This document shows, one piece after another, positions 1-64,000 of a stretch of 64,000 nt of DNA. The stretch is taken from contig NZ_VTOU01000004.1 of assembly GCF_008274695.1 (NCBI RefSeq), positions 310,001 through 374,000 on the forward strand, in the 5' to 3' direction. The notes beneath the pieces are model-generated. The model was given only the letters and a program-made list of their open reading frames with translations, searched no databases and had not been told where the DNA came from. Position 1 is the stretch's first letter; every line of letters starts with the position of its first letter. The stretch is from Sphingomonas montanisoli. GTDB lineage: Bacteria; Pseudomonadota; Alphaproteobacteria; Sphingomonadales; Sphingomonadaceae. A program made the position numbers and the translations under genes.

Positions 1-327
1 GGAGAGCGCGGCGGTGGCGCCTGCGACGGCGGCTGCGGCGAAGCGTTCCTTGCGCGGCGACAGCGCCATGCCCGCCAGCGCGGCGTTGATGCTGCGGATC
101 ACCACGGCGGGCGGGATCGTCCGGTTCGGTGCGGTCTTCTGCTTGTCGCCGGCCAGTTCGTACGTCGCGGCCGCCGTGGCGCCGAGCGAGACCAGGGGAT
201 GCGCGAAGATGCGCAGCGCGCCATTGTCGGCGGGAAGGGTTCCGGTGCGCGCGGCATTGGCGACCACGGCGAGCGGGGTCATAGCGCGGGCGCCGCCGAC
301 GAGGCCGATCAGAAAAGCACGGAGCAT
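1..327 (-). CDS. DUF4126-family protein, 3' end outside window
   Basis: The reverse strand is open from an ATG at 325-327 through to base 1, giving 109 codons with no stop, so the C-terminus lies outside the window. The N-terminus (MLRAFLIGLVGGARAMTPLA) is hydrophobic, and the rest is rich in Ala and Gly with a short basic segment (SPRKERF). This is how I recognise small DUF4126 membrane proteins of sphingomonads, which have no assigned function. AAAGGA lies about 6 bases upstream of the ATG as ribosome binding site. The gene is divergent from the DOMON-like gene, with about 90 bases between them that must hold both promoters. The family call rests on memory of the N-terminal pattern. Confidence 0.6.
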   Translation of the reverse strand, partial: MLRAFLIGLVGGARAMTPLAVVANAARTGTLPADNGALRIFAHPLVSLGATAAATYELAGDKQKTAPNRTIPPAVVIRSINAALAGMALSPRKERFAAAAVAGATAALS

Positions 328-420
328 AGGAATCCTTTCGATGTTCGTAGCGCTCAACGGATGGCGCGTGCTTTCGGTCCGGGTCTTCCATCGATCGGAG
401 AGTTGGGGCAGTCGGAGGCC

Positions 421-942
421 ATGACGCTGTCGCTCATTCCCCATCCCGACTTTCCCGCCCACGCGATCGACGGGGTCGAAGTCGACATCCATCAGACAGA
501 CGACGACATGCTGCTAACCTACAGGGTCATCGGTGCCAGGCCGATGCGGCCCGAATGGGCGGTGGCGGAACGAGCCGACGGCCTTTGGCAAACCACCTGC
601 TTCGAAGCCTTCATCCGGCCCGGAGACGGCCACAGCTATTTCGAGTTCAACTTCTCGCCTTCCACACGATGGGCAGCCTATGCGTTCGATCGCTATCGGG
701 AAGGGATGCGTAACCTCGCCCTGCCAGTGGAGCCTTTTATTGAACGCACGGATGACGGCGTCGAAGTCGATCTCGACCTGTCCGTCATCCCGTATCTCCC
801 CTGCGTCATGAGCGTGAGCGCCATCATCGAGGAAAAGGACGGCACCAAATCCTATTGGGCGCTCGCGCATCCGCCTGGAAAGCCCGACTTCCACGATCCG
901 GCTTGCTTCGTCCTCGAACTCCCGGCACCTCGGCTTCCATGA
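421..942 (+). CDS. DOMON-like domain-containing protein
   Basis: A 173-residue protein starting at ATG 421. An ORF in the same frame runs further upstream but would overlap the divergent DUF4126 gene and reads as low-complexity shadow. The sequence has a beta-sandwich feel with motifs such as WQTTCFEAFIRPG and YFEFNFSPSTRWAAY, typical of DOMON-like proteins that are often annotated in sphingomonads and thought to bind carbohydrate or another small ligand. There is no signal peptide or membrane segment. Its stop overlaps the start of the next gene (ATGA at 939-942), so the two are probably translationally coupled, and it may help the neighbouring muramidase. The ligand is unknown. Confidence 0.7.
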   Translation: MTLSLIPHPDFPAHAIDGVEVDIHQTDDDMLLTYRVIGARPMRPEWAVAERADGLWQTTCFEAFIRPGDGHSYFEFNFSPSTRWAAYAFDRYREGMRNLALPVEPFIERTDDGVEVDLDLSVIPYLPCVMSVSAIIEEKDGTKSYWALAHPPGKPDFHDPACFVLELPAPRLP

Positions 943-2135
943 ACTTCGGTATCGACCGGCTCCTCGCCGACCCTACGCTCCGTAAACCGCTCGAGGGCAA
1001 TCGCGTCTCCTTGCTCGCGCATCCCGCCTCGGTGACGGCGGACCTGACGCACAGCCTCGATGCGCTGGTTGCGGCGGGCATCAACATCTCGGCGGTTTTC
1101 GGGCCGCAGCATGGCGTGCGCGGCGACCTGCAGGACAATATGATGGAGTCGCCCGACTTCACCGATCCGACCTACGGCATGCCTGTGTTCAGCCTCTATG
1201 GTGAGGTACGACGGCCGACCGGCCAGTCAATGAACACGTTCGATGTGATGCTGGTCGATCTGCAGGACGTCGGCTGCCGTATCTACACCTTCGTCACGAC
1301 GCTCCTCTACATCCTCGAAGCCGCTGCGATGCACGGCAAGAGCGTGTGGGTGCTCGATCGCCCCAATCCCGCGGGCCGCCCTGTCGAGGGGCTGACCCTG
1401 CGTCCAGGCTGGGAGAGTTTTGTCGGTGCAGGGCCGATGCCGATGCGGCACGGCATGACCTTGGGCGAGATGGGGCATTGGTTCATCCGCCACTTCAAGC
1501 TGGACGTCGATTATCGCGTGATCGCGATGGAGGGCTGGGCGCCCGAGGCTGCACCCTGCTTCGGTTGGCCGGTCGATCGTCCGTGGATCAATCCCAGCCC
1601 GAACGCCGCCAACGTCAACATGGCGCGGGCCTATGCGGGCACGGTGATGCTGGAGGGGACGACCCTGTCCGAAGCACGCGGCACCACCCGCCCGCTGGAA
1701 ATGTTCGGCGCGCCCGATCTCGATGCCCGCGCTTTGATCGCCGAAATGCGCCGGATCGCGCCGCATTGGACCGAGGGCTGCACGTTGCGCGATGTCTGGT
1801 TTCAGCCGACCTTCCACAAGCATGTCGGGCAACTGTGCGCCGGCGTGTTCATCCACGCCGAGGGTGCGGCCTATGATCACGCCGCTTTCCGCCCGTGGCG
1901 GCTCCAGACGCTCGCGTTCAAGGCGATCCGGTCGCTGCAGCCCGATTACGATCTGTGGCGCGATTTCCCCTACGAATATGTGTTCGACAAGCTCGCGATC
2001 GACGTGATCAACGGCGGCCCCGCGCTGCGCGAATGGATCGACGATGCGGGTGCCGAACCGGGCGATCTCGACGCGCTGACCATTCCCGACGAGCAAGCGT
2101 GGATCCAGGAACGGCGCGAGCATTTGCTTTATTAA
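939..2135 (+). CDS. DUF1343 protein, NamZ-type exo-beta-N-acetylmuramidase
   Basis: A 398-residue protein beginning at the ATG that overlaps the DOMON-like stop. It carries the hallmarks of the DUF1343 family: GPQHGVRGDLQDNMMES near residue 50, a DLQDVGCRIYTFVTT strand, and LDRPNPAGRPVEG near residue 145. The characterised member, NamZ of Bacillus subtilis, removes terminal MurNAc from peptidoglycan fragments, and cell-wall recycling is the likely role here. No signal peptide is visible, which points to a cytoplasmic enzyme or an unrecognised export route; many relatives are exported. A palindromic repeat follows directly and may act as its 3' end. Specific activity is inferred from family membership. 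Confidence 0.8.
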   Translation: MNFGIDRLLADPTLRKPLEGNRVSLLAHPASVTADLTHSLDALVAAGINISAVFGPQHGVRGDLQDNMMESPDFTDPTYGMPVFSLYGEVRRPTGQSMNTFDVMLVDLQDVGCRIYTFVTTLLYILEAAAMHGKSVWVLDRPNPAGRPVEGLTLRPGWESFVGAGPMPMRHGMTLGEMGHWFIRHFKLDVDYRVIAMEGWAPEAAPCFGWPVDRPWINPSPNAANVNMARAYAGTVMLEGTTLSEARGTTRPLEMFGAPDLDARALIAEMRRIAPHWTEGCTLRDVWFQPTFHKHVGQLCAGVFIHAEGAAYDHAAFRPWRLQTLAFKAIRSLQPDYDLWRDFPYEYVFDKLAIDVINGGPALREWIDDAGAEPGDLDALTIPDEQAWIQERREHLLY

Positions 2136-2150
2136 CGCCATCCCTCACAC

Positions 2151-2262
2151 CTCGTCATTGCGAGCGTGGCGAAGCAATCCAGGCCCGCATGTGAGAGGCT
2201 CGCGACCAACTCCAGTGCGGGCCTGGATTGCTTCGTTGCCTACGGCTCCTCGCAATGACGAG
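2151..2262. repeat. Dispersed palindromic repeat, family A, copy 1 (long form)
   Basis: Begins CTCGTCATTGCGAG and ends CTCGCAATGACGAG, with inner arms GAAGCAATCCAGGCCCG and CGGGCCTGGATTGCTTCG around a central spacer of about 30 bases. The whole unit can fold into one long imperfect hairpin. The same arms recur at 4714, 7365, 13992, 23175, 34160 and, truncated, at 44736. It lies between the muramidase gene and aceA. Apart from this element the 270-base gap to aceA holds only the presumed aceA promoter. Confidence 0.9.
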
Positions 2263-2404
2263 TGGATGTAAGCACTTTACAACTCCACATCCCTAACCCC
2301 ATCCATATTTTCATCGCTACGCCTTTTTTGCCGCAGCGCACATGCATCCACCTCCGCTCTCCCGTTATCGGCTCTCGCAGTTCTTAAGCGTCCACGAGGA
2401 TCCG

Positions 2405-4000
2405 ATGACCTATCAAGACAAGATCGCGCACAACGCCCAACTCATCAGCGGCTTCGACGGCACCTGGGACGGGATCAGCGCCGAATCGGTCGCGCGGATG
2501 CAACTGCAGAACCGCTTCAAGACCGGCCTCGACATCGCGCGCTACACCGCGAAGATCATGCGCGAGGACATGGCCGCCTATGACCTGAACCCGGCCGACT
2601 ACACCCAGTCGCTCGGCTGCTGGCACGGCTTCATCGGTCAGCAGAAGCTGATCAGCATCAAGAAGCATTTCGGCACCACCAAGCGCCGTTACCTCTATCT
2701 GTCGGGCTGGATGGTCGCCGCGCTCCGCTCGGACTTCGGCCCGCTGCCCGATCAGTCGATGCATGAGAAGACCAGCGTTCCCGCGCTGATCGAGGAGCTT
2801 TACACCTTCCTCAAGCAGGCCGATGCCCGCGAGCTGGGTGGCATGTTCCGCGAGCTCGACAAGGCGCGCGAGACCGGCAACGAGGTCGAGGCGCAGCGCC
2901 TGATCCACGCGATCGACAATTACGAAACGCATGTCGTGCCGATCATCGCCGATATCGATGCGGGCTTCGGCAATGCCGAGGCGACCTACCTCCTCGCCAA
3001 GAAGATGATCGAGGCGGGCGCCTGCGCGCTCCAGATCGAAAATCAGGTGTCGGACGAAAAGCAGTGCGGCCACCAGGACGGCAAGGTCACCGTGCCGCAT
3101 GAGGACTTCCTCGCGAAGGTCCGCGCCTGCCGCTACGCTTTCCTGGAGATGGGCGTCGAGGACGGCATCATCGTCACGCGCACCGACTCGTTGGGGGCCG
3201 GCCTTACCAAGCAGATCGCGGTCAGCAACGAAGCCGGCGACATCGGCGACCAGTATAACAGCTTCCTCGATTGCGAAGAGATCGATCCGGCGACCGCGCG
3301 CAACGGCGACGTGATCCTCAACCGCAACGGCAAGCTGCTGCGCCCGAAGCGCCTGCCATCGAACCTGTTCCAGTTCCGCGAAGGCACTGGCGCCGATCGC
3401 TGCGTCCTTGATTGCATCACCTCGCTCCAGAACGGCGCGGACCTGCTCTGGATCGAGACCGAGAAGCCGCATATCGAGCAGATCGCGTCGATGGTGGATC
3501 GCATCCGCGAAGTGATCCCGAACGCCAAGCTGGTTTACAACAACTCGCCCTCGTTCAACTGGACGCTCAACTTCCGCCAGCAGGTGTTCGATGCCTGGGC
3601 CGAAGCGGGCAAGGATGTGTCGGCTTATGATCGTGCCCGCCTGATGTCGGTCGATTATGACGCGACCGATCTGGCGATCGAGGCCGACGAGAAGATCCGC
3701 ACCTTCCAGAAGGATGCAGCGGCACGCGCCGGCATCTTCCACCACCTGATCACGCTGCCGACCTATCACACGGCCGCGCTGAGCACCGACAATCTCGCCA
3801 AGGAATATTTCGGCGACGCGGGCATGCTCGGCTACGTCAAGGGCGTGCAGCGCAAGGAAATCCGCGAAGGGATTGCCTGCGTGAAGCACCAGAACATGTC
3901 GGGCTCCGACATCGGCGACGATCACAAGGAATATTTCGCCGGTGAAGCCGCGCTCAAGGCCGGTGGCGCCCACAACACGATGAACCAGTTCGCGGCCTAA
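2405..4000 (+). CDS. aceA: Isocitrate lyase
   Basis: A 531-residue isocitrate lyase, cleaving isocitrate to glyoxylate and succinate in the glyoxylate shunt, for growth on acetate or fatty acids. The catalytic loop is KQCGHQ (residues about 219-224, Cys221), and metal-site sequences such as PIIADIDAGFGN and ALQIENQVSDEKQ are intact. Length and the KQCGHQ variant match the long Pseudomonas aeruginosa-type subgroup rather than the shorter E. coli type with KKCGH. The ATG at 2405 is preferred over an in-frame ATG at 2342 because GAGGA lies 5 bases upstream and the extension is not family-like. Malate synthase is not in this window. A strong terminator follows. Confidence 0.96.
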   Translation: MTYQDKIAHNAQLISGFDGTWDGISAESVARMQLQNRFKTGLDIARYTAKIMREDMAAYDLNPADYTQSLGCWHGFIGQQKLISIKKHFGTTKRRYLYLSGWMVAALRSDFGPLPDQSMHEKTSVPALIEELYTFLKQADARELGGMFRELDKARETGNEVEAQRLIHAIDNYETHVVPIIADIDAGFGNAEATYLLAKKMIEAGACALQIENQVSDEKQCGHQDGKVTVPHEDFLAKVRACRYAFLEMGVEDGIIVTRTDSLGAGLTKQIAVSNEAGDIGDQYNSFLDCEEIDPATARNGDVILNRNGKLLRPKRLPSNLFQFREGTGADRCVLDCITSLQNGADLLWIETEKPHIEQIASMVDRIREVIPNAKLVYNNSPSFNWTLNFRQQVFDAWAEAGKDVSAYDRARLMSVDYDATDLAIEADEKIRTFQKDAAARAGIFHHLITLPTYHTAALSTDNLAKEYFGDAGMLGYVKGVQRKEIREGIACVKHQNMSGSDIGDDHKEYFAGEAALKAGGAHNTMNQFAA

Positions 4001-4050
4001 AAGCCGCAGCCTAGTTTCGCGGGCCTCGCCCGTGAAAATCCGGGAGCCTC

Positions 4051-4087
4051 ATGGCCCGGGGGAGCAATCCTCCGGGCCATTTTTTTA
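4051..4087. terminator. Bidirectional terminator between aceA and the OmpA-like gene
   Basis: The arms ATGGCCCGGGGGA and TCCTCCGGGCCAT (one G-T pair) form a 13-bp stem with a GCAA loop, followed by TTTTTT at 4081-4086. It ends aceA transcription. The stem also lies just beyond the stop codon (4085-4087) of the convergent OmpA-like gene, so it probably serves both. Confidence 0.9.
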
Positions 4088-4645
4088 ATGCTGGTGCCGC
4101 AGGATCATCGCGACCCGCTCGTTGGCAGCGCGGCCGGCGGGGGTCTTGTTGTCGCCGATCGGATCGGCCCCGCCGCGACTGTGCGCAGTCAGGCGGCTCG
4201 ATGCGATGCCGCCAGCGTGGAGCGCGTTGACGATCCAGTCGGCGCGCGCCTGCCCCAGTTTCAGGTCGGCGGCGGGATCGGCCGTCGCGGCGGTATAACC
4301 TATCACCTCCAGCGAAACGTTGGGATTGGCCTTGAGGATCGCGACCCCGCGCTCGATCCGCACTTTCGATTCCATCGTTGGTTCGATCGATCGACCGTCA
4401 AATTCGCGACCGCCCAGTTCAAAGCGACGCTCGGTGTCGTCGTCGGACGCAAGCCAGTCGACCATGTCGCGGCCAACCGACCCCTTGGGCGCGGTCAGCA
4501 CCGATCCGTTGGGCAGCGCCACCACGGCAGAAAGATCGGCAGGCGGCGTCGTTTCCACCGCGGGCGTGTCGCTCCACGAATTGATCAGCATCACCAGCGC
4601 CACGACCAGCAATAGCGGCAGTGCGAATACGGCAAATCGCGCCAT
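4085..4645 (-). CDS. OmpA-family peptidoglycan-associating membrane protein
   Basis: A 186-residue protein with one N-terminal transmembrane helix (FAVFALPLLLVVALVMLI) and a C-terminal OmpA-like domain. The domain shows IERGVAILKANPNVSLEVIGYTA and LKLGQARADWIVNALHAGGI, with a final PAGRAANERVAMIL that contains the conserved NERV arginine contacting diaminopimelate. It is anchored in the inner membrane and probably binds peptidoglycan in the periplasm. The start at 4645 is chosen over an ATG four codons upstream (4657) because GGGGG sits about 7 bases before it. It is convergent with aceA. It is not a full OmpA porin, since there is no beta-barrel. Confidence 0.85.
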   Translation of the reverse strand: MARFAVFALPLLLVVALVMLINSWSDTPAVETTPPADLSAVVALPNGSVLTAPKGSVGRDMVDWLASDDDTERRFELGGREFDGRSIEPTMESKVRIERGVAILKANPNVSLEVIGYTAATADPAADLKLGQARADWIVNALHAGGIASSRLTAHSRGGADPIGDNKTPAGRAANERVAMILRHQH

Positions 4646-4713
4646 CGGAACCCCCATCCGCAGGCCCGCCGATCGCCCCGATCATCGCCTGTCCGCGACA
4701 ATATGACCCAAAG

Positions 4714-4823
4714 TCGTCATTGCGAGAAGCCGCAGGCGACGAAGCAATCCAGGCCCGTAAAGGAGGGGTTCGCGACCTTCCCGGTGCGGGCCTGGATTGC
4801 TTCGCTACGCTCGCAATGACGAG
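4714..4823. repeat. Dispersed palindromic repeat, family A, copy 2 (long form)
   Basis: Runs from TCGTCATTGCGAGAAGC to CTCGCAATGACGAG with inner arms GAAGCAATCCAGGCCCG and GCGGGCCTGGATTGCTTCG. It lies upstream of the OmpA-like gene and just past the 3' end of the VWA gene. Confidence 0.9.
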
Positions 4824-4840
4824 TGGGAAGGCTAGGGCGC

Positions 4841-6016
4841 CTACTTCTTTCGCCCGAGCGAGCGCATCGCGTCGTCGAGGCCGCTCAGGGTCAGCGGGAA
4901 CATGCGGTTGTCCATCAACTCGCGGATCATCCGGGTCGATTGCGACGAGGGCCAATAGCGTTCTTCGACCGGGTTGAGCCAAGCCGCGGACGAATAGACG
5001 TTGGTCAGCCGCTGGAGCCACAAAGCTCCCGGTTCCTCGTTCATGTGCTCGACCGATCCGCCCGCGTGCGAAATCTCGTACGGGCTCATCTGCGCGTCGC
5101 CCACCATCACCAGCTTATAATCGTGCCCGAACTTGTGGAGCACGTCCCAGGTCGGCGTTCGTTCGGCGAAGCGGCGGCGATTGTCCTTCCACAGCCCTTC
5201 GTAAACGCAATTGTGGAAGTAGAAGAATTCGAGATGCTTGAACTCGGTGGTGGCCGCCGAAAACAGCTCCTCGACCATCTTGATATAGGGATCCATCGAT
5301 CCGCCGACATCGAGGAACAGCAGCAGCTTAACCGCATTGCGCCGTTCGGGCCGCATCTGGATATCCAGGAAGCCGCGCCGCGCGGTTCCGTCGATTGTGC
5401 CGTCGATGTCGAGTTCGTCTGCTGCGCCTTGTCGTGCGAAGCGGCGCAGGCGGCGCAGCGCGACCTTGATGTTGCGCGTGCCCAGTTCGACGTCGTTATC
5501 GAGATTCTTGAACTCGCGCTTTTCCCAGACCTTGATCGCGCGCTTGTGCTTGCTCTCGCCGCCGATGCGCACGCCTTCGGGATTGTAGCCGTTATTGCCG
5601 AAGGGGGAGGTGCCGCCGGTGCCGATCCACTTGTTGCCGCCTTCGTGCCGACCCTGCTGCTCCTCAAGCCGCTTCTTGAGCGTCTCCATGATCTCGTCCC
5701 AGTCGCCCAGCGACTTGATCTCTTCCATCTGTTCGGGCGTCAGGAATTTCTCGGCAACGGCTTTCAGCCAATCCTCGGGCAGTTCGGTCGCTTCGCCCGA
5801 TTCGTCGAGCAAGCCCTTGAAGACTTTGGCGAACACTCGGTCGAACCGGTCGAGCAGCCCCTCGTCCTTCACATAGGTGGCGCGGGCCAGATAGTAGAAT
5901 TCCTCGGGGCTCCACCCGATCACGTCGCGGTCCATCGCCTCAAGCAGCGTCAGATGCTCCTTGAGGCTCGCGGGAATACCCGCGCTGCGCAATTCGTCGA
6001 GGAAGGCGAAGAACAT
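4841..6016 (-). CDS. VWA domain protein of the CoxE-like family
   Basis: A 391-residue soluble protein. The N-terminal half is helical (FLDELRSAGIPASLKEHLTL); the C-terminal half, from about residue 225, is a von Willebrand A domain with strand LLLFLDVGGSMDPYIKMVEE. The metal-site motif reads DVGGS rather than classic DxSxS, a variant I associate with this CoxE-like family. A second acidic motif, MVGDAQMSPYEI, follows. CoxE-like proteins usually partner MoxR AAA+ ATPases in metal-cofactor maturation, but no MoxR gene is visible here. Its ATG shares one base with the stop of the upstream MFS transporter gene, so the two are probably co-translated. Substrate is unknown. Confidence 0.8.
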   Translation of the reverse strand: MFFAFLDELRSAGIPASLKEHLTLLEAMDRDVIGWSPEEFYYLARATYVKDEGLLDRFDRVFAKVFKGLLDESGEATELPEDWLKAVAEKFLTPEQMEEIKSLGDWDEIMETLKKRLEEQQGRHEGGNKWIGTGGTSPFGNNGYNPEGVRIGGESKHKRAIKVWEKREFKNLDNDVELGTRNIKVALRRLRRFARQGAADELDIDGTIDGTARRGFLDIQMRPERRNAVKLLLFLDVGGSMDPYIKMVEELFSAATTEFKHLEFFYFHNCVYEGLWKDNRRRFAERTPTWDVLHKFGHDYKLVMVGDAQMSPYEISHAGGSVEHMNEEPGALWLQRLTNVYSSAAWLNPVEERYWPSSQSTRMIRELMDNRMFPLTLSGLDDAMRSLGRKK

Positions 6017-7293
6017 CAGCTATGCCTACCATCATGGTGGCGCGTCCACCACAGCGCAGCCAGGCTGACGATGGCGGAGGCCGACAGGTAATAGCCGACA
6101 TAGGAAAGGCCGCCGCGCTCGGCCAGATATTGTGCCACGGCGGGAACGGGCGCGGCGCCAAGGATGCCGGCGATGTTGAAGGTCATCGACGCACCGGTAT
6201 AGCGGACCCGCGGCGGGAACAGCGAGGGCAGGAAGGCGCCCAGCGGTCCGTACACGAACCCCATCATGAACAGCGCCAGCGCAAGCCACACGAAGATCGG
6301 CGTGAGATGCCCGCCTGCGAAGAGGGGGCCGAGCAGCGCCCCGGTCGCGATCGTGCCGATGCAGCCCGCAATCAGCACGTAGCGCGGGCTCTTCACGTCG
6401 GACCACCAGCCCGCCAGCATGATGCCCGCGGCCATGAACAGGATCGTGACAAGCTGCACGCCCAGGAAGGTCTCCTTGGGAATGCCCAGATTCTTGGTCG
6501 CGTAACCGAGTGCAAAGGCGGTCGCTAGATAATAGGTCGCAAAGCACGCGACCGCGGCGAAGGTGCCCGCGACCGTCGGCACCATATGTTCGCGAAACAG
6601 TTCGGCGATCGGCACCTTAGCGGGCTCCGCCTCTTCCAGCGCGGCCTTGAACGCGGGCGTCTCGGTCAGCTTCAGCCGCACCCACAGCCCGACCCCGACC
6701 AATACGGCCGAACCCAGGAAGGGCAGGCGCCACCCCCACGCCATGAACTGCTCCTGCGTCATGGCGACACCCAGGATCAGGAACAGGCCGTTCGCCGCGA
6801 TGAAGCCGACGGGTGCGCCGAGCTGCGGAAACATGCCGTAGCGCCCGCGCTTGTTCGGCGGCGCATTCTCGACCGCGAGCAGGGCCGCACCGCCCCATTC
6901 GCCGCCAAGGCCGAAGCCCTGTCCGAAGCGTAGCAGCGCGAGCAGGAAGGCGCCGAGCCAGCCGGCGGCTTCGTAGGAGGGGAGAAAGGCGATCAGAAGG
7001 GTCGATCCACCCATCACCATCAGTGACGCGACCAGAGTCGACTTGCGCCCGATCCGGTCGCCGAAATGACCGAACGCCCACGCGCCAAGCGGCCGCGACA
7101 GGAAGGCGAGGCCGAGCAGAGTGTAGGACCAGATAAGCTGGGTCGAGGGCGCGAAGCCGCCGAAGAAGGTCGGCCCGAACACCAGGCTGGCTGCGGTCGC
7201 GAAGATATAGAAGTCGTAGAATTCGACCGACGTGCCCGTCAGGCTCGCCAGCAATATGCGCCGTGGCGACGGCGGCGCGATGGTGTCGGTCAT
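6016..7293 (-). CDS. MFS transporter, metabolite:H+ symporter (MHS) type
   Basis: A 425-residue integral membrane protein with about 12 predicted helices. MHS-subfamily features include SLTGTSVEFYDFYIFATAA at the N-terminus, the loop 2-3 motif GHFGDRIGRKSTLVASL, and GFGLGGEWGGAALLAVENAP. Relatives such as ProP, KgtP and ShiA import carboxylates, betaines or aromatic acids with protons, and the exact substrate cannot be read. Strong GGAGGGG lies 5 bases before the ATG at 7293. It is transcribed together with the VWA gene, which starts one base inside its stop codon. Function in the pair is unknown. Confidence 0.88.
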   Translation of the reverse strand: MTDTIAPPSPRRILLASLTGTSVEFYDFYIFATAASLVFGPTFFGGFAPSTQLIWSYTLLGLAFLSRPLGAWAFGHFGDRIGRKSTLVASLMVMGGSTLLIAFLPSYEAAGWLGAFLLALLRFGQGFGLGGEWGGAALLAVENAPPNKRGRYGMFPQLGAPVGFIAANGLFLILGVAMTQEQFMAWGWRLPFLGSAVLVGVGLWVRLKLTETPAFKAALEEAEPAKVPIAELFREHMVPTVAGTFAAVACFATYYLATAFALGYATKNLGIPKETFLGVQLVTILFMAAGIMLAGWWSDVKSPRYVLIAGCIGTIATGALLGPLFAGGHLTPIFVWLALALFMMGFVYGPLGAFLPSLFPPRVRYTGASMTFNIAGILGAAPVPAVAQYLAERGGLSYVGYYLSASAIVSLAALWWTRHHDGRHS

Positions 7294-7364
7294 ATATCCC
7301 CTCCGTATCGCGCCGGATTGGCGCGCGCAGGGGCGGGGGTCAAGGTCGGCGAACGACCTCGCCG

Positions 7365-7449
7365 CTCGTCATTGCGAGGAGCCGTAAGTGTCGAAGCAAT
7401 CCATCCCGCAGATCGGAGTGGATTGCTTCGCTACGCTCGCAATGACGAG
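7365..7449. repeat. Dispersed palindromic repeat, family A, copy 3 (short form)
   Basis: Outer arms are CTCGTCATTGCGAG and CTCGCAATGACGAG, as in the long copies. The inner arm is GAAGCAATCCAT with the return GTGGATTGCTTCG and a loop of only about 16 bases. It shares this short form with the copy at 34160. It lies between the MFS transporter start and the 3' end of the glycine-zipper gene. Confidence 0.88.
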
Positions 7450-7465
7450 TTAGGACGATGCCGTC

Positions 7466-7924
7466 TTAGCGGCAGCGGGCCTCGCCGCGGTCAATCGACC
7501 GACCGAGAAGGCCGCCGCCTGCCGCACCGAGCACCGTACCCAACAGCGACGAGCGACCGTTGTCGAGCGCGTTGCCGAGAACACCGCCGGCGAGTGCACC
7601 GACGATCAGGCCGGTCGTTCCGTCCTTGCGCCGGCAATAATACCGGCCGTCGTCTCCGCGATAGACGCGATCGTTGCGACTTAGGCGGCGCTCACGATAG
7701 CGGCGATCGTCGCGATAATAGCGCGATGCATCATAGTGATCGCCATTGCGACGGTCATAGCGGTTCCAGTCATATTGCCGGCCGTTGCGCCATTCGTCGC
7801 GGCGATCGTTGCCGCGACGGTCGTCGCGCCAGTCCCGACGGTCCTGCGCGAGGGCGGGATCGGCGGCCACCAGGACGGGTGCAGCCGTCATCGCCATCAT
7901 CGCGGCGAGAATAAATTTACGCAT
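7466..7924 (-). CDS. Secreted Arg/Asp-rich glycine-zipper protein
   Basis: A 152-residue protein with a signal peptide ending AADPALAQ. The mature part starts with a long, highly charged segment (repeated RDDRR, RYDRR, YRDDRR) of about 70 residues. The C-terminus is a glycine-zipper segment (LIVGALAGGVLGNALDNG, then GTVLGAAGGGLLGRSIDRG) of the kind that inserts into membranes in 17-kDa surface antigen-like proteins. A Cys pair lies around YYCRRK and the C-terminal RCR. GGAGAAAG lies upstream of the ATG. Likely an envelope stress or structural protein, with function unassigned. It diverges from the ribonucleotide reductase operon. Confidence 0.8.
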   Translation of the reverse strand: MRKFILAAMMAMTAAPVLVAADPALAQDRRDWRDDRRGNDRRDEWRNGRQYDWNRYDRRNGDHYDASRYYRDDRRYRERRLSRNDRVYRGDDGRYYCRRKDGTTGLIVGALAGGVLGNALDNGRSSLLGTVLGAAGGGLLGRSIDRGEARCR

Positions 7925-8317
7925 GATTCTTTCTCCGTCGGGTTGGACGAAGCGAGAACCATGAAGTGTCCACTAGGTTGCATTAAGGAAAAATTACGGA
8001 TCATTCAGCTGTTTGAAAGCAACGCCTCGCACGCGATGCCCGGTTTTCCGCGTCAAGCGAAACATCTGGAGAAAAGGGAATTTTCTCTCTTGCGTGCCGC
8101 GGTGGATGAGGCACTATAGGTGGGGTCGGCATACAGGGGCTGACGCAAATTGTGGTGGTTCGACTGGGAAGGGCGGGGGCCCTCACGAATCGCTGCAACG
8201 AGCCGGGACATCGTCGGATTTGCCGACGGGCGGGGTGAAATCCGTCCGGGAAGCACTATCTATGTGCCAATGCCCTTGATATGAACGTAACAGGAACAAA
8301 GCCCCGCGAGCGGTGGT
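7925..8317. promoter_or_regulatory. Divergent promoter region and long leader upstream of nrdA
   Basis: A 393-base non-coding stretch between the glycine-zipper gene and nrdA. It contains a small hairpin GAGAAAA/TTTTCTC at 8069-8087 and a perfect hairpin CGTCGG/CCGACG at 8212-8228. An alternative pairing GGATTT (8216-8221) with AAATCC (8239-8244) would be mutually exclusive with the second hairpin. GCACTAT occurs twice, at 8111 and 8253. This looks like a regulated leader, but no known riboswitch is convincingly present. Confidence 0.4.
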
Positions 8318-8335
8318 GTGGACGGAGTAAGGGCG

Positions 8336-10237
8336 GTGGATCTTTCTGGCAGCAGCGAAGTGAGCTCGAACGACGTGGCGACGATGGTGGAAGCGGCCGT
8401 GAAGGCGGCCAAGAAGGATGCGATGGATTCGACGACGATCCTGCCGCAGCCTTATCCTGTCGAGGTCGATCATGGTCGCGACGCGCTCCTCACCGATTTC
8501 GGCAAGGAGACGCTGAAGGACCGCTACCTCCTGCCCGGCGAGAGCTATCAGGACCTCTTCGTCCGCGTCGCATCGGCCTATGCCGATGATCAGGCGCACG
8601 CCCAGCGGCTCTACGATTATATCTCGAAGCTGTGGTTCATGCCGGCCACCCCGGTGCTGTCGAACGGCGGCACGGGCCGTGGCCTCCCGATCAGCTGCTA
8701 TCTCAACTCGGTCGACGACAGCCTGGAAGGCATCGTCAACACGTGGAACGAGAATGTGTGGCTGGCCGCGCGCGGCGGCGGCATCGGCACCTATTGGGGT
8801 TCAGTGCGCGGCATCGGTGAACCGGTCGGCCTCAACGGCAAGACGTCGGGCATCATCCCCTTCGTCCGCGTGATGGACTCGCTGACGCTCGCGATCTCGC
8901 AGGGTTCGCTGCGTCGCGGTTCGGCCGCCTGCTATCTCGACGTCTCGCATCCGGAGATCGAGGAGTTCCTCGAAATCCGTAAGCCTTCGGGCGACTTCAA
9001 CCGCAAGGCGCTCAACCTGCACCATGGCGTGCTGCTGACCGACGCCTTCATGGAAGCGGTGCGCGACGGCGCGGAATGGGAGCTCAAGAGTCCCAAGGAT
9101 GGCTCCAAGCGCGGCTCGGTCGATGCGCGCGCGCTGTTCCAGAAGCTGGTCGAGACCCGACTGGCGACCGGCGAGCCGTATATCGTGTTCAACGACACCG
9201 TGAACCGCACGATGCCCAAGCATCACCGCGATCTGGGCCTCAAGGTCTCGACCTCGAACCTGTGTTCGGAAATCACGCTGCCCACCGGCCGCGACCATCT
9301 GGGCATGGATCGCACCGCGGTCTGCTGCCTGTCCTCGCTCAACCTCGAAACGTGGGACGAGTGGAACGGCGACAAGATGTTCATCGAGGACGTCATGCGC
9401 TTCCTCGACAACGTCCTGCAGGACTATATCGATCGCGCGCCGGACGAGATGGCGCGCGCCAAATATAGCGCCAGCCGCGAGCGTTCGGTCGGTCTGGGTG
9501 TCATGGGTTTCCACAGCTTCCTCCAGGCGCGCGGCCTCGGCTTCGAAGGCGCGATGGCGAAGAGCTGGAATCTCAAGATTTTCAAGCATGTGAACGCCGG
9601 TGTTAACGAGGCGTCGATGCTGCTGGCGACCGAGCGTGGCCCGTGCCCCGACGCGGCCGATCAGGGTGTGATGGAGCGTTTCAGCTGCAAGATGGCGATC
9701 GCGCCGACCGCTTCGATCAGCATCATCTGCGGCGGCACCTCGGCCTGCATCGAGCCGATCCCCGCCAACGTCTATACCCACAAGACGCTGTCGGGCAGCT
9801 TCTCGATCAAGAACGTCTATCTGGAAAAACTGCTCGCGACCAAATCCAAGGATTCGGACGCGGTGTGGAACTCGATCCTCGAAAAGGGCGGTTCGGTCCA
9901 GCATCTCGACTTCCTGACCCCGGAAGAAAAGGACGTGTTCAAGACCAGCTTCGAGATCGACCAGCGCTGGCTGATCGAGCTTGCGGCCGATCGCACGCCC
10001 TATATCGATCAGGCGCAGTCGCTGAACCTGTTCATCCCGGCCGATGTCGAAAAGTGGGATCTGCTGATGCTCCACTTCCGCGCGTGGGAACTGGGCATCA
10101 AGTCGCTTTACTATCTGCGGTCCAAGTCGATCCAGCGCGCGGGCTTCGCCGGCGGGGTCGAGGCCGACAACACGATCGACCTTCGCCAGATCGAGGTCGA
10201 GGTGAAGGATTACGACGAATGTCTGGCCTGCCAGTAA
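8336..10237 (+). CDS. nrdA: Ribonucleoside-diphosphate reductase, alpha subunit (class Ia)
   Basis: Catalytic subunit of ribonucleotide reductase, making dNDPs from NDPs. Active-site cysteines appear in GLPISCYLNS, in the radical-site NLCSEITLPT, and in AVCCLSSLNL. The radical-transfer tyrosine pair is in IKSLYYLRSKS, and the C-terminal redox pair is in ECLACQ. At about 633 residues it is shorter than E. coli NrdA, and the N-terminus does not look like an ATP-cone, so the overall-activity allosteric site seems absent. Start: GTG 8336 has GGAG 8 bases upstream; an in-frame GTG at 8318 (six more residues) is possible but has a weak site. It is followed by a small membrane protein gene, then nrdB. 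Confidence 0.93.
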   Translation: MDLSGSSEVSSNDVATMVEAAVKAAKKDAMDSTTILPQPYPVEVDHGRDALLTDFGKETLKDRYLLPGESYQDLFVRVASAYADDQAHAQRLYDYISKLWFMPATPVLSNGGTGRGLPISCYLNSVDDSLEGIVNTWNENVWLAARGGGIGTYWGSVRGIGEPVGLNGKTSGIIPFVRVMDSLTLAISQGSLRRGSAACYLDVSHPEIEEFLEIRKPSGDFNRKALNLHHGVLLTDAFMEAVRDGAEWELKSPKDGSKRGSVDARALFQKLVETRLATGEPYIVFNDTVNRTMPKHHRDLGLKVSTSNLCSEITLPTGRDHLGMDRTAVCCLSSLNLETWDEWNGDKMFIEDVMRFLDNVLQDYIDRAPDEMARAKYSASRERSVGLGVMGFHSFLQARGLGFEGAMAKSWNLKIFKHVNAGVNEASMLLATERGPCPDAADQGVMERFSCKMAIAPTASISIICGGTSACIEPIPANVYTHKTLSGSFSIKNVYLEKLLATKSKDSDAVWNSILEKGGSVQHLDFLTPEEKDVFKTSFEIDQRWLIELAADRTPYIDQAQSLNLFIPADVEKWDLLMLHFRAWELGIKSLYYLRSKSIQRAGFAGGVEADNTIDLRQIEVEVKDYDECLACQ

Positions 10238-10246
10238 GAGGCTGAC

Positions 10247-10486
10247 GTGGACGACCTCAACATCCCCCTGATCATCGCGGGCGTGACCGTGCTGGTGGGC
10301 CTGCTGTGCCTTGGCCTCGCGTTCGTCGCGTTCGGCAAGGCGCGCAAGGCCGCTCGCGCGCCGGCGGGCGCGGTGCTGGGTGAGGGCGAGGAAACCCCGG
10401 CCCAGCTTCGCGCCTTCGGCGCCCGCAATCTCCTGTCGGCAGCGGTCATGTTCGCGCTCGCCGTCGTCATCATCCTGTTCAGCTGA
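10247..10486 (+). CDS. Small two-helix membrane protein inside the nrd operon
   Basis: A 79-residue protein with a GTG start and AGAGG upstream, in the 9-base gap after nrdA and ending 17 bases before nrdB. It has two hydrophobic helices, IPLIIAGVTVLVGLLCLGLAF (about residues 6-26) and the C-terminal LLSAAVMFALAVVIILF. Between them is a basic then acidic loop (GKARKAARAP, GEGEETPAQ). I do not recognise the family. Position and spacing mean it must be co-expressed with both reductase subunits. Whether it acts in nucleotide reduction, anchors the enzyme at the membrane or is a passenger cannot be told. Confidence 0.75.
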   Translation: MDDLNIPLIIAGVTVLVGLLCLGLAFVAFGKARKAARAPAGAVLGEGEETPAQLRAFGARNLLSAAVMFALAVVIILFS

Positions 10487-10503
10487 ACGGAAGGTTCACT
10501 CCC

Positions 10504-11553
10504 ATGCCGCTCCTCTCCGCATCGCGCGCCTACAAGCCCTTCGAATATCCGTGGGCCTTCGAATATTGGAAGCGCCAGCAGCAGCTCCACTGGCTGCCCG
10601 AGGAAGTGCCGCTGGGCGAGGATTGCCGCGATTGGGCGCAGAAGCTCACCGATCATGAGCGCAATCTGCTGACCCAGATCTTCCGCTTCTTCACGCAGGC
10701 CGATGTCGAGGTGCAGGATTGCTACCACGACAAATATGGCCGCGTGTTCAAGCCGACCGAAGTCAAGATGATGCTGACCGCGTTCAGCAACATGGAGACG
10801 GTCCATATCGCCGCCTACAGCCACCTGCTCGACACGATCGGCATGCCCGAGACCGAGTACAGCGCGTTCCTTCAGTATAAGGAAATGCGCGACAAGCACG
10901 ATTATCTGCAGCAGTTCGGCGTCGACAGCGATGAGGATATCGCCCGCACCCTCGCCATGTTCGGCGGCTTCACCGAAGGGCTTCAGCTGTTCGCGTCGTT
11001 CGCGATGCTGATGAACTTCCCGCGCTTCAACAAGATGAAGGGCATGGGGCAGATCGTCACCTGGTCGATCCGCGACGAGACGCTCCACTGCGAAGGCATC
11101 ATCCGCCTGTTCCACGCCTTCGTGAAAGAGCGCAACTGCCTGACCCCGTCGGTCAAGGAAGACATTCTCGACATGTGCCAGAAGACGGTGAGGATCGAGG
11201 ACGCCTTCATCGATCTCGTGTTCGAAATGGGCCCGGTCAACGGCATGACGCCCAAGGACATCAAGAAATATGTCCGCTACATCGCCGACTGGCGCCTGGG
11301 CCAGCTGGGCCTCAAGCCGATCTACATGATCGAGGAGCATCCGCTCCCCTGGCTCGCCCCGCTGCTCAACGGCGTCGAGCACGCCAACTTCTTCGAAACC
11401 CGCGCGACCGAATATTCGAAGGCCGCGACCCGCGGCCAGTGGTCCGACGTGTGGGACGCCTTCGACCGCCGCAAGACCGCCAAGACGGTCCCCGCCGCGA
11501 ACGAGGACGTTATCGAGGCCGGCCTGTTCGGGGACGGCGTCGCGGCGGAGTAA
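10504..11553 (+). CDS. nrdB: Ribonucleoside-diphosphate reductase, beta subunit (class Ia)
   Basis: The 349-residue radical-generating subunit. Di-iron ligands and the tyrosyl radical residue are visible in register with E. coli NrdB: the motif ETVHIAAY gives Glu, His (+3) and Tyr (+7), corresponding to E115, H118 and Y122. Other ligands are the Glu in GGFTEGLQLF and the Glu and His in RDETLHCEG. The Tyr is present, so this is a tyrosyl-radical enzyme rather than a Phe-type class Ic. No ATP-cone is fused to either end. It lies in one operon with nrdA and the small membrane protein, ending at a strong terminator. Confidence 0.95.
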   Translation: MPLLSASRAYKPFEYPWAFEYWKRQQQLHWLPEEVPLGEDCRDWAQKLTDHERNLLTQIFRFFTQADVEVQDCYHDKYGRVFKPTEVKMMLTAFSNMETVHIAAYSHLLDTIGMPETEYSAFLQYKEMRDKHDYLQQFGVDSDEDIARTLAMFGGFTEGLQLFASFAMLMNFPRFNKMKGMGQIVTWSIRDETLHCEGIIRLFHAFVKERNCLTPSVKEDILDMCQKTVRIEDAFIDLVFEMGPVNGMTPKDIKKYVRYIADWRLGQLGLKPIYMIEEHPLPWLAPLLNGVEHANFFETRATEYSKAATRGQWSDVWDAFDRRKTAKTVPAANEDVIEAGLFGDGVAAE

Positions 11554-11613
11554 GCTCAAGCATCCCGAGGCTATAGACAAATCGAAGTATTTTCTGTATA
11601 GGGGTTTCAACGC

Positions 11614-11648
11614 AAAGAGCCGCGGACTTCGTCCGCGGCTCTTTTTTT
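11614..11648 (+). terminator. Rho-independent terminator of the nrd operon
   Basis: Perfect 14-bp stem AAAGAGCCGCGGAC / GTCCGCGGCTCTTT with loop TTC, followed by a run of Ts at 11642-11648. It separates the nrd operon from the AT-richer gene that follows. Confidence 0.93.
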
Positions 11649-11672
11649 GCGCGTTTGAGCAGGAGCCCACAG

Positions 11673-12344
11673 ATGATTGCTGCGAACTATGATCTGATGA
11701 AGGATATTGAAGCACGCTATCGGGAAGCTAGCGGCTTGGGGTCGCGTGATCATTACAGCATATTTTACGGCCCTCTGAACAAGAGTCCAATCCTCATGAT
11801 CAACGCAAATCCTGGTGGATCACCGGCAAACTATCAAGTTGTAGACGTGCTGAACGGGCAACACGAATATATCGAAGGTCGCAATAGTGGCCCCACGACT
11901 AGGAACGGTGCTGAGATATTGACCGCCGCAATGGGGATTTCGACATTAGACGACATTCGCAAGGTGCAGGTTCTAAATCGCTTTTTCCGCCGTTCGCCTA
12001 TGCGACCCAGCGCGGCGAACGAGGCGATGTATATGCAGGAGGCTAAGCCATTCCTGCGCGAACTCATTCAGTTCATTGAACCGGAGGTGATGATCTTTGG
12101 GGGCGACGCCGGGGTTGGATTGTTTGCCAAAGCGCATGCTGCGCACATGACAGGTGGGGCCGCTCTCATGGGTCCAAACGGCCGCTCTGAGGCGGTGTAC
12201 TTGCGCGAATATAAACTCGTAATTCCCGGTTATCGACCTGTGGTCGCGTTCGGGATTTATCATCCGAGCAAGTTGAATGGATATTTCCGAGCAAATGCGA
12301 TTCCGATGTTGAAAGGCAGGCTTTCTGAATTGGGGCTCGTCTGA
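11673..12344 (+). CDS. Uracil-DNA glycosylase-like protein, AT-richer than neighbours
   Basis: A 223-residue soluble protein. ILMINANPGGSPANY near residue 41 resembles the N-terminal glycine-proline loop of the uracil-DNA glycosylase superfamily, and GIYHPSKLNGYFR near the C-terminus resembles its HPS motif. A central strand reads PEVMIFGGDAGVGLFAKA. Family placement is tentative, and the function could be base excision or something divergent. The start at 11673 has AGGAG 7 bases upstream, better than an in-frame TTG at 11655. Base composition is clearly lower in GC than the flanking genes, with AT-ending codons common, which suggests recent acquisition. It stands alone between a terminator and phoD. 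Confidence 0.5.
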   Translation: MIAANYDLMKDIEARYREASGLGSRDHYSIFYGPLNKSPILMINANPGGSPANYQVVDVLNGQHEYIEGRNSGPTTRNGAEILTAAMGISTLDDIRKVQVLNRFFRRSPMRPSAANEAMYMQEAKPFLRELIQFIEPEVMIFGGDAGVGLFAKAHAAHMTGGAALMGPNGRSEAVYLREYKLVIPGYRPVVAFGIYHPSKLNGYFRANAIPMLKGRLSELGLV

Positions 12345-12417
12345 GAGTTTAGGGTCGACACATCCCCGTCACGTTACGTCCGCATAGCCCGCGCATTCCC
12401 GCATTCGGAGTGCTCGC

Positions 12418-13983
12418 TTGACCTATTTCATCACCCGTCGCGGCCTGCTGGTCGGTGCGGCGGCCGCCACCGCGGCGGCGCCCGCGATCCTCAAGGCGCA
12501 GATGCTGTTTCGGGATTATCCCTTCCGACTGGGCGTGGCGGCCGGGGAGCCGGCGGCGGATGGGTTCGTGATCTGGACGCGGCTCGCGCCCGATCCGCTC
12601 GATCGCCATGGCGGCATGCCGATGGCGAAGGTCGACGTCGACTGGGAGGTCGCGGCCGACGACGGCTTCAAGCAGATCGTCCAGAAGGGCACCGCCGCCA
12701 CGCGGCCCGAAATCGGCCATTCGGTCCATGTCGAGCTTGCCGGCCTCCAGCCCGCGCGGCCCTATTTTTATCGCTTCAAGATTGGTCGCGAGGTCAGCCC
12801 GATCGGCCGCGCGAAGACGCTCCCCGCCATCGGCGCGCGCACCGATCGCATGCGCTTCGCGGTCGCGGGCTGTCAGGCGTGGGAGGACGGCCTCTACACG
12901 GCCTATGCCGACATCGCCGATCAGGAGATCGACTTCCTCTACCATTATGGCGACTATATCTACGAAGGCCGCCGCAAGCTGATGAGCAAGCCCGGCCATG
13001 ACGGCCGATCGATCCCGGTCGTGCGCGATCACCTTAGCGACGAACTCTACAGCCTCGACGATTATCGCCTGCGCTACGCCCAGTACCGGATGGATCCGAA
13101 CCTGCAGGCAGCGCACCGCGCCGCCGCCTGGTTCGCGACCTTCGACGATCACGAAGTCTCGAACGATTGGGTCGGCGATCACAGTGCGCAAGGCACCCCG
13201 CCCGAACTGTTCCTGCTCCGCCGGCAGGCCGCGTTTCAGGCCTATTACGAATATATGCCGCTGCGCCGCGCCTCGATCCCGATGGGCGCGTCGATCCAGG
13301 CCTATCGCCGCGCGCGCTTCGGCGATCTGGCCGACATCCACCTGCTCGACACCCGCCAATTCCGCACGTCCCGGCCGTGCGGCGCAAACTTCACGGCGGA
13401 ATGCGACGACGTGCGCGATCCGAAGGCGCAGGTGCTGGGATCGGCGCAGGAGGCGTGGCTGACGAGCGAATTGCGTCAGAAGGCCGGCCGCTGGAATGTG
13501 CTGGCGCAACAGGTGATGATGATGAACCTTGCACGCGATCGGGACGGCGCGGCGGGGCCGAAACCGACGCGTAACTTCGACAGCTGGGCCGGCTATCTCG
13601 CCCCGCGCGATCGGCTGCTTCGCAATCTCGAGGGCCTCGGCAATGTCGTCGTCCTCACCGGCGACGAGCATCAGAATTTCGCGGGCGAACTCGCGCCCGG
13701 TGACGGCACTGGCAAGCCGGTCGCGGTCGAGTTCGTCTCCACATCGATCAGCTCGGGCGGATCGGGCAGCGATGAACGCTACGATCAGGCGCAGGTAATG
13801 GCCGCCAACCCGATGCTGAAGTTCAAGCAGGACCAGCGCGGCTATCTGCTGTGCGACGTCGCGCCCGATCTGTGGACCAGCCGCTTCCGCACCGTCGACA
13901 AGGTCCACGAACCCGGCGGCGTGGTCAGCACCCGCGCGACCTTCGCGGTCGAATGCGGCAATCCGAAGCTTGTCAGCGCTTAG
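12418..13983 (+). CDS. phoD: Alkaline phosphatase D (PhoD) family, Tat-exported
   Basis: A 521-residue phosphodiesterase/phosphatase of the PhoD family. The N-terminus TRRGLLVGAAAATAAAPAI is a twin-arginine signal, so the protein is probably exported folded to the periplasm with its metal cofactors. Next come a fibronectin-like PhoD N-terminal domain (RLGVAAGEP, FVIWTRLAPDP) and the metallophosphatase core with FAVAGCQAWEDG, FLYHYGDYIYEGRR, ATFDDHEVSNDW, and VVLTGDEHQNFAGEL. The Asp, Cys, Tyr and His residues of the Fe/Ca site of PhoD are represented. The start is TTG with CGGAG 8 bases upstream. It probably scavenges phosphate. No Pho box was identified. Confidence 0.88.
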   Translation: MTYFITRRGLLVGAAAATAAAPAILKAQMLFRDYPFRLGVAAGEPAADGFVIWTRLAPDPLDRHGGMPMAKVDVDWEVAADDGFKQIVQKGTAATRPEIGHSVHVELAGLQPARPYFYRFKIGREVSPIGRAKTLPAIGARTDRMRFAVAGCQAWEDGLYTAYADIADQEIDFLYHYGDYIYEGRRKLMSKPGHDGRSIPVVRDHLSDELYSLDDYRLRYAQYRMDPNLQAAHRAAAWFATFDDHEVSNDWVGDHSAQGTPPELFLLRRQAAFQAYYEYMPLRRASIPMGASIQAYRRARFGDLADIHLLDTRQFRTSRPCGANFTAECDDVRDPKAQVLGSAQEAWLTSELRQKAGRWNVLAQQVMMMNLARDRDGAAGPKPTRNFDSWAGYLAPRDRLLRNLEGLGNVVVLTGDEHQNFAGELAPGDGTGKPVAVEFVSTSISSGGSGSDERYDQAQVMAANPMLKFKQDQRGYLLCDVAPDLWTSRFRTVDKVHEPGGVVSTRATFAVECGNPKLVSA

Positions 13984-13991
13984 TCCATATT

Positions 13992-14102
13992 CTCGTCATT
14001 GCGAGCGGAGCGAAGCAATCCAGGCCCGCATGAGAGTAGGTCGTGACCATCTCGAATGCGGGCCTGGATTGCTTCGTAGCCTGCGGCTCCTCGCAATGAC
14101 GA
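13992..14102. repeat. Dispersed palindromic repeat, family A, copy 4 (long form)
   Basis: Runs from CTCGTCATTGCGAGCGGAG to CCTCGCAATGACGA with inner arms GAAGCAATCCAGGCCCGCA and GCGGGCCTGGATTGCTTCG. It fills almost the whole gap between the convergent phoD and trmFO genes and could act as their common 3' hairpin. Confidence 0.9.
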
Positions 14103-14105
14103 AGT

Positions 14106-15425
14106 TTACGCCGCCATCCACTCCTTGAGCGCTTCGCCCGCACGCTCCGCGTACATTGCCTTGCGGTCGCTCTTGCTCTTGCGGCCGCCCTTGGCGTCGA
14201 CGAGCGGAGGGAAGAGGCCGAAATTGACGTTCATCGGCTGATAGGATTCGATCTCCGCCCCGCCGGTGATGTGGCCCAGCAGCGCGCCCAAAGCGGTCGT
14301 GGGGGGCGGAGGCGCCATTTCGGTGCCCAGGATCTCGGCGGCGGCGAAGCGGCCTGCGAGCAGGCCGATCGCGGCGCTTTCGACATAGCCTTCGCAGCCC
14401 GTAATCTGTCCCGCAAAGCGGATGTTCGGCCGCGACTTGAGCCGCAGCGTCCCGTCCAGCAGGCGCGGCGACTGGATGAAGGTGTTGCGATGCAGCCCGC
14501 CCAGCCGCGCGAACTCGGCATTTTCCAGGCCGGGGATCGTGCGGAAGATGCGCACCTGCTCGCCATGCTTCAACTTGGTCTGGAAGCCCACGATGTTCCA
14601 CAGCGTGCCCAGTGCATTGTCCTGCCGCAGCTGGACGACCGCATAGGGCCAGCGCCCTGTCTTCGGATTATCCAGCCCCACCGGCTTCATCGGGCCATAA
14701 CGCAGCGTATCCACGCCCCGCTCGGCCATCACCTCGATCGGCATGCAGCCGTCGAAATAGGGCGTGTTCTTCTCCCACTCCTTGAACTCGCCCTTTTCGC
14801 CGTCGATCAGGGCCTGGTGGAAGGCGAGGTACTGCTCCTTCGTCATCGGGCAGTTGATGTAATCCTTGGTCTCGCCCTTGTCCCAGCGTGAGGCCATCCA
14901 CGCGACGTCCATGTCGATCGAGTGGTGATGGACGATCGGCGCGATCGCATCGAAGAAGGCGAGCGCGTCCGCGCCGGTCGCGTCGCCGATCTGGCCGGCC
15001 AGCTTTTCGCCGGTCAGCGGCCCGGTTGCGATGATCACGCGGCCATCGGGCAGCGCGTCGATCCGCTCGCGCACCAGTTCGATGTTGGGATGGTTCGCGA
15101 TCGCCTCCGTCACGCCCTCGGCATAGCCTTCGCGGTCGACCGCGAGCGCGGAGCCGGCGGGTACGCGGTGCTTGTCGGCCTTTGCCATGATCAGCGATCC
15201 CAGCGCCCGCATTTCCCGGTGCAGCAGCCCCACCGCATTGCCCGGATCGTCCGACCGGAAGCTGTTCGAACAGACGAGCTCGGCCAGGCTGTCGGTCTGA
15301 TGGGCCGGGGTGGCCTCGATCCCGCGCATCTCGGACAGGCGAACCTTGATACCTGCTTCGGCGAGCTGCCACGCGGCTTCCGATCCGGCGAGGCCGCCGC
15401 CAATGATGTGAACCTGATATGTCAT
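14106..15425 (-). CDS. trmFO: Methylenetetrahydrofolate-tRNA-(uracil-5-)-methyltransferase
   Basis: A 439-residue folate- and FAD-dependent enzyme that makes 5-methyluridine at position 54 of tRNA. The N-terminal FAD-binding motif is [19 protein letters not shown]. The two cysteines important in B. subtilis TrmFO have counterparts in [11 protein letters not shown] (near residue 52) and [16 protein letters not shown]. The C-terminal [19 protein letters not shown] and [14 protein letters not shown] are characteristic. Length matches the family. The gene is transcribed alone, converging on phoD and diverging from the chemoreceptor gene. It replaces a SAM-dependent TrmA in this lineage. Confidence 0.95.
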
Positions 15426-15547
15426 GGGGAGGGGGCTTTAGAGGCTTTCGGCACGGGGGGGAACCTGTCGCCCCAATCGATTGGAAATGCGACGGCTCGA
15501 CCAAAGTCTAAGGCGCCGATCACGGCTTTCTTAACCATTTGTGCGCC

Positions 15548-17179
15548 ATGCCGCACTTCATGATCAGCGCCGAAACCGTCTTGAGCAAAATCGGGATTCT
15601 CACCGGTGATGTGGCGCGCGCCGACGAACTGGGTGACCTTGATCTGATCCGTATCAACGGGATCAGGCTGCTATCGGCCTGCGGCTGGGCCAGCCTGCTG
15701 GTGATGGCGATCTGTGGCTTGATCATCGGCGCGGACGATCTGACGATCGCGGTGCTGATGGGGGTGGCGATCAACATCGTCCCCACGCGCTGCGCGCTGC
15801 AGGGCCGGCATGATCTGCCCGCGATGCTCAGCGTCGCGATGATGATCGCGTTGCACCCTGCGCTCTTTCTCTACGTGTTCACCGGCCATCCGTGGCAGAT
15901 GGACCTCCACATGTATTTCTTCGTCGGCCTCGGTGCGCTTATCGTGCTGTGCGACTGGCGGCCTCTGGTGTTGGCGGGCGCGATCATCACCGTTCATCAC
16001 CTGACGTTCGAGATCGTCCGGCCCGATTGGGTCTTTTTGAGCAACGACGACAGCGAGATCGGCCGCGTGCTGATGCACGGTGCCGTCGTGCTGCTGCAAT
16101 GCGCCTTCCTCGGCTTCGCCGCCGAACGTCTCGCCAGATTGCTGCGCGCGCAGCAGGCCGCGCGTGCTCACGCCCAGCATCTGCTGATCGAAAGCCAGGA
16201 GGCGACCGAACGTGCGCTCAAGGCCCGCGCTTATGCCGAACAGGCTTATGCCGCGCAGGTCGATGCCGAACGGATTGCCGATCGTGAACGCCGCGCGCGG
16301 CTCGATGAACAACGGGCCGCCGATGGGCAGCGGCGGATCACGATGCTCGAACTGGCCGATCGCTTCGAACATTCGGTCGCGGGCGTGGTCCGCTCGGTCC
16401 TGTCCTCCTCAGGCGAGCTCGAAGGCTCGTCGCGTGAGTTGAACGCGCTTGCGGTCGAAGCCAGCCGCAAGGCGGGCGACGTCGCCGCGACCGCCCACGC
16501 CGTCACCGAACGATCGCGTGAAGTGGCGGCGGATATGAGCACGGTAGCGCAGTCGGTCGCGCGCATCGCCAGTCAGGTCAACGAACAGGGCGCGCTCACC
16601 GCGGTCGCGCAGCGCAGCTCCGAACTGGGCGACGATTCGCTCGCGGCGCTGGCGGAGCGGACCACCGACATCGTCGGTTTCGCCGACATCATCGCCGACA
16701 TCGCGTCGCGCACCAATCTGCTCGCGCTTAACGCCTCGATCGAGGCCGCGCGCGCGGGGGAGGCGGGGCGCGGCTTCGCTGTGGTCGCGGACGAAGTGAA
16801 ATTGCTTTCGCGCCAGGCCAAGGATGCTACCGGCAAGATCACCGCGCTGGTCGCGACAGTCGACGAACGCGCAAGCGCGGTCGAAGGCGCGCTGGCTGAG
16901 GTGGCCGACGTGGTCGGTTCGCTCGGCGTGACCTCCGATCGCATCGTGGCCGAGATCGCCGAGCAGCTTGCCGTGTCGAACAGCGTCGGCGGCCATGCCG
17001 ATGGCACGGCGCAGGATGCCGCCGACATGGCAGGCCGGATGAGCGAAGTCGCCTACGCCGCCGACGCCGCCGGGGCACTGTCGGGCAATGTCCAGAGTGC
17101 TGCGACCCGCCTGTCGGCCGACGCATTGAGCCTCAAGGCCGCGACCGAGACCTTTGTCGCCCAGCTTCGCGCGGCCTGA
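15548..17179 (+). CDS. Methyl-accepting chemotaxis protein with polytopic membrane sensor
   Basis: A 543-residue chemoreceptor. The first about 200 residues contain several hydrophobic helices ([55 protein letters not shown]) and no obvious periplasmic ligand domain or HAMP. Next is a long charged coiled coil of about 80 residues ([10 protein letters not shown] through [10 protein letters not shown]), then the signalling domain with [20 protein letters not shown] and [20 protein letters not shown]. Signals probably enter through the membrane helices. No che genes are nearby. The ATG at 15548 lacks a strong ribosome site, so the start is uncertain by a few codons. Confidence 0.88.
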
Positions 17180-17245
17180 TCCTGATAATCCTCCCCCTGG
17201 CGGGAAGGATTTGAACTACCGGATCGGTCGGTTAAACCCGCCCCC

Positions 17246-17995
17246 ATGACGGGCTTCAAAGATCACTTTTCGGGTCACGCTGCGGCCTATGCGACGCACC
17301 GCCCAACCTATCCCGCAGCGCTTGCCGATTGGCTGGCCGAACAGACACCCGCGCGCGAAACCGCGCTCGATTGCGGGTGTGGCAACGGACAATTGTCGAT
17401 CCTGCTCGCCGATCGCTTCGAGCGTGTTGTGGCGACCGATGCGAGCGCGCAGCAGATCGCGAGCGCGGTTGCGCATCCCCGCGTCGATTATCGCGTCGCT
17501 CCGGCTGAGGCGAGCAGGCTGCCTGATGCCAGCGTCGATCTGATTACCGTCGCACAGGCCGCTCACTGGTTCGATCTCGACACCTTCTATGCGGAGGTGC
17601 TGCGCGTGGCGCGGCCGGGGGCGGTACTGGCGCTCATCACTTATGTGAACGTCATCACCGACGCGCCCATCAGCGCGGTGGTCGATCGTTTCTATGGCCC
17701 GATCCTCGACGATTACTGGCAACCCGAACGGCGCCATGTGGAGGCGGGTTATCAGGATCTGCCCTTTCCCTTCGAGGAATATGATCCGCCCAAGCTCGCG
17801 ATCGAGCTCGACTGGAACCTCGCGGGCCTCATCGGCTACATCGAAAGCTGGTCGGCGACCAAGGCGTTCGAGCGCGCCGGGCATGGCGATCGGATCGAGC
17901 AGTTTCGCCGCGATGTCGCCGCCGTCTGGGGCAATCCGAACCACACCCGCCACATGCACTGGCCGCTGCTGATGCGGGTCGGCCGGGTCGCCTAA
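17246..17995 (+). CDS. Class I SAM-dependent methyltransferase
   Basis: A 249-residue soluble methyltransferase. Motif I is TALDCGCGNGQLSILLADRF (residues about 36-55), motif II ends ERVVATDASAQQI, and motif IV is VDLITVAQAAHWFDLDTFY. The pattern is of the methyltransferase type 11 group with the AHWF signature seen in trans-aconitate methyltransferase-like and related small-molecule enzymes. The substrate cannot be assigned. The gene starts 66 bases after the chemoreceptor stop and its 3' end overlaps the convergent P450 gene by 4 bases. Confidence 0.85.
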   Translation: MTGFKDHFSGHAAAYATHRPTYPAALADWLAEQTPARETALDCGCGNGQLSILLADRFERVVATDASAQQIASAVAHPRVDYRVAPAEASRLPDASVDLITVAQAAHWFDLDTFYAEVLRVARPGAVLALITYVNVITDAPISAVVDRFYGPILDDYWQPERRHVEAGYQDLPFPFEEYDPPKLAIELDWNLAGLIGYIESWSATKAFERAGHGDRIEQFRRDVAAVWGNPNHTRHMHWPLLMRVGRVA

Positions 17996-19395
17996 GCGCG
18001 ATCGTCGAAATACAGCTTCACGACATGCTTCGGCCGCAGCGTCAGGCGGCTGATCGGCTCGGGCTTGGGCGCATCCGGATAGCGCAGGCGGAAGGCGCGG
18101 ATCACCGAGGCGAGCGTCAATATCCCCTCCTGCTGTGCGAAGCCCGCGCCGATGCAGATGCGTGGCCCCTTGCCGAACGGCATGTAGGCGCGCTTGGCGG
18201 CCTCGGCTTCCGTCGGATCGTCGAAGCGATTGGGGGCGAAGGCGTGCGGGCACTTCCAATTGTCACGGTTGCGCTGGATCAGCCAGGGGGAGACGACCAG
18301 CATCGCGCCCTTCTGCAGCAGCTTGTCGCGCATCGTCGTCGGCTGTGTCACTTCGCGCACGAAGAAGCTGACCGGCGGATAGAGGCGCAGTGTCTCCTTG
18401 AAGAGGTTGCGCACCCCATCCAGTCCGCGCAGATGCTCGAAGCCCAGCGGCGCATCCCCCGCCACGCGCTCGATCTCGGCCGCCAGCGCCTCCTGAAGAT
18501 GCGGGCATTCGGACAGCAGGTAGAGCGCCCACGTCATCGTGCTCGCCGCCGTCTCATGCCCCGCCAGGAAGATGGTGGAGACCTGCTCCATGATCTGTTC
18601 GTAGGTGAAGGGCGCGTCCGTCACGGGATGTCGCGCCTGCATCAGCGACTGGAGGATGTCCTTCTGCTGTTCGCCCGTGCCGGCATGAAAGGCGTCGTGT
18701 CGCGCCTTCACGATGGGGCCGAACACCGCATGGATATCGGCCGCCGCCTTTTTCGCGCGCCGCCGATATCCGAAACTCGGCAGGCCATAGAGCCGCAGCA
18801 TCGCGCCTGGCTGAATATTCTCCTGATAGCGATGGAAGGCGCGGTAGATCGCGTCCGCGCTCGCCCCGTCCAGCTTCACCGAAAAGATCGTGCGATAGAT
18901 GATGTCGGCCGCGACATGCGTCATCAGCGGATCGACGCCGATCGGCTTGCTGCGATCGAGCGCGGTGATCTGCGCCATGAGATCGTCGACCGCGCCCTGC
19001 ATCGCGGGATAGACGCGCTTCAGATTGGTGTGCGCGAAGGCGGGGTTCACCATCGCACGCTGCTGTTCCCAATCCTCACCATTGGCCGAAAAGACGCTGT
19101 TGCCGATCAATGGGTCGAGCAGGTCGTTCAGGAACGGATGCTTGGGAAACACCTTCTCGCGATCGTCCATCACCCGATCGACGACCTCGAGATCGTTGGC
19201 GATGTAGAAATCGAGCCGGGGCAACCGAATCTCGCCCATCTTCATCGTGTAGCTCTTGTCGAACAGCGTGTGGATCCAGCTGCTCCAGCCGGTCAGGAAC
19301 CGTTTGAACAGCGAGGCCTTGCTCTTGTGCGGAACGGGGTAGGGCGGCGTGAAGATCGGCGCGTCGCCATTATGCACAGGACATTGATCAGCCAT
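17992..19395 (-). CDS. Cytochrome P450
   Basis: A 467-residue P450 monooxygenase. The heme-binding loop is FGKGPRICIGAGFA (Cys ligand near residue 414), the I-helix oxygen-activation motif is FLAGHETAASTM, and the K-helix is KETLRLYPP. It has no N-terminal membrane anchor. Overall it resembles the CYP102/CYP4-like bacterial group acting on fatty or terpenoid substrates. No ferredoxin or reductase gene is nearby, so electrons come from elsewhere. It begins 8 bases inside the end of the upstream membrane hydrolase-like gene, so the two are probably co-translated and act on related substrates. Substrate unknown. Confidence 0.93.
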   Translation of the reverse strand: MADQCPVHNGDAPIFTPPYPVPHKSKASLFKRFLTGWSSWIHTLFDKSYTMKMGEIRLPRLDFYIANDLEVVDRVMDDREKVFPKHPFLNDLLDPLIGNSVFSANGEDWEQQRAMVNPAFAHTNLKRVYPAMQGAVDDLMAQITALDRSKPIGVDPLMTHVAADIIYRTIFSVKLDGASADAIYRAFHRYQENIQPGAMLRLYGLPSFGYRRRAKKAAADIHAVFGPIVKARHDAFHAGTGEQQKDILQSLMQARHPVTDAPFTYEQIMEQVSTIFLAGHETAASTMTWALYLLSECPHLQEALAAEIERVAGDAPLGFEHLRGLDGVRNLFKETLRLYPPVSFFVREVTQPTTMRDKLLQKGAMLVVSPWLIQRNRDNWKCPHAFAPNRFDDPTEAEAAKRAYMPFGKGPRICIGAGFAQQEGILTLASVIRAFRLRYPDAPKPEPISRLTLRPKHVVKLYFDDRA

Positions 19396-20515
19396 TTTCG
19401 GCCTCGAACGCGGCGATCGACTGCGCTAGGGGGCGGGCGCCCGATGCCAGCGCGATATAATCGAGCGGGGACAGGCGATCGAACGTCCGTAGATAATCGA
19501 AGTGCGTCTCATATTTGTTGCGGCGGCGCGCCTGATAGGTGGCGGGGTCGCAATATTTGAACCAGCGCGGGCTCGTCTGGAACAAGCGGGCGCGGCGTGG
19601 TTCGCGGGTGCTGATGCACGGATCGATGCCGGCGATGCACGCGCCGTCGGTGATCGATCCGATGTCGAGCCAGCGGAAATCGCCCCGGCCGACCTGCGCG
19701 AGCATATCGTGGAAGCGATGGCTGTCCTTGCGGTTGCCGATCAGCGCGATGCACGATCCCAAAGTCACGAAGCCGAAGCGATCGGGCAGGGTGCCGCCAA
19801 AGCGATCGAGCAGCCGCGCCATCATCGGCACGCCCATGATCGATCCGTTGCTGTGGGTGACGAACAGGATTTCGTCCCAATCCTCATCGAAGCTTGCGGC
19901 GATCTGATTGGCGAAGTCGTTCATCCGCGCCTCGACGTCGGGCGGCAGCCGATCGTTGGCCAGCGTATCGTTGAAGATGATGAAGCGCAGCAGCCAGAAG
20001 CCCTGAATCTTCTTTACGATGAACATCGACACCGCGACCGCCACGATCGCCGTCATCGCCAATCCCCAACCCCAGCCGAGCAGCGCGATCGCCGGCAGGC
20101 ACAGCAGCAGCCCCAGCAGGATTGGCAGCGCGATCGCCGACACGCCCGGATAATAGAAGGCGAAGCGCACGCCGAACGGAAACGTCTTTACGATCGGCCA
20201 GTCTAGCAGCCGGGTGAAGTTCCAATAGGCAGCGGCCGAACGCTTCAGCAGCGCCAGCGGATTTTTCACCCAGTGCGTGCGCACCACATCGTCCCAGCCC
20301 AGAAAGACATAATCGGTGCGCGTATCGGGATCGCGATCCTCGATCGTCCACGCTACCGAATGCGGCGGTTCGCGGCGGCGTTTGCCGACGGTGACGTTGC
20401 GTCCCGCCATTGCGTTGAACAACGTGGCCTGTTCGCCGAACATCTGGTGATAATATCGAGCGCCGCGTGGATCGAAGCCGCTGAGATAGAAGATTTTGCG
20501 CTTGAAAGCCTGCAT
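19388..20515 (-). CDS. Membrane protein with hydrolase-like core, coupled to P450
   Basis: A 375-residue protein I cannot name. It begins KRKIFYLSGFDPRGARYYHQ, has a pair of central hydrophobic helices (SAIALPILLGLLLCLPAIALL and GLAMTAIVAVAVSMFIV), and then a sequence with the look of an alpha/beta hydrolase: DEILFVTHSNGSIMGVPMMA, where HSNGS would be the nucleophile elbow, and FGFVTLGSCIALIG. A C-terminal acid/His part is not clear. Its 3' end overlaps the P450 start by 8 bases on the same strand, so the two probably form an operon acting on a lipid-like compound. It diverges from the small phospholipase A2-like gene with only 20 bases between them. Confidence 0.65.
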   Translation of the reverse strand: MQAFKRKIFYLSGFDPRGARYYHQMFGEQATLFNAMAGRNVTVGKRRREPPHSVAWTIEDRDPDTRTDYVFLGWDDVVRTHWVKNPLALLKRSAAAYWNFTRLLDWPIVKTFPFGVRFAFYYPGVSAIALPILLGLLLCLPAIALLGWGWGLAMTAIVAVAVSMFIVKKIQGFWLLRFIIFNDTLANDRLPPDVEARMNDFANQIAASFDEDWDEILFVTHSNGSIMGVPMMARLLDRFGGTLPDRFGFVTLGSCIALIGNRKDSHRFHDMLAQVGRGDFRWLDIGSITDGACIAGIDPCISTREPRRARLFQTSPRWFKYCDPATYQARRRNKYETHFDYLRTFDRLSPLDYIALASGARPLAQSIAAFEAENG

Positions 20516-20535
20516 CGCGGCTGTCTACTCGGTCC

Positions 20536-20820
20536 ATGCCCGATGGGGAACGCCAATATTGCCTGTTCATGGACGGGCGCAAATATGATCGCAACGCGGG
20601 CTGCCGCGCGCACGACAATGCCTATGGCATATACGGAGGTGGTCGTGAACGTGATCGCCGCGCCGCCGATCTCGCGCTGTTCCGGCGGATGCGCGGGCAT
20701 CGCGATCCGATGGCGCCGGTCGTTCTGTTCTTCACCACTTTCTATGGCTGGTTCTTCTTCAATTATCACGGCACCCCGTGGCGGGGGCAGCTCGTCCGGA
20801 AGATATTCCCCCGATATTGA
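20536..20820 (+). CDS. Small phospholipase A2-like protein with membrane tail
   Basis: A 94-residue protein. Residues 22-36 (GCRAHDNAYGIYGGG) match the core of phospholipase A2 active sites: a Cys, the catalytic His-Asp pair (H26, D27) and a Tyr. A second Asp in a helix follows at D45 (RRAADLALFRRM), as in the His-Asp...Asp arrangement of secreted and parvovirus-type PLA2 domains. The N-terminal CLFMDGRKYDRN could be the calcium loop, though the usual GxG is poor. The C-terminal part (APVVLFFTTFYGWFFFNY) is a likely membrane segment. The start has no strong ribosome site. Function is inferred from the motif only. Confidence 0.55.
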   Translation: MPDGERQYCLFMDGRKYDRNAGCRAHDNAYGIYGGGRERDRRAADLALFRRMRGHRDPMAPVVLFFTTFYGWFFFNYHGTPWRGQLVRKIFPRY

Positions 20821-20879
20821 ACCGCTTGGGGGGCGGGGCGTTGGTCGGGAAGGTAGAACCGAACAAGGAGACCTCCCCC

Positions 20880-21314
20880 ATGCGTATTGCCCATGACGCT
20901 CTCGTCCTCGTCGCCGATGGCCGCAAGAGTCTGTATTTCCGTAACCAGGGGGACGCCGAATATCCCAACCTTGTCGTCGAGGATCAGGCCGCTCATGCCG
21001 ATCTGGCCGATCGCGAGATGAAGACCGACGCGGCCGGCCGCGCCATGTCGCCGGTCGGCGGCCGCCAGAGCGCGATGGAGGAACCCGACTACCACCAGAT
21101 CGAAGAGGATCGCTTCGCCGCGGACACCGCGTTGATGCTCAAGCAGAAGGTCGATGCCTTCGAAAAGCTGATCATCGTCGCACCACCGCGCACGCTGGGC
21201 GAGCTGCGCAAGCATTATGACAAGGCGGTCGCCGACAAGATCGTGGCCGAGATCGACAAGGACTTCACCCGCCACCCGACCGACAAGATCGAAAAGGCGC
21301 TGCTGGCGCTCTGA
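20880..21314 (+). CDS. Host attachment family protein
   Basis: A 144-residue soluble protein starting MRIAHDALVLVADGRKSLYF, the typical opening of the family annotated as required for attachment to host cells (first named in Agrobacterium). The conserved second half is KLIIVAPPRTLGELRKHYDK followed by VAEIDKDFTRHPTDKIEKAL. It has no signal peptide, and the fold resembles release-factor eRF1 domain-like or baeRF proteins, so the attachment name may mislead. AAGGAG lies 10 bases before the ATG; longer in-frame starts run into the upstream gene. It probably forms a short operon with the VOC gene, which starts 4 bases after its stop. Confidence 0.85.
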   Translation: MRIAHDALVLVADGRKSLYFRNQGDAEYPNLVVEDQAAHADLADREMKTDAAGRAMSPVGGRQSAMEEPDYHQIEEDRFAADTALMLKQKVDAFEKLIIVAPPRTLGELRKHYDKAVADKIVAEIDKDFTRHPTDKIEKALLAL

Positions 21315-21318
21315 TCCG

Positions 21319-21696
21319 ATGATTCACCACGTTTCGTTCGGAACGGGTGATGTCGCTCGCGCCCGGGCCTTCTATGATCCGATCATGGAAGTGCTCGGGA
21401 TGCGGCGCCTGATGTTCGACGAGTACGGCGTCCACTATGGGACGGGGGACATCGAATTCAGCCTGATCTGCCCGTCGAACGATAAGCCGGCGCGTGCGGG
21501 TAACGGCGCGCATGTCGCCTTCACCGCGCGCGATCGCGCGATGGTCGATCGCTTCCACAACATCGCAATAGCACATGGCGGCCACAGCGACGGCGCACCG
21601 GGCATTCGATCGGACTATGATCCAAACTATTATGCCGCCTTCATCCACGATCCCGATGGTAACAAGATCGAGGCCGTGACGATGGCGGCGGTTTAG
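21319..21696 (+). CDS. VOC family protein (glyoxalase/dioxygenase fold)
   Basis: A 125-residue protein of the vicinal-oxygen-chelate superfamily: MIHHVSFGTGDVARARAFYD at the start (His metal ligand), a central AHVAFTARDRAMVDRFHNIA, and a C-terminal YYAAFIHDPDGNKIEAVT with the Glu ligand. This form is usually annotated as glyoxalase/bleomycin-resistance-like, and the substrate is unknown. The ATG lies 4 bases after the stop of the host-attachment gene. Its stop is 1 base from the convergent DAHP synthase stop. Confidence 0.85.
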   Translation: MIHHVSFGTGDVARARAFYDPIMEVLGMRRLMFDEYGVHYGTGDIEFSLICPSNDKPARAGNGAHVAFTARDRAMVDRFHNIAIAHGGHSDGAPGIRSDYDPNYYAAFIHDPDGNKIEAVTMAAV

Positions 21697-21697
21697 A

Positions 21698-23071
21698 TCA
21701 GGCCGCGTCCCTCGCGCGGTCCTTCATTTCCTGGTTGAGCATCTCGGCCAGGAGGAAGGCCAGCTCGATCGACTGGCCCGCATTGAGGCGCGGGTCGCAA
21801 TGCGTGTGGTAGCGGTCGGCGAGATCCATCTGGGTCACGTCCATCGCGCCGCCGGTGCATTCGGTGACGTTCTGCCCGGTCATCTCGATGTGGATGCCGC
21901 CGCCATGGGTGCCCTCGGCGCGGTGAACCGCGAAGAAGCCACGGACTTCGGCCAGGATCCGCTCGAACGGCCGCGTCTTGTAGCCGTTGTTGGTCTTGAC
22001 GACATTGCCGTGCATCGGATCGCAGCTCCACACGACGGGCCGCCCCTCGCGCTTCACCGCGCTGACGAGCGCGGGGAGATGCTTCTCGATCTTGTCATGG
22101 CCATAGCGCGTGATCAGCGTGACCCGGCCCGGCTGACGCGCCGGATCGACGGTGTCGAGCATACGCAGCAGCGCGTCGGGCTCGAGGCTCGGGCCGCACT
22201 TGAGGCCGATGGGGTTGCCGACGCCGCGCAGATATTCGACATGCGACGACCCTTCGAAGCGGGTGCGATCGCCGATCCACAGCATATGGGCGGATGTGTC
22301 GTACCAGTCGCCGGTGGTGCTGTCGCGACGCGTCAACGCCTGCTCATAAGGCAGAAGCAGCGCCTCATGGCTGGTGTAGAAGTTGGTGCCGGCGAGCTGC
22401 GGCACCGTTTCCGGGCTGATCCCGCACGCGGCCATGAAGTCGAGCGCGTCGCCGATTCGCTGGGCGACCTGCGCATATTGCGCGGCCCACGGGCTGCGGC
22501 CCATGAAATCGAGCATCCACGCGTGGACGCGATGCAGGTTCGCATAACCACCGGTCGAAAAGGCGCGCAGCAGGTTAAGAGTCGCGGCCGACTGGTTGTA
22601 GGCGCGCACCATGCGCTGCGGGTCGGGCTGGCGGCCCGCTTCGGCGAAGTCGATATCGTTGATGATGTCGCCGCGATAGCTGGGCAGGGAAACGCCGCCG
22701 ATGTCTTCGTTCGGCGCCGAACGCGGCTTGGCGAACTGACCCGCCATGCGGCCGACCTTCACGATCGGCAGCTTCGACGAATAGGTCAGGACGACCGCCA
22801 TCTGCAGCAGCACGCGGAACGTGTCGCGGATATTATCCGGATGGAACTCGGCGAAGCTCTCGGCGCAGTCGCCCCCCTGGAGCAGGAAGGCCTTGCCTTC
22901 GGCGACCTTGGCGAGATCGGCGGTCAGGGCGCGCGCTTCGCCTGCAAACACCAGCGGTGGATAGCTCGACAGCTCCTTCTCCGCCGAGGCGAGCGCCTCT
23001 GCGTCGGGATAGACGGGCATCTGCACTGCTTCGTGATTGCGCCAGCTTTCGGGCGTCCAGTTCGTCGCCAT
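21698..23071 (-). CDS. 3-deoxy-7-phosphoheptulonate synthase, class II
   Basis: A 457-residue class II (plant/AroH-II type) DAHP synthase, condensing phosphoenolpyruvate and erythrose 4-phosphate in the first step of the shikimate pathway. Signature parts are [16 protein letters not shown] near residue 67, [13 protein letters not shown], the PEP/metal region [31 protein letters not shown] and [17 protein letters not shown]. The Cys and His metal ligands are in these motifs. The start at 23071 ([10 protein letters not shown]) fits the family and has AAAGGA upstream. A longer in-frame reading to 23221 is translation of the adjacent repeat. No other aro genes are close. Confidence 0.95.
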
Positions 23072-23174
23072 ATTGGTATCGGTCCTTTCGAGCCGGCGCA
23101 TGTGCGCGCGAGACGCGCGAAAGGCAAGGGGAGGGTGGCTTGGGGGGCGAGTAGGGCCGCTATTCGCATTCACA

Positions 23175-23286
23175 TCGTCATTGCGAGGAGCCGAAGGCGA
23201 CGCGGCAATCCAGGCCCACACGTCAGAGGTTCGCGACCCCTCTCAAGTGCGGGCCTGGATTGCTTCGCTACGCTCGCAATGACGAG
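23175..23286. repeat. Dispersed palindromic repeat, family A, copy 5 (long form)
   Basis: Runs from TCGTCATTGCGAGGAGCCG to CGCTCGCAATGACGAG with inner arms GCAATCCAGGCCCACA and GCGGGCCTGGATTGCTTCG. It lies between the DAHP synthase promoter and the 3' end of the acyl-CoA dehydrogenase operon. Confidence 0.9.
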
Positions 23287-23300
23287 GTAGGGGGCTGCGG

Positions 23301-24422
23301 TCAGGCGATGTGCGCCGCCGCCAGCCGCGCGACGTGATATTCGATGTCCCCGTACGCCTTTTCCAGCGACAGCAGCCGCCGGTAATGGTGGCTGATCGCA
23401 TATTCATCCGTCACGCCGTAGCCGCCGTGGATCTGGACGCCGTGGCGCATGACGAGCTGGCTGGCCTCGCCCATCACCACCTTGGCGGCGGAGATGGCGC
23501 GGATGCGCGCCTGCGCTTCGCCGTCGAGTGCGGCGAGCGCGCCGTAGAGGGCGGAGCGCGACTGGTGGGTCGCCACCAGCATGTCGACGATCATGTGCTG
23601 GAGCGACTGGAAATTGCCGATCGGCTGCCCGAACTGCTTGCGTTCCTTCATGTAGGCCGAGCAAAGATCGAGGCAGGCCTCCATCGATCCGACGCCCTGC
23701 GCGACCGCGGCGATCGCGGCGCGATCGGTGGCGGCGAAGAGAAGGTCGGTGGCTTGCGCGCCCGAGGCGAGCAGCGCATCGGCATCGACGACCAATCCGC
23801 CGAAGCGCAGATCCGCCGCGCGGGTGCCGTCGACGAGCGGATAGCTTTCGAGAGCGAGACCAGCAGCGCCCGCTTCCACGACGAACAATGAGGTGCCGGC
23901 GTCGGCCAGGTCCGCGCTGACAATGAAGTGGGTGGCGGAAGGAGCATCGAAGATCACCGACTTGGCGCCATCGATCTTGTAACCGTTGCCGTCATGCACC
24001 GCCGTGGTGGCGCGGGGCGTGTCGATGTCATAGCGGTCGCCGATCTCGGCATGGGCGAGCGCAACCCGCGCTTCGCCGCTCGCGATACCGCCCAGCAGCG
24101 CCTCACGATGCGCACCACCCGCTTGATCGAGGATGTAGGCGCTCAGCACGACGCTGTTGATATACGGCTCGGTCGCGAGCCCCTTGCCCAGCGCGATGTT
24201 GAGGAGGGCGACATCCTCCATCGTGCCATCGAGGCCGCCCGCGTCCTCAGGGATCGGCAACATCAGCCAACCGAGCTCGGCGAACTGTGCCCAGCCGTCG
24301 GCGTCGAGCCCGCTCTCGATATGGCGCCGCTCGCGCCATTTCTCGACCTGGCCGCGCTCCTTCATAAGCCGCTCGGCGCTGTCGAGCAGCATCTGCTGCA
24401 TCTCGCTATAATCGAAGTTCAT
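23301..24422 (-). CDS. Acyl-CoA dehydrogenase family protein, smaller subunit-like
   Basis: A 373-residue member of the acyl-CoA dehydrogenase superfamily: an N-terminal helical domain, a beta domain (RATTAVHDGNGYKIDGAKS) and a C-terminal helical domain with ERKQFGQPIGNFQSLQH and GVQIHGGYGVTDEYAISHHY. The classic YEGT glutamate near the C-terminus is absent (AYGDIEYH instead), as is usual for partner subunits of heterotetrameric steroid- or terpenoid-type dehydrogenases. The gene starts 14 bases after the stop of the larger dehydrogenase gene, so the two are probably one operon and may form one enzyme. The substrate is probably a branched or cyclic acyl-CoA (inference). Confidence 0.85.
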   Translation of the reverse strand: MNFDYSEMQQMLLDSAERLMKERGQVEKWRERRHIESGLDADGWAQFAELGWLMLPIPEDAGGLDGTMEDVALLNIALGKGLATEPYINSVVLSAYILDQAGGAHREALLGGIASGEARVALAHAEIGDRYDIDTPRATTAVHDGNGYKIDGAKSVIFDAPSATHFIVSADLADAGTSLFVVEAGAAGLALESYPLVDGTRAADLRFGGLVVDADALLASGAQATDLLFAATDRAAIAAVAQGVGSMEACLDLCSAYMKERKQFGQPIGNFQSLQHMIVDMLVATHQSRSALYGALAALDGEAQARIRAISAAKVVMGEASQLVMRHGVQIHGGYGVTDEYAISHHYRRLLSLEKAYGDIEYHVARLAAAHIA

Positions 24423-24436
24423 CTGGGCGTTTCCGT

Positions 24437-25639
24437 TCAGAGGCCGAAGGCGAGCTTGGCGAGGATGTTCTTCTGAACCTGCTTGGTGCCGCCATAGAGG
24501 GTGGCGGCGCGCATGATCGTGGCGATCGCGGTGCGGCCCGGCACATATTCGGGCCAGTCGGGCAGGCTTGGCGCGGGCTGATCACGGCCCGGCACATAGG
24601 CACGCAGGCCGCGCGTCGCGAGCAGATCGACCTGAATCTCGGTCGTCGCCTGCTGCATTTCCGAACCACGCAGCTTCAGGATCGACGAGGCGACCGACGC
24701 ATCGAAGCCGTGCGATTCGTTGGCCAGTACGCGCAGCACCGACCATTCGAGCGCGGCCAGATCGGCCTCCAGCCGCGCAAGGCGACCCGCGAAAGCGGGT
24801 GACTGCGACAGCGGGCGGCCATCATGGACGATATCGTCGGCGATCATCCGCGCGCGGCGCAGTTCGCGCTTGTTCCAGAAGATGAAGGCGCTCGACGTGC
24901 GTTCATGCTCGAGCAGGAACTTGGCCGAGGTCCAGCCCTTGCCGGGCGTGCCGACAAGGTTTTCGGCAGGCACCTCGACATTGTCGAGGAACACCTCGCA
25001 CAGATGCTCCTCATCGTTGATCTGCGGGATGCGGCGCACGGTGATGCCGGGCGATTTCATGTCGATCAGCAGGAAACTGATCCCCGCCTGCGGCTTCACG
25101 GTCAGGTCGGTCTTGACCAGGAAGAAGCCCCAATCGGCCTCATAAGCCGTGCTGGTCCAGATCTTCTGGCCGTTGACGACATATTTGTTCCCTTCGAGCT
25201 TCGCATGCGTGCGCAGTGAGGCGAGGTCGGAGCCCGAGCCCGGTTCGGAAAAGCCCTGGCACCAGATATGGTCGCCGCGACGGATCGCCGGCAGGAAGCG
25301 TTCCTTCTGCGCATCGTCGCCGAAATGGTAGATGACGGGACCGACCATGTGGGTGCCGGTCCACTGGAATTCCGGCGCACTCGCCAGATACATCTCATCT
25401 TCGAAGATATATTTCTGGATCGCGCTCCAGCCGGGGCCGCCATATTCGGTCGGCCAGGCGGGGACGGACCAGCCCTTGTCGTCGAGCAGGCTGAACCAGA
25501 CGCGCTGGTCGTGCGTGTCCGAATTCATCGTCGTCGTCAGCCGCTGCCGCTCGCGAATGTCGTCGGGCAGGATAGCCCGCAGGCCGGCGCGGACCTCCTG
25601 CCGGAAGGCTTCGTCTTCGGGGGTGTAGCGGAAATCCAT
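24437..25639 (-). CDS. Acyl-CoA dehydrogenase family protein, larger subunit-like
   Basis: A 400-residue flavin dehydrogenase introducing a 2,3-double bond into an acyl-CoA. Visible signatures are WSVPAWPTEYGGPGWS, the FAD/substrate motif WCQGFSEPGSGSDLASLRT near residue 130, KYVVNGQKIWTSTA, and the C-terminal LYGGTKQVQKNILAKLAFGL. In that last motif Gly replaces the catalytic Glu of the YEGT position of medium-chain enzymes, so the base must come from elsewhere, as in FadE-type members. First gene of the operon with the smaller dehydrogenase. It diverges from the GMC oxidoreductase gene across 131 bases. Confidence 0.9.
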   Translation of the reverse strand: MDFRYTPEDEAFRQEVRAGLRAILPDDIRERQRLTTTMNSDTHDQRVWFSLLDDKGWSVPAWPTEYGGPGWSAIQKYIFEDEMYLASAPEFQWTGTHMVGPVIYHFGDDAQKERFLPAIRRGDHIWCQGFSEPGSGSDLASLRTHAKLEGNKYVVNGQKIWTSTAYEADWGFFLVKTDLTVKPQAGISFLLIDMKSPGITVRRIPQINDEEHLCEVFLDNVEVPAENLVGTPGKGWTSAKFLLEHERTSSAFIFWNKRELRRARMIADDIVHDGRPLSQSPAFAGRLARLEADLAALEWSVLRVLANESHGFDASVASSILKLRGSEMQQATTEIQVDLLATRGLRAYVPGRDQPAPSLPDWPEYVPGRTAIATIMRAATLYGGTKQVQKNILAKLAFGL

Positions 25640-25770
25640 GTCGCGCAGACGCCTCTGATCATTGCTTCGGGTAAAAGAGTTTGCTCTTTTGCCGTGGAGC
25701 CGCTTCCACCGTCCCGCGACCGCGATGTCAAGGGGTGGCGGAGACGCGAAAACAATAAGGGAGGGGCCGG

Positions 25771-27390
25771 ATGGCGGCGGGGTATGACCATATCGTGGTC
25801 GGTGGCGGCAGCAGCGGCTGCGTTGTCGCCTCGCGCCTGTCCGACGATCCGAACGTCCGTGTGCTGCTGGTTGAGGCGGGGCGACGCGATGCGGGGCGGC
25901 TGTCGAGGATTCCCGGCGCGATTTTCCGCGTCGCTTATGATCCGCGCAACGGCTGGGGTTACATGACCGAACCGCAGTCCGCGCTGAATGGCCGTGCGCT
26001 GTCGATGACGCAGGCGCGGGTGATGGGTGGCGGAAGCTCGATCAATGGCATGTGCTATTCGCGCGGTGCTGCGCACGAATATGATCACTGGCGCGATCTG
26101 GGCGCCGAGGGCTGGGGCTATGACGACGTCCTGCCGTGGTTCCGCAAGCTGGAGACGAGCGCGCGTGGGGCCGGACCATATCATGGCGGCAACGGGCCGG
26201 TGTCGGTGGTGCGCGGAGGATCGCGTCTGGGCATCATCCACGCGGCCGCCGAGGCGATGGGGCAGGCGGGCTATCAACGGCTCGACGATCTGTCGGTGCC
26301 CGAACCCGACGGCATGGGCCATTATGACTGGTTTATCGACAGGGGCCGCCGCGCGAGCGCGGCTACTGCCTATCCGGGGATATCGGGTGGTCGACCTAAC
26401 CTGACCGTCATGGCCGATGCGACCGTGCTGCGGGTGCTGATCGAGGGCGACCGCACGGTCGGGATCGAGGTGGCGCGCGATGGCGGGATCGAAACGATCC
26501 GCGCGGACGGCGAGGTCATCCTGTCGGGAGGGGGGATCAACAGCCCCAAGCTGCTGCTTCAATCTGGGATTGGCGATGCGGATGCCTTGACCGCGCTGGG
26601 CGTGCCGGTCGTTCTCGATCGCCCGCAGGTGGGGCGTAACCTGCAGAACCACACCGCCTACGTCCTCACCTACACGGTCAACGCACCCATCACCGCCTAC
26701 AACTATCTCCAGCCGGTGCGCGGGGCGATCGAGGTCGGCCGTTATCTGTTCGGGCGGGGCGGGTTCCTGGCTGAAGGGACCGGCAATTATGGCGGGTTCT
26801 TCCGCAGCGATCCGGCGCTCGACCGTCCCGATTTCCAGCTGTTCGTAGCGGGGATGTTGCGGGGCATGCGGCGGGGGCCGCTGGGGCTCTTGCCCGATCG
26901 GCACGGCTTCGGGCTGGGCATCAACGAAGGACGGCCGAAAAGCCGGGGCGAGGTGCGGCTGCGTTCTGCCGATCCGCTGGCGGCACCCGTCATCGACCCG
27001 CGCTATTTCGAGGATCAGCGTGACATGGACGCGCTGGTCGATGCGACGCTACGGATGCGCGAACTGGCCGCGCAACCCGCGCTCGCGAAGCTGATCGAGG
27101 CCGAGGTGGGGCCGGGGGCTGCCGTGAAGACGCGGGACGAGATCGCCGACCATGTTCGCGCGACAGTGGGCAACCACTATCATGTTTGCGGCACCTGCCG
27201 GATGGGCGTCGATACGGACGCCGTCACCGATCCGCAGTTGCGCGTGAAGGGCATCGAGCGGCTTCGCGTCGCGGACATGAGCATCGCGCCCGAGTTGATC
27301 AACGGTAATACCGGGGCGGTCGCGATGATGATCGGTGAACGGGTGGCGGCGCTGGTGGCGGCGCTGGTGACGGCGCACGGGATCGCATAG
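25771..27390 (+). CDS. GMC-family FAD oxidoreductase (alcohol/choline dehydrogenase-like)
   Basis: A 539-residue glucose-methanol-choline oxidoreductase. The N-terminal FAD motif is DHIVVGGGSSGCVVASRLS with the acidic end LLVEAGRRD. GMC signature 1 resembles ARVMGGGSSINGMCYSRGAA, and signature 2 falls in ILSGGGINSPKLLLQSGIG. The C-terminal active site has the catalytic His in GNHYHVCGTCRMG and the partner Asn in ELINGNTGAVAMM. It oxidises a primary or secondary alcohol. It stands 10 bases before an acyl-CoA synthetase gene, so it probably makes the aldehyde or acid that is later activated. The divergent acyl-CoA dehydrogenases would continue the pathway. Confidence 0.92.
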   Translation: MAAGYDHIVVGGGSSGCVVASRLSDDPNVRVLLVEAGRRDAGRLSRIPGAIFRVAYDPRNGWGYMTEPQSALNGRALSMTQARVMGGGSSINGMCYSRGAAHEYDHWRDLGAEGWGYDDVLPWFRKLETSARGAGPYHGGNGPVSVVRGGSRLGIIHAAAEAMGQAGYQRLDDLSVPEPDGMGHYDWFIDRGRRASAATAYPGISGGRPNLTVMADATVLRVLIEGDRTVGIEVARDGGIETIRADGEVILSGGGINSPKLLLQSGIGDADALTALGVPVVLDRPQVGRNLQNHTAYVLTYTVNAPITAYNYLQPVRGAIEVGRYLFGRGGFLAEGTGNYGGFFRSDPALDRPDFQLFVAGMLRGMRRGPLGLLPDRHGFGLGINEGRPKSRGEVRLRSADPLAAPVIDPRYFEDQRDMDALVDATLRMRELAAQPALAKLIEAEVGPGAAVKTRDEIADHVRATVGNHYHVCGTCRMGVDTDAVTDPQLRVKGIERLRVADMSIAPELINGNTGAVAMMIGERVAALVAALVTAHGIA

Positions 27391-27400
27391 GGAGAGGGCT

Positions 27401-29239
27401 ATGAGCGGAGCGATTGACAGGGCCGAGGCGATGCGCCGTGTGATGGCGCCCGGCAGCGATTGGGAAGTCGTGACCGAGACGGTCGATGGCGAGCCACTCC
27501 GCCTGTTCCGCGGCTTCGCGCGCACCTTGCCGGAATTGTACCAGCGCGCGCTCGACACTTATGGTGACCGCATCCTGTTCGTCGATGGTGACGTGCACTT
27601 CACCTATGCCGACATCTTCGGTGAGTCGGCGCGGCTGGCGGTGGCGCTGCGCGATCGATTCGGGGTGGGCGAGGGGACGCGCGTCGGGATCGTGATGCAG
27701 AATTGCCGCGAATATCTGACGAGCTTCACCGCCGTGACTATGCTTGGCGGCGTGGGCGTGCTGATCAACAGCAGGGGCGCGGGTGGCGAGATCGCCCGCG
27801 CGATCGAGGATACCGACTGCGCGCTCGTGATCGGCGACGGCAAGCGGATCGCACGGCTGCTGGCTGCTACTAATCCTCCCCCGCCAGGGGGAGGTGGCGC
27901 CAAAGGCGACGGAGGGGGAGGAAGCGAGACCTTTAGTGAGCCGCCGTCCTCCCCCTCCGTCAACTGCGCTGACACCTCCCCATGGCGGGGGAGGATCGAA
28001 AGAGCCATGCCGCTGATCGTGACCGAGGGCGATCTGCCGGGCGCCACCTCCTATGGCGATCTGGTCGCAGCCGTCCCCGAAACTCCCTTCTTCGCGCGGC
28101 CGGCCGATCCGGGCGAGCTGGCAGCGATGATGTTTACATCGGGCACGACCGGGCGGCCCAAGGGCGCCGCGCTCTCGCATCGCAGCATGCTGGCGGGGCT
28201 GTCGGTCAGCTCGTTCAGCAATGCGGTCGCCGCCGAAATGACTCGCGCTGCGATGGGCCCGGCGGCCGAGCCAATGCTTGCGCGCCAACAGGCGACCATC
28301 ATGATCGCGCCGCTGTTCCATGTCAGTGGACTCCACAATGTCTATCTGCGGACATTGGCGGCGGGCGGCCGGATCTACCGCCTGGCGCGCTGGAATCCCG
28401 AACAGGCGATCCGCCTGATCGCCGAGCATGCGATCGCGTCGATCGGCTGCGTACCGACGATGATGTGGGATATCCTGCGCTCTCCCATCTTTGGCGACCA
28501 CGATCTGTCCAGCCTGCGCTCGATCGGCGCAGGCGGGGCGCCATTCCCCGACAATCTGGTCCGCGAGATGAAGGAAAAGTTGCCCAACTGCACGATCGGC
28601 ATGGGTTATGGGATGACCGAGAGCAACGGCGCGGGCACGAACATCGCCGGCCCCGATCTGGCTGCGCGGCCGGGCGCGGTGGGCAGGCCCAACCCCCTGA
28701 CCGACATCCGCGTCGTCGACGATCACGCGGAGCCGCTGCCGCAGGGCGAGACCGGCGAGATCGCGATGCGCGGATCGGTGGTGATGCAGGGCTATTTCGG
28801 CAATGCCGCAGCCACCGCCGCGAAGATCGTCGACGGCTGGCTGCTGACCGGCGATGTCGGCCGGTTCGACGCGGATGGCTATCTCCATCTCGTCGACCGC
28901 AAGACGCAGATGATCATTTCGGGCGGCGAGAACATCTATTGCGCCGAGGTGGAGGCCGCCTTGTCGACGCATCCGGACGTGCGCGAAGTGGTCGCCGTGG
29001 GCGTGCCCGACGATCGGCTGGGCGAGGCGCTCGTCGCGGCGATCGTGGCGCAGCCGGGGGTGACGATCGATGCAGACGCGCTCGACGCGCATGTTCGCAC
29101 GCGGCTGGCCGACTATAAGGCGCCGCGCGATTATGTGATCCAGTCCGATCCTTTCGATCGCACCGCCAATGCCAAGATCGACCGGCGCGCGGTGACCCAG
29201 ATGGTCCGCGCTCGCTTCGCTGCGGAGACGAGCGCCTGA
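27401..29239 (+). CDS. Acyl-CoA synthetase (AMP-forming) with a repeat-derived insertion
   Basis: A 612-residue ANL-superfamily ligase activating a carboxylic acid to its CoA thioester. The P-loop-like motif is MFTSGTTGRPKGAALSH, followed by GYGMTESNGAGTN, GWLLTGDVGRFDADGYLHLV and DRKTQMIISGGENIYCAEVE, with the catalytic Lys in ANAKIDRRAV. Between residues about 158 and 199 the protein is a low-complexity Pro/Gly-rich stretch that is the in-frame translation of a dispersed intergenic repeat (27873-27996). Downstream of it the reading resumes normally at MPLIVTEGDLPG. Relatives are about 40 residues shorter. The insertion falls in a surface region of the N-terminal domain, so activity may be retained. 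Confidence 0.9.
   Translation: MSGAIDRAEAMRRVMAPGSDWEVVTETVDGEPLRLFRGFARTLPELYQRALDTYGDRILFVDGDVHFTYADIFGESARLAVALRDRFGVGEGTRVGIVMQNCREYLTSFTAVTMLGGVGVLINSRGAGGEIARAIEDTDCALVIGDGKRIARLLAATNPPPPGGGGAKGDGGGGSETFSEPPSSPSVNCADTSPWRGRIERAMPLIVTEGDLPGATSYGDLVAAVPETPFFARPADPGELAAMMFTSGTTGRPKGAALSHRSMLAGLSVSSFSNAVAAEMTRAAMGPAAEPMLARQQATIMIAPLFHVSGLHNVYLRTLAAGGRIYRLARWNPEQAIRLIAEHAIASIGCVPTMMWDILRSPIFGDHDLSSLRSIGAGGAPFPDNLVREMKEKLPNCTIGMGYGMTESNGAGTNIAGPDLAARPGAVGRPNPLTDIRVVDDHAEPLPQGETGEIAMRGSVVMQGYFGNAAATAAKIVDGWLLTGDVGRFDADGYLHLVDRKTQMIISGGENIYCAEVEAALSTHPDVREVVAVGVPDDRLGEALVAAIVAQPGVTIDADALDAHVRTRLADYKAPRDYVIQSDPFDRTANAKIDRRAVTQMVRARFAAETSA
27873..27996. repeat. Dispersed palindromic repeat, family B2, inside a coding sequence
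   Basis: Starts ATCCTCCCCCGCCAGGGGG and ends TGGCGGGGGAGGAT. The inner arms are GGTGGCGCCAAAGGCGACGG and CCGTCAACTGCGCTGACACC. It is nearly identical to the intergenic copy at 52845-52967, yet here it lies inside the acyl-CoA synthetase gene without breaking the frame. Confidence 0.92.
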
Positions 29240-29310
29240 GCGACGCGCACGCAGAGGGACCGGACGCCGCACCGAAGGGGGCGATCGCGGTTCTGTGGCT
29301 GGCAGGCGCC

Positions 29311-30426
29311 GTGTCGGGGCTGTTGTTGTTCGCGTTCGACATCGGCCATTTGCGTGGGCTTGTGGTGCCCGAACATGGCGTCCTCATTGGGCGCGATTTC
29401 GTGAATATGTGGGTGGGCGGCAAGCTCGCCTGGGGCGGGCGGCTCGACATCCTCTACGATCCGGATGCCTATTGGACGGCGGCGCGGAGCATGTTTCCGG
29501 GACTGCTCCCGCACAATTACTCCTATCCGCCGCAAAGCCTGATCCCGGCTGCCTTGCTTGCTTTGCTGCCTTATCCGGTGGCGCTCGCGACATGGTTGAC
29601 GGCGACGATGGGGCTGTTCGTGCTCGCGGCGCGGCCGTTCATGCGCGGGCTGCCGTTGTGGATGGCGGTGCTGACGCCTGGCGCGCTGATCAATGTCTGG
29701 GCGGGGCAATATGGGCTGCTGGCGGGGGCGCTGTGGCTGTTCGCCTTCGCCGCGATTGACCAGCGACAGGGACGGGCGGGCCTGTCTGCCGCGTTGCTGA
29801 CGGTGAAGCCGCATCTGGGCCTGCTGATCCCGATCATCTGGATCGCGCGTCGACGCTGGACTGCGCTGGGGGTTGCCGTGGCGGCGACGCTGGCGATCGT
29901 GGCCGTGAGTGCGCTGATCTTCGGCATGGACATCTGGACGGACTATCTGACCAAGGCGCCGGCCACCCAGGGCGCGATCCTCGATGCGCCGGGCGACCAA
30001 CTCTATTTCCGGTTGATGCCGACAACATTGGTCGCGCTGCGCGGTTTTCCGCCGTCATTTGGCGTGGTGGGGCAGATCGCGACGGCGGTGGCGGCGCTCG
30101 CGCTGCTGTGGCGGGCGCGATATGCTGCGGCAGGCGATCTCGCTTTCATCGCGGCGACCGCGACCTTCCTGATCCTGCCTTATGCGTTCGATTATGACAT
30201 GACCGTCGCGGCCTTGGGTTTCGGCCTGACGCTGGCGACCCGCTGGCGGCGGCTGGCGGCGTGGGAGGCGCCGTTACTGTGCGTGGCCTATCTGCTGCCG
30301 GGGCGGATGATCGCGTTCGGGGCGGTACCGGTTGGGATCGCCCCGCTAATCCTGCTAGGCGCCCTATGGGTGCAGGTGCGCCACGCGACGGATCAGGCCA
30401 GGGGCGCTCAGGAAAGCGCCGTATAG
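29311..30426 (+). CDS. DUF2029 / glycosyltransferase-87-like membrane protein
   Basis: A polytopic protein of at least 371 residues with about nine hydrophobic helices, an early periplasmic loop (GRDFVNMWVGGKLAWGG, then ILYDPDAYW) and LLTVKPHLGLLIPII. These are typical of DUF2029 proteins related to polyprenyl-phosphate mannosyltransferases (GT87). The first usable start is GTG 29311, but this cuts the first helix. The frame is open further upstream, and a CTG at 29236, overlapping the acyl-CoA synthetase stop with CGGAG 9 bases before it, would give a whole first helix. A glycosyl transfer role is inferred. The 3' end overlaps the convergent AraC gene by 19 bases. Confidence 0.8.
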   Translation: MSGLLLFAFDIGHLRGLVVPEHGVLIGRDFVNMWVGGKLAWGGRLDILYDPDAYWTAARSMFPGLLPHNYSYPPQSLIPAALLALLPYPVALATWLTATMGLFVLAARPFMRGLPLWMAVLTPGALINVWAGQYGLLAGALWLFAFAAIDQRQGRAGLSAALLTVKPHLGLLIPIIWIARRRWTALGVAVAATLAIVAVSALIFGMDIWTDYLTKAPATQGAILDAPGDQLYFRLMPTTLVALRGFPPSFGVVGQIATAVAALALLWRARYAAAGDLAFIAATATFLILPYAFDYDMTVAALGFGLTLATRWRRLAAWEAPLLCVAYLLPGRMIAFGAVPVGIAPLILLGALWVQVRHATDQARGAQESAV

Positions 30427-31262
30427 CCCTTGCGGGTGCGACGGCGATAGTCGGCGGGGGTCTGCGAAGTCGACTTGCGGAAGGCCGCGTTAAAGCTGCT
30501 GGTGTGGGTAAAGCCCAGCCGGAACGCGACCTCCTTCAACGGAAGATCGGTGCCGTCGAGGAAGGCGCGCGCGCGCGAAATCTGGAGCCGGCGCGCATAG
30601 CTCGACACGCTTTCGCCGGTGCTCGCCTTGAACAGCCGCTGCAGATTGCGCGTGCCCATGCCGCAAAGCTGCGCCAGTTCTTCGAGTGCGACCGCAGGGT
30701 TATCCTCCAGCCGATCGCGGATCAGGCCGAGCTGGCGGCTCGAAAGCCCGCCGGTCGCCTCTGCCGGAAGCCGTTCCTTGAGGAGGTAGCGGCACAGTTC
30801 GTAGATCATCACGGTCGACAGCGCGTCAGTGACGGCGGGGCTCCCGAGACCGGGCTCGGTCACTTCGTCGAGCATGTGGAGCATCAGCGGGGTCAACCGC
30901 GATCCCGCCAGGTCGAGACCGCGCTGAAGCTGCTCCTCGGTCCATTCGAAATCGCGCTCGACCGCCTGGTGCATGCGATCGTTGGAGAAGCCGTGGATCA
31001 GGACGCGGGTATGCCCGTACAGATTGCGCCATTCGTAGGTGACGGCGGCGGGGCGGAATCGGATCGACCCGCCCTGCACATAATCGGTCATGCCGAATTC
31101 GGGGCAGCGTGCCTGGCCCGGATCGATCCGGCTGAGTGGCAGGAACAGGACGAGATGGTTGTCGGGCGTGCGGATGACCGAACTCACCGGCTGCTCCGTG
31201 GAGAAGCGGGTGACCTTGACCGAATAATCTTCGGCCTCGTGATATGCCTGTGTCTGCGCCAT
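30408..31262 (-). CDS. AraC-family transcriptional regulator
   Basis: A 284-residue regulator. The N-terminal two thirds form a ligand-binding domain of the AraC-binding-like type (DYSVKVTRFSTEQPVSSV to GYARR region), and the C-terminal about 100 residues hold two helix-turn-helix units: VALEELAQLCGMGTRNLQRL and LPLKEVAFRLGFTHTSSFNA, ending RKSTSQTPADYRRR. It diverges from the gene pair for the beta-keto acid cleavage enzyme and amidohydrolase across 267 bases and probably controls that pair. The start at 31262 is preferred; an in-frame ATG at 31346 would use part of the shared promoter. Confidence 0.88.
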   Translation of the reverse strand: MAQTQAYHEAEDYSVKVTRFSTEQPVSSVIRTPDNHLVLFLPLSRIDPGQARCPEFGMTDYVQGGSIRFRPAAVTYEWRNLYGHTRVLIHGFSNDRMHQAVERDFEWTEEQLQRGLDLAGSRLTPLMLHMLDEVTEPGLGSPAVTDALSTVMIYELCRYLLKERLPAEATGGLSSRQLGLIRDRLEDNPAVALEELAQLCGMGTRNLQRLFKASTGESVSSYARRLQISRARAFLDGTDLPLKEVAFRLGFTHTSSFNAAFRKSTSQTPADYRRRTRKGYTALS

Positions 31263-31529
31263 GTCTGAGCCCGGATTATGGACCTTGGCGGCGCCTGGGT
31301 CAAATCGCCGCCGCTTCCACCGCTTCGCATATCGCGTTCGCGCCATAAGTTGCGCGTGAACGACAATGACGGGCGCCGATCTGCGCTAAAATCCAGCATA
31401 ATCAAATCGCTATGGCCGATTTCCGCCAAAGTACGCGATCTGCGCCCGGCTTGCACCCTGATCCGTCGCTGTGAGACAAAGGGGCGTCGGAAAAGACGGC
31501 CGTAAAGCCGCCCGAGAGAGAGGATGTTG
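31263..31529. promoter_or_regulatory. Divergent control region between AraC regulator and BKACE operon
   Basis: A 267-base gap with no gene. It carries two identical decamers CGATCTGCGC on the same strand, at 31377-31386 and 31436-31445 (59 bases apart). These are candidate half-sites for the divergent AraC regulator. No clear -35/-10 pair could be fixed by eye. Confidence 0.35.
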
Positions 31530-32396
31530 ATGGCCAAGGTCATGATCGAGGCCGCGATCAACGGGATGAACCTGCGGGATCAGAACCGGAATATCGCGTA
31601 TAGCAATGAAGAGGTGATCGCCGACGCGGTCGCCACGACGCGCGCGGGCGCATCGATGATCCATTTCCACGCCAAGCAGCCCGATGGCGGCTGGAATGAC
31701 GAGGTCGACGATCTGGCCGCGATCATGCGCGGCATCCGCGCCGAGGGCGTGTCGCCGATCCTGTGGCCGACCTTTTCGGGTGGCGCCGACGTGCCGCAGC
31801 GTTTCCGCCACTACACCGCCTTGTCGGCCGATCCGGCGACCAAGCCCGATGTCGGCGCGTGCGACATGGGTTCGGTGAACCTGGCGTGGTGGGACGAAGC
31901 GAACAAGCGCTACATCCGCACGCACCTTTACCAGAACCTGATCGACACGACCCGCGAGGTGATCGAGCATCATACGTCGCTGGGCCTCACCCGGCCGACG
32001 CTTCAGATCTTCGAGCCGGGCCATCTGCGCACCGCATTGAAGTTCCTCGAAATGGGCGTGCTGGGCGAGCCGCTGCTGGTGAAATTCTATCTGGGCGGCC
32101 CCGAACAGCCCTTTGGCCTGCCGCCGACGCCCGCCAGCCTGGAGGCCTATGCCGACATGCTGAAGGGGGTGTGCGCCTGCTGGTTCGCGAGCTGCTTCGG
32201 CGGCGATATCATCCCGCTGCTGCCCTATGCGATCGCGATGGGCGGGCACTGCCGGATCGGGCTGGAAGACCATGATTACAAGCATGAAGGGCAGCCGACG
32301 AACGTCGAGCTGGTGAAGCGCTGCGTCGCGATCATCGAGGCGATGGGCCACGAGGTCGCGACCCCCGAAGACGCCCGCGCGCTGCTCGAAATCTGA
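31530..32396 (+). CDS. Beta-keto acid cleavage enzyme (BKACE, 3-keto-5-aminohexanoate cleavage family)
   Basis: A 288-residue TIM-barrel enzyme of the family that splits a beta-keto acid with acetyl-CoA into acetoacetate and a new CoA ester. Features are MIEAAINGMNL at the N-terminus, the metal motif SMIHFHAKQPDGGW (His-x-His), TLQIFEPGHLRTALKF, and the late GGHCRIGLEDH with the Glu/His ligands. Many BKACE members have undetermined substrates, and this one sits 18 bases before a D-aminoacylase-type gene, so the substrate may derive from an N-acylated compound (inference). ATG 31530 has GAGAGG 6 bases upstream; ATG 31524 is too close to it. Confidence 0.88.
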   Translation: MAKVMIEAAINGMNLRDQNRNIAYSNEEVIADAVATTRAGASMIHFHAKQPDGGWNDEVDDLAAIMRGIRAEGVSPILWPTFSGGADVPQRFRHYTALSADPATKPDVGACDMGSVNLAWWDEANKRYIRTHLYQNLIDTTREVIEHHTSLGLTRPTLQIFEPGHLRTALKFLEMGVLGEPLLVKFYLGGPEQPFGLPPTPASLEAYADMLKGVCACWFASCFGGDIIPLLPYAIAMGGHCRIGLEDHDYKHEGQPTNVELVKRCVAIIEAMGHEVATPEDARALLEI

Positions 32397-32414
32397 TTGT
32401 TGGAAGGAAGAGAG

Positions 32415-34139
32415 ATGGCGACATCTGACATCATCATCCGCGGCGGCATGGTCGTCGACGGCACCGGCGCCGAACCCTATCAGGCCGACGTCGCGATCCG
32501 CGACGGCGTGATCGCCGCGGTTGGCCACAATCTCGGCAGCGCGCGCGAGGAGATCGACGCGACGGGGTGCATCGTCACCCCAGGCTTCGTCGACATTCAC
32601 ACCCATTATGACGGGCAGGCTATCTGGTCCGATCGGATGGAGCCTTCGTCAAACCACGGCGTGACGACGGTGGTGATGGGCAATTGCGGCGTCGGCTTCG
32701 CGCCGTGCCGCGCCGAAGATCACGACCTGCTGATCACCGTGATGGAGGGTGTCGAGGACATTCCCGGCGTGGTGATGAACGCGGGCCTCAGCTGGAACTG
32801 GGAAACCTTCCCCGAATATCTGAACGAAGTCGACAAGCGCCCGCAAGACATCGATGTCGCGGCCTATCTGCCGCACAGCCCGTTGCGCGTCTATGTGATG
32901 GGCAAGCGCGGGGCCGAGCGCGAGGAGGCGACCGCCGAGGATCTGGCGAAGATGCGCGCGATCGCGAAGGAAGCGATCGAGGCCGGCGCGCTGGGCTGCG
33001 CCACGTCGCGCGTGTTCATCCACCGCACGTCCGACGGCAAATATATCCCGACCTATCGATCGTCCGAGGCCGAGTTGCAGAACCTGGCCGACGGCATGAC
33101 CGACGCGGGCGGGGGGATCATGCAGATGGTCGGCAACACGCCCGAGGACGGGTGGGAGCATGACGTGCGCATGATGGAGCGGATCACGACGGCGTCGGGC
33201 CGTCCGTTCACGTTCACGATGGGCGCGCATACTGACAGCCACGACGTAATGAAGGTGCTGCGCGAGGCGAACGATGGCGGTGCGAAGCTGACCGGCCAGA
33301 TCTTCCCGCGCCCGGTGGGGATGATCCTGGCGCACAATCTGTCGTGGAATCCGTTCACCTTCTGCCCGAGCTTTGCGCCGCTGGCCACGCTTTCGGACGA
33401 GGACCGGCTGGTCGAATTGCGCAAGCCCGAGGTGCGCGCACGGCTGGTGTCGGAGGAGGCCGACCTGCAAATTCCGCTGGCCAAGAGCACGCGCGACTTC
33501 ACCCGCATGTTCCCGCTGGGCGATCCGCCGAACTACGAACCGACCCCGGAGGACAGCGTTGCCGCACGCGCCGCACGCGAGGGCGTGGACCCGTTCGAAT
33601 GGGCCTATGACTATCTGCTTCAGAATGACGGCAAGGCGCAGTTGCTGCTGTCGTTGGGCAATTTCGTGAACGGGTCGCTCGATCTGCTGCGCGAGATGAT
33701 GGACCATCCCAACCTGATCTTCGGGCTGGGCGACGGTGGCGCGCATTACGGGTTGATCTGTGACGCGAGCTTCCCGACGCATATCCTGACGCACTGGGTG
33801 CGCGATCGCGGGCGCGGGCTGCTGCCGCTTTCGCAGGCCGTCGAGACGCTGACGCGGCGGCCGGCGGAGACGGTGGGTCTCTACGATCGCGGGGTGCTGG
33901 CGCCTGGCTACAAGGCCGACGTCAACGTGATCGACACCGTGAGGCTGGCGCTCCACGCGCCGACGGCGGTGCGCGATCTGCCCGGCGGCGGACGGCGGCT
34001 GATGCAGAAGGCGAGCGGCTATCGCGCGTCGATCGTGTCGGGACGGACGATCTCCCGCGACGGCGTGCCGACTGGCGACCTTCCCGGCAGGCTGGTGCGC
34101 GGTGCGCAGGCCGCGCCGGTGGCGATGGCGGCGGAGTAA
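32415..34139 (+). CDS. Amidohydrolase family protein, N-acyl-D-amino-acid deacylase type
   Basis: A 574-residue metal-dependent hydrolase. The N-terminal beta sandwich ([18 protein letters not shown]) leads to the metal motif [17 protein letters not shown], and further ligands lie in [11 protein letters not shown]. The catalytic Asp is in [11 protein letters not shown] near residue 445, and the sandwich closes with [11 protein letters not shown]. This is the D-aminoacylase subgroup, which cleaves N-acyl-D-amino acids or related amides, with the actual substrate unknown. GGAAGG lies upstream of the ATG. It is co-transcribed with the BKACE gene and divergent from the AraC regulator. A family A repeat follows. 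Confidence 0.88.
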
Positions 34140-34159
34140 CAGGCGACCTTTCCTCCCCA

Positions 34160-34244
34160 CTCGTCATTGCGAGCGAAGCGAAGCAATCCATTCCGAACTG
34201 CGGAGTGGATTGCTTCGTCGCCTTCGGCTCCTCGCAATGACGAG
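34160..34244. repeat. Dispersed palindromic repeat, family A, copy 6 (short form)
   Basis: Runs from CTCGTCATTGCGAGCGAAG to CCTCGCAATGACGAG with inner arms GAAGCAATCCATTCCG and CGGAGTGGATTGCTTCG. It shares the short loop of the copy at 7365. It lies between the amidohydrolase gene and the lon promoter. Confidence 0.88.
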
Positions 34245-34325
34245 TGGGGAGGGGAGGGCATCGCCCCACAAACCTCATCTGTTGGCGCGAAAAGACAAAG
34301 GTGCGGCGGGGGGCGGGCAGCTTCA

Positions 34326-34354
34326 TTGATAGTGAACCTGTGCCCGCCCATATA
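34326..34354 (+). promoter_or_regulatory. Possible heat-shock (sigma-32 type) promoter of lon
   Basis: TTGATA at 34326-34331 and CCCATATA at 34347-34354 are separated by 15 bases. The second element fits the CCCATNT -10 of sigma-32 promoters and the first is a moderate -35. The position, about 45 bases upstream of the lon start, suits a heat-shock promoter, and lon is a sigma-32 target in many proteobacteria. Read by eye only. Confidence 0.4.
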
Positions 34355-34397
34355 GGTTGTCGAAACGGCGAACCCCGAGTCCGCCTCTGGAGACTAG

Positions 34398-36845
34398 ATG
34401 ACCGAAACACTGCCCCTGCTGCCGCTGCGCGACATCGTCGTGTTCCCCCATATGATCGTGCCCCTGTTCGTCGGCCGCGAGAAATCGGTGGCGGCGCTCG
34501 AAGCCGCGATGGCGGCGGACAAGTCGATCTTCCTGGTGGCCCAGCTCGATCCGGCCGAGGACGATCCCGATCGTGATGCCCTTTACGACCTCGGCGTCGT
34601 GGCCACCGTGCTGCAACTCCTCAAGCTTCCCGATGGCACCGTCCGCGTGCTGGTCGAGGGAAAGCAGCGCGCGCGGCTGACCGAGCTGGTCGAAGGCGAA
34701 ACCCATCTCAACGCCGCTATCGAGCTGCTCGAAGCGGCGGAGGACGAGGAAGATGACAGCATTGCCGCCGAACCCGCGACGCCGATGAGCCACGAGCTTT
34801 CGGCGCTGATGCGTTCGGTGATCGATCAGTTCGAAAATTACGCGCGGCTCAACAAGAAGCTGCCCGCCGAAACCAGCGTGCAGCTGAGCCAGATCGAGGA
34901 TCCGTCGAAGCTGGCCGACTCGGTCGCCGCGAACATCTCGATCAAGGTCGCCGAAAAGCAGGCGCTGCTGGTCGAGCTCGATCCGGCCAAGCGGCTGGAG
35001 ATGGCGTTCGCGCTGATGGAAGGCGAACTGGGTGTCCTGCAGGTCGAAAAGAAGATCCGCAGCCGCGTGAAGCGGCAGATGGAGAAGACCCAGCGCGAAT
35101 ATTATCTCAATGAACAGCTCAAGGCGATCCAGCGCGAGCTGGGTAATGGCGGCGACGAAGGCGAGGGCGGCGACGAGCTGGCCGAGTTGACGCAGAAGAT
35201 CGCCGAACTCAAGCTGTCGAAGGAAGCGCGGTCGAAGGCAAATGCGGAGCTGAAGAAGCTTCGCACGATGGCCCCAATGTCGGCGGAGGCGACCGTCGTC
35301 CGCAACTATCTTGACGTGCTGCTGGGCCTGCCTTGGGGCAAGAAGTCGAAGCTCAAGAAGGATATCGCGGCGGCGCAGGCCGTGCTCGATGCCGATCATC
35401 ACGGGCTGGAAAAGGTGAAGGACCGGATCGTCGAATATCTGGCGGTTCAGGCGCGCACCAACAAGCTGAAGGGGCCGATCCTGTGCCTCGTCGGGCCGCC
35501 GGGTGTCGGCAAGACCTCGCTCGGCCGTTCGATCGCCAAGGCGACCGGGCGTCAGTTCGTGCGCCAGTCGCTGGGCGGCGTGCGTGACGAAGCCGAGATC
35601 CGTGGCCACCGCCGCACCTATATCGGCTCGCTGCCGGGCAAGATCGTGACCAACCTGAAGAAGGCTGGTGCGTCCAACCCACTGTTCCTGCTCGACGAAA
35701 TCGACAAGCTGGGTCAGGATTTCCGCGGCGATCCTGCGTCGGCTCTGCTCGAGGTTCTCGATCCAGAACAGAACAGCAAGTTCCAGGATCACTATCTGGA
35801 GATCGACATCGATCTGTCGGACGTGATGTTCGTGTGCACCGCGAACAGCCTGAACCTGCCGCAGCCATTGCTCGATCGCATGGAGATCATCCGTCTGGAA
35901 GGTTATACCGAGGACGAGAAGGTCGCGATCGCGCAGGAGCATCTGCGTGACAAGCAGGTTGAGGCACATGGCCTGAAGCCTGCTGAGTTCGAGCTGACCG
36001 AGGCCGCTTTGCGCGACCTGATCCGCTACTACACCCGTGAGGCGGGCGTGCGCACACTGGAGCGCGAGATCGCCAAGGTCGCGCGCAAGGCGCTGCGTCG
36101 CATCCTCGAGGGCAAAGCGGAGAGTGTCGTCGTTACGCCAGAAAACCTCCACGAATTCTCCGGTGTCCGTAAGTTCCGCTTCGGCATTGGTGAGGAAGAG
36201 GATCAGATCGGCGCGGTGACGGGGCTGGCGTGGACCGAGGTGGGCGGCGAACTGCTCACGATCGAGGCGGTCACGGTGCCCGGCAAGGGCGGCGTGCACA
36301 CCACCGGCAAGCTGGGCGACGTGATGAAGGAATCGGTCCAGGCCGCCTTCAGCTTCGTTCGCGCCCGCGCGCCGGGCTATGGCATCAAACCGACCCTGTT
36401 CGGCCGCAAGGACGTTCACATCCACCTGCCCGAAGGCGCGGTGCCCAAGGACGGGCCGTCGGCGGGCATCGGCATCGTCACGTGCATCGTTTCGGCACTC
36501 ACCGGCATCCCGGTTCGTCGCGAGGTCGCGATGACCGGGGAGGTGACGCTACGTGGCCGCGTGCTGCCGATCGGCGGCCTGAAGGAGAAGCTGCTGGCGG
36601 CGCTGCGAGGCGGGATTACGACCGTTCTCATCCCCAAGGAGAATGAGAAGGATCTGGCCGAAATTCCGGCGAATGTGCGCGAAGGGCTGAAGATCATCCC
36701 CGTTTCGCATGTCGACGAGGTCCTCGAACTGGCGCTAGCGGGTGAAACCACCCCGATCGTCTGGACCGAGGCCGACGACCTCGCGAGCCAGCCTGTGCCG
36801 CCCGCAGGCGCGCCGGGGCCGGCAACGGGAACGGTCCACCACTGA
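34398..36845 (+). CDS. lon: ATP-dependent protease Lon
   Basis: An 815-residue AAA+ serine protease that degrades misfolded and regulatory proteins in the cytoplasm. Domains in order: N-terminal substrate domain (from [20 protein letters not shown]), coiled helical region to about residue 330, AAA+ module with Walker [10 protein letters not shown] (about 366-374) and Walker [12 protein letters not shown], and C-terminal protease domain with catalytic Ser688 in [10 protein letters not shown] and Lys731 in [10 protein letters not shown]. Their spacing of 43 residues equals that of E. coli S679/K722. The start has GGAGA 7 bases upstream. The C-terminal tail is Pro/Gly-rich. A clear terminator follows. 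Confidence 0.97.
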
Positions 36846-36852
36846 TCACGAA

Positions 36853-36882
36853 GAGGCCGGGCGGAAACGTCCGGCCTTTTTG
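36853..36882 (+). terminator. Rho-independent terminator of lon
   Basis: AGGCCGG and CCGGCCT arms, extended inward by three more pairs around a GAAA loop, followed by TTTTT at 36877-36881. It lies directly after the lon stop. Confidence 0.85.
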
Positions 36883-36952
36883 GTAGGATTCTGGGTGGCG
36901 GTCTCGCGCCCACTCCATGATCCTGCCGCATTTTCGGCTTAGCGGCGGGCCC

Positions 36953-37699
36953 ATGAAGAAAGCCATCATCCTTGCGGCCGGCCAAGGCTCGCGCCTGTTG
37001 CCGCTCACGGCCGATCGGCCGAAATGCCTGATCGATTTTTCGGGCAAGACCCTGATCGCGTGGCAGGTTGCCTCGCTCGTCGCCAACGGGATCAGCGAGA
37101 TCGCGGTCGTCACCGGATTTCAGGACGCCAAGCTGAACGCCGCGCTGGCGGAGATCGCGGCCGCGCATCCCGGCCTGACGATCCGCCCGCGCTTCAACCC
37201 GTTCTACAAGGTCGCCGACAATCTGGGCTCATGCTGGATCGTGCGCGAGGAGATGGATCAGGACTTCATCATCCTGAATGGCGATACTTTGGTCTCGCCG
37301 GGCATCGTCGGCACGCTGATCGCGGGGGCGAAGGCGCCGATCAACGTGACGATCGACGTGAAGGACGATTACGACCTCGACGACATGAAGGTGCAGCGCG
37401 AGGGCGATCGGCTAGTCCAGATCGGCAAGACGCTGAAGCCGCACGAGACCAATGCGGAATCGATCGGCATGCTGGGCTTCAAGGGCGATGGCCCGCGCAT
37501 CTTCCGCGATCAGGTGGAAGCGATGATGCGGACGCCCGAAGGAACGCTGAACTGGTATCTGAAGGCGATCCACGCGCTCGCGCCAACGGGCGTGGTGGGG
37601 ACCGTTTCGATCGAAGGGCAGAAGTGGGCCGAGGTCGACTTTCCTGAGGATTTGGCGATCGCCAAGGCGCTGACCGACGGGTGGGTTGCGGGGGCCTAA
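36953..37699 (+). CDS. Sugar/alcohol-phosphate nucleotidyltransferase (phosphocholine cytidylyltransferase-like)
   Basis: A 248-residue NTP-transferase. The nucleotide loop is [22 protein letters not shown] at the N-terminus (motif GxGxRxxPxT with PK), and the metal motif is [10 protein letters not shown] around residue 107. A late [14 protein letters not shown] matches the sequence that binds the second metal in LicC-like cytidylyltransferases. It would join CTP or another NTP to an alcohol phosphate. The neighbouring CDP-alcohol phosphatidyltransferase makes a CDP-alcohol product plausible, but the substrate cannot be read. ATG 36953 is preferred to 36917, as the nucleotide loop must be near the N-terminus. 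A palindromic repeat begins at its stop. Confidence 0.82.
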
Positions 37700-37826
37700 A
37701 TCCTCTCCCGGAGGGAGAGGGGGACCAGCCGAAGGATGGTGGAGAGGTATTGGCCGGCAACGGGATTTAGTGTGCGTGGAGATTACCCCTCCACCGGCTG
37801 CGCCGGCCCCCCTCCGGGGGAGGATC
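37700..37826. repeat. Dispersed palindromic repeat, family B1, copy 1
   Basis: Starts ATCCTCTCCCGGAGGGAGAG and ends CCCCCTCCGGGGGAGGAT, with inner arms GGGGGACCAGCC and GGCTGCGCCGGCCCCC. It fills the gap between the convergent nucleotidyltransferase and HIT genes. Its sister copy is at 54352. Confidence 0.85.
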
Positions 37827-37832
37827 TTTAGG

Positions 37833-38276
37833 TCAGCGCGGCCAGTGGCCCTGGAGCCATTCGACCAACGCGGCCTTCTGCGCATCGTCGAGCGTAACCG
37901 CTTCGCCAAGCGCGGGCACCTTCGGCCAGCCGGCGTCCGTCACCGAGACGCCCGCATGTTCGCGTGACCCTTCGTAGCGGGGGAGGACGTGGAAGTGGAC
38001 GTGGGGGTCCACCATCATCAGCATCAGATAGTTGATCTTGGCATAGCCGACCGCCACGGTGAGCGCGGCTTCGATGTCGGCGGTGACGACCTTTAGTTCT
38101 GCGTGCGCCTCGGCCGGGAGATCGCCGAACGCGGTCGCATCGCCCTTCGCCGCCAGCACCAGCGCGCCCAAGGTCGGTTGGGCGGGGCGGAGCAGGACGA
38201 CCCAATGCGCATATTCGTGCACCAGGGTCGCCGGGTGCCCGAAGGCGCGGATCGTGTCGTTCATGCCGCCAGCCAT
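37833..38276 (-). CDS. HIT family nucleotide hydrolase/transferase
   Basis: A 147-residue histidine-triad protein with active-site motif HVHFHVLPRY (His-x-His-x-His, about residues 98-107). An N-terminal AHWVVLLRPAQPTLGALVL strand is typical of the fold. HIT proteins hydrolyse nucleotide phosphoramidates, dinucleoside polyphosphates or CDP-alcohol-type anhydrides. Its start overlaps the end of the CDP-alcohol phosphatidyltransferase gene by 16 bases on the same strand, so it may recycle or proofread a nucleotide-activated intermediate of that pathway (inference). GGAGAGG lies upstream of ATG 38276; ATG 38264 is an alternative. Confidence 0.85.
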   Translation of the reverse strand: MAGGMNDTIRAFGHPATLVHEYAHWVVLLRPAQPTLGALVLAAKGDATAFGDLPAEAHAELKVVTADIEAALTVAVGYAKINYLMLMMVDPHVHFHVLPRYEGSREHAGVSVTDAGWPKVPALGEAVTLDDAQKAALVEWLQGHWPR

Positions 38277-39394
38277 GATGTAATCGCCTCTCCGTTCGCG
38301 CGCCGGACCTCGGCCTGGATCAGCCGGACGAGGTGGAACAGGCACGACAGGCCGGTCCACACCGCGACGGCGATCAGGCCGATGTCAGGACGTTGAAACG
38401 CCGTGGCTACGAAAAGGATCACCATGTTCGGGTTGCGCCGCGCGGTTATCAGGCGGAAATCGCTGTCGATCTTTTCCCACACATGGATGTGCATCAGGCC
38501 GTTGCGGCGCATGAAGATGCCTTCGATCGCGCGCTGCACCCAATAGCCGATCTGGATGACGCCCTGCACCCACCAGAAGGTCGCATCGCCGAAGGCGAGC
38601 CCCCAGGCGGCAAGTCCGGTCGCCCAGAACCACCACCAGAAGGGCGGGTGGACCAGATCCATGCCGTGATCGGCGACATTGCCCCAATGCGACGATGTGA
38701 TCGTGCAGCGGGCGAGCTTCCCGTCGACGGTGTCGAGTACCATGAAAACCAGCCCCGCCGCCATACCCCACCAATAATGGCCGTAAGCGAACAGCACGGT
38801 CGCGAAGACGCAGAAGGCCGCGCCGATACCGGTGATCATGTTGGGTGTCAGGCCGATCTTCGCCGAGATGCGGGTGAGCACCAGCGCCCATTCCGGCCAC
38901 AGATATTTGGTCAGGATGTCGGTGACGCCCTTGTAGGCGCCGAAATAGCTCATCCGCTCGATCGCACGGACATTGCCGGGGGTCAGCGGCTCGAGCATCG
39001 GCTCCTCGCGCTTGCGCAGCGCGACATTGTAGAAGACGCGATGATCCTCGGCGCGCACGATTTCCACCGGCAGTTCCTCGGGCAGCGGATGCCCCTCGGC
39101 CATCGCCTTACGGATCAGGTCGGCGGATCGATTGCCCGTGAGGTGGGCGAGGACGGGCACATCGCCGCTGGTCAGCACCGCGCCGGGCCGGTCGAGCATG
39201 AAGCCGATCCACTGCGGATCGAACACATGGCTCGCCGCCGCGATCAGCACCGGGCCGTCGGGCTCGGTGCGGGTGGTAGGCAGCTTGCGCGCGACCGCAA
39301 TGCGGCGAAGGCGCTCTTCGCTGGTCATGCCCCAGATCAGGGTCGGGTTGGCGCCTGCGATCAGGACGGCGGGGGCGGGGAGGTTGCTCATCAT
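38261..39394 (-). CDS. CDP-alcohol phosphatidyltransferase with degenerate N-terminal domain
   Basis: A 377-residue membrane protein. The CDP-alcohol transferase signature DG-x2-AR-x8-G-x3-D-x3-D is complete in DTVDGKLARCTI...HWGNVADHGMD (about residues 210-235), followed by four or more hydrophobic helices. The first 150 residues form an extra soluble domain (GMTSEERLRRIAVARKL, HVFDPQWIGFMLDRPG) that recalls the nucleotidyltransferase half of bifunctional inositol-phosphate cytidylyltransferase/DIPP synthases but lacks the nucleotide loop. The enzyme would transfer a CDP-activated alcohol to another alcohol or lipid. It diverges by 64 bases from a second nucleotidyltransferase gene. The product is unknown. 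Confidence 0.85.
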   Translation of the reverse strand: MMSNLPAPAVLIAGANPTLIWGMTSEERLRRIAVARKLPTTRTEPDGPVLIAAASHVFDPQWIGFMLDRPGAVLTSGDVPVLAHLTGNRSADLIRKAMAEGHPLPEELPVEIVRAEDHRVFYNVALRKREEPMLEPLTPGNVRAIERMSYFGAYKGVTDILTKYLWPEWALVLTRISAKIGLTPNMITGIGAAFCVFATVLFAYGHYWWGMAAGLVFMVLDTVDGKLARCTITSSHWGNVADHGMDLVHPPFWWWFWATGLAAWGLAFGDATFWWVQGVIQIGYWVQRAIEGIFMRRNGLMHIHVWEKIDSDFRLITARRNPNMVILFVATAFQRPDIGLIAVAVWTGLSCLFHLVRLIQAEVRRANGEAITSWLAA

Positions 39395-39458
39395 CGTCTA
39401 TATAGGTGTGGGTCGGCTTCCTTGCCGATACGCACGTCGTGACGCAAGAGTTTCAGCC

Positions 39459-40256
39459 ATGACAGCTTCGCGACTCACGATCATCCTGCTGGCCGGACAG
39501 CGCCCCGGCGTCGACCCGCTGGCGAGCCATTTTGGGATCGAACGCAAGGCGCTGGTACCTGTTGCGGGGCGGCCGATGCTCGATCGGGTCGCAGAGACGC
39601 TGCTGGCGCGTGACGATGTGGGGCGGCTAGTGATCGTGGGGCAGGAGCCGGAGGGGTTCTTTGATCATCCGCAAACGGCGTGGCTGCGCGATGATCCGCG
39701 CGTCGAGACATATGACGGGCCGGGATCGATCGTCGAAGCGATATTGGGTGCGATCGAAGGGCGCGGGCTGGCGTGGCCGATGCTGGTCACGACCGCGGAC
39801 AATGTGCTGCTGAGCAATCCGATGGTCGACGCCTTCGTGGCAGGGACGGCGGGCGCCGACATCGGCGTCGCGCTGGTCGAGCGGCGGACGCTGGAGGCGG
39901 CCTATCCGGGCAACAAGCGGACCTGGCTGCGTTTTCGCGGTGGGGCCTATTCGGGGGCGAACCTGTTCTGGCTCGGCGGGCCGGGGGCGGAGAAGGCGCT
40001 GGCGGTGTGGCGCGGGATCGAACAGCAGCGGAAGAAGGCGCGCGCGGTGCTTGGGGCGTTCGGCTACGGCCTCGCGCTGTTGATCGGCTTGCGGATCGCG
40101 TCGTTGCACCAGGCGATCACAATTGCGGGGCGGCGGCTGGGGATCAAGGCGAAGGCGGTCGTACTGACGCAGGCGGAAGCCTGTATCGACGTCGACAAGC
40201 TGTCGGACCACGAATTGGTCGAGGCGATCTTCGCGGCGCGGACGCTGTTCAAATAA
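39459..40256 (+). CDS. Second nucleotidyltransferase-like protein (NTP-transferase fold)
   Basis: A 265-residue protein starting TIILLAGQRPGVDPLASHFG with the follow-up RKALVPVAGRPMLDRVAETLL, a variant of the NTP-transferase/MobA-type nucleotide loop. The metal-binding strand is MLVTTADNVLLSNP. The C-terminal half is divergent, with two hydrophobic stretches, and ends in EACIDVDKLSDHELVEAIF. It probably activates a sugar or alcohol phosphate for the neighbouring CDP-alcohol phosphatidyltransferase, which it diverges from. Its 3' end overlaps the convergent flippase gene by 8 bases. The nucleotide used is unknown. Confidence 0.75.
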   Translation: MTASRLTIILLAGQRPGVDPLASHFGIERKALVPVAGRPMLDRVAETLLARDDVGRLVIVGQEPEGFFDHPQTAWLRDDPRVETYDGPGSIVEAILGAIEGRGLAWPMLVTTADNVLLSNPMVDAFVAGTAGADIGVALVERRTLEAAYPGNKRTWLRFRGGAYSGANLFWLGGPGAEKALAVWRGIEQQRKKARAVLGAFGYGLALLIGLRIASLHQAITIAGRRLGIKAKAVVLTQAEACIDVDKLSDHELVEAIFAARTLFK

Positions 40257-41826
40257 GGCGCAGTTTGCGCGCCGTCTTGCCCAGGGCGAGCTTGTCGGAC
40301 TCGGGCAGGGCGAAGCGGCCCGAGGCCCAGATGCCGGCGAGGATCAGGATGACGCAGCCGATCAGGCGCGGCGCATCGGGGAGTGCGGTCGCGGCGAAGG
40401 TTATCGCCAATATCCCCAGACTGATCAGCGTCGTGATCGTCGCGACGCGCAGGAAGGGCGATTCGAACGGCTGGACATGGTCGTGTCGCCACAACATCCA
40501 TACCGGCACGATATCCGACACGATGATCCCGGCCGCCACCGCTATGCCCATCCCGATGATGCCGTCTTCGGGCAGCAGGAACGCGATCAGGGCGAGTGAG
40601 GTGAGCAGGCCCAACACCGCGCCGTAGAGCGGATGGTGATAGCGGCTGATGACGTTCTGGATCGTCCCCGCGGCCCCCGCAATCGCTTCGATCAGCCGTG
40701 CGAGGGTCAGCAAGGCGAGCGGCCACCACGCCGCCTGTCCCGCTGGCCCGAACAGGCCGAGGAGTGCGCTGCCGGTGCCGATCACCCCGCATACGATGGG
40801 AAGCGCGACGACGGTCGTGAGGCGCGTCGAGAAGGCATAGATCTCTGTCACCGCGCGCTTGTCATGTCGCACGGCTTCGGAGGCGAGCGGCGCCATGACG
40901 TAGGAGAAGGCCTGGCGGATCAACTGGACCACGCTGGCGATCTTGCGCGCGATCGCGAACAGGCCTGACGCGCTGGCGCCGGCCGCGCCGGGGATCATGA
41001 TGTTGAGGATCAAAGGCGGCGCATCGGCGAAGAGGCGGGCGATGATGTTGCTGGGTAGGACCGAGATGCCCGCGACGAGCGTCTTGTTGAACATTTCCGC
41101 GCCCGCAGGCGTGAGCGCGAGATCGAGCCGGTAATAGTGCTTGAGCAGCCGGGTCGAAAGTACGCAGGTGATCGCGAGCGAGGTAAGGTGCGCGATCAGC
41201 AGGCCAAGCGCACCGGCGCCCAGCGCCCACAACGCGGTGGCCGCGATCATCCGCATCACCTGTTCCCACAGGATACGCAGACGGATTTCCGGGCCGAAGG
41301 CCTTGCGCGATCGGAGCGCCGAGGTTGCGATCTCGACATAGGCCCAAAAGGGCAGCGCCCAGGCGAAGATGCGGATGCCGGCGACGACCGCCCCCGCATC
41401 CTTGGCGGCGACATTGAAAATCGGCGCGATCCACGGCGCGGCGAGCGAGGCGATCAGCGCGATCAGCAGGCAGGGGCCGACCCCCGCGATCATCGCCGAT
41501 CGCAGCGCGGCCGCGCGCTCGGCATCGTTGCGCGCCTGTGGAACGACGCGCTGGAGCGCGTTCGTCATGCCCATGTCGAAGATATTCTCGGTCAGGTTCA
41601 CCGCCGCCCACAGCACGGTGTAGAGCCCATAGGTCGGCAGGCCGAACAGCAGAACGTAAAGCGGCTGCGATATGATTTCGATCGCGCCGCCCGCCCGTGC
41701 AAGCAAAGCGGCGCCCGCGCCCTTGGCGACGTGACGGGATGTCGGGGGCGTATCCGGGAGCACGTCCATTGCGTCTGCGCTTCTAGATGGTCCCCGCGCG
41801 TGCGCAAGCGAGCCGATGTCTGTCAT
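40249..41826 (-). CDS. MATE/Wzx-type polysaccharide or lipid flippase
   Basis: A 525-residue polytopic membrane protein with about 12-14 hydrophobic segments, beginning after a short cytoplasmic N-terminus (AKGAGAALLARAGGAIEIIS, QPLYVLLFGLPTYGLY). The pattern is that of oligosaccharide/lipopolysaccharide flippases (MATE_Wzx group). With the nucleotidyltransferases and the CDP-alcohol phosphatidyltransferase next door, it probably exports or flips the lipid-linked product. Start: ATG 41826 has GGGGCAACA-type upstream sequence and leaves 125 bases to the divergent sdhB; ATG 41769 is an alternative. Longer readings to 42039 would overlap sdhB and are rejected. Confidence 0.82.
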   Translation of the reverse strand: MTDIGSLAHARGPSRSADAMDVLPDTPPTSRHVAKGAGAALLARAGGAIEIISQPLYVLLFGLPTYGLYTVLWAAVNLTENIFDMGMTNALQRVVPQARNDAERAAALRSAMIAGVGPCLLIALIASLAAPWIAPIFNVAAKDAGAVVAGIRIFAWALPFWAYVEIATSALRSRKAFGPEIRLRILWEQVMRMIAATALWALGAGALGLLIAHLTSLAITCVLSTRLLKHYYRLDLALTPAGAEMFNKTLVAGISVLPSNIIARLFADAPPLILNIMIPGAAGASASGLFAIARKIASVVQLIRQAFSYVMAPLASEAVRHDKRAVTEIYAFSTRLTTVVALPIVCGVIGTGSALLGLFGPAGQAAWWPLALLTLARLIEAIAGAAGTIQNVISRYHHPLYGAVLGLLTSLALIAFLLPEDGIIGMGIAVAAGIIVSDIVPVWMLWRHDHVQPFESPFLRVATITTLISLGILAITFAATALPDAPRLIGCVILILAGIWASGRFALPESDKLALGKTARKLRLI

Positions 41827-41950
41827 TGTTGCCCCATTCCCCCACACGCAATGACGATACCGCGAATGGAAACCCGTAAGCCGCATTGCACCATTGAGCC
41901 TTCGGGAAACACGCGCTATCGCGACCGCGTGAACAAAGGGGTTTCGATTC

Positions 41951-42730
41951 ATGGCCGAATTCGCGCTTCCCAAGAACAGCGTCATCAAGAAGGGCAAGAC
42001 GGTTCGGGCCGAAGGCGCGAAGAAGCCGCGCAATTTCAAGGTCTATCGCTACGATCCCGATAGCGGCGAGAATCCCCGCTACGACAATTTCCAGATCGAC
42101 TTGGAAGAATGCGGCCCGATGGTTCTCGACGCTCTGATCAAGATCAAGAGCGAGCAGGATCCGTCGCTGACCTTCCGTCGCTCGTGCCGCGAGGGCATTT
42201 GCGGATCGTGCTCGATGAATATCGACGGCAGGAACGGCCTTGCCTGCACCACCGCGATCGAGGACGTGAAGGGCGATGTGCGCATCACCCCGCTGCCGCA
42301 CATGGACGTGATCAAGGATCTCGTTCCCGACTTCACCCATTTCTACGCGCAATATTCGTCGATCAAGCCCTGGTTGCAGACGGTAACGCCGACCCCTTCG
42401 GGCAAGGAGCGCCTGCAGTCGCCGGAGGATCGCGCGAAGCTGGACGGACTGTACGAGTGCATCCTGTGCGCGTGCTGCTCGACCTCGTGCCCGAGCTACT
42501 GGTGGAACAGCGACAAGTTCCTGGGCCCGGCGATCCTGCTGCAGGCCTATCGCTGGCTCGCCGACAGCCGCGATGAGTTTACGGGCGAGCGTCTCGACGA
42601 GCTCGAGGATCCGTTCCGTCTCTATCGCTGCCACACCATCATGAACTGCGCGAACGTCTGCCCGAAGGGTCTCAGCCCCGCCAAGGCGATCGCGGAGATC
42701 AAGAAGATGGAAGTCGAGCGCCAGATCTGA
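41951..42730 (+). CDS. sdhB: Succinate dehydrogenase iron-sulfur subunit
   Basis: The 259-residue electron-transfer subunit of complex II. The [2Fe-2S] loop is [16 protein letters not shown], the [4Fe-4S] site is [16 protein letters not shown], and the [3Fe-4S] site is [20 protein letters not shown]. Together they pass electrons from succinate to quinone at the inner membrane. Unusually, sdhC, sdhD and sdhA are not adjacent: the upstream gene is a divergent flippase. sdhB leads a run of same-strand genes (two thioesterases, zapE, mdh, sucD) instead. Confidence 0.96.
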
Positions 42731-42732
42731 TC

Positions 42733-43140
42733 GTGCCCGATCGGATCGACACCGACGGCTGGCATATCTGGGACATGAGCGAGGCGGGCACCTGGCCCGC
42801 GACCTGGGCGCCGATCCGCTATCGGCGCGACGGCGCTCATATGGCCGTTCTCGCCGAGGCGCCTGCGCATGCGGGCAACACGCTGGGCAATATCCACGGG
42901 GCCTTCCTCGCCGGGCTGGGTGAGCATGTCGCGGGCGTGTTCCTGCGTGCGGCGAACGTGCCGTGCGTCACCATCTCGATCGCGTTCGATTATCCGGCTG
43001 GGGCGGTGATCGGCCGTCCACTGGAGGGCAAGGTCGAGCTGATCCGCGAGACCGGGCGGATGCAGTTCCTGCGGTTGCTGCTCGCGCAGGGGGACGACGT
43101 CGCGCTTCACGGCACTGCGACGCTGCGGAAGCTGCGTTGA
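42733..43140 (+). CDS. Hotdog-fold thioesterase, PaaI family (first of pair)
   Basis: A 135-residue hotdog-fold protein with GTG start 2 bases after the sdhB stop. The central helix region GNTLGNIHGAFLAGLGEHVAGVFL corresponds to the HGG/catalytic Asp helix of PaaI thioesterases, with His-Gly conserved and Glu in place of the usual Asp. Strands VTISIAFDYPAGAVIGRPL follow. It would hydrolyse small acyl- or aryl-CoA esters, substrate unknown. Its stop overlaps the start of the next thioesterase gene (TGATG). Confidence 0.78.
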   Translation: MPDRIDTDGWHIWDMSEAGTWPATWAPIRYRRDGAHMAVLAEAPAHAGNTLGNIHGAFLAGLGEHVAGVFLRAANVPCVTISIAFDYPAGAVIGRPLEGKVELIRETGRMQFLRLLLAQGDDVALHGTATLRKLR

Positions 43141-43607
43141 TGGCGGAAGATCGTAACTGGGATGACGATCGCGGGTTCGTCGACGATCCCGCGAATTCCG
43201 GCTGGCGCTATCGCCCGGCACCTTCGGTGGGCCGCTTCGTCGATGTCTATGGCGCGACCCGTTACCGGGTCGAGGACGACAGGCACGTGCGGATCCGCTT
43301 CGATCTGGATGCGCGCCATACCAATTCGAAGGAAACCGTCCACGGCGGTTACGTGATGGCGCTGGTCGATCAGGTGCTGTTCATCGCCCCGATCGCTTTG
43401 GGGGTCGAGCGCGTGGTCGGCGGATCGACCGTCGACAGCTCGACCCAGTTCCTCGCGCCGCTGCGGCCGGGCAAGCCCGTGGACATCGTCGTCGAACTGC
43501 TGCGCGAAACATATCGGCTGTATTTCGTGCGCGGGGTGATGGAGCAGGACGGGCAGGCCTGCGTCGCGTTCACCGGCACGGTCAAGAAGAAGTCAGAGGG
43601 CAAATGA
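43140..43607 (+). CDS. Hotdog-fold thioesterase, PaaI family (second of pair)
   Basis: A 155-residue hotdog-fold thioesterase. The motif TNSKETVHGGYVMALVDQVLF holds the HGG loop and the catalytic Asp, and STQFLAPLRPGKPVDIVVEL is the central sheet. It has an N-terminal extension of about 40 residues compared with its neighbour (DDDRGFVDDPANSGWRYRP). Two consecutive but different hotdog proteins overlapping by one base suggest a heteromeric enzyme or two related activities. The start overlaps the upstream stop, and its stop overlaps zapE (ATGA). Confidence 0.82.
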   Translation: MAEDRNWDDDRGFVDDPANSGWRYRPAPSVGRFVDVYGATRYRVEDDRHVRIRFDLDARHTNSKETVHGGYVMALVDQVLFIAPIALGVERVVGGSTVDSSTQFLAPLRPGKPVDIVVELLRETYRLYFVRGVMEQDGQACVAFTGTVKKKSEGK

Positions 43608-44713
43608 CAGACGTTCTCGCCCGTTACGAGGCGCTGGTTGCGGCCGGCGAACTTCGTCCCGATCCCGACCAGCGCGCGACGGTGGGGCGGCTCGCCGAAC
43701 TCGGCCGCCAGTTCGAGACGCAGCCGAACAAGGGCAGCGTGTTGTGGCGGATGCTCAAGAAGCCGCCGCCGTCCCCGCGCGGCCTTTACATGTGGGGCGG
43801 GGTGGGCCGCGGCAAATCGATGATGATGGACCTGTTCTTCGACTGCGTGGACACGCCGTCGAAGCGCCGCGTCCATTTCCACGAGTTCATGCTCGAGATC
43901 CACGATCGGCTGCGCGTCGAGCGGACCAAGGAGAAGGGCGATCCGATCCCGCCCGTGGTCGATGCGGTGGCCGCCGAGGCCAAGCTGCTGTGCTTCGACG
44001 AGATGGTCGTCAACAATATGGCCGATGCGGCGATCCTCAGCCGGCTGTTCACCGGCCTGATCGATGCGGGCGTGACCGTGGTGACGACATCGAACCGGCC
44101 GCCAGATGATCTCTACAAGGATGGGCTTAACCGCCAGTTGTTCCTGCCGTTCATCGCGCTGATCAAGGATCGGCTCGACGTGCTGTGCCTGAACGGGCCG
44201 GTCGATTACCGGCTCGAACGGCTGGGCGGCTTTCCCACCTGGTATTCGCCTAACGGTCAGGCATCGACGCAGGCGCTGTCCAAGGCGTTCTTCCGTCTGA
44301 CTGACTATCCGCCGGAGGATGCGGCGCACGTGCCCTCGGCCGAGCTGGCGGTCCCCGGGGGGCGGACGATCCACGTGCCCAAGAGCCTGAAGGGCGTTGC
44401 GGTCTTCTCGTTCAAGCGCCTGTGCTCGGAAGCGCGCGGCGCGGCCGATTATCTGGCGATCGCGCGCAATTATCACACCGTCTTCATCGTCGGCATTCCG
44501 ATCCTCGGGCCGGACAACCGGAACGAGGCGGCGCGCTTCAAGGTGCTGATCGACGCACTGTACGAACATAAGGTCAAGCTGCTCGCGACCGCCGATGCCG
44601 AGCCGATCGTGCTCTATCCGGAAGGCGACGGCGCCTTCGAGTTCGAACGCACCGTATCGCGCCTGATGGAGATGCAGAGCCAGGACTATCTGGCGGCGGG
44701 CCACGGGGAGTAG
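43604..44713 (+). CDS. zapE: Cell division protein ZapE (AFG1-like ATPase)
   Basis: A 369-residue AFG1/ZapE P-loop ATPase. Walker A is GGVGRGKSMMMD (about residues 64-75), Walker B KLLCFDEMVVNNMADA, and sensor sequences VTTSNRPPDDLYKDGLNR follow. In E. coli ZapE acts on the Z-ring under stress, and the mitochondrial homologue LACE1/AFG1 assists respiratory complexes. The fixed place here between sdhB and mdh fits a role near respiration. The ATG overlaps the thioesterase stop by 4 bases. Confidence 0.92.
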   Translation: MTDVLARYEALVAAGELRPDPDQRATVGRLAELGRQFETQPNKGSVLWRMLKKPPPSPRGLYMWGGVGRGKSMMMDLFFDCVDTPSKRRVHFHEFMLEIHDRLRVERTKEKGDPIPPVVDAVAAEAKLLCFDEMVVNNMADAAILSRLFTGLIDAGVTVVTTSNRPPDDLYKDGLNRQLFLPFIALIKDRLDVLCLNGPVDYRLERLGGFPTWYSPNGQASTQALSKAFFRLTDYPPEDAAHVPSAELAVPGGRTIHVPKSLKGVAVFSFKRLCSEARGAADYLAIARNYHTVFIVGIPILGPDNRNEAARFKVLIDALYEHKVKLLATADAEPIVLYPEGDGAFEFERTVSRLMEMQSQDYLAAGHGE

Positions 44714-44735
44714 GGGCGCACCTCTCCTCCTCTTA

Positions 44736-44786
44736 ATCCACTCCGAACTGCTGACTGGATTGCTTGGCTCCGCTCGCAATGACGAG
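44736..44786. repeat. Truncated family A repeat (right half only)
   Basis: Only the inner and right part of a short-form family A unit remains: AATCCACTCCGAACTG, GGATTGCTTGGCTCCG and the terminal CTCGCAATGACGAG. The left CTCGTCATTGCGAG arm is missing, so it cannot form the full hairpin. The rest of the 247-base gap between zapE and mdh must hold the mdh promoter. Confidence 0.8.
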
Positions 44787-44933
44787 CGAATGGGGCGAGG
44801 CTGTCCCGAACCACCGATTGCTGCGCTGCATGAAAAAACGTCGCGTGATGCCAATCCGGTGGTTGCCCACGCCGGATCACGGAGCTAAGCGGGCTCCGTT
44901 CTATAGGCGGCGGTGTCCACGCGGCCGCCTTAG

Positions 44934-45923
<990 letters not shown>

Positions 45924-45964
45924 TCGATCAATCGACAACCTCTTCCCGGAAGGCTCCACAGTCC

Positions 45965-46849
45965 ATGTCGATCCTCGTCAACAAGAACACCAAGGTCATC
46001 ACCCAGGGTATGACCGGCAATACCGGTACGTTCCACACCGAACAGGCGCTGGCCTATGGCACGCAGATGGTCGGCGGCGTTACGCCGGGGAAGGGTGGTA
46101 CGACCCATATCGGTCTGCCCAACTTCAACACCGTTCATGAAGCGGTTGCGGCGACCGGCGCCGATGCTTCGGTGATCTACGTTCCGCCGCCCTTCGCGGC
46201 CGACTCGATCCTCGAAGCAATCGACGCCGAAGTGCCGCTGATCGTCACGATCACCGAAGGCATCCCCGTGATCGACATGATCAAGGTGAAGCGCGCCCTG
46301 ATCGGCTCCAAGTCGCGCCTGATCGGCCCGAACTGCCCCGGCGTCCTGACGCCGAACGAGTGCAAGATCGGCATCATGCCGGGCAGCATCTTCAAGAAGG
46401 GTTCGGTCGGCGTCGTCTCGCGTTCGGGCACGCTGACCTATGAAGCGGTGTTCCAGACCTCGGCGATCGGCCTTGGTCAGACCACGGCGGTCGGCATCGG
46501 TGGCGATCCGGTCAACGGCACGAACTTCATCGACATGCTCGAGCTGTTCCTGGCCGACGATGAGACCAAGTCGATTATCATGATCGGCGAAATCGGCGGT
46601 TCGGCCGAAGAGGAAGCTGCTCAGTTCCTGATCGACGAGGCCAAGAAGGGCCGCAAGAAGCCGATGGCCGGCTTCATCGCGGGCCGCACGGCGCCTCCGG
46701 GGCGTCGCATGGGCCACGCCGGCGCGATTGTCTCGGGCGGCCAGGGCGGCGCCGACGACAAGATCGCGGCGATGGAAGCAGCCGGCATCAAGGTGGCGGC
46801 AAGCCCCTCGCTGCTCGGCGAGACGCTGGCCGAGGTGCTCAAGGGCTAA
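45965..46849 (+). CDS. sucD: Succinate-CoA ligase alpha subunit
   Basis: The 294-residue CoA-binding alpha subunit of succinyl-CoA synthetase. The phospho-histidine is in [17 protein letters not shown] near residue 248, the CoA-binding region is [20 protein letters not shown], and [20 protein letters not shown] is characteristic. GGAAGG lies upstream of the ATG. The beta subunit sucC, usually directly upstream, is missing here: mdh takes that place. sucC must lie elsewhere in the genome. A terminator follows the gene, so mdh-sucD may be transcribed apart from sucA. Confidence 0.96.
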
Positions 46850-46877
46850 GCCCTTCGCCACCTGAGCGATTTCGAAG

Positions 46878-46911
46878 CGGCGGTCGGGGCAACCCGGCCG
46901 CCGTTTTCTTT
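46878..46911 (+). terminator. Rho-independent terminator after sucD
   Basis: Stem CGGCGGTCGGG / CCCGGCCGCCG (one G-T pair) with a GCAA loop, followed by TTTTCTTT. It separates the mdh-sucD unit from the sucA-sucB-lpdA unit. Confidence 0.85.
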
Positions 46912-46920
46912 GTCTTCTTG

Positions 46921-47045
46921 ATCCTCCCCGGCACGGGGAGGGGGACCGCGAAGCGGTGGAGGGGGCAGGAGGCAGGTGGCGCCGATTGTGGCGAACCCCT
47001 TCCGTCATGCCTGCGGCGTGCCACCTCGCCGCGCCGGGGAGGAAT
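46921..47045. repeat. Dispersed palindromic repeat, family B3 variant
   Basis: Starts ATCCTCCCCGGCACGGGGAG and ends CGCCGCGCCGGGGAGGA, with inner GGTGGCGCCGATTGTGG and CCTGCGGCGTGCCACC. It is related to the family B units at 27873 and 52845 but more diverged. The remaining 150 bases up to sucA contain no gene and must hold the sucA promoter. Confidence 0.75.
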
Positions 47046-47201
47046 TAGGGCTTTGGAATCAAAAGATAGCCTCCTGCGCATTTTCTATCATTTAGATGCA
47101 AATAGCGTCTCGCCTTCGTCGCATACCGCTCCTATATCGGCCCGGCCAATTGCTGCGCTTCGGACCTAAGCTCCGGGGTGGGTGCAGACCAGGAGGTGAC
47201 A

Positions 47202-50117
47202 TTGGGTATCGAAGGCGTGGCTTTCGACGGGCCGGAGGGCGTTTCGCCTTCATTCGTCGAGAATTTGTATCGTCAGTATCGCCAGGACAAGTCGTCCGTT
47301 GAGCCGAGCTGGCAAGACTATTTCTCCAACATCGAAGCAAGCGTTTCGGGGCCTAGCTGGGCCAATCCGAATTGGCCGCTCAGCAGCACCGACTCGCTGA
47401 CCGCCGGCCTCGATCCCACCCAGATGGAGCCTGCGGCAAAGCCCGCCAAGGGTGGCGCGCCGAAGGCTGCTGCTCCGGCCCCATCCGCGGCGCCGGCGAT
47501 CAGCCAGGAGGAGATCCAGCAACGCGCGCAGGATTCGATGAACGCGCTGATGCTGATCCGCACCTATCGCGTGCGCGGCCATCTGCTCGCCAATCTCGAT
47601 CCGCTGGGCCTCAGCAAGCGCGAGGAGCCGGTCGACCTCAGCCCTGAATGGCACGGGTTCAAGGAAGACGACATGGACCGCCAGGTTTTTCTGGGCGGGT
47701 TCCTGGGCCTGCAGAGCGCGACGCCGCGTGAGATCATGTCGATCCTGCGCAAGAATTACTGCGGCAATATTGGTCTTGAGTATATGCACATCCCCGACGT
47801 GGAGGAGCGCCGCTTCCTCCAGGAGCGGATGGAAGGCAAGGACGCCGAGATCCACTTCACGCCCGAAGGCAAGAAGGCGATCCTGAACAAGGTCGTCGAA
47901 GCCGAGCAGTGGGAGAAGTTCCTCGGCCGCAAATATGTCGGCACGAAGCGCTTCGGTCTCGACGGCGGTGAATCGATGATCCCGGCCATGGAAGCCGTGA
48001 TCAAATATTCGGGCGCCTATGGCGTGAACGAGATCATCTTCGGCATGGCCCATCGCGGTCGTCTGAACATGCTCACCAACGTGATGTCCAAGCCGTATCG
48101 TGCGCTCTTCAACGAGTTTGCCGGCGGCTCCGCCAATCCCGAGGATGTCGGCGGTTCGGGCGACGTGAAGTACCACCTCGGCACCTCCACCGATCGCGAG
48201 TTTGACGGCAACAAGGTTCACATGAGCCTGGCGCCGAACCCGTCGCACCTCGAGTGCGTCGACCCGGTCGTGCTGGGCAAGGCACGCGCCAAGCAGACCA
48301 AGCTCGACGATCTCGAGCGCGAGAAGGTGTTGCCGATCCTGCTCCACGGTGACGCGGCGTTTGCCGGCCAGGGCGTGATCATGGAATGCTTCGGCTTCTC
48401 CGGCCTGCGCGGCTACAATACGGGCGGCACGATCCACTTCGTGATCAACAACCAGGTGGGCTTCACCACCTCGCCGCAGTTCGCGCGGTCGTCGCCTTAT
48501 CCGTCGGACATCGCAAAGATGGTCGCGGCGCCGATCCTGCACGTCAACGGCGACGATCCCGAAGCCGTCACCTTCGCCTGCAAGATCGCGACCGAGTATC
48601 GCCAGACCTTCAAGCGCGATGTTGTGATCGACATGTGGTGCTATCGCCGCTTCGGCCATAATGAAGGCGACGAGCCGGGCTTCACCCAGCCGCTGATGTA
48701 CGACGTGATCCGCAAGCACCCGCCGGTTTCGGCGATCTACAACGCGCGGCTCGTTCAGGAAGGCGTGATTAACGACAACTGGACCTCGTCCCACGAGGCC
48801 GAGTTCGTCGAGAAGCTGGAAGCCGAGTTCGAGGCGGGCAAGAGCTACAAGGTCAACAAGGCCGACTGGTTCGAGGGCGACTGGGCCGGCTTTGCGGAAC
48901 CCCGCGAGGCCATCACCGAGAAGCGCGCCGCCGACACCGGGCTCACCGAAGAGGTGGTCGCGGATCTCGGCAAGCAGTTGACGACGGTTCCCGAAGGGCT
49001 GGCGATCCACAAGACGCTCGGCCGCATTCTGGAAGCCAAGAAGGAGATGTTCTCCTCCGGCGAGGGCTTCGACTGGGCGACCGGCGAGGCGCTGGCTTTC
49101 GGCTCGCTCCTCAAGGAAGGCTATGCCGTCCGCCTGTCGGGCCAGGATTCGGGCCGTGGCACGTTCAGCCAGCGGCACGCCGTCTGGGTCGATCAGAAGG
49201 ATGGGCACAAGTACATCCCGCTGTCGGCGATGGACCGGCGCTTCCAGGTGCTCGACTCGCCGCTCAGCGAATTCGGCGTTCTCGGTTTCGAATATGGCTA
49301 TGCGTCGGCGGCGCCGAATACGCTCGTCATGTGGGAAGCCCAGTTTGGCGACTTCGCCAACGGTGCGCAGGTCATCATCGACCAGTTCATCTCGTCGGGC
49401 GAGGCCAAGTGGCTGCGCGTCAACGGCCTCGTGATGCTGCTGCCGCACGGCTATGAAGGGCAGGGTCCTGAGCATAGCTCGGCACGTCTGGAGCGTTATC
49501 TCCAGCTGTGCGCCGAGGATAATATGCAGGTCGCGAACTGCACGACCCCGGCGAACTACTTCCACATGCTGCGTCGTCAGATGATCCGGAAGTTCCGCAA
49601 ACCGCTGATCGTCATGACGCCGAAGTCGCTTCTGCGGCACAAGTCGGCCGTGTCGAAGCTGGAGGATTTCACCGGCGAAACCCGCTTCCAGCGCGTCCTG
49701 CCGGACAACAATCCCCCGGCGGACAAGGATGTGAAGCGTGTCGTGATCGTTTCGGGCAAGCTCTATTACGAACTGGCCGAGGCGCGCGACGCGGCGGGCG
49801 ACCAGACCACGATGATCCTGCGCCTCGAGCAGATCTATCCCTTCCCGGCCGACGCGCTGATCGCGCGGTTCAGCCGGATGCCCGACCTCGAAACGGTGGT
49901 GTGGGCGCAGGAGGAGCCGAAGAACCAGGGCGCCTGGAGCTTCGTCGAACCCTATATCGAGAAGGTTCTCGCCGATGTCGGCGGCAAGCCTCAGCGTCCG
50001 GTCTATGCCGGTCGCAAGGCGGCCGCCGCGACGGCGACCGGTCTCGCCCGCAATCATGCCGTGCAGCAGGCTGCACTGATCGCCGATGCGCTCGGCCACG
50101 AAGTAAAGGGTAAGTAA
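47202..50117 (+). CDS. sucA: 2-oxoglutarate dehydrogenase E1 component
   Basis: A 971-residue thiamine-diphosphate enzyme, the decarboxylating E1 of the 2-oxoglutarate dehydrogenase complex. Its N-terminal region ([21 protein letters not shown]) binds E2. ThDP-binding and active-site parts are [37 protein letters not shown] and [18 protein letters not shown], and the transketolase-like half includes [20 protein letters not shown]. Start: TTG at 47202 has the near-perfect AGGAGGT 5 bases upstream and is preferred over GTG 47178. It leads the operon sucA-sucB-lpdA. Confidence 0.96.
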
Positions 50118-50118
50118 G

Positions 50119-51369
50119 ATGGCAACCGATGTTGTGGTGCCGACGCTCGGCGAATCGATCACCGAAGCGACGCTGGGCCAGTGGCTCAAGAAGCCTGGCG
50201 AGGCCGTGAAGGTCGATGAGCCGATCGCGAGCCTGGAGACCGACAAGGTCGCGGTCGAGGTTCCCTCGCCCGTCGCCGGCGTGATCGGCGAACTCGTCGT
50301 CAACGAAGGCGATACGGTCAATGTCGGCGCGGTGATCGCGCGGATCGAGGCGGGGGCCGCGGCCGCCACCTCGGCGACCCCGGCGGTCGAGGATCGCACC
50401 GCGGTCGGCAAGGCCGAAGCGGCGGCTCCGGCCGAGCCGGCTTCGGCGCCGGTCGAGGAAACGGGCGATGCGCTGACGCTGTCGCCGTCGGTGCGCCGCG
50501 CGGTGCTGGAATATGGCGTCGATCCGTCGAAGATCCGTGGCACCGGCAAGGATGGCCGCGTGACCAAGGACGACGTCGTCGCCGCCGCCAAGTCGCAGCC
50601 CAAGCCGGCTGCTACGGCTCCGGCCGCATCGCCTGCCGCTGCGGCTCCGGTCGCGTCGAATGCGGGCGGGCGCAACGAAGAGCGGGTGAAGATGACCCGC
50701 CTGCGGCAGACGGTCGCCAAGCGCCTGAAGGAAGCGCAGAACACCGCCGCGATGCTGACGACGTTCAACGACGTCGATATGACCGCGGTGATCGAGGCGC
50801 GGAACAAGTATAAGGACCTGTTCGAGAAGAAGCATGGCGTCCGCCTGGGCTTCATGGGCTTCTTCGTGAAGGCGGCCTGCATGGCGCTGAAGGACATTCC
50901 TTCGGTCAACGCCTCGATCGAAGGCGAAGAGATCGTCTATCGCGACTATGTCGACGTGTCGGTCGCGGTCTCCGCGCCGAACGGGCTGGTCGTGCCGGTG
51001 ATCCGCAACGCCGAGACGCTGACGGTCGCCGGCATCGAAAAGACGATCGGCGATTTCGGCAAGCGTGCCAAGGAAGGCAAGCTGTCGATGGAAGACATGA
51101 AGGGCGGCACTTTCACGATCTCCAACGGCGGCGTCTTCGGTTCGTTGATGTCGACCCCGATCATCAACCCGCCGCAGTCGGGCGTGCTCGGCCTCCACCG
51201 CATCGAGGACCGCCCGGTCGTCCGCGACGGCCAAGTCGTCGTCCGCCCGATGATGTATCTGGCGCTCAGCTACGATCACCGTCTGATCGACGGTCGCGAG
51301 GCGGTGACCTTCCTCGTCGCGCTCAAGAACGCGATCGAGGATCCGACCCGTCTGCTGATCGATCTCTGA
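50119..51369 (+). CDS. sucB: Dihydrolipoyl succinyltransferase, E2 of 2-oxoglutarate dehydrogenase
   Basis: A 416-residue E2 core enzyme. It has one lipoyl domain with the lipoylated Lys in [12 protein letters not shown] (about residue 43), an Ala/Pro-rich linker, a peripheral-subunit-binding domain ([20 protein letters not shown]), a second linker and the catalytic domain. That domain has the catalytic His and Asp in [16 protein letters not shown] near the C-terminus. The ATG is 1 base after the sucA stop. Confidence 0.96.
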
Positions 51370-51445
51370 TCGCACGCTTTATCCGCCCATCCCGAGCAAG
51401 CTTGGGTGGGCGGCCTGTTTCATCCTCTGAATGAGGACCGATATA

Positions 51446-52837
<1,392 letters not shown>

Positions 52838-52844
52838 CCCCTTT

Positions 52845-52967
52845 ATCCTCCCCCGCCAGGGGGAGGTGGCGCCAAAGGGGACGGACGGGGGAGGGCGCAA
52901 CCAACTAGCGTCCCCGTATCCTCCCCCTCCGTCAGCTGCGCTGACACCTCCCCTGGCGGGGGAGGAT
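52845..52967. repeat. Dispersed palindromic repeat, family B2, intergenic copy
   Basis: Starts ATCCTCCCCCGCCAGGGGG and ends TGGCGGGGGAGGAT, with inner arms GGTGGCGCCAAAGGGGACGG and CCGTCAGCTGCGCTGACACC. It is the close sister of the copy found inside the acyl-CoA synthetase gene at 27873. It lies between lpdA and the TRIC-type channel gene. Confidence 0.92.
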
Positions 52968-53012
52968 TGGGTGGAGCGTGACGTTCTGAAAAGTGTCGGA
53001 TAAAGCCGACCC

Positions 53013-53636
53013 ATGCACCCCGACTTCACCCTCGTCCGCAGCGTGTTGCCGATGTTCGACACGATCGGGATCGCCTTGTTCGCCGCGTCGGGTGCGCTGG
53101 CGGCCGCAAAGCTCAGGCAGACGGCGGTCACGTTCGCGTTCTTCGCGGGTGTGACCGGGACCGGGGGCGGCACGGTGCGCGATCTGCTGATCGGTGCGCC
53201 AGTTTTCTGGATGCATGACAACCGCCCGATCTTCGTATGTCTGGCCGCCGCGATCCTGATTTACGTCACGCCGCGTCGCTGGTGGCGGGAGAGGGCGCTC
53301 GACTGGTTCGATGCGCTGGGGCTGGCGGCCTATGCGGTGTTCGGCGCGTGGAAGGCGCTGGCTTACGGCATCCCGCCGCTGCCGGCCTTCGCGATGGGGG
53401 TGGTGACGTCGTGCGTCGGCGGGATCATCCGCGATGTGCTGGCGGGCGAACCATCGATCCTGCTGCGGCCGGAAATCTACGTAACGGCGGCGGCGCTCGC
53501 CGCAGGGCTGTTCGTGGCGCTGAGCCTGCTGGGCCTCGATCCGTTCGTGGCTGCGTCGGTGGGTGCGCTGGCAGGCTTCATCCTGCGCGCGCTGGCGATT
53601 GCGCGCGGTCTCGCGCTTCCCGCATATCGTCGCTGA
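53013..53636 (+). CDS. TRIC-type (UPF0126) cation channel family protein
   Basis: A 207-residue membrane protein with about seven helices arranged as two repeats. Each carries the glycine-rich kink and RD pair of the family: GVTGTGGGTVRDLLIGAPVF in the first, VVTSCVGGIIRDVLAGEPSI in the second. The bacterial and archaeal members structurally resemble trimeric intracellular cation channels and probably conduct K+ or other monovalent cations, although physiology in bacteria is unclear. It is expressed alone. The short gap after it leads to a lipoprotein gene on the same strand. Confidence 0.9.
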   Translation: MHPDFTLVRSVLPMFDTIGIALFAASGALAAAKLRQTAVTFAFFAGVTGTGGGTVRDLLIGAPVFWMHDNRPIFVCLAAAILIYVTPRRWWRERALDWFDALGLAAYAVFGAWKALAYGIPPLPAFAMGVVTSCVGGIIRDVLAGEPSILLRPEIYVTAAALAAGLFVALSLLGLDPFVAASVGALAGFILRALAIARGLALPAYRR

Positions 53637-53700
53637 GGGGGGAACCCCGGCGTATCGCGAACGTATCTCTCCCGTAATAGTCATGACACGGGATGTAGCG

Positions 53701-54342
53701 ATGCGTCGATTTCTGCCGTTTCTTCTAACCACCGGTCTGTTGGCGAGCTGCGGCCCCAAGCCCCTCGAACTGCCGGCCGATCCGGTCGACAAGGCTGCGA
53801 CCTGCGCGGTGGTGAGTGCGGCGCGCGCGCGGGCAGCGCAGGCCGACATCAAGGCCGAGCTGCCCTTCGCCGAACAGCTGCGCATCACCCATTATGCGAT
53901 GTTGGCTGGATCGGAAGGCGATACCTTCGACACCGAACGCGCCTCTGCCGTGGCCAAGAAGATGGGCGAGCTGCAGGAGAAGATCACCGCCGGCGAGTGG
54001 CAGAAGCTCGAAGCGCCGTGCGATCAAGCCTATCCGGTGACGGTGAAGACGAGCGGGATTGAGCTACCGGCCGCCAAGGCCGACGCGCAACTCGGCTGCT
54101 ATGCGCTTGCCGATTTCCTGCGCCGATCGGTCGCGACGATCGACGAGAAGGGGCAAAACGAACTTGCCGGCTATGACAAGATGAAGCGCGCGCTCGACGC
54201 GCCCGTGGGTGCCGGCATGAAGGCGAAGGGCGCGAACAGTTTCCCCAAGACCCAGGCGCTCAAGAACGAGGCGCTGAGCGATATGGCGAAGCTGGGCGCT
54301 CCGGCCGAAACGATGAAGATGTGCACGGCGAAATTTGGGTAA
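53701..54342 (+). CDS. Predicted lipoprotein of unknown function
   Basis: A 213-residue protein starting MRRFLPFLLTTGLLASCGPK, a lipoprotein signal with lipobox LASC, so it is probably anchored by its Cys to the inner or outer membrane facing the periplasm. The mature part is helical and charged (AARARAAQADIKAELPFAEQ, KKMGELQEKITAGEWQKLEA) with three more Cys residues (ATCAVV, APCDQA, LGCYAL). I do not recognise the family. ATG 53701 is preferred to ATG 53683 because it gives a standard signal peptide and has GGGAT 9 bases upstream. Confidence 0.75.
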   Translation: MRRFLPFLLTTGLLASCGPKPLELPADPVDKAATCAVVSAARARAAQADIKAELPFAEQLRITHYAMLAGSEGDTFDTERASAVAKKMGELQEKITAGEWQKLEAPCDQAYPVTVKTSGIELPAAKADAQLGCYALADFLRRSVATIDEKGQNELAGYDKMKRALDAPVGAGMKAKGANSFPKTQALKNEALSDMAKLGAPAETMKMCTAKFG

Positions 54343-54351
54343 GGTGGTTCA

Positions 54352-54482
54352 AATCCTCCCCCGGAGGGGGAGGGGGACCGGCGAAGCCGGTGGAGGGGTA
54401 GCTAGAGATAGAGTGCGTCGCTGCCGGCTAATACCTCTCCACCACCCTGCGGGTGGTCCCCCTCTCCCTCCGGGAGAGGATT
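54352..54482. repeat. Dispersed palindromic repeat, family B1, copy 2
   Basis: Starts AATCCTCCCCCGGAGGGGGA and ends CCCTCCGGGAGAGGATT, with inner arms GGGGGACCGGCGAAGCCGG and CCACCCTGCGGGTGGTCCCC. It fills the gap between the convergent lipoprotein and GNAT genes, as copy 1 does at 37700. Confidence 0.85.
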
Positions 54483-54483
54483 G

Positions 54484-55020
54484 TTAAGGCCCGAACCTCG
54501 GCTCCCTCGGCGGCGTCTCGCGCGGTGCGAGGTCGAGTTGGAAGACGCCCATGTCCCACCAGGCGTCGAACTTCCAGCCGACCTTGTGGTGCGCGCCGAC
54601 GACGGTGAAGCCCAGCTTTTCGTGGAGGCCGACGCTTTCGGGATTGGGCAGGCTGATCTTGCCGGTCGCGGCGTTGAAGCCGCGGGCGCGCAGGTCGTCG
54701 AGCAGCGCGGCGTAAAGGCGACGACCCAACCCGCGACCCTTGGCGGATTGCGCGAGGTAGATCGTCGTCTCGGTCACCCAGCGATAGGCAGCGCGATCGT
54801 TGAAGGCGCCGGCATAGGCATAGCCCTGCACGCGCCCGCCCTCCTCGATCACGAGATAGGGATAACGCGCGGCAATGCCCTCCATCCGCCGCGCCATCTC
54901 GGTCTCGGATGGCGGCTCCAGCTCGAAGCTGATGATCGTATCGCGCACATAAGGAGCGTAGATCGCTGCGATGGCTGGGATATCGGCGAGGGTGGCGGCG
55001 CGGATCAGCGCGTCGCCCAC
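54484..55020 (-). CDS. GNAT-family N-acetyltransferase, phosphinothricin-acetyltransferase-like
   Basis: A 178-residue acetyltransferase of the pat/YncA type: IRAATLADIPAIAAIYAPYV at the N-terminus, the acetyl-CoA loop QSAKGRGLGRRLYAALLDDL (Q/RxxGxG/A), and the C-terminal PNPESVGLHEKLGFTVVGAH with GWKFDAWWDMGVFQ. Relatives N-acetylate phosphinothricin, methionine derivatives or similar amino acid analogues. It starts with GTG at 55020, lying 16 bases inside the end of sppA, so expression is probably coupled to it. Confidence 0.88.
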   Translation of the reverse strand: MGDALIRAATLADIPAIAAIYAPYVRDTIISFELEPPSETEMARRMEGIAARYPYLVIEEGGRVQGYAYAGAFNDRAAYRWVTETTIYLAQSAKGRGLGRRLYAALLDDLRARGFNAATGKISLPNPESVGLHEKLGFTVVGAHHKVGWKFDAWWDMGVFQLDLAPRETPPREPRFGP

Positions 55021-56888
55021 GCGATCAGCCCTTCGTAGAGACTCTGGTCACGCGATGCGCGCACCGGTGTGTTGGAGGCGCATTCGAGACAGCGCGCCTG
55101 GATTGCGGGGCCGGTCAGCACCTCGCGGGCATCGGCGAGCGCGCGCAGGAGCATCGTGTCGGGGCGGCCAGCGACGCGGCTCCACACGTCGATCGACCCG
55201 CTGTCGCCATTCTCGTCCTCGGGCCGAGTGAGCGACTTGAGCATTTCCTTCCAGCTGCTCGGCGCCTTTTCGATGTAGAGAGGGCGGACCGATTTAGGAT
55301 CGAGCTTAGCGAGCTTTGCGGCTTCGCCGATCGCATCGTCGACATTTCCGAACTGGTCGACCAGGCCCAGCCCCTTGGCGGTGCTGCCCGCCCAGACGCG
55401 GCCTTCGGCGATTTCGCGCACGCGGGCGACGGGCAGATGGCGGCTTTGGGCGACGAGGCCCGTGAAGCGGCGATAGATGTCGTCTATCGATCCCTGGAGC
55501 AGCGCGTCGAATTCGGGCGAGGTGCCGCGCAGGACATCGGGCTCACCCGACAGCGGGGTCGTCTTCACCCCGTCCGCCGACAGCCCCACCTTGGCGAGCG
55601 TCCCCTGGAAGGTGGGAAGGATGCCGAAGACGCCGATCGACCCGGTGATGGTCGACGGATCGGCGACGATCTTGTCGGCCGGGGTCGACACCCAATAGCC
55701 TCCGCTTGCCGCGAGACCGCCCATCGAGACGACGATCGGCAACCTGCGCGCCTTGGCCTGCAGGATCGCCGAGCGTATCTGTTCGGACGCCATTACCGAA
55801 CCGCCGGGGCTGTCGACGCGGACGACGAGCGCCTTGATCCGGTTTTTCTTGAGCTCCTCCAGCAGCAGATCGGAGATGGTGGCGCCGCCGGCCGAACCCG
55901 GTGCGGCGCGACCATCGACGATCGTGCCTGCGATGGTCAGCACGCCGATCGGCGTTCCGCTCGACTTTTCGGGATGCGAGTCGGCCCATCGGTCAAGTGG
56001 GATCGCCTTGAAATCGTTGACCCCACCGTCGCCCGCATCACCGGCGATCGCCGACACGCGCGCGTTGAAGTCGTTGCGGTCGCCGAGCCGGTCGACCAGC
56101 TTCGCGGCGAGCGCCGCCTGCGCCATATCGCCTTTCGACGCGACGCTCGCGAGATCGGGATGCGCGATATAGTCGGTCAGCTTCGCCTTTGGCCGTGCCT
56201 TGCCGACATCGGCCTGCCACGCAGCCCACAAGGTGTCGGCCAGCGCCTGATTGGCGGCACGTGCCTCGGGCGACTGATCGGAGCGGGTGTAGGGCTCGAC
56301 CGCCGACTTGAACATGCCGACGCGATACACCTTGGTCGTCACGCCCAGCTTGTCGAGCAGCCCCTTGTAATAAAGCCGCGCACCGCCCGGGCCGGTGAGC
56401 ACGACCGCGCCGAGCGGATTGAGCCACACCTCGGTCGCGTGCGCGGCGAGCAGGTAGCCGTCGTCGGTATAGCCAGTGGCATAGGCGAGAACGGGCTTGC
56501 CGGCGGCGCGGGCCTTGTCGAGCGCGCGCGCGGCGGCGGCGATCGTCGCCTGGCTGCCGCCCGCGAAGCGATCGAGATCGAGGACCACCGCCTTGATGTT
56601 GGACGAGCTCGCAGCGCTGTCGAGCGCGCGTTCGAGATCGCGCAGCCGATGCTCGCGCGCCACGCCGCCGCCGCCCGACAATATCGTGATCGGATCGGCC
56701 TCGGCCGGCTGCTCGACGAGGCTGCCGGTGAGGTCGACGACCAGCGCGCCGGTCGTTGGGACGCCGGACGTCGTCGGCCGAACCGAGAGCGCCACGAACA
56801 GGAAGCTGAAGAATATCAGCATCGCCAGCAGAACGAGCGCGTCCTTGACGCCCACCAGCAATGCCCAAAGGCCCTTCAACAGCTTCAT
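55005..56888 (-). CDS. sppA: Signal peptide peptidase SppA, long (67K) type
   Basis: A 627-residue membrane-anchored serine protease. The N-terminal helix is GVKDALVLLAMLIFFSFLFV. Two tandem ClpP-like domains follow: the first carries the candidate general-base Lys around GMFKSAVEPYTRSDQSPEAR, the second has the nucleophile Ser in VVSMGGLAASGGYWVSTPAD and the VDSPGGSVMASE signature. This tandem form degrades cleaved signal peptides in the inner membrane, as in E. coli SppA. The C-terminal about 40 residues include Cys residues (ARCLECAS). The last bases overlap the GNAT gene. Confidence 0.93.
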   Translation of the reverse strand: MKLLKGLWALLVGVKDALVLLAMLIFFSFLFVALSVRPTTSGVPTTGALVVDLTGSLVEQPAEADPITILSGGGGVAREHRLRDLERALDSAASSSNIKAVVLDLDRFAGGSQATIAAAARALDKARAAGKPVLAYATGYTDDGYLLAAHATEVWLNPLGAVVLTGPGGARLYYKGLLDKLGVTTKVYRVGMFKSAVEPYTRSDQSPEARAANQALADTLWAAWQADVGKARPKAKLTDYIAHPDLASVASKGDMAQAALAAKLVDRLGDRNDFNARVSAIAGDAGDGGVNDFKAIPLDRWADSHPEKSSGTPIGVLTIAGTIVDGRAAPGSAGGATISDLLLEELKKNRIKALVVRVDSPGGSVMASEQIRSAILQAKARRLPIVVSMGGLAASGGYWVSTPADKIVADPSTITGSIGVFGILPTFQGTLAKVGLSADGVKTTPLSGEPDVLRGTSPEFDALLQGSIDDIYRRFTGLVAQSRHLPVARVREIAEGRVWAGSTAKGLGLVDQFGNVDDAIGEAAKLAKLDPKSVRPLYIEKAPSSWKEMLKSLTRPEDENGDSGSIDVWSRVAGRPDTMLLRALADAREVLTGPAIQARCLECASNTPVRASRDQSLYEGLIAWATR

Positions 56889-57232
56889 TCAGGATGGTCT
56901 TTCGGTCGCGTGGATCTTGCCTACGAAACTAGGCCCGAACCGATGCTGCGTCCATGCCATTGAGAGGGGCGGGCCGTTCTGCCATGCTTCCGTGATGGCG
57001 GGCGTCGGGAAGTATGTGGAGCGAGGCTAAACAGTGTCGCTGGCGGTTTCACTTCCTGCGAGATTTTGGCGCCGATTCCGATCCTCGGCCCCGCCTTCGT
57101 TCGCACCTGTTTCACTCTTGATTGCGACAATCCGCGGGGGAACAGCAATACAGTCCCGCGCTGCAGGCGGTTGTCAACCTCGTCTGTTTCCAGCCCGGAT
57201 CGTTTCAATACGCCGCAATGACGAGGAAGGTT
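56889..57232. other. Intergenic gap with degenerate family A repeat end
   Basis: A 344-base stretch between the start of sppA and the 3' end of the LysM-FecR gene. It must contain the sppA promoter. At 57192-57226 it holds a decayed right arm of family A (CCCGGATCGTTTCAATACG followed by CGCAATGACGAGG). No open reading frame with a coding character, RNA gene or other repeat is evident. Confidence 0.5.
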
Positions 57233-58258
57233 TTAGCGCGTCGCCGGTACCGCGCCGCTCAACGCGAAGGTGCCCGGCAGGCCTTCGAGCCCGTTGGAGT
57301 CGATCGCGGTCAGGCGGATGAAGAACGTCGCGGTAGGCGCCAGAGCGAAGCTTGCCGACGGCGTGTCGCTCAATTGTTCGTCGAGCACCTCGGTGAAGCG
57401 CGCATCGGCGGCCAGAGCGATCCGGTACTTCCGCGCGCCATCGAGCGGCTTCGCGCTGATCGTGGCGCCGGTGGCCGTTTTCTCGATATTGGCGAGCTGG
57501 GGCGCGGGGAGGAGGGCGATCGGATCGCCGACCCCGTCCGGCGAAGCGATCACGCCGAAACCACGCCCGACCGCGGTGGTGGGCTTCTCGACATCGGGCG
57601 CGACGGCGACCTTGCCGCCGACGACTTCGGTCATCGCCTTGCCTTCGCCTTCGAAGGCGACGCGGAAATCGGTGCCGCGAACGGCCGTTACCGACAGCGG
57701 GGTCGTGACGCGGAACTTGCTGCCGGGGTCCCTGAAGGGCGTGACGCTCATTCGCGCGCGGCCGGCCTCGAGCTTGAAATCATCGTCGATGGCGCCCGTG
57801 AGCGCGATGCGGCGCAGGCGGGTCACGAGGATGCGGCTTTGCGAGGGGAGCGAGATGGCGCTCGCATCGGGCAGGCGGATGCTGACGAAGGCGCTAGGCC
57901 CGGTTTCGACGCGCATGCCTTCGCCCACTTTGGTGCCGACCGCGGCATCCTTGCCATTGACGGTCACGGTGCCGCGGAATGACGCGATCTCACCCGTCAC
58001 CGGCTCGGTCCGCAGGATGGCGGGCGGGATCATCAGGACGGTGCCGACGGGAATGCGGCGCGGATCGGCAATGCCGTTGAGCCGCTGCACGACCAGATAG
58101 TCGGCTTCCCTCGTCATATAATCGCGCGCGAGCGTGAGCAGGATATCGCCTTGCTTCATCGTGTAGGGCAGTGGCTCCTCCGCCGCAGAGACGCGCGTGG
58201 CGCCCAGCAGCAACGCGCTCGTCAGTAGCAATGTCTTCCACGCGCGCATCGGCTTCAT
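57233..58258 (-). CDS. Exported LysM-FecR domain protein
   Basis: A 341-residue protein with a signal peptide (WKTLLLTSALLLGATRVSAA). Next come a LysM-like module for peptidoglycan binding (YTMKQGDILLTLARDYM, RIPVGTVLMIPPA) and a FecR-type beta domain (FRGTVTVNGKDAAVGTKVGE, then AFVSIRLPDASAISLP and LSVTAVRGTDFRVAFEG). The C-terminal part resembles a fibronectin-like domain (GARKYRIALAADARFTEVLD). Despite the FecR name, soluble forms like this are not iron regulators; they are periplasmic proteins of unclear role, often near sensor cyclases. Start 58258 is preferred, with 58249 possible. It is transcribed alone. Confidence 0.82.
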   Translation of the reverse strand: MKPMRAWKTLLLTSALLLGATRVSAAEEPLPYTMKQGDILLTLARDYMTREADYLVVQRLNGIADPRRIPVGTVLMIPPAILRTEPVTGEIASFRGTVTVNGKDAAVGTKVGEGMRVETGPSAFVSIRLPDASAISLPSQSRILVTRLRRIALTGAIDDDFKLEAGRARMSVTPFRDPGSKFRVTTPLSVTAVRGTDFRVAFEGEGKAMTEVVGGKVAVAPDVEKPTTAVGRGFGVIASPDGVGDPIALLPAPQLANIEKTATGATISAKPLDGARKYRIALAADARFTEVLDEQLSDTPSASFALAPTATFFIRLTAIDSNGLEGLPGTFALSGAVPATR

Positions 58259-58413
58259 CGTCCCACTTTTGAAACGGGTCCAGCATCGGACGCTTTGCAG
58301 CGCACCGCAACCCGCCCCGCCTGATTCGCACAAGCGGGCTCTCTTTGGCGTGAATTAAGCCACAGCAATTGTGAACAATGGTTATGAAGGCCGGGAAATC
58401 TCCGGCGCGATTG

Positions 58414-59250
58414 TTAATTCTGTGTCTGTAGCTGTCCGTCCGCGTCCGCCGACACCTCCACGCCGACGCGCAGCACCTCGTGGCCGCCGCCGATGCGGGC
58501 ACCCGAAATCGGGGCGGCGTCACGATAATCGAGGCCGATTGCGACGCGGACATAATGTTCGTCCGGGCAACATTCGCGCGCCGGATCGAAGCCGATCCAC
58601 CCATAATCGGGAATATGGAGTTCGGCCCAGAAATGCGGTGCGTGGCGCTGCTGCGGGGCGGCGTCGTCATCGGACAGATAGCCGGTGACGAAGCGGGCGG
58701 GGAAGCCGGCGGCGCGGGCGGTGGCGATAAGGACGTGCGCCATATCCATGCTGCAGCCTGCGCCAGCTTCCAGGATTTCGGCGGCGGAGCGCATGTCGGT
58801 GCTGCGATCGGCGGTGCAGGCGATCCGTTCGTGGATCTCGTCACACAAACTGTGCGCGCAGCCGAGCGGATCGGAGCCGTTGATGCCGTGGGGCGCGCCG
58901 ATCGTGGCGATCGCCGCGTTCGCGGTGGTTAGTTCGGTCGGGCGCAGGAACACACCGGCGGGCAGCAGGTTCGCCGCACCGTTGACGACGCCCGCGCGAT
59001 CTTCGGTCAGCACTTCGCCGGTGACGCTCAGGCCGATCCGCTCGATCGGTCCCTCCAGATAGAGCATCGACACGATGTTGCCGAAGCCGTCGCGCCGGCT
59101 TTTCAGGCGGGCATCGCAATCGACCTCGATCCGCCAGTCGACGATATTCTGACCAAGATGGCTGTCGGGCGTCATCCGCAGCAGTTGGACGACGCGCGCC
59201 TGCGGCTCGGTGAAGCGATATTCGGTGCGGTGGCTGATCAGGATGCGCAT
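58414..59250 (-). CDS. Transglutaminase-like cysteine protease-fold protein of the ATP-grasp/alpha-E operon
   Basis: A 278-residue protein. The N-terminal beta domain (MRILISHRTEYRFTEPQARV) is followed by the transglutaminase-like core with catalytic Cys166 in GAGCSMDMAHVLIATARAAG, His206 in HAPHFWAELHIP and Asp222 in GWIGFDPA. The catalytic triad is complete, so it may be a peptidase or amide-forming enzyme. It starts 1 base after the stop of the alpha-E gene and is the last gene of the three-gene operon. In related genomes this trio is conserved and is predicted to make or modify a peptide-like compound, not yet identified. It has no signal peptide. Confidence 0.9.
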   Translation of the reverse strand: MRILISHRTEYRFTEPQARVVQLLRMTPDSHLGQNIVDWRIEVDCDARLKSRRDGFGNIVSMLYLEGPIERIGLSVTGEVLTEDRAGVVNGAANLLPAGVFLRPTELTTANAAIATIGAPHGINGSDPLGCAHSLCDEIHERIACTADRSTDMRSAAEILEAGAGCSMDMAHVLIATARAAGFPARFVTGYLSDDDAAPQQRHAPHFWAELHIPDYGWIGFDPARECCPDEHYVRVAIGLDYRDAAPISGARIGGGHEVLRVGVEVSADADGQLQTQN

Positions 59251-59251
59251 C

Positions 59252-60187
59252 TCAGCCGAACCGGAACTGCGCGCCGATCGCCTGATGGATGCGTCCATTG
59301 TCGGCGATCGTGGCGCTAAGCCATTCGTGGAGGCCCTGGCTGAAGATCGTATCGATGCTGGTCCGCTCGATCGTGCTCTGGCGCATGCGTGCGATGCGAT
59401 CGGCTTCGGATTGAAGGCCGGTGCGCTTCCCGATGGCGTTGAGATGCATCACCACTTCTTCGGCAGACGCGGCAAGACTGCGTGGCATCTCTTTGCGAAG
59501 GCAGAGTAATTCGGCAACGAGCCAGGGCTTCAGACCCTCGCTGTAGAGCCAGCGATAGGCGGTGTTGGCAGAGACGGCATGCAGGATCGTCGTCCACTGG
59601 TCGCGGTCGATCGGGCCGCCGACCCGCTCGCCATCGGGCAGCAGCAGGTGATATTTGACGTCGATCAGGCGAGCGGTGTTGTCGGCGCGCTCGATCGCGG
59701 CACCCAGCCCGATAAAGGCATAGGCTTCATTGCGGAGCATGCGATGGAGCGCGCCTTCGAAGCCGCGTGTCTCGGCGCGGATCGCTTCGACGATGCTCAG
59801 CGTGGACTGATTGCCGCCCGTTGTCGCGCGGCCGCGCAGGTTCAGCCACGCGCGGTTGATCGCCTCCCATGCGTCACGGCTGAGCGCGGTGCGCACCGAC
59901 TTGGCATTGCTGCGTGCGGCATCCAGGCAGGATCGGATAGATGAAGGATTGCTAGCTGAAAGAGTGAGATAGCGGCTGATGTTAAGAGGCGATCGTGTCT
60001 CGTTGGTCAGCCCGAAATCATAATCGGCGGCGGCGACGAGCAGTGCGCTGTCCCACGCACCCTGACCGGCGGGCCGGGGTGAGAGCGCATCGAGGCGGAT
60101 CGTCGCTTCGATCAGCCGTGCGGTGAACTCGGCCCGCTCGACATAGCGGCCGATCCAGTAAAGCGATCCGGCAGTGCGCGAGAGCAT
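59252..60187 (-). CDS. Alpha-E domain-containing protein (DUF403)
   Basis: A 311-residue all-helical protein of the alpha-E family: MLSRTAGSLYWIGRYVERAE at the start, ARLIEATIRLDAL, then EAYAFIGLGAAIERADNTAR with the repeated glutamate-containing helices that give the family its name, and KYHLLLPDGERVGGPIDRDQ. Biochemical function is unknown. It is always found beside a circularly permuted ATP-grasp ligase and a transglutaminase-like protein, as here. Its ATG overlaps the ATP-grasp stop by one base (ATGA), and its stop is followed by the transglutaminase start after one base. Confidence 0.92.
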   Translation of the reverse strand: MLSRTAGSLYWIGRYVERAEFTARLIEATIRLDALSPRPAGQGAWDSALLVAAADYDFGLTNETRSPLNISRYLTLSASNPSSIRSCLDAARSNAKSVRTALSRDAWEAINRAWLNLRGRATTGGNQSTLSIVEAIRAETRGFEGALHRMLRNEAYAFIGLGAAIERADNTARLIDVKYHLLLPDGERVGGPIDRDQWTTILHAVSANTAYRWLYSEGLKPWLVAELLCLRKEMPRSLAASAEEVVMHLNAIGKRTGLQSEADRIARMRQSTIERTSIDTIFSQGLHEWLSATIADNGRIHQAIGAQFRFG

Positions 60188-61620
60188 CAGGCGTCTCCCG
60201 CCAGAATGAGGCTGTCCTTCGTGCCGCCGCCCTGGCTCGAATTGACGACGAGCGATCCCTCCCTGAGCGCGACGCGGGTCAGCCCTCCCGGGGTGATCGT
60301 CACCCCCTTTGAACCGGACAGGACGAAGGGACGGAAGTCGACATGGCGCGGGGCAACCCCGCTGTCGGTGAGCGTCGGCACGGTCGACAGCGCGAGGGTT
60401 GGCTGCGCGATATAGCGTTGCGGCTCCTTGATCAGAGCCGCGCGGAACTCCTCGATCTGCGCCTTGGTCGCGGTCGGGCCGACGAGCATGCCGTAGCCGC
60501 CGGACCCGTCGACCAGCTTCACGACCAGCTTGTCGAGATTGTCGAGCGTATATTGGAGCGCGCCGGCCTCGCGGCAGCGATAGGTCTCGACATTCGGCAG
60601 CTTCGCTTCGCCGCCCGAATAATATTTCACGATCTCGGGCATGTAGCTGTAGATCGCCTTGTCGTCGGCGATGCCGGTGCCCGGTGCGTTCACCAGCGCG
60701 ACATTGCCCGCCATATAGGCCGCGATCAGACCGGGAACGCCCAGCAGCGAGTCCGGCTTGAACACCAGAGGATCGATATAATCGTCGTCGATCCGGCGAT
60801 AGATGACGTCGACCTTCACGCGCCCTTCGATCGTCCGCATCCAGACCATGTCGTCGTCGACTTCGAGATCGGCGGCCTCGACCAGCTCGATCCCCATCGA
60901 ATCGGCCAGGAAGCTGTGTTCGTAGAAGGCGGAATTGAAATGGCCTGGGGTCAGCAGCACACAGACCGGCTTACCCGCGGGGCGGGGCGCGACCGACTGG
61001 AGCGTTTCGAGCAGCGAGTCGGGATAGGAATCGATTGGCTGGACCGGAAACATCTCGAACAGTTCGGGGCAAAGCCGCAGCATCGCTTCACGGTTTTCGA
61101 GCATGTAGGAGACGCCGGAGGGGGTGCGGGCATTGTCCTCCAGCACCCAGAACTCACCCGGCCCGGTGCGGACCAGGTCGATGCCGCAGATATGCGCAAA
61201 GATGCCGTGCGGCGGCTTGGCGCCGTCGAGCATCGGCCGGAATTGGGGATTCCCGAGGATCAACTCTTCGGGAATGATCTTGTCCTTCAGGATCTTACGC
61301 GCGCCATAGATATCGGCGAGGAAGGCATTGATCGCCTCGACCCGTTGAACCAGCCCTTCGGAGAGATTGGACCACTCGCTCTTGGTGAAGATGCGCGGCA
61401 CGATGTCGAAGGGGATGATGCGCTCTGCGCTTTCTTCCTCGCCATAGACCGCGAAGGTGATGCCGAGCTGCCGGAACGCCGCCTCCGCCGCCTTCTGGCG
61501 TCGATCGAGTTCGGCGGGCGGGGTGGACGATATCCAGTCAGCGAGGGCGGCGAATTCCGGCCTGCCCTCCCTGGTCGCGCTGGAGCCCCAAATCTCGTCG
61601 AAAGCGCGCTCGATCGCCAT
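60187..61620 (-). CDS. Circularly permuted ATP-grasp type 2 family ligase
   Basis: A 477-residue protein of the circularly permuted ATP-grasp group (DUF404/DUF407). Recognisable parts are FDEIWGSSATREGRPEFAAL at the N-terminus, FDIVPRIFTKSEWSNLSEGL, HICGIDLVRTGPGEFWVLED and NARTPSGVSYMLENRE, then VYRRIDDDYIDPLVFKPDS-type metal/ATP residues, and LVVKLVDGSGGYGMLVGP in the permuted nucleotide-binding part. Such enzymes form amide bonds at the expense of ATP. AAGGAGCTT precedes the ATG at 61620. It is the first gene of the operon with the alpha-E and transglutaminase genes. The substrate is unknown. Confidence 0.93.
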   Translation of the reverse strand: MAIERAFDEIWGSSATREGRPEFAALADWISSTPPAELDRRQKAAEAAFRQLGITFAVYGEEESAERIIPFDIVPRIFTKSEWSNLSEGLVQRVEAINAFLADIYGARKILKDKIIPEELILGNPQFRPMLDGAKPPHGIFAHICGIDLVRTGPGEFWVLEDNARTPSGVSYMLENREAMLRLCPELFEMFPVQPIDSYPDSLLETLQSVAPRPAGKPVCVLLTPGHFNSAFYEHSFLADSMGIELVEAADLEVDDDMVWMRTIEGRVKVDVIYRRIDDDYIDPLVFKPDSLLGVPGLIAAYMAGNVALVNAPGTGIADDKAIYSYMPEIVKYYSGGEAKLPNVETYRCREAGALQYTLDNLDKLVVKLVDGSGGYGMLVGPTATKAQIEEFRAALIKEPQRYIAQPTLALSTVPTLTDSGVAPRHVDFRPFVLSGSKGVTITPGGLTRVALREGSLVVNSSQGGGTKDSLILAGDA

Positions 61621-61763
61621 AAGCTCCTTGTGCTTCTTATTTTCGTCGGAGGAAAGACTGCAACGCTTCGCTGCGCTGCACAAGAGGGGAAGATGGGCTG
61701 GTCAATTTCGAAATCCAAACCCGCCCGAACCCCGCTTGTTCCGATTGCGAAGCGCAACAAATC

Positions 61764-63119
61764 GTGGATAAGCGACCGCCTGTGGGGGCAGCATGGAAAA
61801 TCGGCGCGGGGCTGTGCCTGGGCGCGGCCGCCACGGGAAGCGCCAGGGCCGCCGATGGTCTGACGTTGGGCGCCACGATGCGGGCGCGGATCGAGGTGAT
61901 CGATGGTCAGATCCGGCCCGGTTTCCGCAGCGACGACACCGCCTACAATCTGCGCACGACGCTGAAGGCCGAATATCGCGATGGGCCGATCCGACTGCTC
62001 GGCGAGCTATGGGACAGCCGAATCTATGGCGTCGACCGGCGCAGCGCGATCGGGACGAGCGAGGTCAACACGATCGAGCCGGTACAGGCGTTCGTCGAGG
62101 TCGATCTTCGCGATGCGCTGGGGACGGGTACGACCCTGAAGGCGACGGCGGGGCGGATGATGCTCAACCTCGGGTCGCGCCGGCTGGTGGCGGCCGACGA
62201 TTATCGGAACACTACGAACGGCTATACCGGGCTGCGCGCCGACATCGGTATGGGAAAGCAGTGGCAGGCGACTCTGGTGTATGTGCTGCCCCAGATGCGC
62301 CGACCCGATGATATCGAGTCGGTGATCGATGCGGAGCGCGCGATCGACAAGGAGAGTTTCGATCTGGTCCTGTGGGGCGGGGTCGCGAGCCGCGCGAAGC
62401 TGTTCGGTGGAGCGAGCGGGGAACTCAGCTTTTTTCATCTCGGCGAAGCGGACAAGGCTGGTCGACCGACCCGTGATCGCTCGCTCGATACGATCGCGCT
62501 CCGGCTATTCCGGAAACCCGCGGCCGACACCACCGATTTCGATGTCGAGGGCGGCTATCAGCGCGGATCGATCAGCGCGTCGGCGGCGGTAAATGCGCGG
62601 CGGCTCGACGTGCTGGCATGGTTCGTTCACGGCGAAGCGGGCTACACCTTGGCCGGGGGCTGGAGGCCGCGCCTGTCCGTGTTCATCGACGTGGCGAGCG
62701 GTGATCGGCGCGGGGGACGCTACGGTCGGTACGACACGATCTTCGGCTTCCGGCGGGGCGAATATTCGCCCGCCGGAATGCTGGCGGCGATCGGGCGCGC
62801 CAACATCCTGTCGCCGGGAGTGCGCATCGATCTGGCGCCCGACAAACGATCGGACATCCACGCCAGCTATCGCCCGATGTGGCTCCATTCGCGCACCGAC
62901 GCCTTCTCGACGACCGGGGTGGTCGATGCGTCGGGGCGGGCGGGGCGGTTTGCGGGACACCAGTTCGATGGGCGCGGGCGATACTGGATCATACCCGAAC
63001 ATCTCCAGTTCGAGGTCGACGCGACCTACATCGCCGCCGGCGGCTTCCTGCGCGACGCGCCGAATGCGCGGGGACAGGGCGAGGTTTACCTGTCGCTCAA
63101 TCTGCTCGCTATCCTCTGA
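61764..63119 (+). CDS. Alginate-export-family outer membrane channel
   Basis: A 451-residue protein with an N-terminal signal (AWKIGAGLCLGAAATGSARA) and a body of alternating amphipathic strands typical of a large beta-barrel: TMRARIEVIDGQIRPGFRSD, YNLRTTLKAEYRDGPIRLLG, ATAGRMMLNLGSRRLVAADD, and the closing VYLSLNLLAIL ending in a hydrophobic residue. The family (AlgE-like alginate export) exports or imports anionic polysaccharides and related compounds. GTG 61764 is the start used. It diverges from the ATP-grasp operon, and the 143 bases between them hold both promoters. Substrate unknown. Confidence 0.82.
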   Translation: MDKRPPVGAAWKIGAGLCLGAAATGSARAADGLTLGATMRARIEVIDGQIRPGFRSDDTAYNLRTTLKAEYRDGPIRLLGELWDSRIYGVDRRSAIGTSEVNTIEPVQAFVEVDLRDALGTGTTLKATAGRMMLNLGSRRLVAADDYRNTTNGYTGLRADIGMGKQWQATLVYVLPQMRRPDDIESVIDAERAIDKESFDLVLWGGVASRAKLFGGASGELSFFHLGEADKAGRPTRDRSLDTIALRLFRKPAADTTDFDVEGGYQRGSISASAAVNARRLDVLAWFVHGEAGYTLAGGWRPRLSVFIDVASGDRRGGRYGRYDTIFGFRRGEYSPAGMLAAIGRANILSPGVRIDLAPDKRSDIHASYRPMWLHSRTDAFSTTGVVDASGRAGRFAGHQFDGRGRYWIIPEHLQFEVDATYIAAGGFLRDAPNARGQGEVYLSLNLLAIL

Positions 63120-63144
63120 CTCGACATCGCTGTCCCGAAGCATA

Positions 63145-63173
63145 ATCTCCTCTCAAAATAGAAGAGAGGAGAT
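63145..63173 (+). promoter_or_regulatory. Perfect hairpin covering the ribosome binding site of the TauD gene
   Basis: ATCTCCTCTC (63145-63154) pairs perfectly with GAGAGGAGAT (63164-63173) around a 9-base A-rich loop. The right arm contains the Shine-Dalgarno AGAGGAG of the following gene. The structure could block translation until melted or unfolded by another factor. As DNA it is also an inverted repeat able to bind a regulator. Confidence 0.6.
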
Positions 63174-63177
63174 GGGG

Positions 63178-64000
63178 ATGCCGGGCTTCGCGCCAATCGT
63201 GGGGGCGCCCTTCGGCGTCGAAAGCGATTTCGATCTGTCGCGGCCGATCGATGCCGTCGAAGGCTATGCGATCCGCAGGGCCTTTGCCGAGCACAAGTTG
63301 CTGGTCTTTCGGAATCAGAATCTCAGCCAGGACGAGCAGGCGAGGGCGCTTGGCACGTTGGGCGACGTCCTGCCGGCGGGGCGCGAGGTGGGGGAGGTGT
63401 CCGTCGACGGGACGCTGGGTTCGAGCGCGCTCGCCTTCCATTCGGACCTGATCTTCACCGAGGAGCCGATCAAGGTGCTGTCGCTCCACGCGATCGATGT
63501 GGCCGAGGGCGAAACGGTGACGCGGTTCGCAAACGGGATTGCGGCGGCGCGCCATTTGTCTCCTGCGCTGCGCGATCGCCTGTCGCAGACGCCGGCTTTG
63601 GCGCTGATGTCGATCGTCCAGTCGCGACGCGCCATACCGGTGGTGATCCCCGATATCCTGCCGCGCGCCGAACGCCCCGCGCTGATCGCGCACCCCGCGA
63701 CGGGCGAGCCGATCCTGTACGTGACCGAGATGCAGACGGTGCGGTTGGGCGGGATGTACGAGGCCGACAGCGACGAACTGCTCCACCTGCTGTTCGGGCT
63801 GCTCTACGCGCCGGCCAACATCTACGAGCATCGCTGGCGCCGTGGCGATCTGGTGATCTGGGACAATCTGGCGCTCCAGCACGGGCGGCCCGATCTGGCG
63901 GGCGTGGCGCGTCGGCGGCTGCAGCGCGCCTGCGTCGCCGATCACGACTTCGCCGAGCTCTGCCCCGACTTCAACAGCAGCGATCCGCGCGTGAAGGCGT
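63178..64000 (+). CDS. TauD/TfdA-family Fe(II)/2-oxoglutarate dioxygenase, 3' end outside window
   Basis: The frame stays open from ATG 63178 to the end of the window (274 codons), so the gene is cut at its 3' side. AFHSDLIFTEEPIKVLSLHA holds the His-x-Asp metal ligands, and the distal His is in LALQHGRPDLAG within RGDLVIWDNLALQHG. The 2-oxoglutarate-binding Arg would follow in RRRLQRACVAD. Members hydroxylate or cleave sulfonates, aromatic ethers or other small acids; the substrate is unknown. ATG 63178 is preferred over ATG 63172, which leaves no space behind AGGAG. A hairpin sequesters the ribosome site. Confidence 0.9.
   Translation, partial: MPGFAPIVGAPFGVESDFDLSRPIDAVEGYAIRRAFAEHKLLVFRNQNLSQDEQARALGTLGDVLPAGREVGEVSVDGTLGSSALAFHSDLIFTEEPIKVLSLHAIDVAEGETVTRFANGIAAARHLSPALRDRLSQTPALALMSIVQSRRAIPVVIPDILPRAERPALIAHPATGEPILYVTEMQTVRLGGMYEADSDELLHLLFGLLYAPANIYEHRWRRGDLVIWDNLALQHGRPDLAGVARRRLQRACVADHDFAELCPDFNSSDPRVKA

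Follow-up and report, generated by a model that had tools for sequence, protein, structure and literature searches.

How does a short palindromic repeat, of a family that mostly adjoins gene ends, come to be read as part of an enzyme, and what spreads such repeats? Bacterial genomes commonly contain short palindromic repeats; the mode of spread of many of them is an old question, and their movement by a transposase had no experimental support according to a 2007 review (PMC2229807). We studied one such repeat in Sphingomonas montanisoli, in a window of 64,000 nucleotides (the whole stretch of DNA analysed; contig NZ_VTOU01000004.1, positions 310,001 to 374,000 of the forward strand), together with its relatives in the same genome, in a sister species and in more distant bacteria.

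A palindromic element within an acyl-CoA synthetase gene

A first-pass annotation had reported a 124-base repeat inside an acyl-CoA synthetase gene, and we found it there, on the plus strand of the open reading frame. The features of the window are as follows:

27401..29239, plus strand: acyl-CoA synthetase gene (ANL / AMP-binding), host of the insertion; intact open reading frame of 612 amino acids
27873..27996, plus strand: in-gene palindromic element of family 1; 124 bases, a near-perfect palindrome forming one long hairpin
27873..27896, plus strand: left outer arm, which forms a small hairpin of its own (CCTCCCC..GGGGAGG); from genome-wide arm counts
27897..27909, plus strand: left inner hairpin, GGCGCC..GGCG type; from an alignment of 30 copies (the opposite type lies on this side in the sister-species orthologue)
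27910..27922, plus strand: left half of the central stem; from the fold
27923..27946, plus strand: variable loop, the position of the DUF559 gene in nuclease-bearing relatives; from comparison of copies and loci
27947..27959, plus strand: right half of the central stem; from the fold
27960..27972, plus strand: right inner hairpin, TCAGC..GCTGA type; from copy alignments
27973..27996, plus strand: right outer arm; from the fold and arm counts
52845..52967, plus strand: intergenic family-1 copy directly after a stop codon; from a profile match
54353..54481 (C10:364353-364481), plus strand: weak family-profile match (19.5 bits), a second-family sequence (ATCCTCCCCC..GGGGGACC..GGTGGAGGGG)

The in-gene element folds with a minimum free energy of -97.7 kcal/mol (z = -10.4; 0 of 200 shuffles as good), and its 24-bp arms are the terminal inverted repeats of the family. 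It runs from ATCCTC to GAGGAT, lacks GTAG on the plus strand, and carries CGTC internally only, with none at an element end. A match to a known RNA was rejected: all 17 Rfam matches of the hairpin (16 miRNA rows and one sRNA) fell far below the gathering scores and were ascribed to chance.

Allowing at most 3 mismatches, the 24-base arm occurs 79 + 74 times in the own genome (G000), while the reversed control gave 0 occurrences. Near-full copies numbered 66, drawn from 84 profile matches in selected stretches of the genome (40 of 160 candidates scored; 100 of 153 arm places listed), and just one of these, the synthetase copy, lies inside a coding sequence; of the other 65, 60 are next to the end of a gene, and 52 have their start no more than 15 nt from a stop codon. 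That a repeat of this family can become protein-coding, as had been claimed, is thus borne out by an in-frame copy in a gene under purifying selection, but as a rare event. The near-identity that had been noted with the copy at 52845 stands as a resemblance, but of the copies examined C1:874919-875042 comes closest, being identical to the in-gene element at 119 of 124 positions (96%). This twin is a possible donor, or equally a possible recipient, relative to the in-gene copy. The flanks of 59 copies, inspected by eye, had no obvious target-site duplication, and no clean empty site was available for comparison.

Predicted nuclease genes enclosed by palindromes

Longer relatives of the element enclose a gene of the DUF559 family. 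The two found in the own genome are:

C8:128025-128510: DUF559 gene (C8:128105) within family-1 arms
C8:129390-129871: DUF559 gene (C8:129508) within family-1 arms

One of the two is intact, and both lie outside the window. The right arm encodes the C-terminus of the protein, and DUF559 was the sole enclosed gene met among the family-1 copies read. In fold comparisons the protein matched 3hrl (Z 14.8, rmsd 1.2, 93 residues aligned), the endonuclease I-Bth0305I (3r3p_A; Z 12.3, rmsd 2.5, 96 aligned) and Vsr (1cw0_A; Z 9.9, rmsd 2.2, 100 aligned), the Vsr match being tied with rows of mitochondrial ribosomal proteins (Z 9.3). A sequence search also linked it to 3r3p (E about 1e-4); PDB sequence matches past the first two, namely two restriction-enzyme entries (E 0.07) and toxin B subunits (E 0.3-1), were left unused. 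Eight positions (E24, W28, Q43, D52, E63, D65, G66 and H69) are invariant in 61 sequences. By these models, DUF559 is here a predicted nuclease with a Vsr- or homing-endonuclease-like fold.

We then scored inverted repeats around DUF559 genes more widely. Within the genus, they surrounded 41 of 46 loci at a score above 18 and 42 of 46 above 15 (46 of 51 DUF559 rows, five partial or duplicate rows being omitted), as against 4 and 5 of 118 control short genes and 1 and 3 of 400 random places. At the level of the class, where the 30 best-scoring loci were taken, one per genome, from 67 genomes with a match, the counts were 17 and 18 of 30 (shifted controls: 0 and 1 of 59). Named plasmid records, 12 of 29 hand-picked for taxonomic spread with E. 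coli, Neisseria and near-duplicates excluded, gave 7 of 12 at both thresholds versus 2 of 24 in the control. A clear inverted repeat was absent at 12 of the 30 class-level and 5 of the 12 named loci. Some of the loci from other orders had the palindromic context, as did one plasmid tested from a different phylum. Of 60 loops, 54 could be parsed.

Within the genus, genomes have from 0 to 8 DUF559 matches each, and the arm family of the loci varies as well; arm similarity tracks DUF559 protein identity (r = 0.72 over 27 loci; 0 of 5000 permutations as good). Such covariation shows long joint inheritance, not function. A co-occurrence of repeat and DUF559 across 14 genomes (Fisher p 0.03) was discarded as circular, the locus being defined by its arms.

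Two of the four palindrome-enclosed short genes of the control turned out to be GIY-YIG nucleases, lying in a "CGTC" palindrome family. All 4 tblastn matches in two regions (two orthologous sites) placed GIY-YIG genes in CGTC-type palindromes, and so did 7 of 8 named loci versus 0 of 16 shifted places (8 of 32 records, again hand-picked for taxonomic spread, E. coli, Neisseria and near-duplicates excluded). Elsewhere in the window, GTCATTGCGAG is found in other palindromes. A second, unrelated nuclease family has the same layout with a different palindrome family. In the open-access literature searched, including the accessible portions of PMC12907096, PMC6712171 and PMC12308824, we found no report linking DUF559 or GIY-YIG to palindromic repeats. 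The layout around two unrelated nuclease families gives the question of spread named, testable enzymes, and it suggests a role for DUF559, which is still a domain of unknown function in Pfam.

Passenger, host repair enzyme or spreader

The enclosed DUF559 gene is a good candidate for the spreader of such repeats, and two other explanations of its position have to be weighed. In the first, the repeats are ordinary MITEs moved by an IS transposase encoded elsewhere in the genome, with the DUF559 and GIY-YIG genes as passengers that the loop has captured. Family 1 does resemble MITEs: it is small and abundant, has 24-bp terminal inverted repeats, and has a longer relative with the same ends that encloses an enzyme gene, here for a nuclease and not a transposase; covariation of arms and protein is also expected of a passenger captured long ago. 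The sister species (G006) is in keeping with this explanation, as it has about 54 family-1 copies (108 arms) and no intact family-1 DUF559 gene was found there (the arms at loci L269 and L281 are of other kinds, and there is one further partial match), so that mobility in G006 would need a recent nuclease loss or outside help. However, arms of many kinds enclose DUF559 at 41 of 46 genus loci tested, no other enclosed gene was met in the family-1 copies read, and the unrelated GIY-YIG family shares the layout in another palindrome family. A search limited to the RAYT domain Y1_Tnp (PF01797, E<=0.01) also speaks against it, with 0 matches in the own genome and matches in 6 of 14 control genomes. 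We regard a MITE with captured passengers as unlikely, though deserving serious attention.

The second explanation takes DUF559 as a very short patch repair enzyme of the host, a kind that nicks T:G mismatches at methylated motifs and is usually linked to a cytosine methylase, and the palindromes as signals at transcript or mRNA 3' ends, the association being positional since both favour gene ends. The 52 of 65 copies close to a stop codon are in line with it, and so is Caulobacter VsrA, a DUF559 protein that, according to PMC12907096, is needed for an SOS response in cells without a cytosine methylase and is read as a VSP mismatch repair enzyme. VsrA belongs to the same domain family as the palindrome-borne proteins, and the terms "inverted repeat" and "palindrom" are absent from the main text of that paper. 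Against a merely positional association, the two flanks pair as complementary arms of a single palindrome type and the gene sits in the middle, short genes in general gave 4 of 118 (two of these being the GIY-YIG nucleases), and genomes of one genus differ in how many DUF559 loci they have and in the arm family of these. We consider this explanation improbable.

Age of the insertion and turnover of its occupant

The segment is missing from distant homologues, in all 43 aligned rows (42 distinct sequences, 39-55% identity in the C-terminal part), which are 37-42 residues shorter at the insert site and exactly 40 shorter in 35 of the 43; the first-pass annotation had anticipated a difference of about 41-42. 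The segment is therefore not an old part of the enzyme family, shared by all orthologues. By contrast with the distant rows, the one close orthologue found, that of G006 (87% amino acid and 86% nucleotide identity), carries the segment in frame at the corresponding position, and because of this a recent insertion into the synthetase is ruled out. Among 397 genomes drawn from the family, G006 was the only one besides the own genome with more than 46% identity in a match at E<=1e-98. A comparison of the gene with plasmids returned 231 records; their identity was 60-80% throughout, and coverage of the gene stayed below 80% in each. Judged from these alignments, the insertion predates the split of the two sister species, and its occupant has changed since.

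The in-gene copies of the two species are identical at 102 of 124 positions when aligned forward and 104 of 132 when inverted; since the inverted alignment is no better, a simple inversion is unsupported. Their inner hairpins are swapped, as in 3 of 7 orthologous pairs overall. It could be argued that two independent insertions struck the same codon, as the copies match at only 102 of 124 positions with swapped hairpins in a gene that is 86% identical overall. Yet both copies start after the same host sequence (..CTAATCC) in the same frame, and 2 of the 6 other orthologous pairs are swapped likewise, so that replacement at occupied sites seems common; we find a double insertion very improbable.

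Turnover was followed at 16 anchored sites where C10, or the matching part of G006, carries a strong copy. Two sites had a family-1 copy in both species (one truncated in G000), one a family-2 copy, four a short hairpin or what is left of an arm (weak in one case), six another foldable sequence and one none, and two were without clear assignment. The G006 place orthologous to the 52845 copy holds a different, strongly folding sequence, and the place orthologous to the C1:874919 twin holds no palindrome. By this last comparison, family 1 was still active after the split, if the C1:874919 copy was not instead lost in G006. The earlier view that the element is mobile, or was so recently, therefore holds for the family, whose copies turn over, and fails for the insertion into the synthetase.

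The enzyme is maintained around the insert

The synthetase has the domains AMP-binding (PF00501) and AMP-binding_C (PF13193), and its model (pLDDT 89) matches the structure 3t5c_A (Z 44.2, rmsd 2.0 over 389 residues). Confidence falls below 50 at residues 164-194 alone, inside the insert (residues about 158-199, PPPPGGGG...DTSPWRGR), and the segment is predicted to be disordered. Between G000 and G006, dN/dS was 0.138 before the insert, 1.241 in it and 0.162 after it; in both species purifying selection acts on the enzyme but not on the insert. As had been proposed, the frame is kept on both sides: it is open across both junctions, with no stop codon in either species. Since 124 is not a multiple of 3, keeping the frame needed a further net change at the junctions, and the 3' junction differs by a 6-nt indel between the two species. 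The downstream motifs are intact, as reported before, in that the columns invariant among 57 homologues (e.g., T246-T249, G251, E407, D485 and R500), which we take to be the catalytic motifs, are unbroken. It is hardly credible that the element has split the gene, leaving the downstream part as a separate reading frame or pseudogene: an in-frame ATG at 28007 in G000, just 3' of the element, would suit this, but the absence of stop codons, the 6-nt junction indel, the low dN/dS on both sides and the intact columns all oppose it.

A possible route of spread

Returning to the nuclease as spreader, we lean slightly towards reading the synthetase segment as the gene-less form of a mobile palindrome with nuclease-driven spread, which landed in frame and has been tolerated since before the species split. 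The 125-bp repeats of family 1 look like gene-less relatives of the nuclease-bearing palindromes. They probably spread by cut-and-copy repair, the association being observed and the mechanism inferred. The predicted nuclease would cut short gene-end palindromes or unoccupied sites, and the break would be repaired by copying a longer palindrome, with the arms supplying homology; as the arms are inverted repeats, the interior could be copied in either orientation. Internal deletion would then give the 125-bp gene-less form and the short hairpins. The landing in a surface loop of the synthetase may have survived because stop codons are scarce in the arms and because the loop entered was dispensable. 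Loss of the in-gene element would be harmful unless it kept the frame, so the site may persist while its sequence is open to overwriting. The in-gene copy illustrates a route into protein, through a dispensable surface loop with the frame kept, that has outlasted a speciation; it drifts as protein, and the palindromic arms stay conserved.

More tentatively, and with some doubt, alpha-proteobacterial (and wider) intergenic palindromes may be a selfish class that spreads by palindrome homing, with DUF559 for the CCTCCCC type and GIY-YIG for CGTC; copies without a gene would be carried along and now and then become protein-coding. If true, CGTC REPs and Rickettsia-like coding palindromes would thereby gain the mover that they have so far lacked.

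Comparison with known systems

The published systems are compared here as described in the papers cited. REPtrons (GTAG REPs with a RAYT; PMC3733652) likewise combine short palindromic repeats with related copies flanking an enzyme gene, but here the enzyme is a Vsr-like or GIY-YIG nuclease instead of a tyrosine HUH transposase, family 1 lacks the GTAG tag and the own genome lacks a Y1_Tnp match, for which reason a RAYT-REP system was ruled out. I-Bth0305I (3r3p) and free-standing GIY-YIG homing endonucleases (PMC1564403) share the nuclease folds, the small selfish passenger gene and gene conversion at cut sites; unlike them, the genes here sit in the loop of a dispersed palindrome whose gene-less copies are abundant. 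At one G000 DUF559 locus, with CCCTCTCCCG arms, the searched arm had no dispersed copies beyond the locus, a purely descriptive observation that counts against nuclease-driven spread. The Caulobacter CIR repeats, intergenic inverted repeats of about 110 bp in alpha-proteobacteria with a conserved GANTC (PMC2229807), were ruled out as the identity of family 1, since GANTC is present in 9 of 66 copies only and not in the in-gene one.

CGTC REPs are palindromes, mostly head-to-head dimers, found mainly in alpha-Proteobacteria and mostly downstream of genes, sometimes within them, and seem to have no transposase dedicated to their movement (Di Nocera et al., 2013; PMC3733652). Family 1 differs in having no CGTC tag, which the neighbouring CGTC-type family does have, and the CGTC-type palindromes studied here enclose GIY-YIG genes also in A. 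lipoferum and S. meliloti, species named in that paper. Comparable by description to the in-gene element are the Rickettsia palindromic elements (RPE), palindromes of 105-146 bp with long stem-loops that lie in frame in protein genes and are tolerated (Ogata et al., 2000, reviewed in PMC2229807), reported in 19 reading frames and, in the portions of that review at hand, not linked to a nuclease as family 1 is. Like them, the in-gene element (124 bp) has a long stem-loop, is in frame and is absent from distant homologues; unlike them, family 1 has only 1 of its 66 copies in a reading frame.

An in-frame palindromic repeat in an acyl-CoA synthetase gene

The first-pass annotation had reported that an intergenic repeat lies in frame inside an acyl-CoA synthetase gene, and the 124 bases at 27873–27996 are indeed present as claimed within this 612-codon gene (27401–29239, + strand). 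The segment is a copy of family 1, a palindromic repeat of ~125 bp, and folds into a single long hairpin (MFE −97.7 kcal/mol; z −10.4). The family-1 element has a nested layout: outermost are two 24-base arms, each a small hairpin in its own right, and between them lie two unlike inner hairpins and a central stem with a variable loop. The family-1 arm ATCCTCCCCCGCCAGGGGGAGGTG gave 79 + 74 matches in the S. montanisoli genome (≤3 mismatches) compared to 0 for a reversed control, suggesting that this genome holds roughly 75–80 elements. Of 120 copy orientations (60 copies), 61 are open in frame 0 of the element, 43 in frame 1, and 67 in frame 2, indicating that there are few stop codons in arms and loops.

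Among 397 genomes sampled from the bacterial family, a close orthologue of the synthetase was found only in the sister species (G006; 88% over the C-terminal part; next match: 46%), and it carries the segment in frame at the identical position, where the 3′ junction differs by a 6-nt indel. The expectation that orthologues lacking the repeat would be 41–42 residues shorter was borne out, approximately, by distant homologues, which are 37–42 residues shorter (exactly 40 in 35/43). The segment is not an old part of the protein family shared by all orthologues: a gap stands at the insert position in 43/43 more distant homologue rows (42 distinct; 39–55% identity over the C-terminal part). Since the sister species has the segment at the same place and the 43 distant rows do not, the insertion predates the split of the two species. 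Neither a clean empty site nor a target duplication was found for this copy.

Comparison of the two species gave dN/dS values of 0.138 before the insert, 1.241 within it, and 0.162 after it, and dS within the insert (0.18) was below that outside (0.42–0.47); as protein the insert looks unconstrained, with its DNA arms conserved. The AlphaFold2 model of the synthetase (57-row alignment; mean pLDDT 89) has the ANL fold (8wev_B: Z 45.2, rmsd 8.6 over 454; 3t5c_A: Z 44.2, rmsd 2.0 over 389), and its only stretch with pLDDT <50 is residues 164–194, i.e., the insert.

Turnover of palindromes at gene ends

We examined the surroundings of 66 near-full-length copies (≥101 of 126 profile positions, >60 bits), calling genes in the flanks with a simple purpose-made hexamer gene finder. 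Only the synthetase copy lies inside a CDS (1/66). Of the remaining 65, 60 are next to at least one gene 3′ end, 52 lie ≤15 nt from a stop codon, and 29 are between convergent genes.

We then compared a 378-kb contig of S. montanisoli with the syntenic 400 kb of the sister species, in which 21 strong copies, three of them without an anchor, left 16 sites. Both species have a family-1 copy at two sites (the in-gene site and one whose S. montanisoli copy is without an outer arm). The counterpart is a copy of the related family 2 at one site, a short hairpin or a leftover arm that keeps the family's outer sequence at four (one weak), and an unrelated segment with a stronger fold than ≥57 of 60 random ones at six; one site has no counterpart and two could not be classed. 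Gene ends act like slots, filled by turns by palindromes of different families. A possible centre-deleted form, with two family-1 arms nearly touching (7 bp apart), was seen in the sister species at G006:C4:149709–149763.

The in-gene copies of the two species are identical at 102/124 positions, with inner hairpins exchanged left to right, as also at 2/6 other orthologous copy pairs. Plain inversion is unsupported for the in-gene pair, since the inverted alignment gives 104/132 compared to 102/124 forward. The S. montanisoli in-gene copy has a closer match on a different contig, at C1:874919 (119/124 identical, loop included), a pair that ranks fifth among 2145 copy pairs (median pair: 85%). 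Since the sister species has no palindrome at the place matching C1:874919, family 1 has probably been active since the split. Another orthologous pair (L011/L214) is 124/125 identical, with flanks only ~90% identical.

DUF559 nuclease genes inside palindromes

Two family-1 elements, ~880 bp apart, have arms enclosing ~385 bp that encode a DUF559 (small-nuclease domain) protein:

DUF559-bearing family-1 elements in S. montanisoli
G000:C8:128025–128510, intact
G000:C8:129390–129871 (L236:4390–4875), frameshifted near the N-terminus

In the intact copy the ORF is open, with the right arm coding for its C-terminus, and it ends at the element edge. In 54 gene-less copies, the loop ends are similar to the interior ends of the nuclease copies (right 12 nt: 5.7 mean matches compared to 3.2 shuffled; left 8 nt: 4.0 compared to 2.2), a modest likeness that fits internal deletion making gene-less copies.

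To score enclosure, we compared inverted repeats between the 350 bp on either side of each DUF559 match (counts are scores >18; those >15 in brackets). In the genus, 41 (42) of 46 loci were enclosed; the controls gave 1 (3) among 400 random places and 4 (5) among 118 short genes (Fisher 2e-28). The five loci without a detected repeat were at contig ends (L278, L290), partial matches (L286, L305), or L293. A class sample (not random) gave 17 (18)/30 compared to 0 (1)/59 shifted windows, with 12/30 lacking a detected inverted repeat even at >15. Named plasmid records (not random) gave 7 (7)/12 compared to 2 (2)/24 shifted: enclosed genes were found in Novosphingobium THN1, Sphingobium RAC03, three Sphingomonas parapaucimobilis plasmids, Azospirillum lipoferum, and Deinococcus proteolyticus, and no repeat was detected in two other Azospirillum, Sinorhizobium, Picosynechococcus, and Photobacterium. 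In D. proteolyticus, of another phylum, the gene on plasmid pDEIPR03 (L345) is enclosed by a 56-bp inverted repeat.

Arms vary widely among genus DUF559 loci, and their similarity tracks DUF559 identity (27 loci; r 0.72; 0/5000 permutations), showing that each gene is passed on together with its arms. Family-1 arms were seen in 3/14 genus genomes (S. montanisoli: 136; sister species: 108; G001: 49); a DUF559 locus with such arms is present in S. montanisoli and G001, and no intact one was found in the sister species. Another arm occurs at 15 places in G001 and six in G011, both of which carry DUF559 inside it; in S. montanisoli this arm is confined to a single DUF559 locus. The THN1 arm occurs at six places in its plasmid.

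Eight DUF559 residues are invariant across 61 sequences (E24, W28, Q43, D52, E63, D65, G66, H69). In the PDB, the profile recovers 3hrl (E 5e-40) and, at E 1e-4, 3r3p, a mobile intron protein. The structural model (pLDDT 89) matches 3hrl (Z 14.8; rmsd 1.2; 93 aligned), the homing endonuclease I-Bth0305I (3r3p_A: Z 12.3; rmsd 2.5; 96 aligned), and Vsr (1cw0_A: Z 9.9; rmsd 2.2; 100 aligned), the last tied with mitoribosomal rows at 9.3. The Caulobacter DUF559 protein VsrA is described as needed for an SOS response in cells without a cytosine methylase (PMC12907096).

GIY-YIG nucleases inside CGTC-type palindromes

Two of the four short control genes scoring >18 encode GIY-YIG nucleases (PF01541; E 2e-14 and 6e-12), both in palindromes with CGTC or GTCATTGCGAG ends:

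Small GIY-YIG genes in CGTC-type palindromes, kept in the sister species
G000:C10:278621–278908 (L165)
G000:C10:295678–295965 (L166)

All four tblastn matches of the two proteins in the two regions were enclosed. Among named plasmid loci (not random), 7/8 were enclosed by similar arms (GTCATCC.., CGTCGCC.., or GTCACCC..) compared to 0/16 shifted controls, the exception being Rhizobium K1/93; one Shinella arm occurs at 11 places in its own record. A 2013 description of CGTC repeats covers, among other species, A. lipoferum and S. meliloti and remarks that these repeats apparently have no transposase of their own; Rickettsia RPE-4 and RPE-6 are counted among them (PMC3733652). Between sufB and sufC, A. 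lipoferum has a GIY-YIG gene (L351) and S. parapaucimobilis a DUF559 gene (L340), i.e., different nuclease-bearing palindromes in two bacterial orders. The window itself holds 13 GTCATTGCGAG matches (0.09 expected), one of them single and the others forming six inverted pairs; these pairs are palindromes of the kind found around a GIY-YIG nuclease at other places in this genome:

Matches to GTCATTGCGAG in the window
2154–2259, both strands, inverted pair
4716–4820, both strands, inverted pair
7368–7446, both strands, inverted pair
13995–14100, both strands, inverted pair
23177–23283, both strands, inverted pair
34163–34241, both strands, inverted pair
44773–44783, lone match

A possible route of spread

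Our observations are of nuclease–palindrome associations only, from which we infer that the nuclease may drive palindrome spread. It would cut short palindromic or unoccupied sites at gene ends, and break repair would copy a longer palindrome in via the inverted arms, in either orientation. Such cutting and copying, if true, would explain why inner hairpins are exchanged and occupants swapped, why some counterparts are short hairpins, and why copies without a gene exist. In experimentally evolved Legionella, recombination calls, unconfirmed by the authors, are reported to cluster at repeated GIY-YIG and DUF559 genes, which is no more than a hint; the DUF559 segment there also contains a transposase (PMC12308824).
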